Assembly (NCBI GenBank): GCA_029378245.1
Contig: JARKIF010000037.1
Location: 186,001 to 250,000, forward strand
Direction: 5' to 3'
DNA from: Roridomyces roridus
Taxonomy: Eukaryota > Basidiomycota > Agaricomycetes > Agaricales > Mycenaceae
Length of the DNA stretch: 64,000 bases
The notes under the pieces are model-generated. The model saw only the letters and a list, made by a program, of their open reading frames with translations, had not been told where the DNA came from and made no database searches. Positions within the stretch are counted from its first letter, which is position 1. Each line of letters begins with the position of its first letter. Made by a program: the position numbers and the translations under genes. Shown in pieces: positions 1-64,000 of this stretch.

Positions 1-88
1 AATGCACACCCAACCGGCACGCACGGCACTACCACCACCCTGTCAGCAGGCATTCGCTTATTTCGGAAGCTCCCGGCACCTCGGCAGA
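1..88. repeat. Left terminal inverted repeat of the KDZ element (outer end cut by window)
   Basis: The first ~88 bases match the reverse complement of about 11,170-11,257 with roughly nine mismatches and one or two small gaps. Shared blocks include 'cacacccaaccggca', 'cattcgctta' and 'ggaagctcccggc'. The match runs to base 1, so the true outer end and the target-site duplication lie outside the window. Confidence 0.9.
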
Positions 89-321
89 ATCTGAAGCGGT
101 TGGTAGCGTTCACCCCTTTCGGTTAGCTGTGCTCGGCTTGACGGCAAGCCGCTTAATTATTTCAGATTGATCGCAAAAGCAATTGAAGTCAATTCTGTCG
201 TGATCATACAGCAGATAGGAGACAACAACACTACGCCTGAAGCTCAAAAAGGCAATTCGAGACTTGGAAGCGACATTACAGTTCAGCATGTATTGAAAAA
301 GTCCAAAATAGAAAGAAAACA

Positions 322-3206
322 TCAACAATCATTTCCCCCCACGTATTCCTCCTCCTCGTTGTCTAGATCCGCATCAATATCCTTTTCAATCTCCTCCTCT
401 GCGATGCGCCTTTGTTCCTCTGTCATCCCCGCAAAGGTGTCGTAATTGAATGGATCGAAAAGTGGATCCTCGGGCCGCTCATCAATATTCAGCATGAGCA
501 CATCGCCATCCAGGACCTCTTCTGCTGATGGGACGGTAGATTCCGAGACGGAGACGAGAGGGTCGGGCTTCTCGGGTGCGGGGGAAGTTTCCGGAGGAGG
601 GGTGTCTGGTGGTGCACCGACACTGGGTGAATCCTCCGTGTTGATGGCAGAATCACCGGTGGGAGCGGAGCTGTCGTTGTTGGCAGGGGGTGCAGTGCCG
701 CCGGATTGCATGACATTATTGAGGACGGACACATTGTTGGCAAGAGCGCGGGTGTCATCGGGTGGGACATTGTCGTTGGCAGACCGAGCAGGGATTGGTG
801 TAATCTGCATCTGCTTGTCTTCGGAGCTGGTGCTTGTAGGTGGGGCGGATGAGGTGGAGGCGACGTCTTGAGGCATTTCGGCTGCCACGGCTGTCGTCCT
901 GTGAGGTTACAATTAGCAAATGCTGCCGTGAGTGCTGTACATGTGGGATATACCTTGCACGCGTTATACGCCGCGGGACTGGACGTCCCTCCTTTGCTGC
1001 CGCTGCCTTCTTTGCACTTGGCTCGCCTTCGCCTTGGGCTTCGTCTTGGGCCTCATCACGTTTGCTGAGATAGGATCAGTGACAAATATTGGACAGACGG
1101 AAAGTAAGTAACGTACCGCTTGGGGGCAGACTTCTTCGTTCCCTTCTTCCCCTTCCCTTTCCCTTTCCCTGACCCCGCCTCCTGCTCCTCCTCCTGCTCG
1201 TTCTCGTTCTGCCCCGCCGGGTCCGGATTCTCGTCCATCAACTCGTTGTAGCCGTGGATCAGGTCGTCCAACAGCTCACCAAACTCCTCGTTGGTCCAGA
1301 GCGCGCGGAGACCTTCACCCATCCCGCGCCCTTCATTGGTGTTAATGATGGACTGCCCCCACCACGCCGTAGCCCGCACCAGCATCATAACACCGTTGGT
1401 GCCTGACCTGCGGATGTCATCCCAATCCATCCACGTCACCGGGGACCCTGGCGTCTTCCACGATGTCCGCAGTGCCGCTTGATGCTCTGGCATGAACGGT
1501 CTGACAACGCCACCACCCGGAAGCTCGCGTCGGGATGTGGGTCCAATCGTGCGCCACCAGCGAAGCATCCGCTGCCCGAATTCAGGCTTGAGCCCCTTGT
1601 CGACCGGCTTGCGGTGTTCCTTCATCCACTGCCCAACCTCCTCGGGGCGGCATGCCGTCGGGATACCACCAGCCTGCGACTTCCAGCGCCCCTCAAACTC
1701 GACTGCTAGAGAGAGGAGGGTGTCCCAGCGCGGCCCCCACTGCTTTGACCCCACATACTTCCACAGGTCCTTCAAATCATCGGACCAGGAGTCCTGGGGC
1801 TGGGGGCGCACGTCAGGACCATCCTCGAAGGAGATGGGATGGTCGAAGATCGGGGGAGTGGGCTGCAAGTTGCTCGTAGCATGATGTGTGGTGGTGGAGG
1901 TGGTGGCGGTGCTCGTCGTCAATCCGCGCTGAGACGTTGTTGTGCCGGGTGGTGCAGAGCTTGTTGTGCGAGGAGTGGAGGTCGACGTAGAGGGCGCGGA
2001 CGCTGTTGCGGGGGGGACAGAGGCAGTGGCTGGAGGACCCGAAGTATTTGATGTGTTTGGGAGCGCGCGTTCTCGGCATTGCTCCTTTGCTGCGGGATTG
2101 TCGTCAACTCCTGTCGCTCGTATTTCATTATCAACTCACTGAATATTTTTCTCCCATAGGCCCTAATTGAATTCTCCATCGCCGTGAACGCTGTGGGATC
2201 GCTTTTCGCCCAGGTCTTGGATGTGGCATATTCGCTGGTGTCGGAGAATATGCTAGCAATCACATTGTCAGTCATTATGCTATTCGTTCGATAGGAATCA
2301 CACGTACCTGCGTAGGTGGACCTCACCTCCGAGCTCACCAATCGGACCTACGGCAAGAAGCACAATGCCCATGCCAAGCCGCTCCGCCAGTGCATCCACC
2401 AAAGGGATGGCAACATTCTCATAAGTCTTCAAGGCCCTGAATCTCGTTCAATACCCTGTGCGTTTTGCGAACGAAAGAAGAAGATGACTTACTCGTGATA
2501 CTCTTCGGGAGTGTGTTCCGTGGATGGATTCTGCTCGCGATACGCCTTGAGGGCGGCCTCGTGCGCCTCGTCGGCCTCCTTGAATTCCTGCTCCTCGCCC
2601 TCCCAGCACTTCTTTACATGGTCCTGGCAAAGGGAGACGCGCATGGTTGCCGGCAGCGTTGTCTTCGCCTTCTCCCACTCCTTGTCAAACGCCTCTTTCA
2701 TCCGAGTCGCATAGTACTTGGCCGAATACAGGGCGACATTGGACTTTCGACGAGGGGCTGCTCCTCCACTGGCGATACGATGCATGGTGCGGAGGATGGC
2801 CTTGAGGGCACCGTGGTGCAGCTTCTTCCCGGTAAAGCGATGACGAAACCAGTTCCCCAGTTTCTGCGCGCCAGTCAGTTTTCTGTCAGTCCTCATATCG
2901 ACAGATACACACCTTGCGCAGCGTCTCAAAGAGCTGCTCCTGCCGTTCCATCTCGGCCTCCAGTGCCTCCCCTTCAAGCCCATCGCGTGGATTCGGGGGC
3001 TCCCACTCCTCGATATCCACCTCCACATTATCACCAAAAGGGAGGTCGTATCCATACCGCGCGAGGAAGGCTTTGGTGATATCATTGTAGAAGGCGCCGC
3101 GGCCGCGTGTTTTCCAGTCGGACTCGTGAGACTCGAGCCAAGCAAGCTTCTCGCCATTGAAATCGCCGGCGCGTCCGGGTGGCTTGCCAGTTTTCTTCTT
3201 GCCCAT
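322..3206 (-). CDS. KDZ-associated accessory protein of unknown function (multi-exon)
   Basis: I do not recognise a catalytic domain. From the start at 3206, the N-terminus is basic ('MGKKKTGK') and leads into a W-rich segment ending 'FLARYGYDLPFG'. A Lys/Arg-rich segment at ~2490-2870 follows, then exons at ~2310-2420 ('VDALAERLGMGIVLLAVG') and ~2155-2265, a Trp-rich middle (1100-1900, 'RMLRWWRTIGPTSRR') and an acidic Pro/Ser-rich tail ending 'EEEEYVGGNDC'. Introns are short with good sites, for example a gtgtgt donor after 'ETLRK' near 2913. Related proteins recur in repeat families of agaric genomes (recalled, not searched). Position inside the TIRs and back-to-back placement with the next small gene suggest it moves with the element. 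The exons between 1,920 and 2,160 are the least certain. Confidence 0.6.
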
Positions 3207-3267
3207 GGGTGTATAATGCGAGACGGGGAGATCAGGTGATCAAATTACTTCTTTTGTCTTGACCACC

Positions 3268-3868
3268 ATGTCTCTCTACTCTCGCCGTCGCAAACGCAGT
3301 GAGTCGGGTCAAAGCTCCCTTCATTTTTACTCACTACCTTCACTACCATGCACATCAACTTCCCGTCGTTTATCGTCCAGTGCTAGCCGCAGGATCAGTC
3401 AGTAGAAATTGTTGCCCGGCCTTTACATATCCACTCATTGAATTCACCAGCCCCACGTTCTCCTCGCCTCATTCACCATGGTCGCCGGATGCGGCTGGCC
3501 CGCAACCTTCGCTATCGCCAGATTCTTGCAGAGCATTGGAACTTCCCACCTAGTGCGCCGGGCCTTTCTCCCATTCTCACTCCTTCTCACATGTTTCTCC
3601 AGGTCAAGTCACCCCGATGATGCTCCGCTACTACAAACATCGGCCCTGGGTCTGGACCTGGAAACTGGAGGAGGATGCCCGGATCCAGCATATCCGTCAG
3701 CATATCGAGCTCCTTACCGGCGAGTTCCCGGGGATGCCCTTTGTCAACAAGTGGGCATCTGTTATCGACGGGTGGGTTTTTACACACGGGTACCAATCCC
3801 ATTCCTGCCGTTTCAGCGATGAGCGGCTGGAGAACCTCTTGGCCGCCCACGGGATGCAGGGCTGGTAG
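3268..3868 (+). CDS. Small KDZ-associated protein, 117 aa, four exons
   Basis: Exons 3268-3298, 3451-3552, 3603-3771 and 3817-3868 join with consistent phases (1, 1, 2) at GT-AG sites and give 117 residues. The N-terminus is Arg-rich ('MSLYSRRRKR', then 'RRMRLARNLRYRQILAEHW'). The C-terminal half is 'MMLRYYKHRPWVWTWKLEED' and ends 'ENLLAAHGMQGW'. No known domain is recognised; the basic start could bind nucleic acid (inference). The gene is divergent from the 322-3206 gene with only ~60 bp between starts, which suggests a shared promoter. Four copies of an 8-bp unit 'taggctgg' sit across the stop codon (about 3,863-3,890). Phase agreement across three introns makes a real gene likely despite its size. 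Confidence 0.6.
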
Positions 3869-4215
3869 GCTGGTAGGCTGGTAGGCTGGTCGCGTTTCAT
3901 ATAGTATTGCATTCTCCTTAATTACACATCTTCCCCGTCTTTCCCTGCTACACAGAGGAGCCTTTTAGTTCGATGCCAATGAATCTGGACCCTGTACAGC
4001 CACCGCATGCGTACTTTATTTACCATCAAGGATACTCGTAAAGTAGGAGGACGCGTAATTTTACAAGCTCACCTAGATAGCTCAAGGCTGTTTCAAATTT
4101 CCATGTTGCTTTAGATTGAATTTGAAACCTCTCTGTAGAGCCCGATTTATTGTAACGATTAGATCAAATATTGATCGCACATCAGAAATCAAATCATTAC
4201 TATCAAATCCGTCCT

Positions 4216-4821
4216 TTACTTCCTCTTCTTCCTCTTCTGAACTTTCTCCGCCTCATTATCCCACACAAATTTATGCCCAACAATGTACGGTCCATAGATA
4301 TTGTGAAGCGGCATGTAATCCTCCACAAGGGTGCGCTCCCCGAATTTAATTGCAAACTTCCTATGGAAGAAGCATGTGAGCGCGGCGCTTTGAAGAGATG
4401 TAGACTTACTTGGCGCGTACCCTACCACGGGCATGGGCGGTCAGCTGAAACCCACACACATTGCCAAGCACCGGACGTACCTTTCCCGATACTGCGCATC
4501 ACTCACGCGACGTTGCTCGGCGGCCGTTGCAGCCAAGTCGGGGTTGTAGGATATGCGCTCGCGCAGTCTGCAGGAAATTCAGTCAGTCATGACATCTGCA
4601 GGGTAGAATCTGAATGGACATTCACCTTTCCATACGCAGCCGTGCCTTGAGACGTGTCTCATCCAAATTCCTGGCAAATGATGAGCAAAGCCACAATTGC
4701 GAAGAGAAATAAGTTTCCACCTTTCACGGTACCTAGCCTGAGCCTCCGCACGCCGCCGCCGACGGTCACGATCAGCTGCATCGCGCACCCACTGTGATTC
4801 TTGCTCCCTGGGCGTGGACAT
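4216..4821 (-). CDS. Basic coiled-coil-like protein with repeat-per-exon structure, KDZ-associated
   Basis: Exons read on the minus strand from 4821: 'MSTPREQESQWVRDAADRDR' onward to 'ARYRER', then 'NLDETRLKARLRMER' (4670-4626), then 'LRERISYNPDLAA' to 'QYRER', then a last exon ending 'EKVQKRKKRK' at 4216. The first three exons each end in an R-x-E-R or M-E-R motif and all three junctions fall at the same place in the codon (AG|G). The protein therefore looks built from copies of one exon-sized basic helical module. Similar 'RARYRER' proteins are common next to basidiomycete DNA transposons (recalled). Function is unknown; a DNA-binding or bZIP-like role is only a guess. The donor after the third exon and the following acceptor near 4,375-4,400 are less certain. 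Confidence 0.6.
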
Positions 4822-4968
4822 GGTGGTAGAGCCTATGAACTTTATACCATGGGCTCATTCTTTTCCGAGTGGCTGGGCCGATCATCGGGACTCGGAATTG
4901 TACCCATATGGGAGGACCTAATTAACGATCAAGATGAGTTCGTGATTCTCCAGTGTAGAGTCACTCAT

Positions 4969-5340
4969 CTAGCCCTTGTCAGACGAGATTTGGTCAAGGT
5001 GGTTCAGCAAATAGTATCTCATACCCTTTCTCGTCCTCGGGATGAAGGCGGGAAGGATCCGGGCCGCTTTATCATGTAATCGAGTCCAATCTTGCCGAGA
5101 TTGTAGGTCCGTGTTCGTGACCGGGTTGCCATTGTCGAGTGCGAATACACTCACCCTGAATAAAGACCCTCGGATGCTGGTACCAACAAGAAGATAGTCA
5201 CCGTGTTCAATTGCATGAGGAGCCCAAAGAAGAGAGGCCCATAGATTCTGGAGAAAAAATCTTCGGTCTCGCAGATTGGGGGTGCGTGTTCGTGACACAG
5301 AAACTTCCGAGGACTCCTTTGGGGTGGAGAAAGGGTGCAC
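4969..5340 (-). CDS. Weak ORF, 123 aa, possibly not a gene
   Basis: A single open frame on the minus strand in the gap between two accessory genes. It contains a mixed, non-repetitive composition ('FLQNLWASLLWAPHAIE', 'YYLLNHLDQISSDK') that looks less random than most shadow frames here. There is no recognised domain, no clear exon structure and no overlap with another gene. It lies inside the KDZ element, so a decayed cargo gene is possible. Confidence 0.2.
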   Translation of the reverse strand: MHPFSTPKESSEVSVSRTRTPNLRDRRFFLQNLWASLLWAPHAIEHGDYLLVGTSIRGSLFRVSVFALDNGNPVTNTDLQSRQDWTRLHDKAARILPAFIPRTRKGMRYYLLNHLDQISSDKG

Positions 5341-5685
5341 TTTGAGCAGAAATACATGGAAGACACCTAGGGGTGGTATTAGAACCTAAATGAATTGAAT
5401 CGGGTAGGAAGAAAGAGATGCGGGACCCGAGAACCTTCGAGTCAAGTTGTAGCGTCTAGCGTTCATATCCCAGTGAAAAGTGTTTCAAATGCCGAATGTA
5501 CCATACTGAAGGAACTTTCACAGAAACAGAGAATTCATTGGGAGATGAATCCCCGGGCTGAAGCTGGTTGAAAATGTTTGCTGAAAATGAGAGTTCATCA
5601 ACGACGTTGCGGCCAAATTCAAGTTGTGGATGGTTGGCCCGAGGCCCGATCAAATCCGTCTCTTCTTTCCCACCACCATCGCTCG

Positions 5686-7064
5686 ATGCCCAAGGAGTCG
5701 AGTCCTCCGCGCTCAATCAAGATACGTTCTCGCCACTTCTGGGCCGATGTCCACCGCCGCAAACTCGCCCGTCAACAGCGTCAGCAGCGTCCGCAGCACT
5801 CCATCCACGAGGATTCCCACCACACCATCGGTTACGAGCAGAATCCCATCTACACTTTCACGCCGCGGAGGGACACACCTCTGGTCACCACCTTTCTCGC
5901 CGACGGAACCGCTGTGACTACCGGGCTGGATGGGCCTGTCCGGCCTAAGCCTGCGGCAGCACCTCCAATCGCACTGCCAGCTGATGTCATGCGCTACCGA
6001 GCACGGGGGCAGGCACTCCGTGATGCTCAAATCTCGGCGGATGAGAAGCTGCTGGCTCTGCTCAAGGAAGGACCAGAAGGACGTAGGAAGCGCAGGTGTG
6101 TACGTCTCCCCAATCACACAAATTTACACTTACGGTTATGCATCTATTCTAGCTTGGCACGCGCGATGAAGTAGTATGGCTAATTTTCGATGTACCTAAC
6201 CACTCTCCATGCAATCGTATCCCACACACTGTGCCCTTCCTCTTTGTGTGATAACTTCACGGCCGCCGAATGCAGAGGTAAGCATCAATCACTTATATTG
6301 CTTGTTTCTTCTCTATATCACAGACGATCCTTCATGCAGACTCACCCCAACCCCTACCACTGCGACGTGCCGCTCCGTCTGGACCCAAAGGAGAAGGAGG
6401 ACAAGTCTCTCCCACGGTATCTCCTTGTTGGCCAGCCGTGCGGGCTTGCAGGAGCTTATCAGTCATGGTGCGTCGCAATTCCCTTTATCGATCGTTTCAC
6501 TGACAGAGCTCATGCAGGCCGACTGCGGACTCCCTACAGAAGGCGAACCCCAAGATGACTCTCAAGAGATACGAAACTTGGGACAACGAGCGGCTTGAGA
6601 GTGCGTGGCATGCTGCTTGCGAGCGCGGGGACCACGATTGGCATCCAGGCGTGCCAAAGGTCTCAGCAACCCCCAGCCGCCCTACTGCCCATACTCCCTC
6701 GACCCCGACATCCTCTCGCCGAGTCCCTCCAGCTCACCAATCAGCTCCGTCAACCCCGTCGTCTCGCCGCCATCGTGAGGGCCAGCAAGCTCCGATTCTC
6801 ATGTCACCTCGTACCCATCGCTCGCCTTCCCCGACCCCTGCCAGAGTGTCTTCCCCTCCGGTGATGGCAGTTCGCATTGCGCCTGGGGTGGGAGACATCT
6901 TCCATGATGTCGAAGAGGCGCAGGAGGAGTACCATAAACAGGTCCGGCAGGGAAAGTCACCGGTCTTGGCCGTGCGTGGCTCCTTGTCTGCCGCGATGGC
7001 CTTTGTTGGTGGTACCGTCGAATGGGGCTCGGACTCGGAGGTTGACGCGTCTCCCTTTGAGTGA
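5686..7064 (+). CDS. KDZ-associated protein with possible RNase H1 N-terminal-like module
   Basis: Start chosen at 'MPKESSPPRS' (5686). Exon 1 runs to 6095; a tiny exon 'SLARAMK' lies near 6152-6169; the next exon begins near 6325 ('RSFMQTHPNPYHCD') and the last starts after a gtgcgt...gcag intron near 6,467-6,517. Phases agree throughout. The central segment 'RYLLVGQPCGLAGAYQSW' followed by 'RYETWDNERLESAWHA' resembles the caulimovirus/RNase H1 N-terminal fold (Y-x-V-G ... G-x-Y-x-S-W ... Y-x-T), a guess from pattern only. The C-terminal half is Pro/Ser-rich and disordered until an acidic end 'GGTVEWGSDSEVDASPFE'. It lies directly upstream of, and co-directional with, the transposase (176 bp gap). 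Confidence 0.55.
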
Positions 7065-7239
7065 GTGCATTGTTTTTCCCGCCGCTTGGCATTGACCTTT
7101 CTCATCTAGACGGTAATGTACTTGAGTCGTGTTTATTCCCCTATGCGCAATATATCTGCTTTTTTGAGATCCTACAACCGAGTGATAATGCCGAACACTC
7201 TCGGTAAGTAAAGAGAGCACTAATCCATTTTCCCTCTCC

Positions 7240-10200
7240 ATGCCTCCCAAGAAGAGGCGCGATGGTGAACCCCGCGGCGTCTACATCCACGATGCTCGCA
7301 GTGACCATGTATCCACACACACGGCTGGCGGCAAGCGTCGTATGCAAGTCTCGATAAATCAAGCCCCGCCAGCCTCGCCGGAGAAACCACAGCGCACCTT
7401 TGATGCGCTCGACTGGGCCATGGTTCGGAATCCTGATGAGGACGACTTCCTTCCACAAGGAGGCTTCAACTTGGTGAATGATGGGCCGGAGCGAATCGTT
7501 ATTGTACAGAAGCAGAACAAAGCCCCTCGGTATGTCGACTCGGTGCGTGATAACTGCATTCATTACCCGTGGATGCAACTGAATATGTCTATATACAGGA
7601 CAGGCCGTTGTTGCCCTTCAGACGGGTTAGAAACGACATACTTGACGCCTTGATACGCCGGGAAGGGCGGGGTCTCTGGTGGAACAAAGGTTGCATGACT
7701 GAGCGGTGCCTGAGCCTCGAAGCGAACTACCGCTGTCGGGACTGCTTCGGGGGACGGCTTCTGTGTCAGTCGTGTGTGGTGGAGAGGCATCGTGATGAAC
7801 CATTACATTGCATCGAGGTGAGTCTGTGTCGTATTCTCGTTGATCTCTGCATCTGATTGAGCACTCAGCGGTGGAAAGATAATTATTTTCAACCCTGCAG
7901 CGTCTCGAGTCTCGATCCCGGTTTGCGTTTCCAAATTGGTCACCCACCGGGGGAGTTATGCGACTTCCGTGACGGACCGCACCCTATGGTTGTGCTGGAT
8001 AACAACGGGATACACCAGCTCCACGTGGACTACTGCGGATGTATCGGCGCCCAATCTGTGAATGACCAGCTGATTCACATTGGCTGGTTTCCGGCTACGG
8101 TGACGGCGCCCGAGACTTGTGCGACGCTGAGTCTTCTGCGTCGGTTTCATACTCTCAACCTACAGGCGCGGGTGGCTGCATACGATTTTTATTCCGCCCT
8201 TGAAGTCCTCACTGACGGTGCGGGACTGCTGACTCTGCCTGTATGTGTTTCCCTTCGCCTCCAAAGCTGTGATTAATTATTTCACAGGACCGCCGGGAAC
8301 AATTCACCTTGATGGTTCGCGAGTATCGCCATGTGCAGATGTGCAAGCGCGCGGGGCGCGGTCACGATGGTGTTCGCATCTATGTGCCTGAGACAGATAG
8401 CTATCTGTCTGGCATTGATGCCACTGAGCCCGGCGGGCTTCAAGTGCCGTGCCGCGCATGCCCGATTCCACAAGTGAATTTGCCAGAGGATTGTGAGAAT
8501 GCGCCTGCAGATGAAGCGTGAGTTGGGAGGGCACTGTCATTTTTTTTAGCTAACCAGTTTACAGATGGCTTTACCAACTCATGCTGTCGCAAGACGCCAA
8601 TTTCAAACTCAAGGGGCGTGATACGTCGTCGAGGGACAAAGATCCGGCTCTCGGACCCGGATTTGCCTATGTCGTTGCAAATGACGCTTACTTGAAACAC
8701 CTGGCAAACTATGTGGACGAAGATGAGGTGTGTGTGTGTGCCGAAATCCAAGTTGAAGGAGTACTATCTTCTCATATCCTGCAGATCAGTCACTGTGTGG
8801 CTTTTGCAGCACTGTGGCGAGCAAACAACAAACGCGCTCGGGGTTTGCGAGCGACCGGCATTGGTTCAGTGAGCTGCTCTCGCCACGAGCTGTTCCGCGC
8901 CAACGGGACCGGTGATTTACAAAAGGGGGAACGGTATGCAGCACTCATGTCATGATTTTCCGATATGCTAATGCTTGCGGGACAGCTACTCTAATATGGA
9001 TTACATATTCCACATGAGTATTCTCGGCATCACCCTCGCTTCAATCATAGCGAGCTACGAGATTGCGTGTCAATGGTGCGTCAACTTCTGGAATCGCTCC
9101 AAGAAGCTGCCTTCGCACCTGCAACTGCCCGCCGGCCTCAAAATCCAGTTCAAAGTTCCCAAGTTCCATCTTCCTCCGCACGTCAAAAAATGCCATGGGC
9201 CGTTCTCGTTCAATTACACCAAATGGGCGGGACGAACAGATGGAGAAGGGGTGGAGCGCAATTGGTCTTGGCTAAACATGATTGCGCGGTCCGTGTCCGT
9301 GATGGGTCCGGGATCACGGGAAGATACCATCGACGACTTTTGCGGATACGCCAATTGGAGGAAGACGGTGGGCTATGGTGAGTGTTTTCCATGCCGAGTG
9401 AACCTGTATTTTCTGATTCAAAGCTCTCAGGAAGTTCGCTTTTACGCAAACTCGTGCTTGCCATACCCAAGGCAATATTGCACGGCCAAGCCTTCCAAGC
9501 CTTCACCGAGGGAGTGCGTGAGGGACACGAAGAGGAGTTGCGGCAGTGGGAGACGGAGGTGAGGGAGTGGGAAATGGACAACAACAAACCGTGTCCGTAT
9601 GAATATCCTGAGGATGAAAGTGAGTCGCTTACACGGCATTCACATCGGATTTACTGACCGTATGCCACAGACATTTCAATGGATCGGTTACGACTCTTGA
9701 TTCGGCAGGAGGATCATGCTCGAGCGGAGCAGGGGGAGTCAACAACAAGTAGTCCAGGCGCGTTTATCATCACGGCCCTGGACATTGAGGAGCAGCAGTG
9801 CGTCACTGCGCACACAAATGGTACCCTCATTGACAGTGTTGATAGGGAGGCTATCCGACTTGAAGCTCGACGCCGCGAGCGTACCTCGACCCAAGCTGCC
9901 GATCTACAACGCCGGCGTACCCAAGCCCTCAATCTGGTGCGACGGTTTCAAGACGAGCAAGTACACTTCATGCCCGGGCTGAAGCAGCATCTCGAGGCGT
10001 CGGGGGCTGCTGCAGTCGAAGAAAGCACAGCCCGCCCCGAGGAGATGAAGCTTCATCTCCCGTCGTCATTCCCCGCTGATGTCCGCGAGGCAATTTGCAT
10101 TGCCGGGTTGCCAGCAGAGGAGGAGCGGCTTCGGGAGGCGCAGGCCTGGGATGGTCTCCGGGACTTGCGCAGGCAGCTGCGCACTCGGATGCTTGCACAC

Positions 10201-11039
10201 CAGTTCAAGCGCGCTCATACTTCGGGCCAGGCTGCCTATACAAAAAGCCAGCAGCTCCAGGAAGGGATTGAGCAGCGTATCCGGGGTGCGGCCTCAACCT
10301 ACCGACGTGCACGGATTGCACTTTTAGCGCTGCGTGGGAGCGGAGCCTGGGCTGCGGTATTGCAGGAGCTCACGCAGCAGGACATTCGAGGCATGAACGA
10401 GCGGACACTTACCGATCAAGAGAAGGAGGATGATCGTAGGGCACGGGTCCTCGCTGGACAAGCGGGGGACGATGTTGTACGCGATGCATTTGGGGATGAG
10501 GTAGAGCCCACGGTGCGTTTCAATCTCGAAGTGGGGGAGGGTAACCGTCTTCTTTCATGGATTTGGTATGCCGGTGGCGCAGGACCAGGCAGCACGTCAA
10601 CAACGGGTAAATTACACGATGGTGCGTTATTACAGATCTAATGATGGAAGCTGACAGTATAACAGACATTCGAATGGAGTGGCTCAAGGCCCGCGCTCGT
10701 GCTCACCGCTGGCGTGAGGATCTTCTTCTTCTTGATGAGGAGATGCGGCGGGTTCTCGCTTTCTGCCAATGGAAGGCTGCGTGGTGGGATTCCCGGATGA
10801 CGGCACGGTCCGTCGAGTCCGAGGCGCTTGCCGACGGATTACGTGCGTATGCAGCGGAGCAAGCTGCACGGGAGCGGCACTGGCATACAGCGTGGGAGGA
10901 AAAATGGAGGCTTGTGCGACAGCGAGCGTGTAATGCCCTGGAGTCAGATGGTGTTGACTTTGCTCAAGACGGTGCTATTGCGGTGGAGCTGGATGATGAG
11001 ATTCCATATGGCGAAGGTGGAGAGGAGAATATAGAGTAA
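7240..11039 (+). CDS. KDZ transposase with CxC2-like cysteine cluster, ~1113 aa
   Basis: Ten exons with consistent phases: 7240-7542, 7599-7817, 7869-8240, 8288-8517, 8565-8727, 8785-8933, 8986-9377, 9431-9619, 9671-10621, 10666-11039. Residues ~125-240 form the CxC2 cysteine cluster ('YRCRDCFGGRLLCQSC'). The transposase core follows: 'LSQDANFKLKGRD' (D385), 'LQKGERYSNMDY', 'SYEIACQW' (E504) and 'DGEGVERNWSW' (E566/E569), which are the hallmark KDZ blocks. The long C-terminal exons are Arg/Glu-rich and probably helical. Family members are RNase H-fold cut-and-paste transposases acting on the element's TIRs. The usual Asp of the 'YDIACQ' block is Glu here. No stop or frameshift interrupts the coding path. 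Confidence 0.9.
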
Positions 11040-11169
11040 TTTTTCCTTTTTAGGCAGCCGGCGTAGTGGCCTGATTTGTCTACACCGAGTTTGATGAATT
11101 GTTTTGGCATTTTGATGCGACAAAATGTGCTGACTGAAAGGGTCAATCCAGGCATCACTTTTGCATCAT

Positions 11170-11257
11170 GCCGAGGCGCCGGGAGCTTCCGACATAAGCG
11201 AATGGCTGCTGGCAGTGTGGTGGTGGTGCCGTGCATGCCGGTTGGGTGTGCATTATA
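11170..11257. repeat. Right terminal inverted repeat of the KDZ element
   Basis: Reverse complement of window bases 1-88 (see left repeat). It lies 130 bp after the transposase stop. A palindromic decamer 'cattataatg' sits at its outer edge (11,251-11,260) and recurs at 11,322-11,331. Confidence 0.9.
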
Positions 11258-11331
11258 ATGCGGACCAGGGCTGGATATTGAAGGTGTACATTGTAACACG
11301 GACTTGTGGGCAGACCAGGACCCATTATAAT

Positions 11332-11567
11332 GCTACTACCAGCACTGGTGGCCCGACGAGGATGAGGAGGACCAGATGCTGGTGGACGCGGAGCGGGAGG
11401 TGGGGATGGCGGGAGGGGAGGAGCCCACGCGGCAAGCAGATGATGATGAGGACCACTCGGAGGGCGAGGATGATGAAGCGCATGATGAGCAGGTTTCGGA
11501 CTTGCTCTTCAAGATCGCCGGCCTTGGGATTGATGCGGAGGAACGCGGAGAGAGTATCACAGAGTAA
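11332..11567 (+). pseudogene. Truncated acidic ORF abutting the right end of the KDZ element
   Basis: An open frame of ~78 codons starts right after a stop at the second 'cattataatg' and runs to a TAA at 11,565. It reads 'YYQHWWPDEDEEDQMLVDAE', then an acidic stretch, then 'DLLFKIAGLGIDAEERGE'. The only Met is at 11,376. Composition (Asp/Glu-rich then a hydrophobic helix) looks like the C-terminus of a real protein. Most likely it is the 3' end of a gene cut by the transposon, or a further cargo gene end. The other half would lie left of the window. Confidence 0.4.
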
Positions 11568-12660
11568 AATGTAGTTATTCAAATAATTTCCTTTTTGAGC
11601 TAAGATCATGATGCGGGATCAGTCGGCACGACTTTATTGCGACTCTACTACATGGGACTTGTACTTGGTAAGTCCATACTGGTATATCGCGACTTTATTG
11701 CAGCATTTGTCGCGCTCTTTATCGCGCCATAGGGAACCGGCCTCTATCCCCTCCAATTAGAATGGACACCGCCATGGAATGTCCTCTCCTATTAGAGGGC
11801 ATATATAGGTCCCAGAGGTGAGAGGATTTGGAGGAGCGATGGGAATGTGGCCCGGGGGTGGGGAGCCTGGTCAAAATCGGACATGGTAGAGTCGGTATTT
11901 CGCTTTCTTCCTGCCCTCCTCCATCTCTCACTGCCCCACCCAATTTACCACTGCACCACCATCTGGCCGTTGACCGTGACGCCGGAACTGGGAGGCATCC
12001 TGATTCCTGCGAGTCCCACACCTTCATCTCACGGCTGCACGACGACTCCGAACCGTTCCCGAAGCTCACCTCGTCATCAATCGTGGAGAGGACGACGAAC
12101 CCCCCTGTCTCTGCGTCGTGTGTACGGCGGCGGTATTTTGGTGCCTCTATCCGGGCAGGCGGGCTCAGTGAAAGCGCTCCGAGTCGTGTGTAGCCGCTCC
12201 GAGCACCGGCTCATCCCGTGGATTCCTCCACTAGATTGGATCCTTTTTTCGTACTCTAGACACTGTGTAGATACCATGTAGGTGACTCCAGAAGGCTTCC
12301 TATGTCCTTTTCTCGAGCACAGACGCGCCCGCTCGCGCGACAAAGATAATTTTATCTAGCCGAATTCAATGAAAACGAGATTTGATCGGAGTGGTAACAA
12401 TGCACTCAACATTGATTTCGAGTTTGTTGTTGGCAATATCGCGCCATTTGTTTGCCAGATGCCTCCAAATCACACCGATTGCCAGAGGACCGTGAAGAAG
12501 GTACTATCACCTGCACCCAAAAGTGGTACTTAGTTGTTGTCGAAGAGCACTGGAACCTTTGACGAAGAGCCGCTCTGTGACACTGTACACAAAAACGAGC
12601 AAAAGCCGAAAGGGAGAGATCGCCAGAATGAAGAGACAAAGTGAGCAACACGGGATGCAT
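11568..12660. other. Intergenic stretch without convincing gene
   Basis: Open frames here (for example 11,847-12,281 plus) show no domain and no exon logic. A short direct repeat 'cgactttattgc' occurs at about 11,628 and 11,687. The rest is unremarkable up to the first tRNA-like remnant. Confidence 0.6.
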
Positions 12661-12663
12661 CGA

Positions 12664-12713
12664 TGCTTTGGACAGGAATCGATCCCCCGGCCGACGGGTT
12701 ACCGAAGCAAAGC
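12664..12713 (-). pseudogene. tRNA-Gly-like remnant (minus strand copy 1)
   Basis: Read on the minus strand it begins GCTTTG, contains a T-arm with loop-like 'ATCGATT' between G-rich and C-rich arms, and ends CCAAAGCA. That is the same acceptor stem as the intact tRNA-Gly at 16,782. At ~50 nt it lacks a D-arm and anticodon arm. Confidence 0.6.
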
Positions 12714-12980
12714 AACGCCCGTCGCTGCAAACTGGGATCCAGAAAGCAAGCTTCCATTCCCTAAAAGGAGAGAACACAACCATTGACGCTCCGAGCAAAA
12801 TGACTTGGTCAACCCTGAAACCTCTAAAGAGGATTGAGAATCAAGTAGCCGCTGCGCCGATCCTCTCGAGTTCGAGACTCCCACACCGACATCCCAGGAG
12901 GTACTTCAAGCTCGAGATACGTATCATTAGCAGTCCGGGCAAGAACAAAACAAAAAGCAAACACTATTGGAATCTCAATG

Positions 12981-13035
12981 TCTTGGGGGAATCGAACCCC
13001 CGGACCTTTCCAGCAGCGTTGCAAGCTGGAGAAGT
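12981..13035 (-). pseudogene. tRNA-like remnant (minus strand copy 2)
   Basis: On the minus strand a perfect T-arm (GGGGG-TTCGATT-CCCCC) is followed by AAGAC. It is preceded by a hairpin 'CCAGCTTGCAACGCTG' that resembles an anticodon arm with GCA. No matching 5' acceptor strand is present, so this is a broken copy. Confidence 0.5.
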
Positions 13036-13176
13036 AAGCCAAGCCTGACTTTTTTTATGGATGCAGAGGCACGAGCGGGAAGAATCAAAGCAATCCATTC
13101 GCCTCGGAGGAATTTGAATCTGCCAGCGCACAGGAGAGGTCGAACAAAAAGTTTAAGATTGATCAGAGCGGTTTAT

Positions 13177-13226
13177 GACTTGGCGGGAATCGAACCCCGA
13201 GCGGCTCGTCGTGCCAGCCCCAAAGC
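13177..13226 (-). pseudogene. tRNA-Gly-like remnant (minus strand copy 3)
   Basis: On the minus strand GCTTTGG is followed ~25 nt later by 'CGGGGTTCGATTCCCG' and then CCAAGTC. Acceptor arm and T-arm are retained, the middle is lost, and the 3' acceptor strand is partly mutated relative to CCAAAGC. Confidence 0.55.
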
Positions 13227-13453
13227 AATCCCACAACTCTGAGAAGATGCAGACGAGCACCTACACTTACCCATGCAATGATTCATTCATTCGTTCACCC
13301 TCACCGAGCAGTCCAACGAAAAGCAAGAATCAAGATAGAATAAGAATACGTGTAAACAAAGGTCGGCAACTAAATACCAGTCCATCCAATCCACTCCGTC
13401 AGTTTAGAATATCATACACCTCCCATCGATTCATTGATTCACCCCACTCCACG

Positions 13454-14499
13454 TCATGATGACGAAGACGACGGGCGGGGAGTAGGTGATGAAGATGAAG
13501 AACGGGATATTGACGGTGCGCGTCGGTTTGAGGGTGGGGACGGGCGGCGGTACGTCTGCGGGAGGGTAATCAGTACTGTTTTCTATCAAGAGATGGAGAT
13601 GCAGAAGACGGAGATGATGGAGATGTGGATGGAAGATGGGTGAGCGGGAGAGGTAAATCGGAATCTGATGGCTGCCAGCACAGCGCAGCAGATCACCGCC
13701 GACGAGCACGGCGACGGAGGCCGCACGCCATGACCGACGGGCAGGGCCGGTGCGTCCCTTCCCTGCAGCGGTCATCGGCCCTGCCCGTCGGTCATGCATC
13801 CCCAATCGCATGACGCACGACTCCGCAGAGATTCTCCGTGCCACGTCATCACCAGCTCAGCGGTTCCGTGAAAGAAGCTGCAGCGTCGGCTCCGGGAGGG
13901 TGGGTCCGGCGCCGAGGTAAAGACGGACGGAGTAGATGCGGGAGTACGGGAAGGAGGGAGAACAAAGAAAGAAAGACACGCACATGCCGACTCATAATCA
14001 TCTTGGCCATCGACGCAGGTGGACACGAGTAAAGCGCCGGTAGAGGAGCTTCGACACCGACTCGGAGGTGAGGAGCGAGTGCAGGCTCTGGTCGACGGAC
14101 GGGGCCTGCGCGGGTGGGTGCGCGGCCGTTGGGTAGCGGTAGAGGCATATTAGGTTTTGTCGTAGTGGTAGTCGTAGGCGTTTTGGATTTCGTTTCCATG
14201 ACGGGGACCGGGGCAGCTGGGAGCGTCTCCCATGTGAGGCGTGGCAGCCACGAGAAGCGGCCGTGAGACGCAGTGGGGGTCTCAGCAGCGGGGAGGGCCG
14301 TCTTGGCTGCGACGAGCTTCTCCTGCACCTGAATAGGTACGACGAGTGCTGGACGGGGAAGGAAGCGGCGTGCGAGGGTGAGGAGGATGAGGGAGGCGAG
14401 GAAGGCGAGTGGAAGGCGGAGGGCATGGAGCCACGTGGCGGGCTCGGGCATGCTGGCCAAGGCCACGTCGGTGACGGAGGTGGCTGGTAGGATGAACAT
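13454..14499 (-). CDS. Conserved fungal small single-TM protein, 205 aa (function unknown)
   Basis: Exon 1 (14499-13984) starts 'MFILPATSVTDVALASMPE' and has one hydrophobic helix ('LPLAFLASLILLTLA') near residues 28-45, a Thr/Pro-rich linker, and ends with the conserved-looking 'PASMAKMIMSRH'. Exon 2 (13555-13454) continues in phase as 'TYRRPSPPSNRRAPS' and ends in a Ser run. 'SMAKMIMSRHTYRRP' is a block I recall from uncharacterised agaric proteins, which fixes the join across an intron of 428 nt. Every other intron in the window is about 30-90 nt. The protein is probably a single-pass membrane protein with a cytosolic basic tail (inference). Alternative shorter splicing at 13,878 would give a C-terminus without the TYRRP motif. 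Confidence 0.6.
13729..13796. repeat. Perfect 20-bp inverted repeat inside the long intron
   Basis: Arms 13,729-13,748 and 13,777-13,796 are exact reverse complements (20 of 20) with a 28-nt loop. Transcribed in either direction they form a strong hairpin. The hairpin lies inside the 428-nt intron of the 13,454-14,499 gene. Confidence 0.9.
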
Positions 14500-14985
14500 G
14501 GTCTGGTCTCGCTCGGGATGAGGGATGAGACGGACGGACGGCGTCGACGAGGAAGGGAAGCGACGAGGACGGGGCGTGGGGCGTAGAGGGAAGATCCACG
14601 TATATGTACCGTTGCTTGCCGGTGTTGATCCGGTGTCGACGGTTACCGCCTTCATTATGCCCATGGGAACGGACTTTCATCATCGCAACACATGCTTGCT
14701 TTCCACGACGTTTCTCCCCAGAATTATCCCTCACCTGGTCAGCCCATCCTCATCGTACCTTCTTGCAACGGTCCGTCCGCGCTTCTCTCATCACAAGGCC
14801 GCAGCAACGGCTTTATCTCGCCGGACACACCGCAATTACAATCCAATAATGCTCCGTGGCTGACGCTCTCAATGAATCAAGCATCTTCATTCCCTCGGAC
14901 ACGGCATTTAGCCCCGCCTGCAATCAGCTCCCGCGCTATGCCCTCTAATGTGCCTGCATTTACATCCCCTTGCCGCCGATACACC
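14500..14985. other. Intergenic; nothing convincing
   Basis: Upstream region of the small TM protein. Long frames on the plus strand read into the tRNA-like copy at ~15,010 and are not coding. Confidence 0.5.
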
Positions 14986-15007
14986 CTTGGACGACAGATT
15001 CCTCAGC

Positions 15008-15079
15008 GCCGTGTGGGTCGTTGCCATCACACGAAACACCAGGCGATGGGTGGGTTCGATTCCCTCCAACGCGTTAGCG
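15008..15079 (+). pseudogene. tRNA-Gly(GCC)-like remnant (plus strand)
   Basis: It contains 'GGTCGTTGCCATCACACG', a typical GCC anticodon arm, followed ~20 nt later by a T-arm 'GGGTTCGATTCCC' and 'TCCAACGC'. The 5' acceptor and D-arm are not recognisable. Confidence 0.5.
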
Positions 15080-15340
15080 GAAGTCATGCAGAACTTTTCT
15101 TATTTGGCCCAAACATCCAGTACACCACCAACTCGTGCCGAATTGAGACCGACGTCAAAGCAAGATGTCGTATCAGTGTTTCTTGGTGATGTAAAAATGG
15201 AATAGCCTCGACGTCAATTCGATGTAACTCCCGCAGCGTCGATTTAAGGTGGAAACGACGTCGTATCGAGTACCTCGCCAACGTCTATCTGGGCACACTG
15301 CCCGATGTTATATCAACAATTTTTCAACGGAAGTTCTCCA

Positions 15341-15411
15341 GCGGACTTGCAAGGGGGCATCGGGATCGGAATTTCGGATATAGGGTCGAAAAGTGCCCCC
15401 TTGCGGACTTG
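15341..15411. repeat. Short inverted repeat flanked by direct 9-mers
   Basis: 'gcaagggggca' (15,349-15,359) and its reverse complement (15,394-15,404) form an 11-bp stem with a 34-nt loop. The direct repeat 'gcggacttg' overlaps both outer edges (15,341 and 15,403). Confidence 0.6.
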
Positions 15412-16780
15412 AATGATTTACATGATTAAAAACAGTTTGAATTTTGAGTGTTTGCCTTGTACTTCTAAGTACACGGTAATTTGTGCTGAAGCCAGAACTT
15501 TGTGCACTGTAGGGGGCGCGGCGCGCCTTTGAGCCGAGCTGCGAGCAAGAGCCGAGAGACTCGGGCTGTCATCCGCGCTTGGAAGCGAGGAAGGTTTGTT
15601 GAATGCGCGTGATCAATCACGTGGGTTGGTCAACACTTGTCGTCTCCCACTTCTTTCCTCCTGCCACCACCCACTCCTGCTCGTCAACCGAGCATCAACA
15701 ACTGACCTCGCCTTGGCCCAGCACACCGCCGACCCCACAACACCCTTGCAGTATCCTGTGCTCACCCTGCAAGGCGCCGTCGCTCTTGTCACTCGGACTC
15801 GTGCATGCCAACTCATCGGCGACCTCAAGGCAAACATCCGGGACCTCAAGACAATCACCCTGGTTTCACCTTAGGCATCCACACGCAAGCCGATGAAGCT
15901 CACACTCCTTACTACGTCCTCCGTCCGCCCCACATCCGCCTTCGTGTCGACACGATTCCATGAAGCATGCTCCGAGTCCTCGTTCCCCTTCCCTTCCCTC
16001 CCTTCAATTCCCTTCCCTTCCCTTCCCTCCCTTCCCTCTCTCCCTCTCCCCCTTGGATCCAAGGTCTCTCCTTGTCCTCTCAAGTCACAGTGAGGACGCA
16101 TGCCTGTATACGTACCCTTGACAACGAGCCGATATCTGCAATGCCGGAACCTATACGTAACTCCAGTGCAAGATTTCGGCTGCTAGTTTCCTCAAGCCTC
16201 ACGGAATCCCCGTCACGCCGTGATAACGAACGTCAATGTTCGTGCTTCAACCTCAAGCCACAACTCACCACCCAACCGGCCTACAAATTGCATTCCCAAA
16301 CATTCAGCTCGGGTAACCTTCGGCCGCGTTCTCGTGAGCAGGGCATTAGAGTGTAGATGCTGGGCTGTCTGTCGTATGCACGCTGTTTGTTTCCGTAGCT
16401 TTCCAATCTATTCTTTTCCCTGCATATCGAATGTGTGTGCTTCTGAGAATTATATATATTGATCAATATTCGAGCTCTCCCTGACTGCAGCAACTGCATT
16501 ATTTCGAGGTAAGGAGTCGACATCGATCCGACGTCGGTGTCAATTGACGCTCGAATGTTAGCAGTTTTGACGGGTATTTCGACGTCGGAAGTGTATTAAT
16601 CTGATGTGGCGCAGAATCATCGTTTGACGTTCTCTCCCGACGTCAACTCAACGCGTCTTCGGATCGGTGGTGTACTTACTCTCAACACTCTCTGCTACAT
16701 CCTCTTCCCACTCCCTCCCTTCGACAACCTCTCAACTACCTGTAGTTGACCTGTAATTCCGTCAAATTGTGTTCTCACGC
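15412..16780. other. Intergenic with pyrimidine-rich tract and GACGTC clusters
   Basis: No convincing gene. A C/T-only tract with repeated 'cttcc' units spans about 15,984-16,052. Three GACGTC sites lie in 16,528-16,645; three more lie just upstream at 15,152-15,262. Confidence 0.5.
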
Positions 16781-16781
16781 C

Positions 16782-16878
16782 GCTTTGGTGGGGTAGTGGT
16801 AACCTGGGTTGTTGCCATCGACAAAGAGGGAAGCTATTTCGTCTCGACCCGCCGGGGGTTCGATTCCCTCCCAAAGCA
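16782..16878 (+). tRNA. tRNA-Gly(GCC) with 26-nt intron
   Basis: A full cloverleaf can be drawn. The acceptor GCTTTGG pairs perfectly with CCAAAGC, discriminator A. The D-stem GGGT/ACCT encloses AGTGGTA. The anticodon stem GGTTG/CGACC has loop T-T-GCC-A, interrupted after position 37 by 26 nt (16,818-16,843). The T-arm is GGGGG-TTCGATT-CCCTC. The mature length would be 71 nt, normal for tRNA-Gly. The sequence TCGAC occurs at both the start of the intron and the 3' side of the splice, so the insert could also have arisen by slippage. It heads the forward array of decayed copies. Confidence 0.75.
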
Positions 16879-16899
16879 GTCACTCTTTCCATCTGTTTT

Positions 16900-19110
16900 T
16901 CTCTGGCTTTCTTTCTTTGTTTCTGCACACCCTCCTCTTCCATCTAAGGGCGTCGGTGCCGCCTCTTCGCGAGGACATGTATCGGAATCCTAACCGCAAT
17001 TCGAATCTCGCGCTTGGGTCCTCGGCGTCACTGGGTTTTCGATCTCGACCTTCCAAACAACCGGCTGCGGCTTGTCATGCACCATACACGGGCGGGCTGT
17101 GACTACTCTACGTGCTCACCGATCCGAGCAAAAAACTGTCTGTGCTTTGTCTGCGTCTGAACAATGAGTTCACCCGTTGTGGGTTCGATTCCCTTCCAAA
17201 GCATACTTTGTAGCCCATCAAGTTTTTCTTTCCTCCGCTGTAGCCTCGCCTCCCCTTCTCGCGGCGATGGATGTATCATGCATATGCGAACTGCATTCGA
17301 GTGTCGCGCTTGCGTCCTCGGCGTCGCTGAGTTTGACTACGGATTACTTACAGCCTCATCGATTCCGGACAATCATGCCTAGAGGATTCACTGCCACACT
17401 CGTCTCCGCGCAGGGTTAAGTATTCCAAAATCATCTGTGCTTTGTCTGGTCCTGGGTTACCGACGTCCGACGATGGGTCCTGGCAGCCCGGGTTCGATTC
17501 AATGAACCCCATACGCACTAGACCGATTTGACCTTCCTTTGTTACGCATTCGGGCTTTGGTCGTCGCGGAGTTTCCAATTTTTGGCCATCCACAGAACAG
17601 TCTATGCTTGGGGGCTTCACTGCAATGTTCTCAATTTCCGCACCTCCTTCAAAGTACACCGTCGGGTTATTTCAAAACTGTCTTGTGCAACTGCTTTGTC
17701 GGCCATGGTCGCCGATCAGTCTGCCGGGGGTTCGATTCCCTCCCATAGCATTCCCGATTACCCTTCTTTTTCTCGGGCTTTCTTTGTTTGTTTCTGGACG
17801 CCCTCCAGGGCGTCGGTACCTCCTCTTCGCGAGGACATGTATCGGAATCCTAACCGCAATTCGAATCGAGCGCTTGGGTCTTCGGCGTCGACTACAGACT
17901 TACTCATCGATCCCAGCAATTATGGACGAGTCTCTCTGCTGCTCTGGGTCCCGGCGCGGGTTCGATTCCCTCCCGAAGCATAAGTACGACGAACACATCT
18001 TTTTGTCTTTCTCTTCTATCCTCGGACAACTTCTTACAACCAAATACAAATCAATTTCGCGCTAGCGTCCGTTTGACTCCTCATTGCCACTCAACCGATC
18101 CGGGCAAGCATACCTAGGGAGGGATTCACGCCATTGGTGTGACGATGTAAAAAGATACTTTTCAAAATCCGATCAGGCTTGGCTTTGGCCCACCTCCTTC
18201 GAAATCACTCGGCCGTTTCAACACTGACAGTGTACACTGCAAGTGCTTTGTGTGCCATATTGCATCGCCCGGGGTTCGATTCCCTGCCAAAGCATCAACC
18301 GGCTGTCATTTGACCATCGCTTTTTGGGGATCGGGAAACCACCGGCCCTCTTTCAGTGTCGCCTCCACAAAACCCTTGAACTACCCACCGAGCCGAGCAG
18401 GCATGCCTGAGATGTCCGATTCGATTCCCGCCCAAAGTATAGGGCCTTGATGTCGGCTTTTTTTGCTCTCTTTCTCCGTCAGCCTCATTCACCCAGCGCT
18501 GATCCAATTCCCTCCCCATCGTAAATCTGGGCATCTTTGACCTCGGGGCCTCGGTACCTCCTTTAAATTTTCTTGGGCGAATGCATGATACTGTGACTCC
18601 ATTCGAACTTCGCGCTGGCGTGTGGGTTTTCGGTCGTTGGCCATTCATACACCGTACACCGACGCGGGCCTTTGACTGCGCGCTCACCGATCCGAGCAGC
18701 ATGATTCACTGCACTACACTGCTCTCGATTTGTACTTACACCTCCTTCCATAACTAGGCAGGGTTACTCCAGAACTGTCTGTGCATGAACGGGGGTTCGA
18801 ATCCCTCCCAAAGCATACTGGGCTATGCTTTGTGGTCTTCCTTTTTCTCCCTCTCTTGAGCCTCGGCAAGCTCTCTTCGCCTACCACTTCAATTCCCCCT
18901 CCGTATCCACGAAACCGGATCTTTGTACACCATACACCGCAGGGGATTTGACTGTGCGCTCACCGACCCCAGCAAGCATTCATTCCACTGCTCTGAATCC
19001 CCACACCTCCTTCGAAAGGACCACGCAGGGTTATTCCAAAATTGGTGCTGCTTTGTCTGCGTCTCGGTGGCCGCCGGGGGTTCGATTCCCACCGAAGCAT
19101 TGACTCTTGC
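16900..19110 (+). repeat. Degenerate tandem array of tRNA-Gly-derived units
   Basis: Unit ends with 'GGTTCGATTCCC' plus CCAAAGCA or close variants recur near 17,205, 17,470-17,500, 17,750, 17,980, 18,296, 18,440, 18,816 and 19,100. Most are preceded at ~50-60 nt by GCTTTGT. Between them lies shared filler: 'accgatccgagca' (17,119; 18,097; 18,389; 18,687; 18,962; 19,217), a 'tccttcgaaa...gcagggttattccaaaactg' type segment before each tRNA part, and an 80-bp block seen at 16,947 and 17,812 ('cttcgcgaggacatgtatcg'). Units are 200-350 bp and clearly diverged from each other. Most lack D- and anticodon arms, so they are not functional tRNAs. Confidence 0.75.
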
Positions 19111-19541
19111 TCCTCCGGGTTTGCCTTTTTCGCATACCTTGTTGTCGATGCATTTCCGCAGGCTCCTGAATATTGAGTCCTGATCCTCACCACATTCGAC
19201 TGACTCCCATCCTCCGCACCCCGCCCGATCCGAGCATCCTGAATTCGAATTCCCACACAACCCGAGCCGACGTCGCGGCGCCTTGATTTGCGTAGCTTGT
19301 CTAATGTCGCGCTTCTGGGGCCTGCGTTAACCCTCGTAAGGCAGCTGGCCCCACCGACTTGATTTTTTTCTACACATCGAGCAGCCAGGAGAATTGATTC
19401 GCACATGTCCCTCCCCTTCCCTTCGACAGCCCTGGACAAGGCAGGGTTATTTCGAAACTGGTTATGTAAGATGCTTTCCGGCCCTATCCACTCGTGGATG
19501 GAGAAAGAAAATGAGACAGAGCCAGCGGGAGCAAAAGAATT

Positions 19542-19645
19542 TGATTGGAGTGGGATTCGAACCCACGCCCGTGAAGACCAGAATAGTTGCATCTGCAAGA
19601 TGCTGGTCCTGAATCTGGCGCCTTAGACCACTCGGCCATCCAACC
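19542..19645 (-). tRNA. tRNA-Leu(CAG) with intron
   Basis: On the minus strand the acceptor GGTTGGA pairs with TCCAATC (one G-T), discriminator A. The D-arm is GCC-GAGTGGTCTAA-GGC. The anticodon stem CCAGA/TCTGG has loop TTCAGG, giving anticodon CAG, with an intron of about 24 nt after position 37. A longer class II variable region follows, then a T-arm GTGGG-TTCGAAT-CCCAC. The intron plus anticodon arm can extend the pairing (ACCAGCATCTTGCAGATG), as is usual for intron-containing tRNA-Leu. Confidence 0.9.
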
Positions 19646-19795
19646 CGTCGACAGGGACCAGATCCGCGGACTCTGAAAAAAGGGGGTATGTGCTGGACCG
19701 CTGGAAGTGAGTAAATACAAACCGCCTGGGAGTCGGGGCTACTGCGGTACAAGTCATTGCTTCGTGGGTCCCTGTCGTCTCTCTCACCCATCGTC

Positions 19796-20884
19796 ATGAC
19801 ATTCAAAGACGCCCCCTCGCCTTTCTCCGGCTCAAACCTCGACAACATTCTGAACATCGCACCGGATTTCATCCTCAGATCCAGCGATGGAGTGGATTTC
19901 CACGTACACAAGGACCTGCTCAAACTCGTATCTGGCTGCTTCGAGGGCATGTTTTCCTTCCCGGAGGCAGATAATGACGATAACGACGACGAAGGTGGGA
20001 CGCTTCGGCGGGACAGGAAGCCCGTTGTGAAAGTCACCGAGCCGAAATCGGTGCTGCACAAGCTTCTACTCCTCGCCTATCCAGCTCATGCACCAGGAGC
20101 CTATTCGCTCAAATACAAGGATCTGGACGATTTTGTCCCGTTGCACGAGGCTGCAGGGAAATACCAGTTCGCCACCGTTCAGCGCCTACTCGACCAGATG
20201 CTGAGCGACGCCACGCTCGTCGACGCGCACCCACATCGCGTGTTCGCCATTGCGCGGCTGTGTAATCTTCCCGAGGCAGCCCGAGCGGCAGCGGTCGCCA
20301 CACTCAAATTGGAGGCGCATCTTGTGGGAGACGAGTTTCCCGAGATGAAGCTTTTAAAGTGGACCGACGCGCACCAGTTGTTAACCTTCCATCGAGACTG
20401 TGCGGAGAGCGCAAAGAAGCTGCTGAAGGCCAACATTGAAGAGAAGGACAATAGGTATATGACGAAAGGCACCCGGGACGTCGACGGCGGCTGGGTGACA
20501 GATGATTTTCAATGGTACGCGTGGTGGGCCTCAAGTGGGCATCCGAGCTCCAGTGGATGTGGACCCAAAGTGGAGAAAGGTTCTTTCGTCGAGCCCGCAG
20601 AATGGTTCGCAGCCGTTGCCGCACGACTTGCAGATCGTCTTTACAAAGTACCCCACGGCAGCAGCATAACGGACGAACATGAATTCTTCACTGCGGCGGA
20701 GACAGAGAAACATGAGGCATGTTGGGAATGTGCTCGTCGGGGGATGCGCGACTACCGAATCTTCACACGGGATCTCAGCAAGCATATCAACAACTCTCAC
20801 AAATCGCACGGTGAGTGAACGAACTGCCATCACCGCGGCCGGTGATTGACTCGTATTCCCATAGCCCGACAAACTTTCGAATGA
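19796..20884 (+). CDS. BTB/POZ domain protein
   Basis: Start at 'MTFKDAPSPFSG'. Exon 1 runs to 20810 and a gtgagt...atag intron leads to a short exon 20865-20884 ending 'ARQTFE'. Residues ~20-125 show the BTB core ('PDFILRSSDGVDFHVHKDLL', then 'VSGCFEGMFSFPE' and 'VLHKLLLLAYPAHAP'). This is followed by helical repeats ('VFAIARLCNLPEAARAAAV') typical of agaric BTB proteins. The C-terminal third has a Cys pair 'HEACWECARRGM'. BTB proteins commonly act as adaptors for cullin-3 ligases; no partner can be inferred here. Length is ~345 aa, as usual in the family. The neighbouring tRNA-Leu lies 150 bp upstream on the other strand. Confidence 0.85.
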
Positions 20885-21101
20885 CGGAAGGAACAGTTTA
20901 CAACAGTCGGCAAGGGACTCGTCACTGCGATATCGATGCGCAAGGCCAAGTGAAGCTTGCCAGTTCGATAACCCGATTCCGAATCCCACCTATCCTATGC
21001 CAGTAAATATCCTTCAACGGTCAACCTGTATAAATAAATTCATCGTGATTTTGCGTTCCAACTTCGACCTTGCCTTTTCCACTACCACCAATAAAAATAA
21101 A

Positions 21102-22493
21102 TTACCTTATATTTGCCAGACGACGACCGTTCCTCCGACGAGAATGCAAATCCAAACCGGCCGGACTCGTATCATATTTAGCAGTGGTCCACACCACCTT
21201 CGGGCTCACCGATGGGACATTCGGAATCCCCTCGACCCTCAACAGCCCATGATGCGCACATCGCCCGAGGTGCGTCTGCAACGCCAGTGCAATCGGCTCT
21301 CCAACCTCAAACGCCAGCTGTCCCAAAACGTCACGAAGATCACAGCTATCCTCGTCCGCGGTGTTTACGACGAACCGACGCAGACGAGGGTACTCGTGTG
21401 CTTCGACGGAATCCGCTACCGCCGCATCCAGCTCGCGCCACTCTTGCGCTGGGAACGTGCAGGTGGCGACGGGGCAGTTGCGGAAGGCACGGGAGAGGGT
21501 GATCGTCTCCAGGGTGCCTCGAACCGTGGGCGCGGTCTCCAGGACGGAGAGCAGATTTCGGAGGGTGTTTGGGGCGGACACATGTAGTTGATTGATGACG
21601 AGGTGCCTAAGTCGACGGAGATTCTGCAGCTCTGGGCCGTGGATAGATCCGATGAACGATGTTGTGTCGAACACCAAGGTCTCGATACCTGCGGCGCATG
21701 GACTGGTGAGGTACCGGTTGACCGCCGGCCAGTCGAGTCCATCGCTAGGTGCTTGCAGGATCCCCAATTTGGTGATTTGCGTCGGCGGAGGGTTCAACGT
21801 AAGCAGCCAGTCCGTGAATGATTTGTGGCTGGTGTAAAACGTGTGCAGCTGCGAGGGTAGCGTTAACACTGCCGGGTGCGAAAATCCATTAACATCGGAT
21901 GGCCGCCCGACTATTTTGAGCGATTGAAGCAACGGAAAGGAGCAGACGTAATTAGCGATGCTGTCCAGTGCCACGTAGTTCCCTTCCATCTGTATCGCCA
22001 GGTGCAGGACGGATGAAGTCAACGCAGGCGTCCCTGCCGGCGGGTGGGAGAGATAACTGCGACAATCGAGGTATAGACGAGATGGACGAACCCCACGAAT
22101 TTGGAGAGCGGCCAAAGTGTCTCCGGGAGACAGCATCGGGCTGCCGTCGTCCCGCGCGTTCCACTTGTGCGTCAAGCGGACCTCGTCGATGTAGGGCAGG
22201 AATGTTGCGAGTGGGCTGGAGATGAGGGACAGGAAAGTATCCATCTTGCTGACACCCGCGTACCAGTCCACCCGTAGGGTCACGGACGCAAATAGATAGC
22301 GTCGGCTTCGTGGAAGCCAGTCGCGATAAACGCAGCTGCAGGTTTTGAGCGCAGGCTTGTCGTCCCAAAGCTCGTCGATGATGAAGTCCACAATCTCGGG
22401 GGGGATGTACAGCATGGAGAATTGCGGCGGGGATGGGAGACAGAGGAAGAAGAGCGCTCGGAGCACCGCCTCGTACATGGGAGCATGACTCAC
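21102..22493 (-). CDS. F-box-like protein with LRR-type C-terminus, 437-463 aa
   Basis: A single uninterrupted frame. The first Met is at 22493, but 'MLYIPPEIVDFIIDELWDD' (22415) is the more likely start because agaric F-box proteins usually begin with this motif. The F-box covers residues 1-45 from that Met ('TCSCVYRDWLPRSRRYLF'). The rest is a Leu-rich, F-box/LRR-like body, for example 'ILQAPSDGLDWPAVNRYL' and 'LRRLRHLVINQLH'. Such proteins serve as Skp1-cullin substrate adaptors; the substrate is unknown. The C-terminus is basic ('HSRRRNGRRLANIR'). Confidence 0.8.
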   Translation of the reverse strand: MSHAPMYEAVLRALFFLCLPSPPQFSMLYIPPEIVDFIIDELWDDKPALKTCSCVYRDWLPRSRRYLFASVTLRVDWYAGVSKMDTFLSLISSPLATFLPYIDEVRLTHKWNARDDGSPMLSPGDTLAALQIRGVRPSRLYLDCRSYLSHPPAGTPALTSSVLHLAIQMEGNYVALDSIANYVCSFPLLQSLKIVGRPSDVNGFSHPAVLTLPSQLHTFYTSHKSFTDWLLTLNPPPTQITKLGILQAPSDGLDWPAVNRYLTSPCAAGIETLVFDTTSFIGSIHGPELQNLRRLRHLVINQLHVSAPNTLRNLLSVLETAPTVRGTLETITLSRAFRNCPVATCTFPAQEWRELDAAVADSVEAHEYPRLRRFVVNTADEDSCDLRDVLGQLAFEVGEPIALALQTHLGRCAHHGLLRVEGIPNVPSVSPKVVWTTAKYDTSPAGLDLHSRRRNGRRLANIR

Positions 22494-23180
22494 CTGGGAT
22501 GGGTATCAAGGGTCCTCGGACGAGCAATTGCCCAATTACAGTTCAGACTCCAGAGAGACTCACAGCCGGCCGAGCGGCGAGTTGCCTCCGGATGTGATGG
22601 ACCAATTCGAGTACCCAGAGAGAGAGGTTTTTCAAGCGTCGGTGCGTGTCTCTCTTTCCAAACCCAAGCCAACAAGAAGCAGAAAGCACAGACGAGCCAG
22701 CTGCAAAGAACGCGATTCCAAATATCAGCAGGTTGCCCAGGATCTGTCGACCAGGCGTAGTACAAGCCACAAGGATTTTGTCGAACGGCGAGCGACGGTG
22801 AGGATTGGATCAGGCAGAGTAAGACGGTTAGTAGGAGGAGAGGGTTTGGCACACGTATGTATTCACAGCACCCAGCCACGAGTTTCGATTCCTTCTGCGG
22901 GCATGCAGGTCGAACATTGGCTTTTGACGGACAGGGTGACTAGCGACAAATTCTGTGAAGTGAGCGCCCCGGTCACGGTTATCGTACTTCTTACAGTCAT
23001 TCAGATCTCGAGTTTAGCAGTCGTGACATGGTGGCAGGAAGAGAGAGCCGTTCTTTGTTTGTGACCAACGATGAACAGAGAGCTCACTACATACGCCGAG
23101 CTCGAGTGCCTAGTACAAGGAGGTAGAAAGAAAGAAAAAGAAAGCAAGATCAAAGCAAGACAGTATCTCTCTCAACCATG
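22494..23180. other. Intergenic; weak minus-strand ORF 22,490-22,879
   Basis: A minus-strand frame starting 'MAGCCEYIRVPNPLLLL' contains two hydrophobic segments, but it has no recognised relatives and ends at the start of the F-box gene. I leave it as unsupported. Nothing else is seen. Confidence 0.4.
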
Positions 23181-23182
23181 GA

Positions 23183-24850
23183 TCACCTCTCATCGTCCTC
23201 AAAACTCACACCCTCCTCGTCACTCGACTCATCATCATCATCCTCGTCCCAATCCCCACCCCAACACCTGGCCTCCTCCCTCCTCACATCCCTCAACAAC
23301 TTGAACAACCTCCCCACCTCCCTCCACCTCCCCTCCGAATCCGCACCAAACGCACCAAACGCCCCAATCTCGCCAAAAACACTCGACAAAAACACCGCCA
23401 GGCTCGCAGGACTGGCAAGCAGCGGTGACGCCCCGACGTCGAGGTACGCAAGACTATGCGGTGGGAGGGACCGCCGTGGGCGTTCGAAGGACGGGATGTT
23501 TGACGGCGAGGCGGTTAGTGGGAGCTGCACTTCTCTTAGGAAGGGACAGTGTTCGGCGAGGAAGAGCAGTGCGCGGGGCGTAGCGCGCGGTGGTGATGAT
23601 GGGGATGCAGCGGTCCCGGGGCTCAGGTCGATTGACTCGAGGAGGGGGAGCGCGACTGCGAGCTGGTGCAGTGCAGCGTCGTCGAGTTGGGCGCCAAAGA
23701 ACGGGGAGATGCGCAGGGTGGAAATGGAGGCAAGTCGGAGGAGAGGCAGAATGCCCTGGGAAGTGAGAATGTATTTCGACGGGCAGTCTATGGCAGACGG
23801 CGCGGTGGGGCAGCTTTCCTCGACGGAGAGCGATTTCAAGCTCCGGGAGAACGGGAGGCGGGGTAAGACCTCGAGAGCGCGCTCCCACACCACCGACGGC
23901 GACGCTCTCAGCGTGCTGATACTGACGCTATGTAACTGGGTTGAAGAAATGCGCGAGACAAGTGAGAAGGCGGATTGGAGGGTGTCGGTCACGATGGCCA
24001 AGTGACGCAGTGCGGGGAAGGACCCTGATGGCAAGACGATGGCGGTGGGAGGCGGAATGTAGCGCTGCATCCGCAGGTCCTGTAAATGAGGCAGGCTGGC
24101 AACGTGAGCGAGGGCCATCGCGTCCAGAGACACGACGGATAGTTGTTTGATCAGGTTCCAGGCGCGTACGACGTCGGATATGACGCCGATGCTGGCCGCG
24201 GAAACCGGTACGTCGATGTTGATATTCGTCAGGCGGGGGAGTAAGCGCCCTAGCGTGGAAAGCAACGACAAATCTCGTGGGCATTCCTGTAGAACGAGGT
24301 GTATTCGTGAGAGTTTCGGAGGTAGGAAAAGCCGGGAGTAGGGAAAGAATCCGTCATCTTCGATGAGCCAGACGAGGCTCTGAAGGTTGGGCAGTAGAAA
24401 CGCGTCCGGTAGCGAGACCTCGATGGCGCGGAAGAAATCGGCATCGAGTTCAGCCGACTCGAGAGTGAGCGACATGACGCGGCGGTTATATTTCTGCACT
24501 CGACTCCAATCGGCGGGAGTGATAGCGCTCTTCAGATGCTAGAACGAATGAGTGTGTCGTCGCGGAGGAAAATACGCAACTCACGAGCATCTCACGACTC
24601 TTGCCCACACTCTCCTCTGAGAGGATTCGGGAAGGAAGGCACCGAATTAGGGGAAGGAGACTTGTTTGAGCTTGCCATAGGACGTCGAGTGCGGGTTCGC
24701 TCCAAGCCCGACAAGTCCTCCCAACGACAGCGAGCGTCTTCCTGCCCAACGTTAAATCGTCTGAGCAGGAGAAATGGACAGACAAACTCACGGAGTACAC
24801 TGCTCACATATGAGGCGAACGACTTCAGGTATTTGCAGACAACGATGCAT
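23183..24850 (-). CDS. F-box protein with LRR-like body, three exons
   Basis: Start 'MHRCLQIPEVVRLICEQ' at 24850, a typical agaric F-box opening. Exon 2 (24760-24585) carries 'VVGRTCRAWSEPALDVLW' and 'LIRCLPSRI'. Exon 3 (24538-23183) begins 'HLKSAITPADWSRVQKY'. The body is rich in Leu repeats and ends in an acidic tail 'DWDEDDDDESSDEEG'. The join between exons 1 and 2 is not clean: the best donor (gtgagt after 24792) leaves phase 2 where exon 2 needs phase 1, so either a weaker donor (gtactc) is used or there is a 1-nt error or frameshift. All later joins are in phase. Role by family: SCF ubiquitin-ligase adaptor. Confidence 0.75.
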
Positions 24851-26733
24851 CGAGGGGGCGAGGAAAGAGGCGGAAATTCTGTCTGCGGGCGCCGACTGAA
24901 TTTAAGTAATAAGTACGGTTGTGAATTTGCGGGCTTCAAAAAAAGGTTGTCGTACTTACTTACGATATGCTAGGCTCAGGCCTGCAAATTAGACAGGCGG
25001 ACGCGGCCGCACAAACAAGCATCGATATGAGCTTCTTCAACCCACCGTCGGATCTATCGGGGCTGAATGAGCTGGTGGGCGCTCAAGATGGAATGTCCTC
25101 TTCCCGTGATCCTCCCGCGTGACGGCCGCTAGTAGTCGAAGTGAGTGAGTTCTGCAGCGGCCGCAAGCGACGGGAGATACATAACGTGACGCGTACCCGC
25201 CGCCAGTTGATGACTGATGACTCAGATGAGATTCCCTTCCAAAGCGCGGCAAGTACCGGAAAGCCTCGTAATATGGATCCTCGTAATCGGGCCTGCCTGT
25301 TGTCGAATTAAATTTTGGGGATTCATTTGAGAAGGATGAGATACATCACCCCAAGAAATCGGCGGCCGTCGTCTACGGTGCATGACTGCATAGGGCAAGT
25401 TCGCGGCGGGCACTAATAGCGATATCGGAATGACCAGGATCGTCCGATAGACTGCGACGGTGACGGCGGCAGATTTTCTCGCCAGGGTCGAAGAAAACTA
25501 GCCGGCCGCTATGGTGCCTCGAGGACTGCGAATTTACGACCCAAGTCTAAGCGGCGGGTCGGAAGGTCTAACACTCAAGCTCGAGTGATCATCATGATAT
25601 TCCCATATTTGGTGAGGGACCCGCGTCACCCCGTGAGCGTCACATGTTACCGTGCTTAAACACGGACATTGATGGCTATTGATGGGAGGAATGCAAAGAG
25701 AGTTCCCATTTTCAAGCCAGCAGATACAAAATTGATTGAAAACGAGACAAGCATCAAATGGTTATACGACTCGGACCGTGACTCAGAACTCAGCGACCTG
25801 CACTACACGGCCCTGACGTTAGCATCACGTGACAGCAATGGGATTGCATGAAGAGGGTGACAATGTCGGCGCAGTCGCCTGCGAGGGGCAGTAGGGAGTA
25901 GCGGGTGCGATGGCGGAGGCACGGCGGCTGGGGGCTGTGGGGGCGGAGCCATTATCCAGCACGCCGTGACGCATGTGGCGGGGGATGAGATCAAAGGCGC
26001 GAGGGCCGACGGCGACCTTCTATTCAGACCAGGCACCCATACTGACAGAAAACACAGTTAGTTTGCGTTCCCAGGGATACAGAAAAAGATGGAAGCGAGA
26101 ACACGCGGGCAGACGCGGCTTGGGAGTCCCAGGGGGCGAGTCTCTTGCCGGCGGTTTACAGCCCGCGCGTGGGGGAGAGGGGAGGGAAGAGAATGGGTAC
26201 ATGAAATGAAGACGGTTTGCAGGCGGCGTGACGGAGGAATCGGAATCGTAATGTGTACCTGAGGGAGGGTGGACTGTATCCCCTCCGACAGTAACCGCAC
26301 AAGCTTGCACGTATTGTATCCAGGAGTGGAGGGGAGTACGAGCTGAAAACGCTGTAGGCGCTATTATGAGGGCAAAAAGGGGGCGAGGACGTTGGCGACG
26401 CACCTGCGGAATGCCACGGCATCCAAAGTCATCCAAGCGCGTCCTCCGTCCTACAAGACATGCCACAGATCGTGGGAGTCGGTGTGATTGTCACCAAGGT
26501 TGCTGAGGCCTGCTGGTCGCCCTAAATACGTGGGTATGTGTAGGAGGTGGTGGTGAGAGAGAGAGAAGCGGGATCACATGATGCATCAACAATGCACGCT
26601 GTCCGTGTCTGTACTCGGGCACGTTTTCCGGAGACTGCAGGAAGCATAGAAGCATAATCATATTTGCATAGAGTAAATGTCATAAAGCATAGATGGTGGT
26701 GCAATGGTCACGAATACCAGTAAAGCGAAGTCA
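24851..26733. other. Intergenic, 1.9 kb, no convincing gene
   Basis: All frames are short, low in hydrophobic-core pattern, and without domain motifs. No repeats were noticed. Confidence 0.6.
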
Positions 26734-28535
26734 TTACCCCTCGGCGGGAGCCTCAAACGGGGTCAACCGAGCCCATATGCAGTATTTGGTGCACTTGTGT
26801 TGCTTTGAGAATGCACGGAAAAGCCCGGGATCATTTCCGTCGCCGAAAAGACGCTCTCCCTTCACCTTGTCGCTGTTGGATTTAAACACATGAGCACGGG
26901 TCATGGTCAACTGGAGTCGATTTCACTCACGGATTGGTCATGATTTGCGTGTCCGTCAAAAGTTCAGTGGAGCCTGAGTGGATGATCAATTGTGAAAATA
27001 TCTACGGGTTCGAATACGGACCTTGCAGGTCTGACAAGTAGGCCATGCCGCCCGTCTTCGAGTATTGAACATGTTGAGTAAAAGCCAGATACTCGGCAAC
27101 ATCGGCGGTGTTGGGATCGGACAGGACCGTGACCAACGGTACTGCACTGCTGTTGCAGATGAATTTTGTGAAACCCAGTTCGTGGTCCGGGATGAGCTCT
27201 TCGACCAGGAAGGATCGAACGACCTTCCGCTGTCCAAAGCCGCCAGCCGAATGGACGACAGCGACTCCAGCCGAGACGAACCGAATCTCTGGCAACGGAA
27301 AGGTGGGACGACCGCAGGTTACCACTTGACGCGAGACAAAAGAGTCTGTATGCGCGTGGAGAGTCGAGGACCACTGGAACACATTCGCCTCCATCAAAAT
27401 AGAGCGATATTCCTCCTGGGGACCGAAGCGGGCAATTTCAAATTGTTCACCGACCTGCTTGCCGTTGGTGTAGGGCCGCTTCAAAACGACGCACTGGTTG
27501 GGTTGGGAGCCCACGCCATCAGTCGCAAGCGAAACCAGCGTAAGATAGGCAAGCTGGGCTGTCTTGAATGTTCCGCGACCGATATATTGGTCGGATGTGT
27601 GCAGAACCCCTTGAACAGCGCGGCGAGGATCGAGAGTGAATCCGGAGAAGCCGTCGGCACCCTTGGCAATAAGGTCCTCGAGCGGCAGCACTTCGATGGG
27701 GTAGTAGGTGATGTTCTCGGGCGTAGTTTGAGCTGGAAATCATGTTAGTTAGGGTACGGTGGTAGACATGAACATACTCTGCTGGGACATTTTAAGTTGC
27801 GTCTTTGAAGATCCGCCGTTTTGTAGCGCAGACAATAGCCTCGCCTGATCGGGGGACTGGAATACTGGGCGGCGCTGTTTAGATGGCGGCGGTGTCGTAG
27901 GCTCGGAGATGGAAGCCTCCGCAATGAATCAGCAAGTTTTCGTCCGCAGCAACGATTGGGACGAACGGTGCGTGAACGCTTCTTGGAGAATTCGGCCGAG
28001 GTCAAACGGGTTGAAGTGGCAGAATCCTCGGAGTCCGACAAAACATTTGCATCATTATCATCGCAAGTAGACATCGGAAGCTGGCGCTCCTAATCGTAGT
28101 GAAAATATCAGTTGAGCTAAACTTGAAGCAGATGGAACACACCTGGCGGTCGAGGAAGTCTTCGATATCCTCCCATTGTTTCCACCCCAGAACGAAAGCC
28201 AATTCAACTGCGCTTTTTTTGAAGGTCCAGGTACCCTCCTTCCCTTTACCGGTCGATTTCACGCAGTGAGAGTACAAATAAGCACCGTTCATCTGCGCGT
28301 CAAACGTTTCCAGATCCACCGAAGACGCCAATTCTTGCAGCTCGATCATGTTCCAATCGAGAGCATACCGGTGGAGCTCAGCTTTAATCTTGAGCGCTAG
28401 TGCTTTCTGTCCCTTTTCGCGTATAGAAGCGATCGTTGAGTCGGCGGGAACACCGGGAACGCCGGCAATGATGTTCTGGAAGTAGGTATTAGATACTTTA
28501 CAACTCGGGACTGAAAAGGGTGGTGCGTACACCAA
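26734..28535 (-). CDS. Alpha-type protein kinase, six exons, 515 aa
   Basis: Exons 28535-28143, 28089-27967, 27916-27778, 27732-27022, 26973-26931 and 26872-26734 join in phase. The alpha-kinase fold is clear: 'YIGRGTFKTAQLA' (nucleotide loop), 'CVVLKRPY' (Lys), 'VRSFLVEELIP', 'FTQHVQYSKTGG' then 'YLSDLQG', 'TELLTDTQIMTN' (catalytic Asp of the T-D-x-Q-I motif), the 'FGDGND' Gly loop, and the zinc-site tail 'HKCTKYCIW'. The eEF2K/MHCK-like family phosphorylates residues in alpha-helical contexts and is expanded in agarics. All signature motifs are present, so activity is plausible. The N-terminus is unusual: it starts 4 bp from the divergent integrase gene and lacks the Cys-rich region I expect in relatives, so it may be truncated. 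Confidence 0.85.
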
Positions 28536-28539
28536 TAAG

Positions 28540-30504
28540 ATGTGGGATCTTCTTGCCTCGGATGCTCCGCATGAGTTGAAATCGCAGTTTTACGAGTCAT
28601 GTGCTCCCCGCATTTATCGTTCGTCAGCACCTGTCGATTCCGTGGCAGCATACATCTTGAAGTACTGGAAGAAGCGCAGGACCGACAAATGGATTCTTGA
28701 AAGGCTCAAAGCAAAGCATATGGACCTTGACCGCTACGGAATGGGGTGAGTCCTGTCCGATTTTGTCTTGCACAAATCTAACCAGCCAAAGACTCACCAG
28801 TTTCATCGGCATGCGCGAGAGCATGGGCCTCTTCCGGACACGCAAACAAGGTAAGCTTCCGGAGACGCTGTACTTCGTACTTCGGTTTGATGAGCATTCT
28901 AGGTCACGATGTGGAAAGCATACAAGCGGCGATGGGACGTCTTCGACTCCAATACCCTAAAGCAGGACGGCAGGAGATGCTTGGATTGCTCTTTCACGAA
29001 GAGAGTATGAGTGTATCGCGGTGAGTTTGCTGAACATCCACTTATCCAAGGCTCGAGCTCACATACACAATAATAGCCGCATCATCACAACTTATTTTGC
29101 CCTGTACGAACCGGAACTTGTCCGTCAACGTCGTGCGAGACGTTTGAAGCGAAAGCGCTTTTGGGCCGCTGGGGTGAACGACATCTGGTGCGTGGATCAA
29201 CACGACAAGTGGAAATATAAATTTGGACTCGCTCTGCACGTCGGGTTGGAGCCATTTTCTGGTCGATACCTTTGGATCAAGATCTGGTGGACGAACAGCA
29301 ACCCGCGCCTGATTCTCAAATATTATTTGGATGTTGTGGAGGAACTCGGCTGTATGTTCACTCATGTGCTTGCGATTGTGTCTAACAAACAATTCAGTCA
29401 TTCCGCTGGTGTCTCAGAGCGACCCGGGTACCGAAAACTTCGGTATGGCCAACGGACATACCTTGCTCCGACATATGCATGACCCCGCCCTCGTCGGCAC
29501 CCTGCAACATCGCTGGATGAACAAAACCAAGAACGTGATGCCTAAGATTGCGTGGTCGCAACTTCGACGCCGTTTCGCACCCGGTTTCGAAGATATTCTG
29601 GACATTGGGGTCACTAATGGATGGTACGAGCCCGGAAACCTACGGGAAAGGTATGATCCCTGTTGAGCTTCCCGTGGTGGCTTGATCATGCTTTCCAGTT
29701 TGGTTTTTCGCTTCGTCTTCATCCCATGGCTTCAGGCCGAGCTGGACGCCTACATGGACCGGTTGAATGATACGCAGAAGCGCGCCGATCGCAATAAAAT
29801 CTTACCTCACGGTGTTCCCAGCGACGTCTTCGAGAACCCCGAGGAGTATAGTGCGCTGGATTTCAAAGTCTGTCTTTCCCGATTTGTCCCCGGCGATTCA
29901 TGCTGAATCACTCACCAGGTTCGAGTACGGCCCGACGCCATCGCGCAAGTTCGACAACTATACGCCCCCCCGGACCACGAAGTCTTTGCGCTCGTGCCCG
30001 CGGATTTCCAAGAGTTGGCCATGCAGTTCTATAACGAAATATCAATTCCGCCTCCCCCAGTCACACGCGACAACGTCTGGGATGTTTACCTATTCATCCT
30101 CCACCGTTTCGAGGCCTTGGATTTGGAGTTGGAGGAACGGTGGGGGTATGCAGTAACCATGTCGAGAGACGATTACCAAGAGGGTCTCGAGTTGCTGCCC
30201 AATTTGCAACCACTCCCACAGTATGATGGACCCGGCGGTGAGGCGTATTTGGGTGGCGTTAATAACGGATTGGGATTGGGTAAGAAGCGTGTTGCCTTGG
30301 CCTCCTGCGTCTGACGAACCCATGTTAGATGCAAGCCACATGGCTCGTTTGGACGCGATGATGAACCGAGACCTACCTCTACCCCATGGCACGCTGGATA
30401 TCATCGAGGTTCCGTTACCTCGCGCTGAGTTTTGGGGAGATGACGAAAATGAAGAGGAGCAGGAAGAGGAACAAGTTGAATTGCTGCTCGTGCAAGGTGT
30501 TTAG
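28540..30504 (+). CDS. Integrase-core (rve-like) transposase-type protein, eight exons, 540 aa
   Basis: Exons 28540-28745, 28786-28850, 28903-29020, 29077-29351, 29398-29650, 29699-29867, 29919-30279 and 30329-30504 are all phase-consistent. The centre matches the agaric 'integrase core domain' family: 'DIWCVDQHDKWKYKFGL' (first Asp), 'RYLWIKIWWTNSNPRL', 'VSQSDPGTENFGM' (second Asp), then 'MPKIAWSQLRRRFAPGFE'. In relatives I recall, the residue before I-A/S-W-S is Glu; here it is Lys (codon at 29,544), which would remove the third acidic residue. The C-terminus is acidic ('DDENEEEQEEEQVE'). The family looks like a domesticated or decaying transposase lineage; no TIRs were seen around it. Confidence 0.8.
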
Positions 30505-31167
30505 CGTACGCAGTGTACTGACTTGCAAAGAAACAAAAAGCTGACAAGCAAACGGCGCTTGGGAGTACTGAGAGACAAGGGTGGTGTGTGAGACGTGGAC
30601 GAAATCGAGACGACGAGAGATGTGCAAGTGGGCAAGGCAGAGGCAGAGACGTGGACTTAGGTGACATCGGAGACGAGCGTATGAAGCGAGAAACGGGTGT
30701 GGATTGCCCGGTAGAGATACTACACAATATATGTACAAGCCAGCGACCGATGTAAGTAAGGGAGGAAATCAATGGAGAATCACTCAGCGAGAACACTAAT
30801 CCACCGCACGGATTCTAACCCAACGAGACGTCGAGGAGCAGCGAACGCATTGGCCCAAAGTAGACAATAGATGGGCCTCGGGAGGAGTCCCGCGCTAGAC
30901 AGAGCTTGAGGAGAGTGGAGCCCGAACAGAGCAGCAAGAAGTAGTCCAATCCTGGGCAATCCCAGTGCCCGGATGTGACAGACGCTGGCGAGCGCGATGG
31001 TGGTGGTCGGAGTCATGATCCGTCCGATGTCAATCCCACCGCCTTGTTGCCGCCTTGACAAGCACAGCAATGATCCGCAAGACATGCCGGCGGTGCGGCA
31101 CTGCCCACAAGACTATAAATTCAACGAGTCGGAAACACGGTGAACCCTCAACAAATTACTGTCGCTC
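30505..31167. other. Intergenic; TATA-like element before the next ATG
   Basis: No gene seen. 'gactataaattc' lies ~50 bp upstream of the ATG at 31,168. Confidence 0.4.
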
Positions 31168-31471
31168 ATGGCCCGCGAAAGCAAAAACCTCACCGGTCAG
31201 TTTTTCTCCGGGCTCCCCGTGATCCAACCTGATGGCCGTGTGTATAGTTGCACCCACTCAGCGTGACCCCGGCACCGAAACTCTCGGCCTCACCCTCTTC
31301 CCAGTGCGCCGTCTTGTACCCGTCGATACACCCCAGAGTTGGTGGCCAAGCAGACGACATGATTCCTGCAGCTGGTCTCAGGAACAGGCCAAGTCAACAC
31401 TGGCCTTGGAAGATGTGATGGCAATTTGGCTGGAAAAACACAAGGAGTACGAGAAAGAGCACTCGCAATAG
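31168..31471 (+). CDS. Possible small protein, ~85 aa, two exons
   Basis: ATG at 31,168 ('MARESKNLT') joins across a gtcagt...atag intron in phase to 'VAPTQRDPGTETLGLTLFP'. It ends with a charged helix 'KHKEYEKEHSQ'. A TATA-like box precedes it. There are no relatives I recognise; it may be noise. Confidence 0.3.
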
Positions 31472-31561
31472 CACGCTGTTGATGTACTGGTACGATATTC
31501 ACATTGGGAACCCTGAAACACGTGTGGATACATCCCTCGGCAACGACGCAGTGCCATCAGT

Positions 31562-31601
31562 CCATCTGCCAAATCGAGCTTGAGTGTCCGACCTTCCATA
31601 G
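31562..31601 (+). repeat. Diverged copy of the 50/51.6 kb inverted-repeat arm
   Basis: Its sequence, ending 'tgtccgaccttccatag', resembles the right arm at 51,558-51,592 at roughly three quarters of positions. The flanking sequence is not shared. Confidence 0.35.
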
Positions 31602-32504
31602 ACTGGTGGCGGGCGCAGTTACATTGCCCAACGTGAGAACATCTGGGTGGGGCGGTGAGCTCACAGGGTCGTCGAGAGCTTATTCAGGATACAGCCTCGA
31701 TTCGCCGAAATTTCCTCCTCGTCGAGACTCGATACGCAGGCTCTCGGGCGGTCCACCCACGTCTTGTACGATGAGCAGATGGTTGATCTATGAGAAGCGC
31801 CTGGATCAGTCGGAAAAGCAGAGCAGTAATACGGGGCTTTCAGAATCAGTCGCAGATGGGTGGGGCGGGCAAGCAACGTGGCTGACAGTGATCTGATATC
31901 GATCAGAAACCAAATCGCCACAAACCGCTCTCTTGGCGAAACCACCATCTGGTCTCGGGCGTCTTACTTGTTGCAACCACCGTTTCTGAACTCTTTTCAT
32001 TCCAGTGATGACAGTCTAGGTCGACCTTTGGCCCGTCCGACGTCGCGTCTTTTGGCCCGTGGGGTCTGGACCCAAGGGCCGAGTCTGAATCTGTCTGATG
32101 ATTGAGCCACTTGACCCTGGCAGCTCCAGCCTCCAACTGCCAAGTTACTGCATCGCCGGACTATCCCATGGCTCTATCTCTGATCCCTCTCTCTGCCTCT
32201 CAAAGCTTGATGCTCCAAATCGACGCCTTTTTAGGCCATTGCGGGATTTGCGGCCGTTACCTTGTCCCTGCAGGGCATCTTCGCGAGAAAGAAGACTCTG
32301 CTTTCCCTATCGGGGCTATTCCCTGGTGGTGCGTAGTTCTCATCGGTATGTACAACGGATACAAAGACGGTACGTGGTTAGATTCTAGAAAGAGAAAGAC
32401 TCATAACTGATCTCATCAGCCGATCGTTGATAGTGCTCAACCTCTCAGCGCGCGATATAATCAACAACAAATAGGCGACTGCGGGGACAGGTGAGCTGCA
32501 CATC
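31602..32504. other. Intergenic; no convincing gene
   Basis: Frames at 31,504-31,896 and 32,098-32,410 (plus) have no domain or exon support. Confidence 0.5.
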
Positions 32505-33337
32505 TTAACAGGAAGAATTTGACTGACGAATCGTGATGAGCAGTCCGAGGAATAAGAACCAGCCCGTCAACTCGAGCGCGAGGATTGTGAGCAAGATGAA
32601 TGCTATCATGTAATGTAAGTTATGATTGCTTGCCAGAGAAGATTGGACTCACCGATCGACGAGACGAGCGTCACCACGATTCCTTGCGTGGGCAACGATA
32701 GCATTTGGAGCAATTGTGCCCGCTTCTGTGTGCGCCTCAACGTTTCTTGCTCTTGCTCCCGCTGCAGTTGTTCCCTCTCCAGCTCTCTCTGCTTCTGTTG
32801 TTGTCGATCGCTGTCCGGCTGCGGTGGCCTCTGCCTTTGCAGTCCAGCTCCGAATTCTTCTTGGGCAAGGTCGAGGGCGCTCTGTTGGAGAAAACGGATG
32901 AACATCTGACATAGCCGTAGGTGAGAAGGACTCACCTCATAGGCGGACGCGGGGCGGACGTAGACGAGTGTATTGCCCACACGGTAGGTGATGTTATTGG
33001 GTAGCGGAGGTGTCGCCATGAGAGCAGGGGCACCGGGGGAAGAGTTGGTGTATGGCGCAACTTCGAAGGAAGGGAGCACTTTCATACCGTAAACCTGTGC
33101 TAATGTCACTGGCAGGCAGTGCGTGCCGCGGCACACACAGCCTGGAATTCTAATAAAAGACTCGCTGCCGTTGGGTCCATTGGACCATATCTTCAAAAAG
33201 AGACTTCTGGTCCCACCGCATTGGGGCTGCATTGCAACCGTGACAACTGCTGTAAGTGTACATACAGCTTCCTCCACACTCACAGAAAAGCTGACTTGTA
33301 CTTTGCCTGATGCTGTCAGTGTCAGCAGTGCATGCAA
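32505..33337 (-). CDS. Putative membrane protein with Gln-rich coiled coil
   Basis: The frame from 33337 ('MHALLTLTASGKVQVSF') runs to 32653, then a gtgagt...atag intron leads to a last exon (32602-32505) encoding one strong TM segment 'AFILLTILALELTGWFLF'. The first part has Cys pairs and N-glycosylation-like sites ('APYTNSSPGAP', 'PNNITYRVG'). A Gln/Arg/Glu-rich coiled coil ('REQLQREQEQE') precedes the membrane segment. The architecture suggests an exported domain anchored at its C-terminus (inference). A further 5' exon could exist upstream: 'RVQVYAV' precedes it in another frame. It is divergent from the next gene, with 61 bp between starts. Confidence 0.5.
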
Positions 33338-33398
33338 CCTTTCACCTTGTGTCGATTATTCACAGACGTGACGGCGTAGACCTGGACTCTATCCTGCT

Positions 33399-34886
33399 AT
33401 GAACCCAGACGTGCAGGGCTACATCGTACGGTTATCCAGTCAGTGTCTCACATCGCATCCACCCAATCGATTCTCATGACTTTGGGAATGCACAGACTGT
33501 ATTTCTCACATCGGAGTCGGTCGGTCCTCCCTCACTCCGTCGAACTAGAATTCACTTCAACTCATCAGCCGCACTCATCGCGTGGTCATCCAAAAGCCCT
33601 CGAGACTACTACCGCCAGCTCTACTTCCAGCTCATCCCCATCCTGATCGCGCTCTTCGTCTCCACACGCCGCGGCACACTGAGTATAGACGACGTCGAGT
33701 TCGCTGTCCTTCTCACCCGTTCGCCGATATGCACCTATTGCGCGCTCTTGGTCCTCCCACGTCTCTTTGTCAAGTCTCTGCCTCCCAGCGCTACGCGGGT
33801 GTGTCGTAATTCAAAGCTGTTGCTGACAGATATAGAACGGGGGTGGAAAGAGTTGAAGGGAGATCTGACAGTCGTCTTGGACGCCTGCTGCGGTGCCCTG
33901 ATTCTCGTGCTATGCCTGGCGCTCAACATTTCCGTGGAACTGAATGGAATCACTGAACTTTACGCACCCGTTCCATGCGGCAGTGGGGTGTGCTGGCGCT
34001 CTCCAGCTAGGGCCTTGCAGATCGGCGCCGTCTACGGGTGGGCTTCGCTGTCGGTCATTTCAATCTTGATCTACGAATCCGTGTTGGTACGCCACAAGAA
34101 GTTGCGGTGGAAGGTTATGGATGCGTTGGCCGGTGAGAGATTTCTCAAGCGGCTAGTTTGAATCTGATTTCCATTTCAGCTCGACATCCGTGGACCAAGA
34201 AATCATTCTTCTGGAAACGAGGGGTGTACGTGAATTTTCTAAATCCCAGAGGTGTGAAAATGATATCATTCAGATACGGCTTCTGCGCAACCTGGTGAGC
34301 CGCATGCATAGTTCATCGAGGTTTAAACTGAATTTGAGTAGGTACATTGCGACAACACAGCACCCATGGATACCTTTTCTTTACGCCGCAATCCTCTTCG
34401 GGGACTGGACTCTGAAGCTCAATATTGGGAGAGTGGAACGAGGGTTTGACTTGACTTATGGCCAGGTGCGTTCAGCGGCGTCTCTTCCCTCTCCCTCATT
34501 CACGAACCTTCAAGTTTCTCGCCCTCTTCCCCGCCCTTCCAACTGCCTGGCAATGCGTATCCTTAGCTATCCAACGCCGCTCGGATATTCAAAAACTGCC
34601 CCGGCTGATCATCGGAGACCTTATTTGGATTGTAACCGGGAGAGGAGAGTCGTGGAGCGGAACCGAACCGGAGCTGAAAGACATCTGGAACGTCTTTCCC
34701 CCGGATGTGGTGGCGATTGAACCTGGCCTTCCCTCGCACAGTTCAACCGCACCGGTACACGCTTCCAGGACCAGGCGCACTGGACGGAGGAGACTGGTAC
34801 CCAAGGGAGCCGCTACTCCACCTGCGATGCTACCAGAGCTGGATTTGGGTGATGTATCTCTTGGAGATCTGGCAACGTTGAGTTGA
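33399..34886 (+). CDS. Agaric multi-pass membrane protein (7TM-like), function unknown
   Basis: Start 'MNPDVQGYI' (33399-33425), a typical opening of a large agaric membrane-protein family (recalled). It is spliced to 'TVFLTSESVGPPSLRR' at 33496. TM candidates are 'LYFQLIPILIALFV', 'ICTYCALLVLPRLF', 'CCGALILVLCLALNISV', 'GAVYGWASLSVISILIY', the segment around 'PFLYAAILFGDW', and 'QFLALFPALPTAWQCVSLA' after an in-phase intron near 34,466-34,512. The tail is cytosolic and basic/Pro-rich. Splicing around 34,215-34,340 has more than one workable solution. Role unknown. Confidence 0.6.
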
Positions 34887-35247
34887 ATCTGAATTAATAT
34901 CCATGGTGCTCGTTCGAGTCCAGCCGAGGTCATTCCTGTGGCGTAATTCTGTTGATTTTCAGCTGCCGCCCTGCGGAATCCCAGCTCGAATGGACTTGCA
35001 AGAATTTGTTTGTATTATTTAAAAAATTCAATGATTGAGCAGCGAAAAGTTGCTCCATAGAAAAGCACCCAATTCAATATCTTAAGGCGCACTTAGATGT
35101 GCAGGGGTTTGTTTACCATAGAAGCATAATCTATACATCTCTTCCAAGGCTGATGTGCCTGTACAAAGCAGAGAGGGTGGTAAGAATCGGAGTTGTGCAG
35201 CCGACTGATGCGCCACGTCAATCAAACAAAACTCTCACACCGCCGTC
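34887..35247. other. Intergenic; nothing seen
   Basis: A/T-richer spacer between convergently arranged ends and the DUF6535 gene start. No repeat or RNA noticed. Confidence 0.5.
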
Positions 35248-38200
35248 ATGAAGTCCAGCGCAGGAGGTCTGGAAGCAGGCATCCCGCCTTCTCATCCATC
35301 ACAGAAAGGTATTCAGCGGCTTAATTCGGAGGGTTCAAGCTCAGAGTTCATCCCAGTGTCCTTGCTACGTCGCTTGGGCAGCACAGCATCACGATTACTC
35401 GGCCGCACTCGGAGGACCGCGTCGTGGCACAGTGGCCCTTGGAGTCAGTTTAAAAATGGCTTGAAATCATCTACAGGTGAGTTGGGTTCAATCTCACGCA
35501 ATTACAAGTGACTTTAACGCGGTACAAGTCGAGACAGAGACTCCGTATAGCGAGGCCGACAATGAAGAATCCTGTGCGAAACTGTGGTCAATATACGTCG
35601 AGGAAGCTGAAAGATACGACTCGGCTTTGGTGGAAAGCTGGAGGGCTGATATGGAAGGAATCCTCATTTTTGTACGGATTTTTGAAGCTCTTGCAGTCGG
35701 TCCATCTAATGATCCATAGTCTGGCCTCTTCTCGGCCAGTCTCACAGCCTTTCTCGTCGAGAGCTACAAAACTCTGCGCCCCGACTCTGGCGATCTCACC
35801 GTCTCCATTTTGTCGCAAATTTCTCTCCAGTTAGCTGGGGAACCCGTCGTATTACGATCGACTTCGCAGTTTACGCCGACAGCAGCCTCGCTTCTGTGTA
35901 ACACGCTGTGGTTCATCAGCCTTTCTCTCAGCCTCATTTGTGCGCTACTGGCTACCTTGGTGGAGCAATGGGCCCGCGAGTTCATGCACAAGACGGAAAT
36001 TCGCCCGTCTCCCGTCCGCAGAGCCAAGATCTTTGCGTTCTTGTACTTTGGCCTCAAGCAATTCCACATGCACACAGTGGTGGACACAATCCCCTCCCTG
36101 CTCCATGGAGCTCTCCTGCTCTTTTTCGCCGGGCTCGTCGCATTCCTCGTACCCATAAACCATCTCATCATGTATTTCATAGCCGGCGCGCTTCTCGTCT
36201 TCGTGCTCCTCTATTCGAGCATCACCGTCCTCCCTGTTCTATATCTACACTGCCCATATCGCACCCCGCTATCGACACTACTATGGTCCATGGTACAAAA
36301 GCCCCTCGCTATTCTCCGCAAACCGACCTTCACACCCCCAAACACCGTCGCAATGGCAGAAGCCGTAGTCGACTCTGCCCTCCAAGACACCAAAGAGCGC
36401 GACCAACACGCCTTGCAATGGACGCTCGAGTCTCTCACCGACGACGTCGAACTCCTTCCCTTCGTCGAGGCCATCCCGAGTATCATCTACGGGCCCCACG
36501 GCTTCCGACTCGTCAATGATTATCTCTTGCATCCCATGCTCGGGACAACGGACGTTCCCAGCCCGCTCGTGACGAGGATATGCAACCTCGTACTGGGCGC
36601 GCAGACGTTGCCTGCTGACGACCCGCTCGCACCTCGACGCCGTGTTGCCGGTTTGAAGGCGTTATGGGCGTTGTGTATGATGCCGCGCGCCAGGGAGCAT
36701 TTGTTCGAGACAAGATTACTTCCGAAAGGTCGCTGGCTGGATGAATCTCTGGATGGAACCTGCTACGCTGCTGCCATTTTGGCGATCCAGTACCACCAGT
36801 ATGGCTGGGGTCATCACCTGTTGACGACACTTCGCGGGCTGCTCACCACCGACCCGAATTCACCCTGTTTTCGGAACGACGTCCTTCCGACGGTCATGCA
36901 GCGTCTGCATCTTGTCGTGGCTTACGAGGACGTCTTTTTGAGTCGTCCCGGAACGACTGCGCTGGAGGGCAGCAGGAATATACACAGCCCCTCTTTCGGG
37001 GCCTGGCGTGAATTAGAAAGTCTCGTCACCGAGATTGGAGACTTTCTTCCTGACGGGCGACAGCTCAGCAACATCTTACGCGCCGTCAACGCCCTCGCTC
37101 TCTCGTACGACTGGGCGTCCACTTGCGTTGACTGCATTGGTCGCTTTTTGCAAGACGGATTCGCAGCTGTGGAGCGCCGCGAGCAGGTGTTTGAGCCAAA
37201 TAGTACCTGTACCACCATCCTGCGTGAAATTGGCTCTCACCACAGCGTCATTGTCCACGACGCAGGACTCTCTATCGCCTTTCCTTCGGCTCTGCATACA
37301 TTCCCGTTTGCGTGGAATATCTCGCATCCGCTTGACGACCTGGCCCGCGTCTCTTTCTCTCTGCTTTCACTCCTGGGTTACAAGGGGCATCTCCGTCCGG
37401 CCGCGCTTGTCAAATATCTGGTCGAGCGTAAAAATGTCCTCGCCATCGACTACGCTCTCTCGTCATGTGACTTACACGCATTGGCGTCGTCATTCGGGGA
37501 CTACCTCTTTGACAACTCGAACAAAGTCGGTGGTCCCAGTGCCACGCGCACAGTTCACGCAGTCACGGTCGTCGCCGAGTGCCTCAGAAACTCTGAGGCC
37601 ATCAAATTCGTGAACAACCTCCTAGCGGGGCGAACGGCAGACAGCATTGAATTTTCTTCCATCCGCGCCATCCACCATTTCCGACATATCTCTCAAATCG
37701 AGGAAGAACTGCGAGCCATACATCAATGGCCTCCATCTACGATTCTTTCCCGGCTGCAAGAGATTTGCCGGGAGGAGTTGTTCATCCCATACAGCCCGCG
37801 TTTATTACCCGCTGACGACACCATCGCTCCGCTCTTCACTCAATCGTTACTCAATATTCTGTCGGAGATTTATCTCTCCTCACTGACCACCCTCCTCTGT
37901 ACCACGACACCGACCTCACCCAAACCCCCCATGTCCTGGCTATCCACCACATTCGTAGCCATCAACTGGGCCGCAGTTCCTGCACATATCCAATATGATC
38001 TATTCGAGGCGATTCTAGCCTACTGCAGAACATTCCTTGCCCCACAACGCACCCAGTTCCGAGAGCATTCAGACTCACTCGCTTCGTTCGACGAAAGTCT
38101 TTGGACGGCGGGTATATTCCGCTCGCAAAAGGACATTCAGCTGTATGGGTATGAGTATAATGTCCGCGGTATTGAATTGCCTTGCCTGCGGATGTTGTTG

Positions 38201-38296
38201 GAGGCACTGGAATTGTATCGAGTGGTGGTGGGGGAGGGGGACACAACAGCCTTGCTGTTTACGCTGAGGAAGGAAATCGCTGAGCAAGAAAATTAG
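35248..38296 (+). CDS. DUF6535 domain membrane protein, 982 aa
   Basis: Exons 35248-35476, 35529-35671 and 35720-38296 join in phase. The N-terminal ~100 residues are Ser-rich. The DUF6535 block follows: 'AKLWSIYVEEAERYD', 'SGLFSASLTAFLVESYK', 'LCNTLWFISLSLSLICALLA', then 'VDTIPSLLHGALLLFFAGL' and 'FIAGALLVFVLLYSSIT'. This gives about four membrane helices within the first 300 residues, as usual for the family. The remaining ~650 residues are soluble and helical. The family is expanded in Agaricomycetes and has no known function. Codon use and frame are clean throughout; no stop or shift. Confidence 0.85.
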
Positions 38297-38801
38297 GTTG
38301 GGGAGCTAATGTTTTTTATTCAATGTAATTATGTACTTATCCATCCTTGAGTGAAACTTCTCTCCTCCAGAGTGAATGATAGTTCCCCGGAGGTGACGAT
38401 CGAACTGGATCGCCGAGTCCAGGCTATGTGTAGAGATGGAAACGGAAGAGATGGACGGCGAAAATGTTGAATTAGGAGCGGATGGACCTCACTCATCAAC
38501 CTTGGCCATCATATGAATTGCTCTTATGCTTCGACTTGGCTTCGGCGTGAACAGCCGCTCCTTTGATCGTGTAAGGCAAGTTTAAGGAATGTTATCCTCT
38601 ATATCACTAACCTTGTTTCAACTCACTTGTTCCTCTGCGACACAAGGAAATTGAATCAATGCGGTCGGCACAGTTCCGCCGCGGATTTCCGAACTCAGAT
38701 CACTTACGTCAAGACCAAACAGTGACAAACACTCGTCTCTTCTCTTCCCGCTTCCATCTGCCCCAACGTCTGGGATCTGTCCTTGGGCCCCTCGGAACAC
38801 G
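38297..38801. other. Intergenic / promoter of the MYND gene
   Basis: The last ~110 bp (38,690-38,801) match 60,440-60,534, upstream of the MYND pseudogene, including 'cttcccgcttccatctgcc'. The promoter was therefore copied together with the gene. Confidence 0.6.
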
Positions 38802-40940
38802 ATGCATCCCGCCTTGCAGATGAGGACCATCAAGCAGTTGCCCCCTTCCATCCGGGTAAGACGAATCTCTGGCTATTCGTTCTGAGCACTCGACCACTTT
38901 TGGCGACAGGATATTGTCTCAAGGATAGCCAAAGCATCCAGAACTTCCTCCGAAGTCGCTGCGGCCAGACAAATACTACTTGACGTACCATCTCTCACAC
39001 CGGCTCAACGGCTTGCTTTCCTGCCCGCCTTCTTGGCCAATCTTGATCCAGACAAAGTCCCCCGCTCGGAGCAACTTGACGACGCCAATCTTCGACCCGC
39101 GATTCGCAAGGAGGTTGAATGTGCAGTGATCTCTATGGATGCCATATTCAATAGTATGAGCATCCCGAAGGACGTTGGTCCCTCCCTGTGGCCGCGCATC
39201 TGGGCCTGGTTTAACTTTGTCCACGTTTCCGGGCTTAAAGAGCTGTTTCTCTTGCTCGGCATCCGTATGTACTCGGAAGACGAGTTCTACGTCGACTTCA
39301 TGATCTTTGTGAACGCGATTAGCGAGCACAAGCCAACCCACACCCTCGTGGCCACAACACCGGGCTTCAGGGCTTGCCTCGTCAAGGCGTGGGAGTGTCT
39401 ACCGGAGATCGACAAGCCGGCAATCCGGACAATCCTTCTGCATACACTCTCGGACTTTGTCGGCAACATCACCGCGCCCAGCCAATTCAAAGAGGTGCTG
39501 GAAGCGGCGGGCTCAATTGATCATCTTGCCTCGCTCGTCCTACTCTTTGTGCGCACAGGCATCACAGGCCCACTGCTCGAATCCTCCCAACCCGCCATGT
39601 ACATCCACAATTTCCTGGGTTTCGTCGTGAGCGGCGCAGACTGCCCAGAGGAGACCACAGGAGAAGGTGCAAAACCACTGGGGCCCTTGCTCGCAGCGCT
39701 TTGTGGGCAGAATTTTCCCCAGGAGCTTATGGATGTTATCCTGTTCCTCTGCGACCGTTGGGAGGATAAGCATGTGCCGACGGTAACAGACGCTTTCCTT
39801 AGGCTTGTGCGGCACATACTTCAGTGCCTGTCAGCCAATATATGGCTGCCCCGGTTAATCGAACGTGGGCTCCTTCGCGCCCTTGCGTTGGTCACGCTCA
39901 AGTGGGGAGCCGGCGTGGAGAACTCGGAATTGCAGCTTGATGATCAAGTCCGGGTGTTCCTGCACCACATTTTGCCCGCAGGATTGGTGTTTTCTCGTTC
40001 GGTATCTGCGTTCCAGGAATCATACGCTGAATTGATTGAACTCACTTCACAAGACGACTTCAAGCAGAGCCCACTATTCGATGAGTGGGATGGGTTTTGT
40101 ATCGCTGCGAAAGAGCGCGTAGGGGTCTTGAATGCCTCTATGTCGGATGACTTTGTGACGTACAAAGCTTGCGATAATGTAGAGGTGTTACCTTTTGCTG
40201 TATCTATACCGGCTGACCTTTTGTGTAGTGTGGTATTATCCAACAACCCAATTTTATGGCTGGGTGCTGCAGCGGGTGCACGGCCTTCTACTATTGCTCT
40301 CGGGAGTGTCAAATCGCCGACTGGCGCGCAGGACATCGCGATTACTGTGATTCTCATGAAACCCTTTTCCTCAGTACGCCGACTGGACTTTTTTTCAGAG
40401 GATAATTGGCTGAAAGTGACCTGCGCAGCCCAACGGAGCACCGATCCAAAGCTCACATTTTCAGAGCGTTCATTCATCCGGACACTAACGTCCCACACAT
40501 ATCTTGCAGAGCGTCGCTCCGTTTGTGCTCAGCAAGTCAAAATATTTGCCGCACACCCAGTCGACTCGCCACCGCTCCTCATCACGCTGTTCGACTTCTG
40601 TGAATTCCCGCCTGTCGTCACCGTCGAGATGGTGGGCGAGAAAGCTTCCGAGAACATGGCGAATACTGTCGACCTGTCGAGCGACGAATGGGCCGATCTT
40701 GCCAGGCGCCTGGAGCGGGGCCGGGGTCGGATTGATTTGCATGCGGTGCGGATCACTGTAAATTGCAAGGTTCCGCGCGAGTGGATCATACCGCTGAGGT
40801 CTGAAAGTGCCGCTATCCACGTGGCTCTCACGGATCTGGCGAATCGGGTACGGAAAGGAGAGGTGGAGGGAGACGAGGACATTTTGGATGCTGTGGATGA
40901 AATTTTGGTTGAGAACGGGACGGTGATGGAGATTCATTAG
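38802..40940 (+). CDS. MYND-type zinc-finger protein, four exons, 661 aa
   Basis: Exon 1 (38802-38855) is 'MHPALQMRTIKQLPPSIR', exon 2 38910-40184, exon 3 40229-40373, exon 4 40429-40940; phases agree. Most of the protein is a helical, ARM-like body. The MYND finger (residues ~437-492) spans exons 2-4: 'ACDNVECGIIQQPNF', 'GCCSGCTAFYYCSRECQ', '[13 protein letters not shown]', giving the C-x2-4-C ... C-x2-C ... C-x3-C ... H-x3-C pattern. MYND fingers bind Pro-rich peptides and often act in transcriptional regulation; in agarics they occur in large families of unknown role. The C-terminal ~170 residues end 'VENGTVMEIH' and are shared with the decayed copy downstream. Confidence 0.9.
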
Positions 40941-40961
40941 CACTGCGGGCATTCCGTAACG

Positions 40962-41186
40962 CACCGAAAGTTCGGTGCCTTACGGTGCCCTCACAGTACC
41001 CTTGGGGTGGCTGGTTCCCACATGGCAGCTCTGTCCCGGCCCGGGCTGTTATATCAAAAAAAATCTCTCACAACTTTGTGACTCAGGACGTTGAGGTGAC
41101 AGCCCGGACCGGAAAAACCTGGCACGCGGAGACCTGCCACCCAGGAGGGCACTGTGAGGGCACCGTAAGGCACCGAACTTTCGGTG
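40962..41186. mobile_element. MITE, ~225 bp, with ~85-bp inverted repeats
   Basis: 40,962-41,048 and 41,101-41,186 are imperfect inverted repeats. The outer ~37 bp is nearly identical ('caccgaaagttcggtgcctt' then 'acggtgccctcacagt'). The inner part is more diverged ('cggcccgggctgt' against 'cggtccgggctgt'). There is no coding capacity. The outermost 16 bp is itself palindromic. No clear target-site duplication is seen. Confidence 0.75.
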
Positions 41187-41189
41187 TCT

Positions 41190-42655
41190 AATAGATTGCC
41201 CGCGGTGTAGGCAGCAGCGGGGTCAATTGATGCTCTGGCCTTGCTCGTCCTGCTGTTTTTGCGCGCCGCCATCGCCAGCCCGCTGCTCGAATGCTCCCTC
41301 CCCGCCGCGTACATCCGCAATATCTTGGGTTTCGTCCAGAGCGGCGTAGACTGCCCAAAGCAGGCGATCGGACAAGACTCAGTAACACTGGGGCCGTTCA
41401 TACTCGCGCTTTATGGACAGAATTTACCCCAGGAGCTTATCAGCGTCGTCCTCTTCCTCTGTGACATTTGGGAGAGTGAGGATGTGCCCACCGCGATCAA
41501 GGCTTGCCTTGTACTGCTCCAGCACATGCTTCAGGCGGTGTCAGCCAATCTATGGCTGCCCTCGTTGCTCAACCAGGGTCTGCTCCGCGCGCTTGCGCTA
41601 GTCACGCTGAAGCGTGGCGACGGCGGCGGCGAAATCGAACTTGATCTTGATGATCAAGTCCGGATGTTCTTGCAAGAACTTTTGCCTGCAGGCTTGGTGT
41701 TTTACCACTCAGTCTGCGGGCTCAAGGAATTATACGCCGAATTGGGTCCAATCACTTCACAAGATGTCTTCAAGCGGAGCCCGACCAGTGGGATCGCTTT
41801 TGTGTCCTTGCCGAAGAGCGCATAAAGATCTTGGACGAATATGGCTCGGAGGACTTTGTCGCATACTAGGCTTGCGACAATATCGAGGTCTCCACTCTTC
41901 CTTTGCACTCGGTACGGGCTGACCTGTTTGCGTAGTGCGGTTTTATCCAGGAAGCTGATTCAATGGCCGGGCGTTGCAGCGGATGCAAGGCATTCTACTA
42001 TTGCTCCAAAGAGTGTCAGATCGCTGACTGGCGAGCGGGACACCGTGATTTTTGCTCCTCTCACGAACACCTCCTTCTCAGTACGTCGAGCCGGGTGCCT
42101 CCTTCCGAAAATACGTGACTGACATGACTCCCCCAAGCTCAACTCAGTACCGATCCGAAACTCACTTTCACAGAACGTTCATTCATCCGGACGCTGATGT
42201 CTCGCACTTATATCGGGGTGCAACGCGGCATTTGCGTTCATCAAGTGAGAAGACTTGCCTCCCGCCCTGCTGACTCACCACCGCTCCTCTTTACCCTTTT
42301 CGACTTTTGCAAACTCCCGGCTGTCGTCCATATCAGGACTCTGGTGGGCAGACCCCCGAAGGTTCCGGAGTGCATAGCCGATGTCGTCGATGCGTTCAGC
42401 GACGAGTGGATCGATCTCGTCTCCCGCACGAAGCAGGGGAGGGGCCGGATGGACTTGCATGCTGTGCGGATTATGAACGGCGAGGTTCCGCACGTGTGGA
42501 TTATTCCTTTGAGGTCGGAGAGTGCGGATATCTACGAAGCCCTAACGGCTTTGGCGGATCGCGTACGTTCAGGAGAGGTGGAGGGAGAGGAGGAGATTTT
42601 GGAAGCGGTGGATGGAATTTTGGCTGAGCACCAGGAGGTGATGGAGATTCACTAG
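41190..42655 (+). pseudogene. 5'-truncated MYND-protein pseudogene (copy of 38,802-40,940)
   Basis: Homology to the intact upstream gene begins at the MITE edge (parent position ~39,495) and continues to the shared end 'VMEIH'. Lesions: loss of exon 1 and ~200 codons of exon 2; a 7-nt deletion near 41,785 (AGCCC-6 nt-TGGGAT against 13 nt in the parent) that shifts the frame; and an in-frame TAG at 41,867 inside the first MYND motif. The MYND exon ('[17 protein letters not shown]') and the last exon (42,197-42,655) are still open, so decay is recent or the C-terminal part is retained. Tandem duplication followed by MITE-linked truncation is the simplest history (inference). Confidence 0.85.
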
Positions 42656-42747
42656 TGGGCGGCAGTGGTGGATACTAGGATAGTGAGTCGCAAACTTACA
42701 TTAGATTTGATTCTACTCATTACTTGTTTGTATACTCGATTCTACCT

Positions 42748-44509
42748 TTAAATTGCCTCCGCCGTGTTTTCAAGAATAACCTGATCTACTGGCACCGACG
42801 TCATGCTTACATTGACTGTGGACTGCGCACCGGCGAATGAAATCTGCCCTGATCCCATATTCGTCGTGGAGCTCGTAAACCCCGTCTGAGTGGCCATGGG
42901 CGAGGCCGGGTTGATCATCCCCGGGACCTCGACAGATTGTACCTGCGCTTGATTCTGCGCTAACAACGCCGTGATCATTTGAAGAGCAGCCTGGGCCTGG
43001 TCGGGCTGCGTCGATAGTCCACCGATATTGGACGCATCCGGATTGAACAACGCCGCCAACCCCGGCGGCAAAGTCTGCTGGTTCGAGTTGGCTACGAGAA
43101 CAACATCATCGCCTGCTTCGGGTCAATATCAGCGCTCTTCTGCGGCTTCTCGGAGCCGGAGCTGTTGGCCATGGCTTGGCCCAGCAACGTCAACAATTCC
43201 TGCGCGCCCATCCCTTTCCCCTCTCCCGATCCGTGTTCCTCCTTCGAATTCCCACCCCCACCAAGGAGCGCATTCCCAATAGTCAACATAGCCCTCGGAC
43301 CCATCAGGGTCGCATCCAGCGTCTCTTGAGCCAGCGGTATGGCTTTCACGGCCTTGTTAATCTCTTTCGCAAGCCTATGGCAGCTCTTTTTGACATTCAA
43401 TTTCGGGAAAGATATTTGAGGGGGTGGGACGTAGATCGCGAGTGGGGTGCTGCTCTGTCCCGAGGGGAGATGGGTGTATGAAGGTGGGGGACTGGTGGTA
43501 GTGGTGGCGCCTGGTGTGTGGATGAACGGCTGTGAGGCGGTAGGCGTGGGGGTACTAGTACCAGCGAGAATGGACTCGGTCGATGATGAGGCGCTGCTGG
43601 TGGGGCTGATTTCTGGGGAGCTGCTCAGAACCGACCCACTGGAGCTGACGGGGACACTGCTGATGTTGCTCGAAGTCGGCACAGGGCTCGTCCCACCTGG
43701 CGCTGCGACGGAAGATTGAGCCCCTGCGTCCCCGGGTCGGATACGCCGACTAACAGCAACGACATTATCATTCCAAACTGTCGGTAGATTCCACGACGCC
43801 GACCCATCGCCGAACACCGCGTAGTATTCGCCGCCAACGAAGGGGTTCAGTGCAATGTACTTCACTTCTCAGCAAATGCGGAACGGACGCTAAAGGAGAC
43901 GACTCACCGTAATGCCCCTCCTCCTCTTCCCCTCCTCCAACCGAATCATGCCCTCCACAAGCGGGTACTGTCCCCGCAAATCGAAATTCACGGTCCCGTC
44001 GCTGTATAGTGCGACATACGCGCCCTGCACGCCGAGTGCCACACACGTCGGTCTCCGCACGCTGGAGTTGTTGTGCATCTCCTCCTCGAGTATGGGCGAG
44101 ATGTTTTGGGAAGAGTAGCCGGAGGGTGAGACCGAGAAGTAGCTCAAGCCGGGGCCGAAGGATGTGTGGAGAGTGTGGGCGCCTGAAGATGTGAGAGATT
44201 TGACGAATCTGGAGAGTCGGGTATAGTTTGGGCCGAGGGATGCAGCGTCGTATTTGTTGTTTCCGCTTCTAGCCTTCTTCCAACAGGCGACGTACGATAG
44301 ACCGGCATTCACAGGGAAGGCCACATCATGGAGGCATCCGACTTCGGGATCCTGAAGGAGTCGGGTCAGACCTGGAGGGAATGTTTCTTGGCTCCTAACG
44401 GGATATTCAGCAGGGAATCCCGGAGGAGACATCGTTTGTACCAAGTACACACAGAGTCCACACGAAGGATGTATGATCGATTGGAGCCAAAGGAGAATTG
44501 GACGTTCAT
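42748..44509 (-). CDS. Agaric-specific protein, three exons, function unknown
   Basis: Exon 1 (44509-44451) 'MNVQFSFGSNRSYIL', exon 2 (44394-43908), exon 3 from 43859 ('YIALNPFVGGEYYAVFGDG'). The first ~300 residues repeat a pattern of a short beta-rich unit ('VALGVQGAYVALYSDGTVNFD' shortened here; 'GEYYAVFGDGSASWNLP'), propeller-like. I recall a family with this layout in Mycena-like fungi. A Ser/Thr/Pro-rich linker and a helical Gln-rich C-terminus follow ('PPGLAALFNPDAS' to 'ILENTAEAI'). The frame changes between 43,092 (TAG in the exon 3 frame) and 43,071; no normal-sized intron fits, so the last part may be joined by an unrecognised intron or separated by a frameshift. Confidence 0.6.
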
Positions 44510-45035
44510 GGTGGAGAAGGGGGGATCAGAGACGGAGAGAGCATGGTTTTAAAAGCTAGTAACGCGCCGACCGGCTCGAATGAGTCCTGGAATGGTGAAT
44601 ATTGAGGAGTTAGGTGATAGCAACCGGGGCTCGAGTGAATTCAGTGCAAGACACGCCAAGCATCCGGCAAAGTTGACTTCATATTGTTATGCCGCGCGGC
44701 AGAGACCCGATTCTGGGGACGAATAGCGTGTAGCAGTAGGAGATGTCGTTGAATGCACGCGGTTGCTAGGATCAAGTTTGCATTTGTCAAATCGACAGAA
44801 ACCGTGAAGGCTGCCAAGATTCGAGCGGGATAGAAACAAATTCGGCATCTGAAGCAGCGTAACCTTGAGTAAGTAATTCGGCAGTCGAGTCGCTCGAAGG
44901 CTCCGCATCAAGTCTTGTGCTGTGCTACAGGAATCGAGAGTTCAGAGGCTTTCATGGAGGAGTCAGGACCAGAGAGCACCTCGAGGAGGAAGACCAAAAA
45001 CTTGACATGGTGGCTGAGAGGCAAGAGAGATGACG
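44510..45035. other. Intergenic; nothing convincing
   Basis: No gene, no clear repeat. It leads into the second tRNA-like cluster. Confidence 0.5.
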
Positions 45036-45055
45036 GAAGCTGAGCGATCATCTTT

Positions 45056-45866
45056 GAGACACTGGGTTCCCTCAGCGATTCGTCCCGGAAAGTGGGACTA
45101 TGAACTCACCTGCAATCAGGCTCCGGTGGTTCGAATCCACCCAGTGACATTCCAATGTATCGATCCTCCATCCTTTTTTTTGAGGTCCCCGCTTGGACCG
45201 GCGCTACCCAGTGGCGGCACGGGTGAGTTGGGAACGGCGCTCGATGGGCACGCGTTTTCGGGAGATGGTCAATACATAGATGGAGATGACCGTCGGTGAA
45301 ATATGTTGGTAATTTCATAATACTCACCTAGACTCACCTCATCCTACTCATTTCTCGCTCTGGACGTCTCAGGTATGGTGGTTCGACTCCACTCCGGGAC
45401 ATTCGAAATGTTCGAAGCGTTTTTCAAAAAAGGTCTAGTGGGCGCTTCTAACAATCATAATTCATCACCCGGGGAAGGTGCTCAGAGGAACTCACCACAA
45501 ACAAAATTGCAGCCCAACTTACTCTCATCCTGTCGAAAAATTCACTGGAACCGTCGAACCAAAATGTAGGAGTCGAAATCAACAAAAGCGCGGTGAGTTA
45601 CCACTAGGAACTTGATCGGCATGTGCACTATCGTCTTGAGGCCGAGTGGTTCGACTCCACCCAGTGACACTGAGGGATTGAGACGGAAGTCATTGATTTT
45701 TTGTTCACTACAGGATCGAGTGTTTTTGGCGATACGGCGATCGTCGATGTCAGAAGGTGGTGGTAAAGATGGGGGTGGTCCCATTGAGTAGGTACTCGCC
45801 TCCGCACCGTCGTCCTGCTCAGTATCGCTCTGGAGGTCTGGTGGTTCGACTCCACCCTGGAACATT
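45056..45866 (+). repeat. Second cluster of tRNA-like (Ser/Leu type) remnants, four copies
   Basis: T-arm plus acceptor ends occur at 45,126-45,150, 45,374-45,401, 45,643-45,668 and 45,838-45,865. The common form is 'GGTGGTTCGA', then 'TCCACCC', then GTGACA or GGAACA. Copy 1 has a possible 5' strand GACACTG at ~45,056, pairing 6 of 7 with CAGTGAC. Copy 3 has 'GGCCGAGTGGTTCGACTCC', in which a class II D-arm runs straight into the T-arm. Copies 2 and 4 also share flanks ('gctctgga.gtct' before; 'ttcatcacccg' ~100 bp after), so the unit is larger than the tRNA part. Confidence 0.65.
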
Positions 45867-45997
45867 GTAAATTGAGTTTGCGCCCATTTTTATCGAAGGT
45901 CTACTTGACGCTTTCAAAAATGATTCATCACCCGAGCAATATGTAGGAACTCACCAAATTTCATCCCACCAAATCGCATCCTTCTCGACAAACCCAC

Positions 45998-47437
45998 TCA
46001 AACTGTCCAATTCCCACTATCAACCAAAACCCGCACCCCGGGATTCACGGCAGCAACTCTTCTCGCCAACGCTGTGTTCTGCTTCTCTATATGCTTTGCG
46101 GAAAGACCGACATCGCTCATCCACGCGTAGTTCACCTCGAGGCAATCAAGCGCGGGAAACGCAACGGCGAGGAACGCAGGGAGTGCGTCGTCCATGAGGG
46201 CAGTGATTTGCGGCTCGTTGAGGATGAGCCGGTGGACTGTGGGGAATGTGATTTTCGGCGTGCGAGTGCGGGGGAGGGAGAATGTCCATAGGGCGAGCGA
46301 GGTAAGTGGAGCGTGAGCGCTTGCGAGGAGGAGAGCTTCGTCGAGCTGAGCGTGGGGACGAAGCTCGATGAGGGCGAGGCGAGGAAGGCGAGTGGAAGAT
46401 GGCTCCGACGAGCGCAGGACCGTGATGACGTATGGAGCCAGCGCGTTGAGGGTGTCGAGCTGCGGTAGGCGCAGGGATGGGCCATCCGGGGACGGTGTGA
46501 TCGTCCGAGTCATATTCTTGAGTGTGTGCACGGTCGGATGGCGATTGAGGAAAAGGGTACTCGTCGTAACGCTGATTGCCTGCGCCCAGAGTCCCACGTG
46601 TTGGAGATTTGGGAGGGCAAGGGCATCGAGGATCACATCCCACTCGTCCGGAGTGAGCTTGACGGAGAGGTCTAGCTCCGTGAGGAGGGAGGCGTCCACA
46701 ACGACCAATTTCCATTGATCGAATGGTACGGGTGCTGCAGCATTGAGCGGGCTGATATTGAGCATGGTCAGCGAGCTAATCGTTGGGACGTTCTGCCGCG
46801 AGCCATCGTGCATCGTGATGGCAGAATAAGTCGCTTCTGCCCACCCGCCCTTGTAATGTCCGGTCTCAGGACTCCAGCGCCTCAAGGCACCAGGCCGACA
46901 GGTGAAAAGACCGTGCTGGAGAATGACGACGGTGGTCGGTGAATCATCTATGATTGTCGACAATAGGATCCGCAAGTCGCGCGGAATCTGATTTGACTCC
47001 TTGGCGCGCAATATCATGTCGTGCCCAAAATCGAGAGCCATGCGGGTGATGGAGAAGGATGATACGAAGGTGGTGAGTTGCTGGATGATTGAGGAGTGGA
47101 AAGCCGGTGGAAGGATGCAGGTAAAGTCGGTGAGTGAGTGGCTCCTTAGCCATAGTGCTGTGTTTGCGGCTGGGAATGCCGAGGCAGGCCACCGTCGAGC
47201 ATCGAAGACCAAATGATCTGAGGAAAATTTGGATGGGGTGACTCCGTACCGGGCGAGCCATACGCGCGTAGACAGCTCGTTGAAGCGCAGGGAGACTCGA
47301 GCGACCGAAGATAAGGCACGTTCGTCAAGGTGAGTCAGGATGGATGGAATGACCTCGTTGGGGAGCGCCGGGAGACCCCATTCAGGTGAGACCTTGGTGG
47401 ACTTCCTCTTGCTGGCCCGTTTCTTGAAAAACGACAT
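45998..47437 (-). CDS. F-box protein, 479 aa, single exon
   Basis: Start 'MSFFKKRASKRKS' at 47437; the upstream in-frame Met is less likely because it overlaps the divergent promoter. F-box at residues ~18-62 ('WGLPALPNEVIPSILTHLDE', then 'VARVSLRFNELSTRVW'). The body is Leu-rich, for example 'LTELDLSVKLTPDEWDV' and 'LTSLALWTFSLPR'. Role by family: SCF adaptor. It is divergent from the next F-box gene, with 109 bp between start codons, suggesting a shared promoter. No lesions. Confidence 0.8.
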   Translation of the reverse strand: MSFFKKRASKRKSTKVSPEWGLPALPNEVIPSILTHLDERALSSVARVSLRFNELSTRVWLARYGVTPSKFSSDHLVFDARRWPASAFPAANTALWLRSHSLTDFTCILPPAFHSSIIQQLTTFVSSFSITRMALDFGHDMILRAKESNQIPRDLRILLSTIIDDSPTTVVILQHGLFTCRPGALRRWSPETGHYKGGWAEATYSAITMHDGSRQNVPTISSLTMLNISPLNAAAPVPFDQWKLVVVDASLLTELDLSVKLTPDEWDVILDALALPNLQHVGLWAQAISVTTSTLFLNRHPTVHTLKNMTRTITPSPDGPSLRLPQLDTLNALAPYVITVLRSSEPSSTRLPRLALIELRPHAQLDEALLLASAHAPLTSLALWTFSLPRTRTPKITFPTVHRLILNEPQITALMDDALPAFLAVAFPALDCLEVNYAWMSDVGLSAKHIEKQNTALARRVAAVNPGVRVLVDSGNWTV

Positions 47438-47546
47438 GGTGGTGGAGAGAAAGAAGAATTCCGACATCATCGGATCAGTCTTAACACGTGCACGACGGTG
47501 ACGCAGTGGCACGACCTCACCTCTTCCCCTCATCTTCTCATTGTCA

Positions 47547-49217
47547 ATGGTCGATTTACCCGCCGAGTTGTGGACTCAAGTCTTTGATCTCTCCGCCGAT
47601 GAAGATGTCATCTTTCAGCACGGCCTTCCGACCGCAATGGCCGAGTCCGCCTGGTTTAGGCACTTTAACGGACAGTGGGATTTGAGATCGCCTCAGCAGG
47701 CAATAGAGTTGGTGCAGAGGCGTAGTTATGCTACGAAAAAGGTGCGTCTCAGTCGGATTTGTCATCCACAAATCTCACCAATCTAGGCCATCGTCAGGAC
47801 GTGCAAGCAATGGCGGAGTCTGGGCTCCGAATTCCTGTACCGATGCCTCTTTTTCAGCGATCCGGCGCGATTGCTCACTGTCTGCTCCATCCTGGACGCT
47901 TCCACGACGACGAGCTCGCTCGGATGGTGGACAAGACGGATCCATCTCACCCGATTCCATGCCAGCAGTCTACGTGGGACGACGACCGAGTCCCTGCAAG
48001 ACGCTCTCGTCAGCATCATTCGCCACTGCCCCAATCTCGAAATCTTCATCGTCGACTGGCCGATGGCGACGTCTGCTTTCGTAGCAATCGCAGACGCATT
48101 GGCCACCTATGCTCGCAAGTCGTTGCGCACACTTCACATCAACGTTCCCTCCTCAGCGCTCCCAAAAGTAATCTGGGCACTCGACTCTCTTCCCCACGTC
48201 TTTGCAGCCCAGATCGAGCTCGAAGCTCCCACCCCCGATGACGTGCAGCCAGACGACACGCCACTCGGGGCTGCTCGTGACATTACACTGCGCCTCCCTG
48301 GCCTTCGTCAACTTTCTGTCAAAGGCCACGTCCAAGAACTCCTCGAGCAAGCGACGGGATGGACGCTCCCATCTCTTCGCCATCTTTCCATCGACTGCGG
48401 CAATTCGCGATCGGATTTACCGGATACTCTCGCCTTCCTCCGTGCACATGGTGCTGCCCTTCTCTTCTTGGACCTCGACGGACTGCTCTCCATGCCGATG
48501 CCGCGCATCCTCGCGGCTTGTCCTGCGCTCACGACGCTCGCATTCAACGGCGACTGGCGTGTCATCGTCCCCGATGACGAGGCTGGGCCCAGTGACGACG
48601 CAGGCCCTCCACCCTTCTCTCACGACAAGCTCGTCAACGTCGGCCTTCACGGGCTCTCATACGCATTCGGGGTGGGTTACGCCGCAGCACACACCTCTCC
48701 ACTACCACTCTCCCTCCTCGTCAACACGAGCGCGAATGACCGCACACTCGCTGCCCTCTCCACTCCGACTTTATTCCCGTCCTTGCAACGCTTGCGGGTG
48801 CTTAGCCGGACTTTGCTTGGTGATTTGGAGAGGGCAGATGGGCCAGGGGAGCAGGGTGGCGGCATGGAAAGATGGGAGAGATGGTGGGAGATGTGTAGAA
48901 GGGCAGGAGTGAGGTTGGAGGATTGTACCGGTGGCGAGTTGGGCGTGTTACCTGCGAAGGAGGAGCCACCTCAGTCTGACGAGGAAGACGAAGATGATGA
49001 AGATGAGAGTGAGTACGAAGAGGATTGGGAGGAAGGAGAGGAAGGTGACGGCCGATGGGTTAGCGGTGCCGCTGGGGGCACACATTTGACCGAGCTCCAG
49101 AAGTTGTTGGACGAGTGTCGGGCGATGGAGGAGACGCGGGATGAGAACTATATGTTCAACGACCCCGCGGCGCGTGCGCTGTTCCCCGAGATTGTCGTGA
49201 CGCCCGCGGGGGAGTGA
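47547..49217 (+). CDS. F-box protein with acidic C-terminus, two exons, 541 aa
   Basis: Exon 1 (47547-47741) 'MVDLPAELWTQVFDLSADED' contains the F-box start. An in-phase gtgcgt...ctag intron leads to 47787 ('AIVRTCKQWRSLGSEFLYR'), completing the F-box. An LRR-like body follows ('TWTLPSLRHLSIDCG' type units). A long acidic tract ('DEEDEDDEDESEYEEDWEEG') precedes the conserved end 'AARALFPEIVVTPAGE'. This end was duplicated at 51,665-51,740. Family role: substrate adaptor of SCF ligases. Confidence 0.85.
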
Positions 49218-49457
49218 TTTCGAGGTATAACATGATTTTCGTCCGTTCATACAGTTGATTCATTCTGTTCGTCTTCAGCCCGGTTATCTTCACCTTGCTG
49301 TTCAATTTATACCTTTCTGGATAGAGCTACCACGCACTGACTCATCGTCCATTTTGATCGGACGTCCTCGCCCTCCTGCTCTTGCAAAACCTCCTCAGCT
49401 TTCTGTACGGCGATAGTCCGAGATCAGACTCAGTTCCGCACAGTCATGTTTGGAATA

Positions 49458-50112
49458 CTAACGCTCCCGTTTATTAATAATCTCGGTTACAAGTGCTGAC
49501 CACCTCTCGTGGCCCAACCCTCCATGCATCAACTCTGGATGCGCGCGTACTTCTTCCGACGTCAATAGCCCAGGTGGGTCCGGCAACGCTGGAACCTCCA
49601 TCCACGCGCCAGCCTCCAGCTCCGCCTTGAAGCACTGCACGAAATCATCCCGCAACTTGAAAGTCCCCGTGAACCGCTTCAACGTAAAGAGCTCGGAGTC
49701 GGCGGGGAAGTGAAAGTAGTAGTCCCCCCCAGCGTAGAATACGAATCTCGCGCTGCGAACTTCATGCGCGAGGGGCTCGATGAAGGAGGTGATTCCAAAG
49801 TTATATTGGACATCGTTTTGATATTCATCGAGGTTGTTGTATTCCCAAGTCTTCCAATCGCAGGACCATCCTGTCGGGACGATCGTACCGGGTTTGGGGC
49901 GGTATCGAATGTTGTGCCTATCGACCTGTTGGTATATGCGCGGCTGGGAGAAAGTGAGTCTTGTAGGATGGGAGGAGTTGAAATCTTACGAGTCTGCGGG
50001 CGGCAACGCTGAATCTTACGATTGCGGACCTCTCATGACGCCAGAATCCCACTGTCTGGGTGAGGGGAATCCTTGGGAGTAGGTGAAACATGGAAATGAA
50101 ATGTGCGGCCAT
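49458..50112 (-). CDS. Orphan protein, 196 aa, two exons
   Basis: Exon 1 (50112-49990) 'MAAHFISMFHLLPRIPLTQ' joins in phase 0 across a gtaaga...acag intron to exon 2 (49925-49458), 'VDRHNIRYRPKPGTIVP'. It then runs through an aromatic-rich middle ('VFYAGGDYYFHFPADSE') to 'VTEIINKRER'. I do not recognise a family. Composition is globular and the frame is clean, including across a run of seven G, so it looks like a functional gene. It is convergent with the F-box gene, with ~240 bp between ends. It overlaps no other gene but its start lies 40 bp from the inverted-repeat-bounded segment. Confidence 0.55.
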
Positions 50113-50151
50113 TGTCGACTGCTTTTATGTCATTCTGGAATTGATCGTGAT

Positions 50152-50209
50152 CTATGGAAGGCCGGACAGTCAAGCTTGTCAATCAGACGTCGGCTCACCT
50201 TTTCGGTAA
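50152..50209 (+). repeat. Left arm of 57-bp inverted repeat
   Basis: Nearly identical (one or two differences) to the reverse complement of 51,536-51,592. It includes 'ctatggaaggccggacag' and 'agacgtcggctcac'. Beyond the arm the similarity fades over ~40 bp. Confidence 0.8.
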
Positions 50210-51535
50210 TGGGACCCGGGAACCTCCCGCTTACAGTGACGTTCGGATCAAGCTATATGAAGAAATAATTCATTCAAAACACGTTGAAGCCTTCGCCCCG
50301 GACCCAGCAGACTCCAGAGCTCTACCGCGGAAAGCTGGTGAGCATCGAAGATCGCGAGAAAGGGGTTAGACTACCCAATGAATTGGCAGTGATTCACAAA
50401 CCTGGATATAATGTGAGCGCGTAGAGGAATGGGGAAGGCAGAACTCGGACAACATCGGCTCTGGACTCTTGAGTGTTTGTGCCGAACACTCGATATGATC
50501 TGCCTGTTGAATGAAACACGGATTCAAGAACAAAGAGAGAGAACCTGGGGTCTGGCCGCTGGGGAGTGCCTGCTATAGCCTATTGAACGTACGGCCAGCG
50601 TGGCGAGAATCCCGGGGACGGGTCGTGTAGGCAGCTGGAGACACATCTGAGTGGGTAGATAGATATGAAAAGAGCATGAAACTACAGGTGCCCTGGTCCG
50701 CCACAGAACGAAGAAAGACAAGTACCTCGGCGGGGAAAAGATACGAATTACGCACATGCAAGTTCCGTCAGCCAGATATCACTGAAGGCTATCTGGCGCA
50801 GATCTTCAGGGATGGTGTGGCACGGTACATCCGGGTCCAGTGGCTCACGAAAGGCCTCAATCCGGAGGAGACGAAGCTTGAGCGGCTAGCCAAAATGGAC
50901 CCTACGATTCCAACGGTCACAGAGCATACTCGATCGTCTCGTGAGTCAAGCAAGTAGCCGCAGTGAAAGCTCGGAGTATGTTTGTTGGATTGACATTGAG
51001 AGACCTTATACCCTGGCAGGAGCTCCCCAGCAATGAGTTGAAGAAAGCTTGAAGCCGCTGGAAATTTCGAAACCCCGAGAGGAAGGCAATAGTGCACGCT
51101 GTGTCGGTTGCTGCTGCCAGTTATGGGTACAGCAGCCCATCCGGCTCATTGTATTTGTTGCCAATGTTGATGGGAAGGCGCCGCCGAGTGTCCAGACCCA
51201 GGAGATGTCGAACTCGGAAGCCGAGGAGAACGATGATGGGAGTTCTGGTCAAGAAGAGATAGCCACATCAGGCCGTGATGGCTGTTCGGATTCCGATGAC
51301 AGCGGCACTGATGACCAAGTTGCCGAGACGCGGCGCCATCGTTGTTCAACCCTTGACTGAGCCCTAAGCCGGCGGCTGCGCCGTGGTCTGATCGCCGAGT
51401 GATTGCCGAGACATGCCCTAACACTTGCACAGAAGGGAAGGTCGACGGGGCAGGTGTGAATCGTGCGATTGTGAGACGGTCACATGAGTCCGAAGTGAGA
51501 GCAAAGGAAGTGTCTGGAAGTGTACGGGGTCCAGA
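50210..51535. other. Segment between inverted repeats; two weak ORFs
   Basis: Frames at 50,676-50,957 ('YLAQIFRDGVARYIRVQW') and 51,049-51,360 (acidic, 'NSEAEENDDGSSGQEE') are open but show no domain. The segment could be a non-autonomous element or an inverted duplication spacer. Confidence 0.35.
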
Positions 51536-51592
51536 TACCGAAAACGTGAGCCGACGTCTGATTGACAAGCTTGACTGTCCGGCCTTCCATAG
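51536..51592 (-). repeat. Right arm of 57-bp inverted repeat
   Basis: Reverse complement of 50,152-50,209. Immediately downstream begins the duplicated F-box tail. Confidence 0.8.
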
Positions 51593-51664
51593 TGATCCGC
51601 GCAGGCTCCACAATGATCCGGGAAACCCTTCGGGCACTTTTCACTTGTCGTGGTTGACCGGGAC

Positions 51665-51760
51665 CGACTCGAACCTGTTCAACGACCCCGCGGCGGGTGC
51701 GATGTTTCCCGAGATTGTCGTCATGCCCGCGAAGGAGTGATTTCGGAGGTATGGAATGGT
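51665..51760 (+). pseudogene. Duplicated 3' end of the F-box gene 47,547-49,217
   Basis: 'FNDPAAGAMFPEIVVMPAKE' plus stop and ~15 bp beyond match the end of the F-box gene ('FNDPAARALFPEIVVTPAGE' plus 'tgatttcg.aggtat'). Only the last ~25 codons and the start of the 3' region are present, so this is a fragment. Confidence 0.8.
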
Positions 51761-52278
51761 TGTCCCGTGTCGGCTTTCTATCAGTGATTGGTTCATTGTC
51801 TCCACCTTCAGCTCGGTATCTTTGCAATGCGATCTTCCGGGCCTCATGTTTATGGATAGAGTTGGGTTCTTGAATTCACATGCGGACGGCTCGATGGACG
51901 GACCATGCATCCATGGCTAATTTCAATGACCAACTTTCTCGTTCTTCCTCCTGGTCTTCATCCCGGGCGGTGGGCTAAGATATCCCGCGATTCTCGAGAA
52001 TCGGAGATTATCGGACCCTGAGTTCCACCGGGTAGTGCGCTGGCCAATCCTGAATGTTGTCCTCAGCTGCGATGACTTTCCGCCGGTCATTTCGGCCTCG
52101 GAGGCTGCGGTCCACGTATGTTCGGCATTCTCTGTCTTAGTTCATGCTGTCTGTCCGGTCTGCGAAGTGACAGGTTGAAAATACGGACCAATCGGAGCCT
52201 TTATGCGACGAGAAGGTGTGATAAATGCGGTGAGCATCGCCTCGCCTCACACACGACCTTCTTTTCACTCCTAAGCTC
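51761..52278. other. Intergenic; nothing convincing
   Basis: No gene or repeat recognised before the start of the GGTGEGP gene. A possible upstream exon cannot be excluded. Confidence 0.4.
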
Positions 52279-54529
52279 ATGTCCTCCCGCAAATACAGCA
52301 AGTCTCCTCGAACTTTCAACATATACGGTGAGACCACACCCGACCGGCGGAAGGTACTGTGCAATTGATCGACTTATTCAGGTGGCCGCGGCGGATCCGG
52401 TGGTGAGGGCTGCAACAAAGGCGGGGATGGTGGGACCGGTGAAGGTCCCACGGCGACTTTCTTCGATATCAGTGCTGGATCCGTTAGTATTCGCCATGCA
52501 ATGTGGGTGTGCGCTCGAACGGACCTCTTCCCTGTTCTGATGCTTTCATTCAGAGCAGGAGCACCCAGGAATGGATCTGAAAGTGGTGAGTCACCGTTCG
52601 TGGTCCCTGTGGTTCTTAGGTCATCATTCCCGTAGACTTTCGCTCGGTGCCTCTGGGCGATCTCAATCTTATCGAAGAGATCGACAAACAGGCCTTGGTT
52701 GTCTACCGCCCTGTCCATCGGAAAAAAAGAGGAGCTGTGAAGCGATACGTCCAGGTCGCGGCTGGGACTCGAACGCTCCACCGCGCGCGTATTGTTGGAT
52801 TTGAGAATCCGATGACTGTGGCGCTTAACTCTGATTCCAAGTTTGAAGAAGTAAGCACTATTCCGATCTGTCACTCATCAGCTCACTCATGTATTCCAGA
52901 TGGTATCAAAAACCACGGAGACACAGCAGTATCGGTGTGTGGTCCGGTGGGAGCTCCAATGCGTGAATCAAGACTAATAAGCTGGATTCCAGCCATCCTC
53001 TATTGGCACAGCTGTTTGGAATTACTCGTTCGAGCAGCAGACTAAATGCCCCGATTTATCACGACGGTGAATATGATTTTTTACTTCCCGACGCCAGACT
53101 CATTTATGGAAAAGATTTGGTGCCATCTTCTCAAATTGTTGCGATGCATGCACATTCCTCATTCCTAGTGCGTCATTATGTTTCCACGACCATGGTATGA
53201 ACGTTTAAGCCATACGTGGTGAATGCTGTTGACTCAATTATTAGTGGGTACAGGTCCTTGTAAGTCTGCAAATGACCATGTTTACCATCCCTTACAATCT
53301 TCGAGACCGCAGGACAGTATTGGAAAACGGCCACGAGAGCAGACCTGGATGATCTCCCGGGGACATTGTGGGTTCGAATGTCCAGCGGAACAATTTGCGT
53401 CGAGATTGGCAATGGGTCTGAACTCTTCAAGAATATCCGTGGCAAATTGAACGATTCCTTCACGGCTTACTCCCGCGGCATGTACCCGTCCATCAAACTC
53501 ACGGAAAACGACTTGAACGAGAAGCTGCACCGTGCAGTTGAGCCGCATCTATTCCACTACTTGCTTCTAGACAGGACATTTTGGCATGATACTTTTCTTT
53601 CGCATGGGGCCATCTCTCTGCCCTCGCTCTGGATATCCAATGGCGGCAACGAATACGACCTACAGCACCTAGCCCAAGATTTGTTTCCGCATGATCACTG
53701 TGATGGGTTTGAAATGAGCTGGAGAAAGGACTTCAACAACCCAATGGATGTGATGCCCACTGGATGGGTAATGTAAGCTTCTCAACTTGAATACCTGCCA
53801 ATTGTTAATGGACGCTGTGGCCAGGCTCGAATGGGAGGACAAAATGCAGCCCTCATTGACAATTGGGTTGAATTTTGATCACTGGAGGAATGTTGAGGAC
53901 TGGTGGTACAGTCAGCAACACCATCTTAGGCAACGAGTTGGGCGGTATATCGACTCGGATATGCGCTTGCATCTCGCTATTTCTGTCTGTTGGACGCTGG
54001 CACTCCCTGATCGTGATGCTTTCACATTGCGGGGAACATTCATGAGCGAGGCTCCTCCGGATCCAGTCTATCTGTTCATGTTTCACCCTCCACCAGAGTT
54101 GAGCGGGGGACAAATAACCATTCCACTCGTTGCCGATGCCGACATGTACTACTGGGCTTGGGATGCGGAGGGCCTCGAGCGCCTGACACACGAAACGGTG
54201 GAGGAGTTCGGCTTGCCCACTGGATTCAGAACTCGTCTGTATTCTCGGTGGCGTGAGGAAGAAGAGGATAGTGCAGCCATCACTGAATACCAACTTGCCA
54301 AAGGTTTCAACCCAGACAGTCAAGAGCTGGCCATCAAGTATGGCTATTCCCTTTTGGACGTCGACGGCATCGTAAACTCTGCGAGACAGGTAACGTATAA
54401 AACACAGTCCATAACTCTTTCAAGCTTTTATTGACACTCGCACAGCTTTTTGGCCACCAGGACGAGGAAGATGTTGACGATATCTCCATGCCGGGGTCAT
54501 GGAAATTCTCATTATATCGTTCTGTTTGA
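52279..54529 (+). CDS. Agaric-expanded protein with Gly-rich GGTGEGP head, ten exons, 596 aa
   Basis: Exons 52279-52327, 52382-52506, 52556-52585, 52620-52850, 52900-52934, 52993-53194, 53245-53259, 53318-53772, 53825-54389 and 54446-54529 give one phase-consistent frame. The head 'MSSRKYSKSPRTFNIYGG' leads into a Gly-rich tract with 'GGDGGTGEGPTATFF'. The centre 'VPLGDLNLIEEIDKQ', then 'QYRHPLLAQLFGITRSS', resembles the start of a kinase-like N-lobe interaction block seen in a large agaric family (recalled). The C-terminal half ends 'LAKGFNPDSQELAIKYGY'. Kinase catalytic motifs (HRD, DFG) are absent, so any kinase link is only a resemblance. Exon 7 is a 15-nt micro-exon. Function unknown. 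Confidence 0.75.
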
Positions 54530-54779
54530 GGAGCGCGGTTCCACCGAGCTCAGTCGCATACTGTATATATATATTGATATGAAGAGTTCATTTACCTTGT
54601 TGAATGTAATCGAGACTTCCCCTATAGCTACTGCATCGCTCCATGAAGAGTGATACCGGGGCGAATACTTCAACGCGAACAACCTTTACATTCTCCAATA
54701 CACAAACACAAACACAAACACAAAACGAACTAATCCCGAATCCGACCCGATTTCTCTCTCAACTAGATTTGTTCACAAT

Positions 54780-55373
54780 CTAGTCAGAGCACCCATCAGC
54801 CCTGTTCGACAGGCACTGGGTAGTACAAATCCCATTGAGGTTGGTGTTCCGACTGAGCCCCGAGACACTATTCCCACCACAATCGTCGAGGACCTCTTGC
54901 GCGGCGCTGACGAGGTCGCCTTGGGTGAGCCCCGAAACGGGGTCGGCCCAGCTGACGCAGCACTGGTTGCCGTTGACGCTCTGGCAGATTGAGCGAGGGG
55001 AAGCTGGTTCAATTCGATTTCAGTATCCAACCGCTGAGCCGCGAACGAAAGAGAAGTTACTCCCAACGCCCTGCCCCGAGTTGGACGAAAGCGAGTTGAT
55101 GAGCTGCTGGCACGAATTGGTATCCGCCGTATGGTCGCCGCTGCAAGTAACGTTGTTGCTTCCGCACTGGCGTTTCTGCTGGGTGGGAGTCAACGCGGCC
55201 TCGCGTTTGGCCGAGGTGTCAGCATCGGGGATTCCCCAGATGGTGATGGTGCCAGTGGCAGTCTCCTCGGTGCTGAGCAAGACGAGCTCGCCGTTGTTGA
55301 CGGGCGAGGCGCGCGCGGCCTGGAAGAAGGCGAGCGCGGTGAGGACGAGAGAGGCGTTGAGCTTGAAGAACAT
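54780..55373 (-). CDS. Small secreted cysteine-rich protein, 178 aa, two exons
   Basis: Exon 1 (55373-55061) begins with a signal peptide 'MFFKLNASLVLTALAFFQAA' (cleavage likely after ARA-S). A propeptide then ends at a Lys-Arg (Kex2-type) site, 'TPTQQKR-QCGSNN'. Exon 2 (55003-54780) continues after a gtaact...ccag intron, and 'SPRSICQSVNGNQCCVSW' follows. The predicted mature chain has ten Cys, including one CC pair, and ends 'CTTQCLSNRADGCSD'. I recall similar secreted agaric proteins without assigned function. Secretion and disulfide-stabilised folding are inferred; no toxic or effector role can be claimed from sequence. Confidence 0.75.
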
Positions 55374-56365
55374 CTGTAGACGGTTAGGTTCATGGAGAGA
55401 AATATTTGGATAGCGGGTGAACCCCTACATTGAGAGGTTGCTTGGACGCGAGTCTGATAGCTAGCTTGGCTGCTTGCTGGGTCAATACGCAGAACTGGGA
55501 GGGATTTTATACTGGAGGGTTAAGGATCGCACCTGACCAGAGGTGCGCTCGAAATAGTTATCGGAAGCCCACTCACTGTGTTTTTTGGATCCAGACAAAC
55601 TTGTTCAGTATGCTTCGGTGTTCCGTATCGAGGAGTACCAATCTGTTCGAGGCCGAATACTGGGAATAGCCAGCGCTCGCTGCTGGTTAACCTAATACGG
55701 TTAGCGCAGAAGACCCACACGGACCAAAGAAGAGCCGGCAGCTGGAGAGAATCGACATTTATGATTCCAAATCTAGTCGTGGAATGAGAACCAAGTGCGA
55801 AAATACCCTCGAAACACACTCGCCTGTATTGTTGACCCTGTCGTCTTGGGAAATTCGAGGTGGATTCTGGAATCCTATCCAGATTCCTATTCGTGCCGTT
55901 CAAGATGAATCAAAATACCCCGCATACTGGATTGAGCAAGCTGCCTTTCTTGCTTTTCTCCGTGGCCGACGGCAGTCCGATGCTGCGCATTTCATTCCAA
56001 TGAGCGCCCAGAATTGAACGACCAATTCTTGATGTGCTTGCCCGAATGCACGCCCGAAGATTCTATCCATTCCAGCCACAATAAGCAGGATTCTTTTTGG
56101 AACGCATGCGCTGAATTGAATGGTCTGTCTGAAAATACGCAGTGCGGCTAGGAACTCCAAGACAAGACTCGACATGGAGCGCCAGGGATAAAAATTTTGA
56201 AACAGTGGGGCCTGCAGCCACGATGGCGAACTGTCGTGCCTCGGCCTTAGTAATTCGCTGGCCGACCGGAAGATAGCCAGTCCGTGTCCCGGCGTAGATG
56301 ACTTGAGATGAATTAGTAGGTCCAGCCCGAGAGTCAATCAGTGGAGAAGGATTGGGAGTCGGTTA
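55374..56365. other. Intergenic; nothing convincing
   Basis: Minus-strand frames at 55,520-55,903 and 55,900-56,337 have no domain, no exon support and poor composition. Confidence 0.5.
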
Positions 56366-57516
56366 CTAGACAACCGCAGCCAACACCCTCAAATGCCCGA
56401 TCCCACATGCACCAACGCCCCACTCCCTCCCCACCGCGCGGTACTTGCGCGCCAAATCGCACCCAGGGACCGCGCATCGACTCGAATCCGTCGTGACCGA
56501 CGTCGCATCCATATCCACGTCTGCAGACGGCGGGAGCAGCGACTCGGGAACGCAGAACATCGTCACCTCCGTTGTCGTTGCAGCAGGGGAACGTGAAGTC
56601 GACACCCAGCGGTACATCTTCGGCGCTGCCATATCCGCCTCGCCTCCCATGCCACCGTTGACTTGGTCGTCCACATCCATCTCTCCCGGCGCGTCTTCCA
56701 CGTCGGAGGGTGGGTTATTGAGCGCGGTGGTACGTTTGTTCTTGGGGCGGGATTGTTTCTTGAGGAGACGGTTGATGGTTTCGGCCTGAGGGTGGTGGGT
56801 TAACGGTTACGCTGGATGGATTGAGCAGGCAGACGCACCTTTTCGTCCTCCAACTTCTTCTCAATCATATTCTTCCGCTTGCGAGCGTTCTCCTCTTTAC
56901 GGAGGGCAACCTCGTCGGGGGCGAGTTGGCGTTTTCTGGAGGAGGTTTTACCCGTCTCTAAGCAACTGTAAGCTCGGTGAATCCAAGACGAACAGCAAAG
57001 CACGCACCCAGTGCCACATGCGCGGGAGAAGAGTCTCCTCCGGCGCTAGCAAGGGCGGCCTGGCGTGCAGTAAGCTTCTTCGACACGCCGTATGTCGAAT
57101 CGGCCTCGTCAGAAGAAGGATCCTGCGAGTCTGAATCCTCAGACTCGATATCTTCGTCTGCAGCCTGTGAGTCAGAGATCGCAGATATGGGGAGAGTGGC
57201 ACGCACTTTTCGCCGGGGCATATCGCCGCGTCGAGGGTCTGCTTCCACTGGCTTCGGGCTGGGCACCGAGTTTCAAGGTTATCTTGAGCGGATGGCTGAC
57301 CTGTGTGCGTGGGTCGGCTGTCTGGGTGGTTTTCGGGCACGACGCACGCACCGACTGGGCCTCGTCCTCAGCCTCGGATTCCAGCTCGTCCTCACCAGCG
57401 TCCTCCTCTCCTTCTCCTTCTCCATCCCTGTCTTCGTCTTCAACGTCGCTGCTCTCTTGGACGTCCTCGACTTCAATCTCCACTTCGGAATCTTCGCCAG
57501 CAGCGGGCAATGGCAT
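56366..57516 (-). CDS. INO80 chromatin-remodelling complex subunit B (Ies2/PAPA-1-like)
   Basis: Start 'MPLPAAGEDSEVEIEVED' (57516), followed by an acidic region and 'PLKITLKLG'. The diagnostic PAPA-1 block spans two exons: 'LTARQAALASAGG', 'APDEVALRKEENARKRKNM' to 'KKLEDEK', then after a gtgcgt...tcag intron 'AETINRLLKKQSRPKNKR'. The C-terminus has the HIT-type zinc-finger-like 'CAVPGCDLARKYR' and 'WGVGACGIGHL'. In yeast and animals this subunit supports INO80 ATPase activity and nucleosome sliding in the nucleus. It is the one clearly conserved housekeeping gene in the window. A frame change near 57,215-57,245 is not explained by a normal-sized intron (only a 28-nt candidate fits). Confidence 0.85.
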
Positions 57517-58238
57517 GGGAAGGGAGAGGGTCCGTGATCACGTCATCCTTTGATTGATCCGATCGCTGATCTCACATCTTCGGGCTTGCTTGATTTGGGA
57601 ACCCCGGCTCAATCTCTCGACTTCGGACTGGACCGCATAGCTTCAATGGAGTCTAAATCGCGCACACAATTTCTGTCTCCCGGAAAGTTGACAGCCTCTG
57701 AGAAGTTACAACTGAAATTGTCGAGGTGAACGGACTCTTATAGGCCTTCAAGTTGCCTTGGACTTGATGCTCTTGGCTGCTACAGTTACTAAGGCCGTCG
57801 TCCTCTTCGTTGCGAATGCAGATATCTATGATCGCTTCCCGTGGCACGCTCGTTCGACTCGGGGCAGTCCAGAATATTGCGGTTTGACTCGTGTGCATTT
57901 TTTCCCGTGGAAATCGTCCAACGAGAGACTGTCACTGCGGGTTGCATTCCGCTCCTCTTTCCATCTGTCTCCGACCGATGTTCACGTTTCGAAAATTTCA
58001 TCTCGTCAAAGCCATCCGATGAGTTCGACTGTCCATGGACCGATCAAGTTGTCTCGTCTCTGTGAGGTGCCATCTGCCGCCTGTTCGATTCGGGCCACTG
58101 TGATAGCAAGGAACGTAGCTAAATTTTTCTCCCTTCATTTCTAAATCGTCTAGCAACAGGGGAATTCATCGTTGAAACCAGCAGATACATAGTAAAATTA
58201 CACACCAACAGAATAGAACAGAAAATTGAACATCCACG
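57517..58238. other. Intergenic; nothing convincing
   Basis: The plus-strand frame 57,758-58,144 has no features of a gene. Confidence 0.5.
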
Positions 58239-58967
58239 CTACAACTGCTTGACTTCCTGCGCCAATTTCCTCGCCGCCTCACCAACAGCATCCCCAAACA
58301 CACTATTAATCCGATATAGCGCCCGACTATGGGCGTCCATCCTCCAACCTGCATTCCACATTTGCGCCAACCAGGTATACAAATTCACAACATGGTTCGC
58401 GACGAGCTCGACCAGCGGCTGAATTTGAAGCGCCCGATACTTCGCTGCATCCTCCCCATCCAAGTTCTCTGGATGTCCCGAAATCTCGGCCCAAATCAGC
58501 GCATCCGCCAACATGAGATGGTGTGATACATGGGCAGAGAGCTTTGGTAGCAGCGTCCCATTCAAATCTCGCGCGAGGGAGGCACACAAATGCGGTAGGC
58601 CGCGATTGGCGTTGTACAGAACCTGCAGGGTGACGATCTGCTGACAAACAGGCGTAGCGTTGGTGAGCAGCGAATGCGCTATCAGCCCACGGACATGTGC
58701 CACCCACTGTGGTGTCGGTGGCAACGCCGTCGGATCACCCAGCCCGTTGAGAACGAGGAATTGTTGGCCTGCTTCGGGAAGGACGGAGAGTGGAGCGCCG
58801 TGTAGGGGGTAGGGAGGCGCGTGGAATACCGGTGGGGACATGCTGAGCTCGATTTCGGGCCCCAGTGTCATGCCCGAGGTGAGTGGCATGCTCGATTCGG
58901 CGTTGATGAGATGCGTGCGGAAGGTGGACTCCATGTCCGTGGGTAAGCAGTGATCAAAGTTCTGCAT
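58239..58967 (-). CDS. Orphan protein, 242 aa
   Basis: An open frame starting 'MQNFDHCLPTDMEST' (58967) with globular, helical composition ('LNGTLLPKLSAHVSHHLMLA', 'LVELVANHVVNLYTWLAQMW') and the end 'GEAARKLAQEVKQL'. No family is recognised. The same frame is open upstream to 59,291, where it becomes the last exon of the F-box pseudogene, with no stop between. An alternative start is 'MSLLSNHHLL' at 59015. Confidence 0.5.
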   Translation of the reverse strand: MQNFDHCLPTDMESTFRTHLINAESSMPLTSGMTLGPEIELSMSPPVFHAPPYPLHGAPLSVLPEAGQQFLVLNGLGDPTALPPTPQWVAHVRGLIAHSLLTNATPVCQQIVTLQVLYNANRGLPHLCASLARDLNGTLLPKLSAHVSHHLMLADALIWAEISGHPENLDGEDAAKYRALQIQPLVELVANHVVNLYTWLAQMWNAGWRMDAHSRALYRINSVFGDAVGEAARKLAQEVKQL

Positions 58968-59059
58968 GAGTGGCGGATTTGTATGGAGGAGATGGTGGTT
59001 TGAGAGAAGGGACATTGGCCACAGAGCCGTCTTTATACTTTCCTGAGCCCTTGTCCGCT

Positions 59060-60354
59060 GCCACGTGACGCATTGTCGAACAATTACAAAGGGCCCAAGC
59101 TGAATGGTGCGCGCTTTGATGCTGGAAAGGGAGTCGGACCAAACCGGAAAGTCTGTAATTGAATGTAATTGACCTAGAGCTGTACTCGCTGCAACCGCGT
59201 CGGCTCCTCGATTTCCCAACTGAAACACCGCTCCCATCCGCTGTCCTTCGGCCGCCAAGGATTCCCATCTGCCAATTTGAGTCAGTTGCACGGAAATTCA
59301 ACAAACTCACGTACTGAAATACATCTCCCGCAGCGAAGGGCATATGTTGCCCCACGCGTCCGCCCTGTGTTTATCGGCAAGATATGCTTCGAGTGACATT
59401 CTCGAGGTGTCGGTCTCGAGTGAGTCCACGAGAGACATGTATTCGAATCCCAACCAACGCAGCGCGGTGAAACTTCTCAGGCTTTGAGACACCAACTCAG
59501 AGGATTCCTACAATACAAGCACAGTCAGTTCGAAGAATTACGGTAGCATAGTACAGCGGACAGACCTGGTCGAACTGTGTTTCCTCCTCTACATCCACAT
59601 CGGTCACCTGCAACTGCAACGATTCCGTATGAGGGAGGTGCTGGGCAACGTAGGAAAGTGAATCCGCCAGGGATGCCCCGAGGCAGAGACTGCTGATGAA
59701 TTCCGGGCCCATGAACGCGCGTAGTTTCGGCATGGGTGGGGCGCGCTCAAGGCTGGTCGTTGGGGAGGCCTCGGATTCGGAATTCTCTTTTATCAACACG
59801 AGCTCCATGAGATCTGGGTGGCGTTCGATGAAGGGATGTAGTATATTTTTCGTCAACCTGGGTACCATGGTGATGAGTTTGAGCTTTGAGAGGTGCGGAA
59901 GGTGCATTGTTGGAAGATTTCGACGCAGAGAGGATGGATGAGAACGCCGTGGAAGAGGAAAGTCTCGAGCCGTGTCATGGATTGGATTGAATGGCACCAC
60001 CCCGCGAGCTCGTCCGCATCGCTGAAAAGATAGCTCAGCACCGTAGTCGGCAGCAAGTGAAAAAGTAACCGCGTACGGGATGCAGTGGGATTCCGTCTGA
60101 AGATGCAGGAAAAACTTCTCGACATGTCCCGCATGCGTCGAGTTAATGGAAAGAGAATGCAAAAATTTGTCAAGTGCCTTGTGCGATTCCAAAACGATGC
60201 AGCGATAGAGCAACACGACCGCAAATCCATGCAAAAGTTTGGATGTACGGCAGAGGGCGGGCAGATCCTCGGAGGCGGAAAGAGAGATGATTTCTGAGAT
60301 GATTTCGTTGGGAAGCCATCGGAAAATGCACTTGCGTGCCCTTCGTGTGAGCAT
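59060..60354 (-). pseudogene. F-box protein gene with two compensating frameshifts
   Basis: Start 'MLTRRARKCIFRWLPNEII' (60354), F-box continuing 'LPALCRTSKLLHGFAV' and 'KFLHSLSINSTHAGHV', all typical of an agaric family. Near 60,075 coding sense moves to another frame ('RTRLLFHLLPTTVLSYLF', 'MTRLETFLFHGVLIHPL') and near 59,920 it returns ('LPHLSKLKLITMVPRL'). No introns explain both. The 3' part has a good intron (gtctgt...gtag, 59,575-59,518) and an exon 'ESSELVSQSLRSFTALRW' to 'REMYFS', then a further exon. The gene is probably decaying, unless both shifts are sequence errors. The end coordinate is approximate because the last frame stays open into the next ORF. Confidence 0.65.
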
Positions 60355-60534
60355 GATAGCGCAGAGGCGAACGTAGGTGGTGAAGGAGAGAAGAGAGCAC
60401 GGGTGCAGTTGACGTGATCTGAGCCGGATCCAGATGTCAATCACCGACCAAATACTGACAAGCCGCCACTCGTCTTTTCTCTTCCCGCTTCCATCTGCCA
60501 ACAACGTACATCCATCCCTGCCCGCCGGAACACA

Positions 60535-60939
60535 ATGCATCCGGCGTTGCAGATGAAGAACATCACGCAATTGCCACCTTCCATACGGGTGAGATGAATC
60601 TCTCCGCCTCTCAAGTTCTTCCATCTGAGGGTGACTTCATAGGATGTGGCCTCCAAAGCAGCGGGTAACTCCCGAACATCGAAAGACGTTGCGGCTGCTA
60701 GAAACCTACTCAACGTGTATCCCAGGCTGTCGTCGTTTCAACGGTTTGCCTTGCTACCCGTCTTCTTTGTCAATCTCGATCCAGAAAAAATCCCCACCGC
60801 AGAAGACCTTGACACCTCGCGTCGTCGACCAGCGATTCGCGAGGAAGTTCTGTGTGCTCTGAGCGCTTTGGATGCCGTGCTCAATCTGGGCGCTCCGGAG
60901 GACGTTGGCCCGTCCCTGTGGCCGCGCGTCCGAAATTGA
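60535..60939 (+). pseudogene. Truncated MYND-family copy: promoter, exon 1 and start of exon 2
   Basis: Exon 1 (60535-60588) 'MHPALQMKNITQLPPSIR' and the first ~98 codons of exon 2 ('DVASKAAGNSRTSKDVAAAR' to 'EDVGPSLWPRVRN') are homologous to the 38,802 gene. So are ~95 bp of promoter. A stop at 60,937 ends the frame, matching the parent only to 'PSLWPRIW'. A few further parental codons are visible in another frame ('FGFLNLFW') before homology ends near 60,985. The zinc finger is missing. Confidence 0.8.
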
Positions 60940-61261
60940 GCGCTTCGGCTTCCTGAATTTGTTCTGGTCCAAATGTGCATTGCGGAGTTAAAGAAAGAAA
61001 GTGGTGCTTAACAAGCGCTGGCGGCCGAAGACTCGCTGGCGAGGAAGCGCCATGCCCTCCGCCGATGTTGCGTCATAACCAAGGTATATGCATTTGCACT
61101 TGGCAAGGACTAGATGCTAGTTGCACCAGCCTCAGCAGGTCACGCCGCATGGACACTGCGCCGTCGTCGAAGTGGGGTGAGAGAAAGAAGATCGCTCAGA
61201 TGGTCATATGGTAACACGATCGCTTCACTATTTTACTCGGAACGGATCTACTTACCACCAA
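60940..61261. other. Intergenic; nothing convincing
   Basis: Short spacer between the truncated MYND copy and the second MITE. Confidence 0.5.
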
Positions 61262-61539
61262 GGGGCTAGCAGCCGCGCTTCCGTCAAAATCGACCCATGC
61301 TGATTGTACATATTGATTTGTTGATTGTACATGTTGATTTTCTCGGCTAGGCACCCCGGTGAGTCCGAGTCATTCTGGGATTTATCATTTACCAGCCAAA
61401 TACAAGTGGCCGGCAAGTGGTAGATTCAGCGCTGCTGGGTGAAAGCTAAATCTCGAGTCAATGTCGAGTGCTTAAGCGAGGAAATCAACATGTACAATCA
61501 ACGTGGGTCGATTTTGCCGGAAGCGCGACTGCCAGCCCC
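61262..61539. mobile_element. Second MITE, ~278 bp, long inverted repeats and possible TSD
   Basis: The left end (61,262-61,325) and the reverse complement of the right end (61,478-61,539) match at ~85-90% over ~60 bp, including 'tcaaaatcgaccca' type and 'ttgattgtacatgttgatt' type blocks. Weaker pairing continues ~40 bp inward. A direct repeat 'cttaccac' lies just outside each end (61,251 and 61,543). No ORF. It is unrelated in sequence to the 40,962 MITE. Confidence 0.7.
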
Positions 61540-61749
61540 ATGCTTACCACAAAAGTATACTCTCCGGACGTCTTGTCGCAGCTTGTCGCTGGCAGAAGTG
61601 GAGCTGCACCCGCTTACTTACTCCACGACGTGGTACTAGCCCGCTTGCAGGCATCCTTCGAGGACCTGGATATCGTCATACTCATGGGTCTCGCATAAAA
61701 GACGGATTCTCTCCCGGGACCATCAAGTACCCGCGCCGTGCGCCCATAA

Positions 61750-61997
61750 TCATGTCCCCACACCTCACTCTGACACTCCAAGGCAGTGACATGCTCAATA
61801 CGGTCCTCACATCCTCGTCAGGGGCTGTACACTACTCACTCACTACTACGAGCGGCTTCTTCCGCGGCCGCAAAGTCACTACGATAACAAGTTCCAACGG
61901 AGGCTCGCATTCAATCAATTGGCGGCACAAGACCCTCACTGTCAAGGGGACGACCCGCAGCGTCCGAAGTGTGTGGCAGTCTGCAAGACAATATTGA
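61750..61997 (+). pseudogene. DUF6593-like fragment
   Basis: 'MSPHLTLTLQGSDMLNTVLT', then 'HYSLTTTSGFFRGRKVTTI' and 'INWRHKTLTVKG' follow the DUF6593 pattern (beta-rich start, 'D.LNTVL', 'TT.I', 'I.W'). The usual second half of the ~150-200 aa domain is not readable: the frame stops at 61,995 and later traces are in other frames. Probably a decayed or truncated copy; a complete gene with unrecognised introns is less likely. Confidence 0.5.
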
Positions 61998-62290
61998 AGG
62001 ATTGGAACAGGTCCATGGTATACAGTCGTTCGATTCGGCATTGCCGCGGCGCCGCATACGGTGTACCCACTTCGCGGCTCATATTTTTTTGATTCGAAGT
62101 TGGCTCTGGCAATTCAACGGGAACTTTGTTGAAACTCCATTCAATTTACGGAAGCGGCGCCAGGCTGCGAGAAAAGGGGCGGCGTGGCAGCAGCGGTGTA
62201 GGGTAAATTTAGGGTCGACTATAGCAGTCGACAGACCTCGAGCTATTCTAACGATGTATCGTCATCCTGGGAACCGGAATGCATTCACAA

Positions 62291-64000
62291 TCACAACCCA
62301 AGAAAGACATGCATAGCCATCAACACCAACATCCCGACACCCCACGCACCCGCACGACGCCCAGAACCAGCGCCGTTCTTCCCGTGATGAGACCCAGAAT
62401 CAGACCCAGTCGCACCCGCTGCATCAGCGCTGGCACTTCCAGTAGGGCTGCCCGACGTCGAACTACTCGAGCTAGACGAGAGACTGGCCAGCAACGCCGC
62501 ACGCACACTGCCCGCATCCTGCGCCGCCTTCTCCGCATTCGTCTGTGGGAGCAGCTGTACGAAGGCACCAGTGCTCTCACTCGCGTTTTGCGGGCTCGTC
62601 AGGCCAAAGTTCAACCTGTCGACCAATGAGTATAATGGAGGGATAAATGGACGCTCTTACACGGAATAGAAATTACGCATGAACGTATCGCCCGCGAGGA
62701 TATCAAAGCCTTGAATAGTGGGGGTAGTCTGTCCGCTGATGAGGCTTGCGCATACGGGGACGTTGGTCTCTGGATCCATGAACACGTCTGAGAGGTCTAG
62801 TGGGTGAATGGGAAACTGCTGTCCTCTATGTAATGAAGTTAACTCGCTTACATCCAGAAAAAGAACGAAAGTGTACCCAATAGTCATCTCCAAAATCGAC
62901 GTCATATTACACGGTACCGTCCACATACTCTGCGGACCCAGAAACGGCACCACCGCGAATTGCGAGCCGGGGATCAAACGGTATATCCCATCCAACAGGC
63001 TTTGTGGGACTATCGCAGTGGGCGTCCCCGTATCGAGGCGGAATACAAGCTGGCCTGATGGCGCACCCGGAACACTTGAGAGCGGGAGCTCAATCGGCGT
63101 GCCGTCGAGAGTGAAATTCTCAACATGGAAATCCCACTGACCGATGTTAGCCGGAGCCAGCGGAACCTTCACCGTGTTTTGCACCGCAGTGTAGCTAGGA
63201 TCGACTTCGTTGATCGTGAACGAAGCATCGGCCGTGCCTTCCTGGTCGTCCGTCCTTGCCAGTGATATTCCGACAAAGTTGTTCGGTGAAGGCGTCTGGG
63301 CGAAGACGTTGAGGATGAAGGGCGCGCCGAGGGTCGTATTCATGTTGGCTAGACGGATACTCTGGACGATGCTGGATGCATCCCCGATGCCGGAGGTGCT
63401 CATACCAATTAGACCGTCGAGCCCGAGGTCGAGGATGGCGCCCAGAGTTACCTAATCACGCCAATGAATAGGCTATGCTGCAGGAGCTCGAAGCAGGTTC
63501 CCCTACCGACTTCGCGTTATTGAACGCTTCAAACATTCAGACGAAAATGAAGGACGACGTTCAGGTGGATACACACCTTGTTGAGCAACACTATACGGCC
63601 CCAGTTCCACGGTCGCGAATCCTAGAGTCCCGTTGACGACTCCCCCGCCGTATCCGTTGGAAACCGGGATTCCCGTGTCCTGGAATTCAAACCCTGGGGG
63701 CGTGACAAGCCTAGGTATTCCAGTCAGCGGAGGTAGCACATGGGTGATAAACGCACCAGAGATCGACGCTCCCCGTATCCACCACGACTCGGAAATCTGC
63801 GGAACGTACATGAGATGCTGTGTGCCGGCCGGTAGTACATCAAAGGAGCGCACTTTGCCCGTTCACAGTGATATTAGTGGCATACTGCAACGAGAATAAG
63901 ACATGTGTCAATTGCAACGAAAAGGACTACACAGGTACTCACTCGTATATCAATTGCATCCAAAGTGGCGGATCTGGTCGTATTGGAGATGGCTTGTAAC
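62291..64000 (-). CDS. Aspartic protease (peptidase A1), GPI-anchor type, 5' end outside window
   Basis: Reading from the window end: 'YATNITVNGQ', intron, 'NFRVVVDTGSVDLW' (first catalytic DTG), intron, 'LVTPPGFEFQDTGIPVSNG', a 7-codon exon 'AFNNAKS' region, then the main exon 'VTLGAILDLGLDGLIGM' to 'FVGISLARTDD', and 'GQLVFRLDTGTPTAIVP' (second catalytic DTG). The last exon has a Ser-rich stalk and a hydrophobic C-terminus 'AWGVGMLVLMAMHVFLGL', fitting GPI anchoring. Both active-site motifs are intact, so activity is likely, as a cell-surface or secreted protease. The signal peptide and propeptide would lie beyond 64,000. Introns near 62,820-62,870 and 62,620-62,660 are inferred. Confidence 0.85.

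Follow-up and report, generated by a model that had tools for sequence, protein, structure and literature searches.

A locally duplicated tRNA-Gly(GCC) cluster in Roridomyces roridus whose derivatives may remain Pol III units in outline

tRNA pseudogenes are usually regarded as debris, and the question raised by a series of tRNA-like ends in the genome of R. roridus is whether this holds for them. The preliminary description of the window (the whole 64,000-nucleotide stretch of DNA that was analysed) claimed at least twelve recurring T-arm/acceptor ends in both orientations, derived from tRNA-Gly and mostly deprived of their middles. A scan with GGTTCGATTCC, allowing at most one mismatch, gave 13 sites within 12.6-19.2 kb and confirmed that the array, at 12.66-19.10 kb, is real: there are 13 tRNA-Gly-type 3' ends, three on the minus strand (12675, 12988 and 13186) and ten on the plus strand (15053, 16857, 17182, 17491, 17729, 17959, 18273, 18418, 18794 and 19079). 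A two-mismatch scan also gives 12750, which is not a unit and was left out of the count. The plus-strand units are spaced 145-376 bp apart, except for a single 1.8 kb gap, and a repeat with 85% identity to C223:7863-9274 (15162..16675, unstranded) separates unit 4 from the main cluster on the plus strand.

The likely origin of the array is indicated by one of its members. At 16782..16878 on the plus strand lies an intact tRNA-Gly(GCC) gene (ARAGORN, Rfam) with an intron after position 37, the only one of the 13 units in which D-arm, anticodon arm, T-arm and acceptor are all present. ARAGORN reads it as gcc with a 26-nt intron (another ARAGORN run gave Asp), the Rfam tRNA model matches it with 44.7 bits, and it is the likely founder of the array. 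The tRNA-Gly ancestry is confirmed, and the picture of decaying units does not apply to this gene. As had been described, the middle was lost while acceptor and T-arm were kept: the D-arm is found in 1/13 units (lost in all 12 derived ones) and the anticodon arm in 2/13 (lost in 11/12 derived ones), but the 3' acceptor CCAAAGCAT is present at 7/9 positions or better in 12/13 units, including 11 of the 12 derivatives, compared with 0.66% of 5000 random places. Further, the 5' acceptor strand TGCTTTG stands 19-43 nt upstream of the T-arm at 7/13 sites (expected 0.012 per unit), all derivatives, the intact gene itself having GCTTTG. The B box GGTTCGANTCC is exact in 10 units and has one mismatch in three, a conservation that is built in and not independent evidence because the units were found by this motif. 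A generic A-box consensus brought out no A box in the window's units but was uninformative, since it scored the intact gene itself at background.

Individually, the derivatives differ in what they retain. On the minus strand, unit 1 (12663..12717) consists of TGCTTTG, a 19-nt middle, a T-arm with one B-box mismatch and CCAAAGCAT, without a T5 or T4 run; unit 2 (12979..13053) is a T-arm/acceptor end followed by T5; and unit 3 (13177..13228) has TGCTTTG, a 21-nt middle, the T-arm, CCAAGTCAT and T5. On the plus strand, unit 4 (15011..15076) keeps the anticodon arm (14/14) and T-arm without the D-arm and has T4 only. TGCTTTG, T-arm and T5 all occur in unit 6 (17142..17228; 29-nt middle, CCAAAGCAT), unit 8 (17692..17772; 27-nt middle, CCATAGCAT), unit 10 (18243..18325; 19-nt middle, CCAAAGCAT) and unit 13 (19048..19130; 20-nt middle, CCGAAGCAT), and the T-arm and T5 flank CCGAAGCAT in unit 9 (17937..18004) and CCAAAGCAT in unit 12 (18780..18846). 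Unit 11 (18411..18464) has a T-arm with one B-box mismatch, CCAAAGTAT and T7, and unit 7 (17436..17513), the most decayed, has TGCTTTG, with the 3' end gone and no T5. A separate plus-strand array of four units, each with a T5 run on its 3' side, lies at 45060..45910 in the window and has a different T-stem (GTGGTTCGANTCCAC).

Most units retain a T run at about the distance seen in intact copies. A T5 run lies downstream of 10/13 sites (9/12 derived units), whereas the background on that strand of the region is 7.4% and an upstream control window has it at 1/13 sites, and it begins 17-27 nt from the discriminator base. Intact tRNA-Gly genes carry T5 in 8/10 distinct flanks, 17-30 nt past the discriminator base, whereas 24 flanks of other tRNA loci (nearly all one Ile family) mostly show T4 within 11 nt (22/24; T5 in 3/24), and the T5 distance is therefore a tRNA-Gly trait rather than a general one. 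Over 10 array stretches, T5 follows 70/90 sites, compared with 10.4% at random places. Separated ends are likewise seen genome-wide: an ungapped pattern for the tRNA-Gly 5' half gave 12 perfect matches, none at one or two mismatches and 13 at three, and every perfect one has a 3' half nearby, while of the 3' halves (10 perfect, 15 at one mismatch) 13/25 are without a 5' half.

How the units multiplied is indicated by the sequence between them. The claim that they share non-tRNA filler was borne out by ungapped filler families (D4, of 83 nt and 94% identity, D5, D8, D9, D13, D14, D16 and D20) and by filler homology in 11/36 plus-strand unit pairs, whose score surpasses the highest among 40 shuffles by a factor of more than 1.15, the other 25 lacking it. 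Since filler is shared, independent insertion of the units is unlikely. Between the two origins that had been proposed, a tRNA-derived SINE and a segmentally duplicated tRNA locus, the homologous filler supports the second. SINEs and SINE-derived satellites, as outlined in PMC10702118, also have a tRNA-derived Pol III promoter and can become tandem; unlike them, however, the R. roridus unit has no dispersed copies in the genome searches, and the SINE is rejected for this reason. The check named beforehand, a genome search with a 239-nt unit, returned only the unit itself and one array neighbour, and when the plus cluster served as DNA query, with few candidates scored, the only match beyond the array was to a 54-bp repeat within one unit. 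Local duplication of the tRNA locus fits better. The LTR retrotransposons known as Helenus TRIM elements, with tRNA-like sequence in the LTR, resemble the array in being fungal and conserved around promoter motifs (PMC10886601), but the array differs in that its units have filler in common, arranged head to tail. Elsewhere, the R. roridus genome does contain a Helenus-like element of tRNA-Ile(UAU) type.

The window array is not unique in this genome. GGGTTCGANTCCC occurs 700 times, compared with 7 for a control, and among the first 100 of these sites 39 have a neighbouring site less than 1 kb away, where 1.5% would be expected, and 48 are on one contig, C13. Two arrays of another family, C79 and C423, were compared on parts used neither to find nor to anchor the units. 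Identity (shuffled values in parentheses) is 0.90 (0.42) in the 5' acceptor strand, 0.81 (0.49) in the 3' side of the D-arm, 0.86 (0.49) in the 8 nt 5' of the B box and 0.80 (0.44) in the 11 nt 3' of it, whereas the middle at 0.36 (0.35) and the 15-nt tail at 0.30 (0.33) are random. In the loci of both arrays, 16/16 exact B boxes are accompanied by an A block, and a comparison with this block anchored by the locating motif had the same outcome. Because the parts that frame the tRNA are conserved and the middles random in that family, and because the tRNA-Gly 5' half occurs at zero or three mismatches but not in between, 'decaying', as the units had been called, is only half right: it suits those at 17491, 12675 and 15053, which are plainly decayed, but most units still have their acceptor ends, a B box and a terminator although D-arm and anticodon arm are gone. 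Cloverleaf-based annotation misses most array units, ARAGORN calling 4 genes in 11 loci and the Rfam tRNA model exceeding its cut-off once in 8 loci. A guide or antisense role of the variable centres was rejected, as searches with the window cluster and with the C79 array (E up to 10) gave no copies of them outside arrays, a weak negative because only 9 and 23 candidates were scored.

We propose that one tRNA-Gly(GCC) gene was duplicated locally together with its flanks to give the cluster of 13 units, of which 12 have lost decoding, all lacking the D-arm and 11 the anticodon arm. Most derivatives would remain Pol III units in outline, with B box, acceptor ends and T5 at about the parental distance, and we regard this account of the cluster as having roughly an even chance of being right. 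Most likely, TFIIIC would still bind the B boxes and Pol III would make non-decoding tRNA-like RNAs of about 80 nt ending at the T runs, predicted to extend from the vicinity of TGCTTTG to CCAAAGCA or the T run (units 17182, 18273 and 19079). For the window array, we infer TFIIIC binding, transcription and, as the cause, selection on Pol III engagement.

The strongest competing explanation, which we consider possible though clearly less probable, is a neutral tRNA-Gly pseudogene cluster, in which one locus was duplicated in tandem, a founder copy lost its middle early, its descendants spread by more duplication and now decay without function, and the T runs, like the acceptor ends, are leftovers. 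One intact gene beside 12 degraded copies is what it would leave, and RNA folds are mixed. In the window array, filler has diverged about as much as the core among pairs with detectable filler homology (identity 0.825 vs. 0.797, filler values being best local matches and biased upward), and therefore neutral decay is possible; homologous-filler pairs give 0.841 vs. 0.869 in C79 and 0.849 vs. 0.842 in C423. The C458 paralogue (L077) also conforms to neutral decay, as 2/3 minus-strand units differ from it in the core, its unit 2 has a damaged B box and its unit 3 reads CCAAAGCAT rather than CCAAGTCAT. Keeping in mind that units are related and not independent trials, however, retention of T5 at 10/13 sites has P of about 0.005 if each T survives like filler (p = 0.38), and the 70/90 sites over the array stretches argue likewise. 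Neutrality is also at odds with a 5' acceptor strand in 7/12 derivatives despite differing middles and with the conservation between C79 and C423, albeit in another family. A relic of this general kind is known from yeast, where ZOD1, an ancient tRNA-Ile gene, is weakly transcribed by Pol III (PMC5356446); like it, the array is tRNA-derived and has lost decoding but kept Pol III promoter parts, whereas R. roridus has a tandem array of 13 units, and several arrays, in place of an isolated relic.

Alternatively, the array could be a chromatin boundary or chromosome-organising site bound by TFIIIC only, with RNA not its product. Its many B boxes in both orientations, the dispensable 5' halves, an outer T-stem pair broken in 8/13 units (a one-base deletion may account for some) and the want of a consistent RNA fold would suit such a site, and fission-yeast boundary elements (PMC6829894) have multiple B boxes binding TFIIIC, clustered as in COC and ETC sites. 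We nevertheless consider this improbable, because a TFIIIC-only site should not need the T5 terminators and acceptor ends that are kept outside the B box. The R. roridus B box differs from those elements in lying within a tRNA 3' end, mostly with T5, in tandem units with shared filler.

Structured tRNA-like RNA genes, in which an acceptor and T-arm minihelix is kept in the manner of MALAT1 mascRNA either because of its fold or so that RNase P/RNase Z can process it, would explain why both acceptor strands persist around middles of 19-43 nt. Units 17142-17204 (z -2.0) and 18244-18295 (z -0.8) do fold as acceptor, hairpin and T-arm, and Rfam mascRNA (RF01684) matches at 18245 and 19049 with 18.3 and 17.8 bits, below the gathering threshold of 42.5. 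Yet 14 folds of units gave z from -2.2 to +1.2 and no consistent fold (three entries, L077:205-257, L074:4442-4508 and window 45063-45149, were wrongly bounded and uninformative), and a strong acceptor partner exists at only 26/95 array sites vs. 1-15% by swapping. In a cloverleaf drawn for the family of C79 and C423, 88% of cells are paired vs. 31-57% when it is slid, but shuffled 3' letters nearly equal this (mean 87.0%; 13/500 reach it), and covariation is weak, the score being reached by 30/500 shuffles. RNAalifold returned for this family only D-stem and T-stem, with both sides changed in 0/10 pairs. We judge such RNA genes very improbable. As regards vault RNA, a search for major vault protein (PF01505) gave no match but was uninformative, since no control genome gave one either.

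Returning to retained Pol III engagement, the array units have the look of Pol III/TFIIIC units whose promoter parts are constrained, and on the account proposed above, with its roughly even chance, the window cluster is one of several tRNA-derived arrays in R. roridus that hold on to promoter and terminator while the remainder drifts. Only tentatively do we extend this to several families of tandem arrays that would together encode Pol III genes by the hundred, tRNA-derived and non-decoding. Selection would act on their acceptor ends, their terminators and both promoter blocks (A and B) but leave a centre of 20-45 nt free to vary, giving either a fast-diversifying class of small RNAs or a TFIIIC-organising system that spans the genome. 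A literature search of titles and abstract openings, covering few subscription papers and no preprints, returned no such arrays, and if the extension is true, the small-RNA class or TFIIIC-organising system is one absent from the fungal literature searched. Arrays that lost decoding yet kept promoter and terminator over long divergence would show how much a genome gains from TFIIIC/Pol III engagement alone, and would provide mushrooms either with small RNAs from a new source or with a boundary system.

A scan with GGTTCGATTCC, allowing at most one mismatch, found 13 sites at 12.6–19.2 kb of the window (C301:186001–250000), three of them minus-strand and 10 plus-strand; they make up the array of tRNA-Gly-like units in both orientations that the preliminary description had noted. 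Among its members are an intact, intron-containing tRNA-Gly(GCC) gene (16782–16878) and plainly decayed units. Twelve perfect 5′ halves of the window's tRNA-Gly gene occur across the assembly, with a 3′ half near each. In the array, the 3′ acceptor CCAAAGCAT is matched at 7 or more of 9 positions in 12 of the 13 sites, a score reached by 0.66% of random window stretches, and the 5′ acceptor strand TGCTTTG lies 19–43 nt ahead of the T-arm in seven (chance expectation 0.012 per unit); the intact gene carries GCTTTG, at the normal distance, where those seven have TGCTTTG. As that description held, the middle is largely lost: an anticodon arm remains in 2/13 sites and a D-arm in 1/13. A run of at least five T (T5), a candidate Pol III terminator, follows downstream in 10/13 sites, starting 17–27 nt from the discriminator base, compared with 7.4% of random places in the same region and strand. 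Intact tRNA-Gly genes likewise carry T5 at 17–30 nt in eight of the 10 different flanks compared, the window's own gene included. For other tRNA loci, represented by 24 flanks that come almost entirely from a single Ile family, 22 show four T within 11 nt and three show T5. Retention of acceptor, T-arm and T5 together with loss of the D- and anticodon arms indicates that most units keep a predicted promoter/terminator outline (3′ promoter box, acceptor ends and terminator at the parental place) and not the parts needed for decoding.

Taken by itself, the window array may be a neutrally decaying cluster whose founder copy lacked the middle. Alignable filler between the units is about as conserved as their tRNA-derived core (0.825 vs 0.797), some units are visibly decayed and RNA folds are inconsistent (z from −2.2 to +1.2). 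Because the units were located by their B box, the T-arm promoter part, its conservation is an effect of the finding method and was set aside, so that the case against decay rests on features unused in finding: terminators and acceptor ends are retained in most units, although neither served to find them. Genome-wide, ungapped patterns, which miss halves carrying indels, matched the 5′ half of the window tRNA-Gly at 0 or 3 mismatches and never at 1–2, and its 3′ halves 15 times with exactly one mismatch.

Further evidence against decay comes from another family, in a comparison of the arrays on contigs C79 (nine units) and C423 (seven units). Identity between them is 90% in the 5′ acceptor strand (shuffled 42%), 81% on the 3′ side of the D-arm (49%), 86% in the 8 nt ahead of the B box (49%) and 80% in the 11 nt past it (44%), whereas the 30-nt middle (36% vs 35%) and 15-nt tail (30% vs 33%) are random; the 60 nt upstream reach 43% (40%) and the 60 nt downstream, T run included, 45% (36%). 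An A block accompanies every exact B box (16/16) at these loci. Judged from these alignments, the tRNA framing is held in this family and the centre drifts, even though filler and core are similarly conserved within each of the two arrays. In a hand-drawn cloverleaf 88% of cells pair, against 31–57% when it is slid; since shuffled 3′ letters in the same cloverleaf pair 87.0% on average, this reflects conservation more than covariation.

Other tRNA-derived arrays are present in the genome. In the assembly (90.8 Mb, 501 contigs) the pattern GGGTTCGANTCCC is found 700 times, genuine tRNA genes included, vs seven times for the reversed pattern; among the first 100 sites listed, 48 of which sit on contig C13, 39 have a second site no more than 1 kb away (1.5% expected). 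GTGGTTCGANTCCAC occurs 73 times vs 0 for its control, four of these being the units of a second window array with another T-stem (45060–45910, or 45.1–45.9 kb), each with a T5 run on its 3′ side. With up to three mismatches allowed, a third T-arm/acceptor type gives 81 matches vs one for its control; allowing up to two leaves 40, of which 38 lie on contigs C179, C201, C224 and C279. Over 10 array stretches, T5 lies 55 nt or less from the acceptor end at 70 of 90 B-box sites, compared with 10.4% at random places. One seven-unit array appears both at C265:22158–24799 and at C423:138470–141112; as the spacings are identical but for one base, these are probably two haplotypes. No haplotype partner of the window array was found in the genome searches, one of which used the plus-strand cluster.

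As to origin, self-comparison bore out the filler said to be shared among units: 83 nt of filler are 94% identical between positions 16947 and 17807, further filler families show 67–90% identity, and homology exceeds shuffles in 11 of 36 plus-strand unit pairs but not in the remaining 25. Of the two origins first put forward, a tandemly amplified SINE and a segmentally duplicated locus, the second fits better; a dispersed tRNA-derived SINE is rejected, as one whole unit matched only itself and one neighbour in the genome. For the plus-strand cluster, among the few candidates scored, the sole match beyond the array was a 54-bp repeat inserted into one unit's filler (18137–18190; 22 other genome places at 83–100% identity). 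Shared filler and the lack of dispersed matches thus argue for local tandem duplication. A block at 12.8–14.6 kb holding minus-strand units 12988 and 13186 has a paralogue on contigs C458 and C157 (76–92%), in which one unit retains the CCAAAGCAT that the window copy lost, while damage to the B box is seen in the counterpart of the second unit. A 1.5 kb repeat separates unit 15053 from the main cluster. An inverted repeat (13729–13796; 24-nt arms, 20 nt apart, 96% complementary) lies within a minus-strand region near an open frame at 13849–14676.

Around the array, a repeat at 11351–11821 has 99–100% identical copies on contigs C90, C56, C151, C491 and C124, each about 21 kb or less from a contig end, and weaker copies elsewhere; it is perhaps subtelomeric. 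The minus-strand tRNA gene at 19542–19645, called Met(cat) by ARAGORN, has a long variable arm and the loop TTCAGGA, which suggests an intron-containing tRNA-Leu(CAG) instead. The window also encodes a DUF6535 protein with 100% identity to FB45DRAFT_1010133 from Roridomyces roridus. Elsewhere, 24 near-identical tRNA-Ile(UAU)-like sequences (loci L003 and L010–L032, e.g. C2:1506949 and C68:360487) were found, some paired 243 bp apart; the 15 compared have in common a unit of about 120 bp that starts with TGTTG and ends with CAACA, with differing flanks. This element looks like a Helenus-kind LTR retrotransposon with a tRNA in its LTR; the word 'Mycena' does not occur in the Helenus paper (PMC10886601).

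No such arrays in mushrooms were found in the literature searched. The closest known kinds to the window array are relic tRNA genes, TFIIIC boundary elements and tRNA-bearing TRIM retrotransposons (Helenus; PMC10886601). The arrays would be putative tRNA-derived Pol III units, a known kind, here in tandem arrays.
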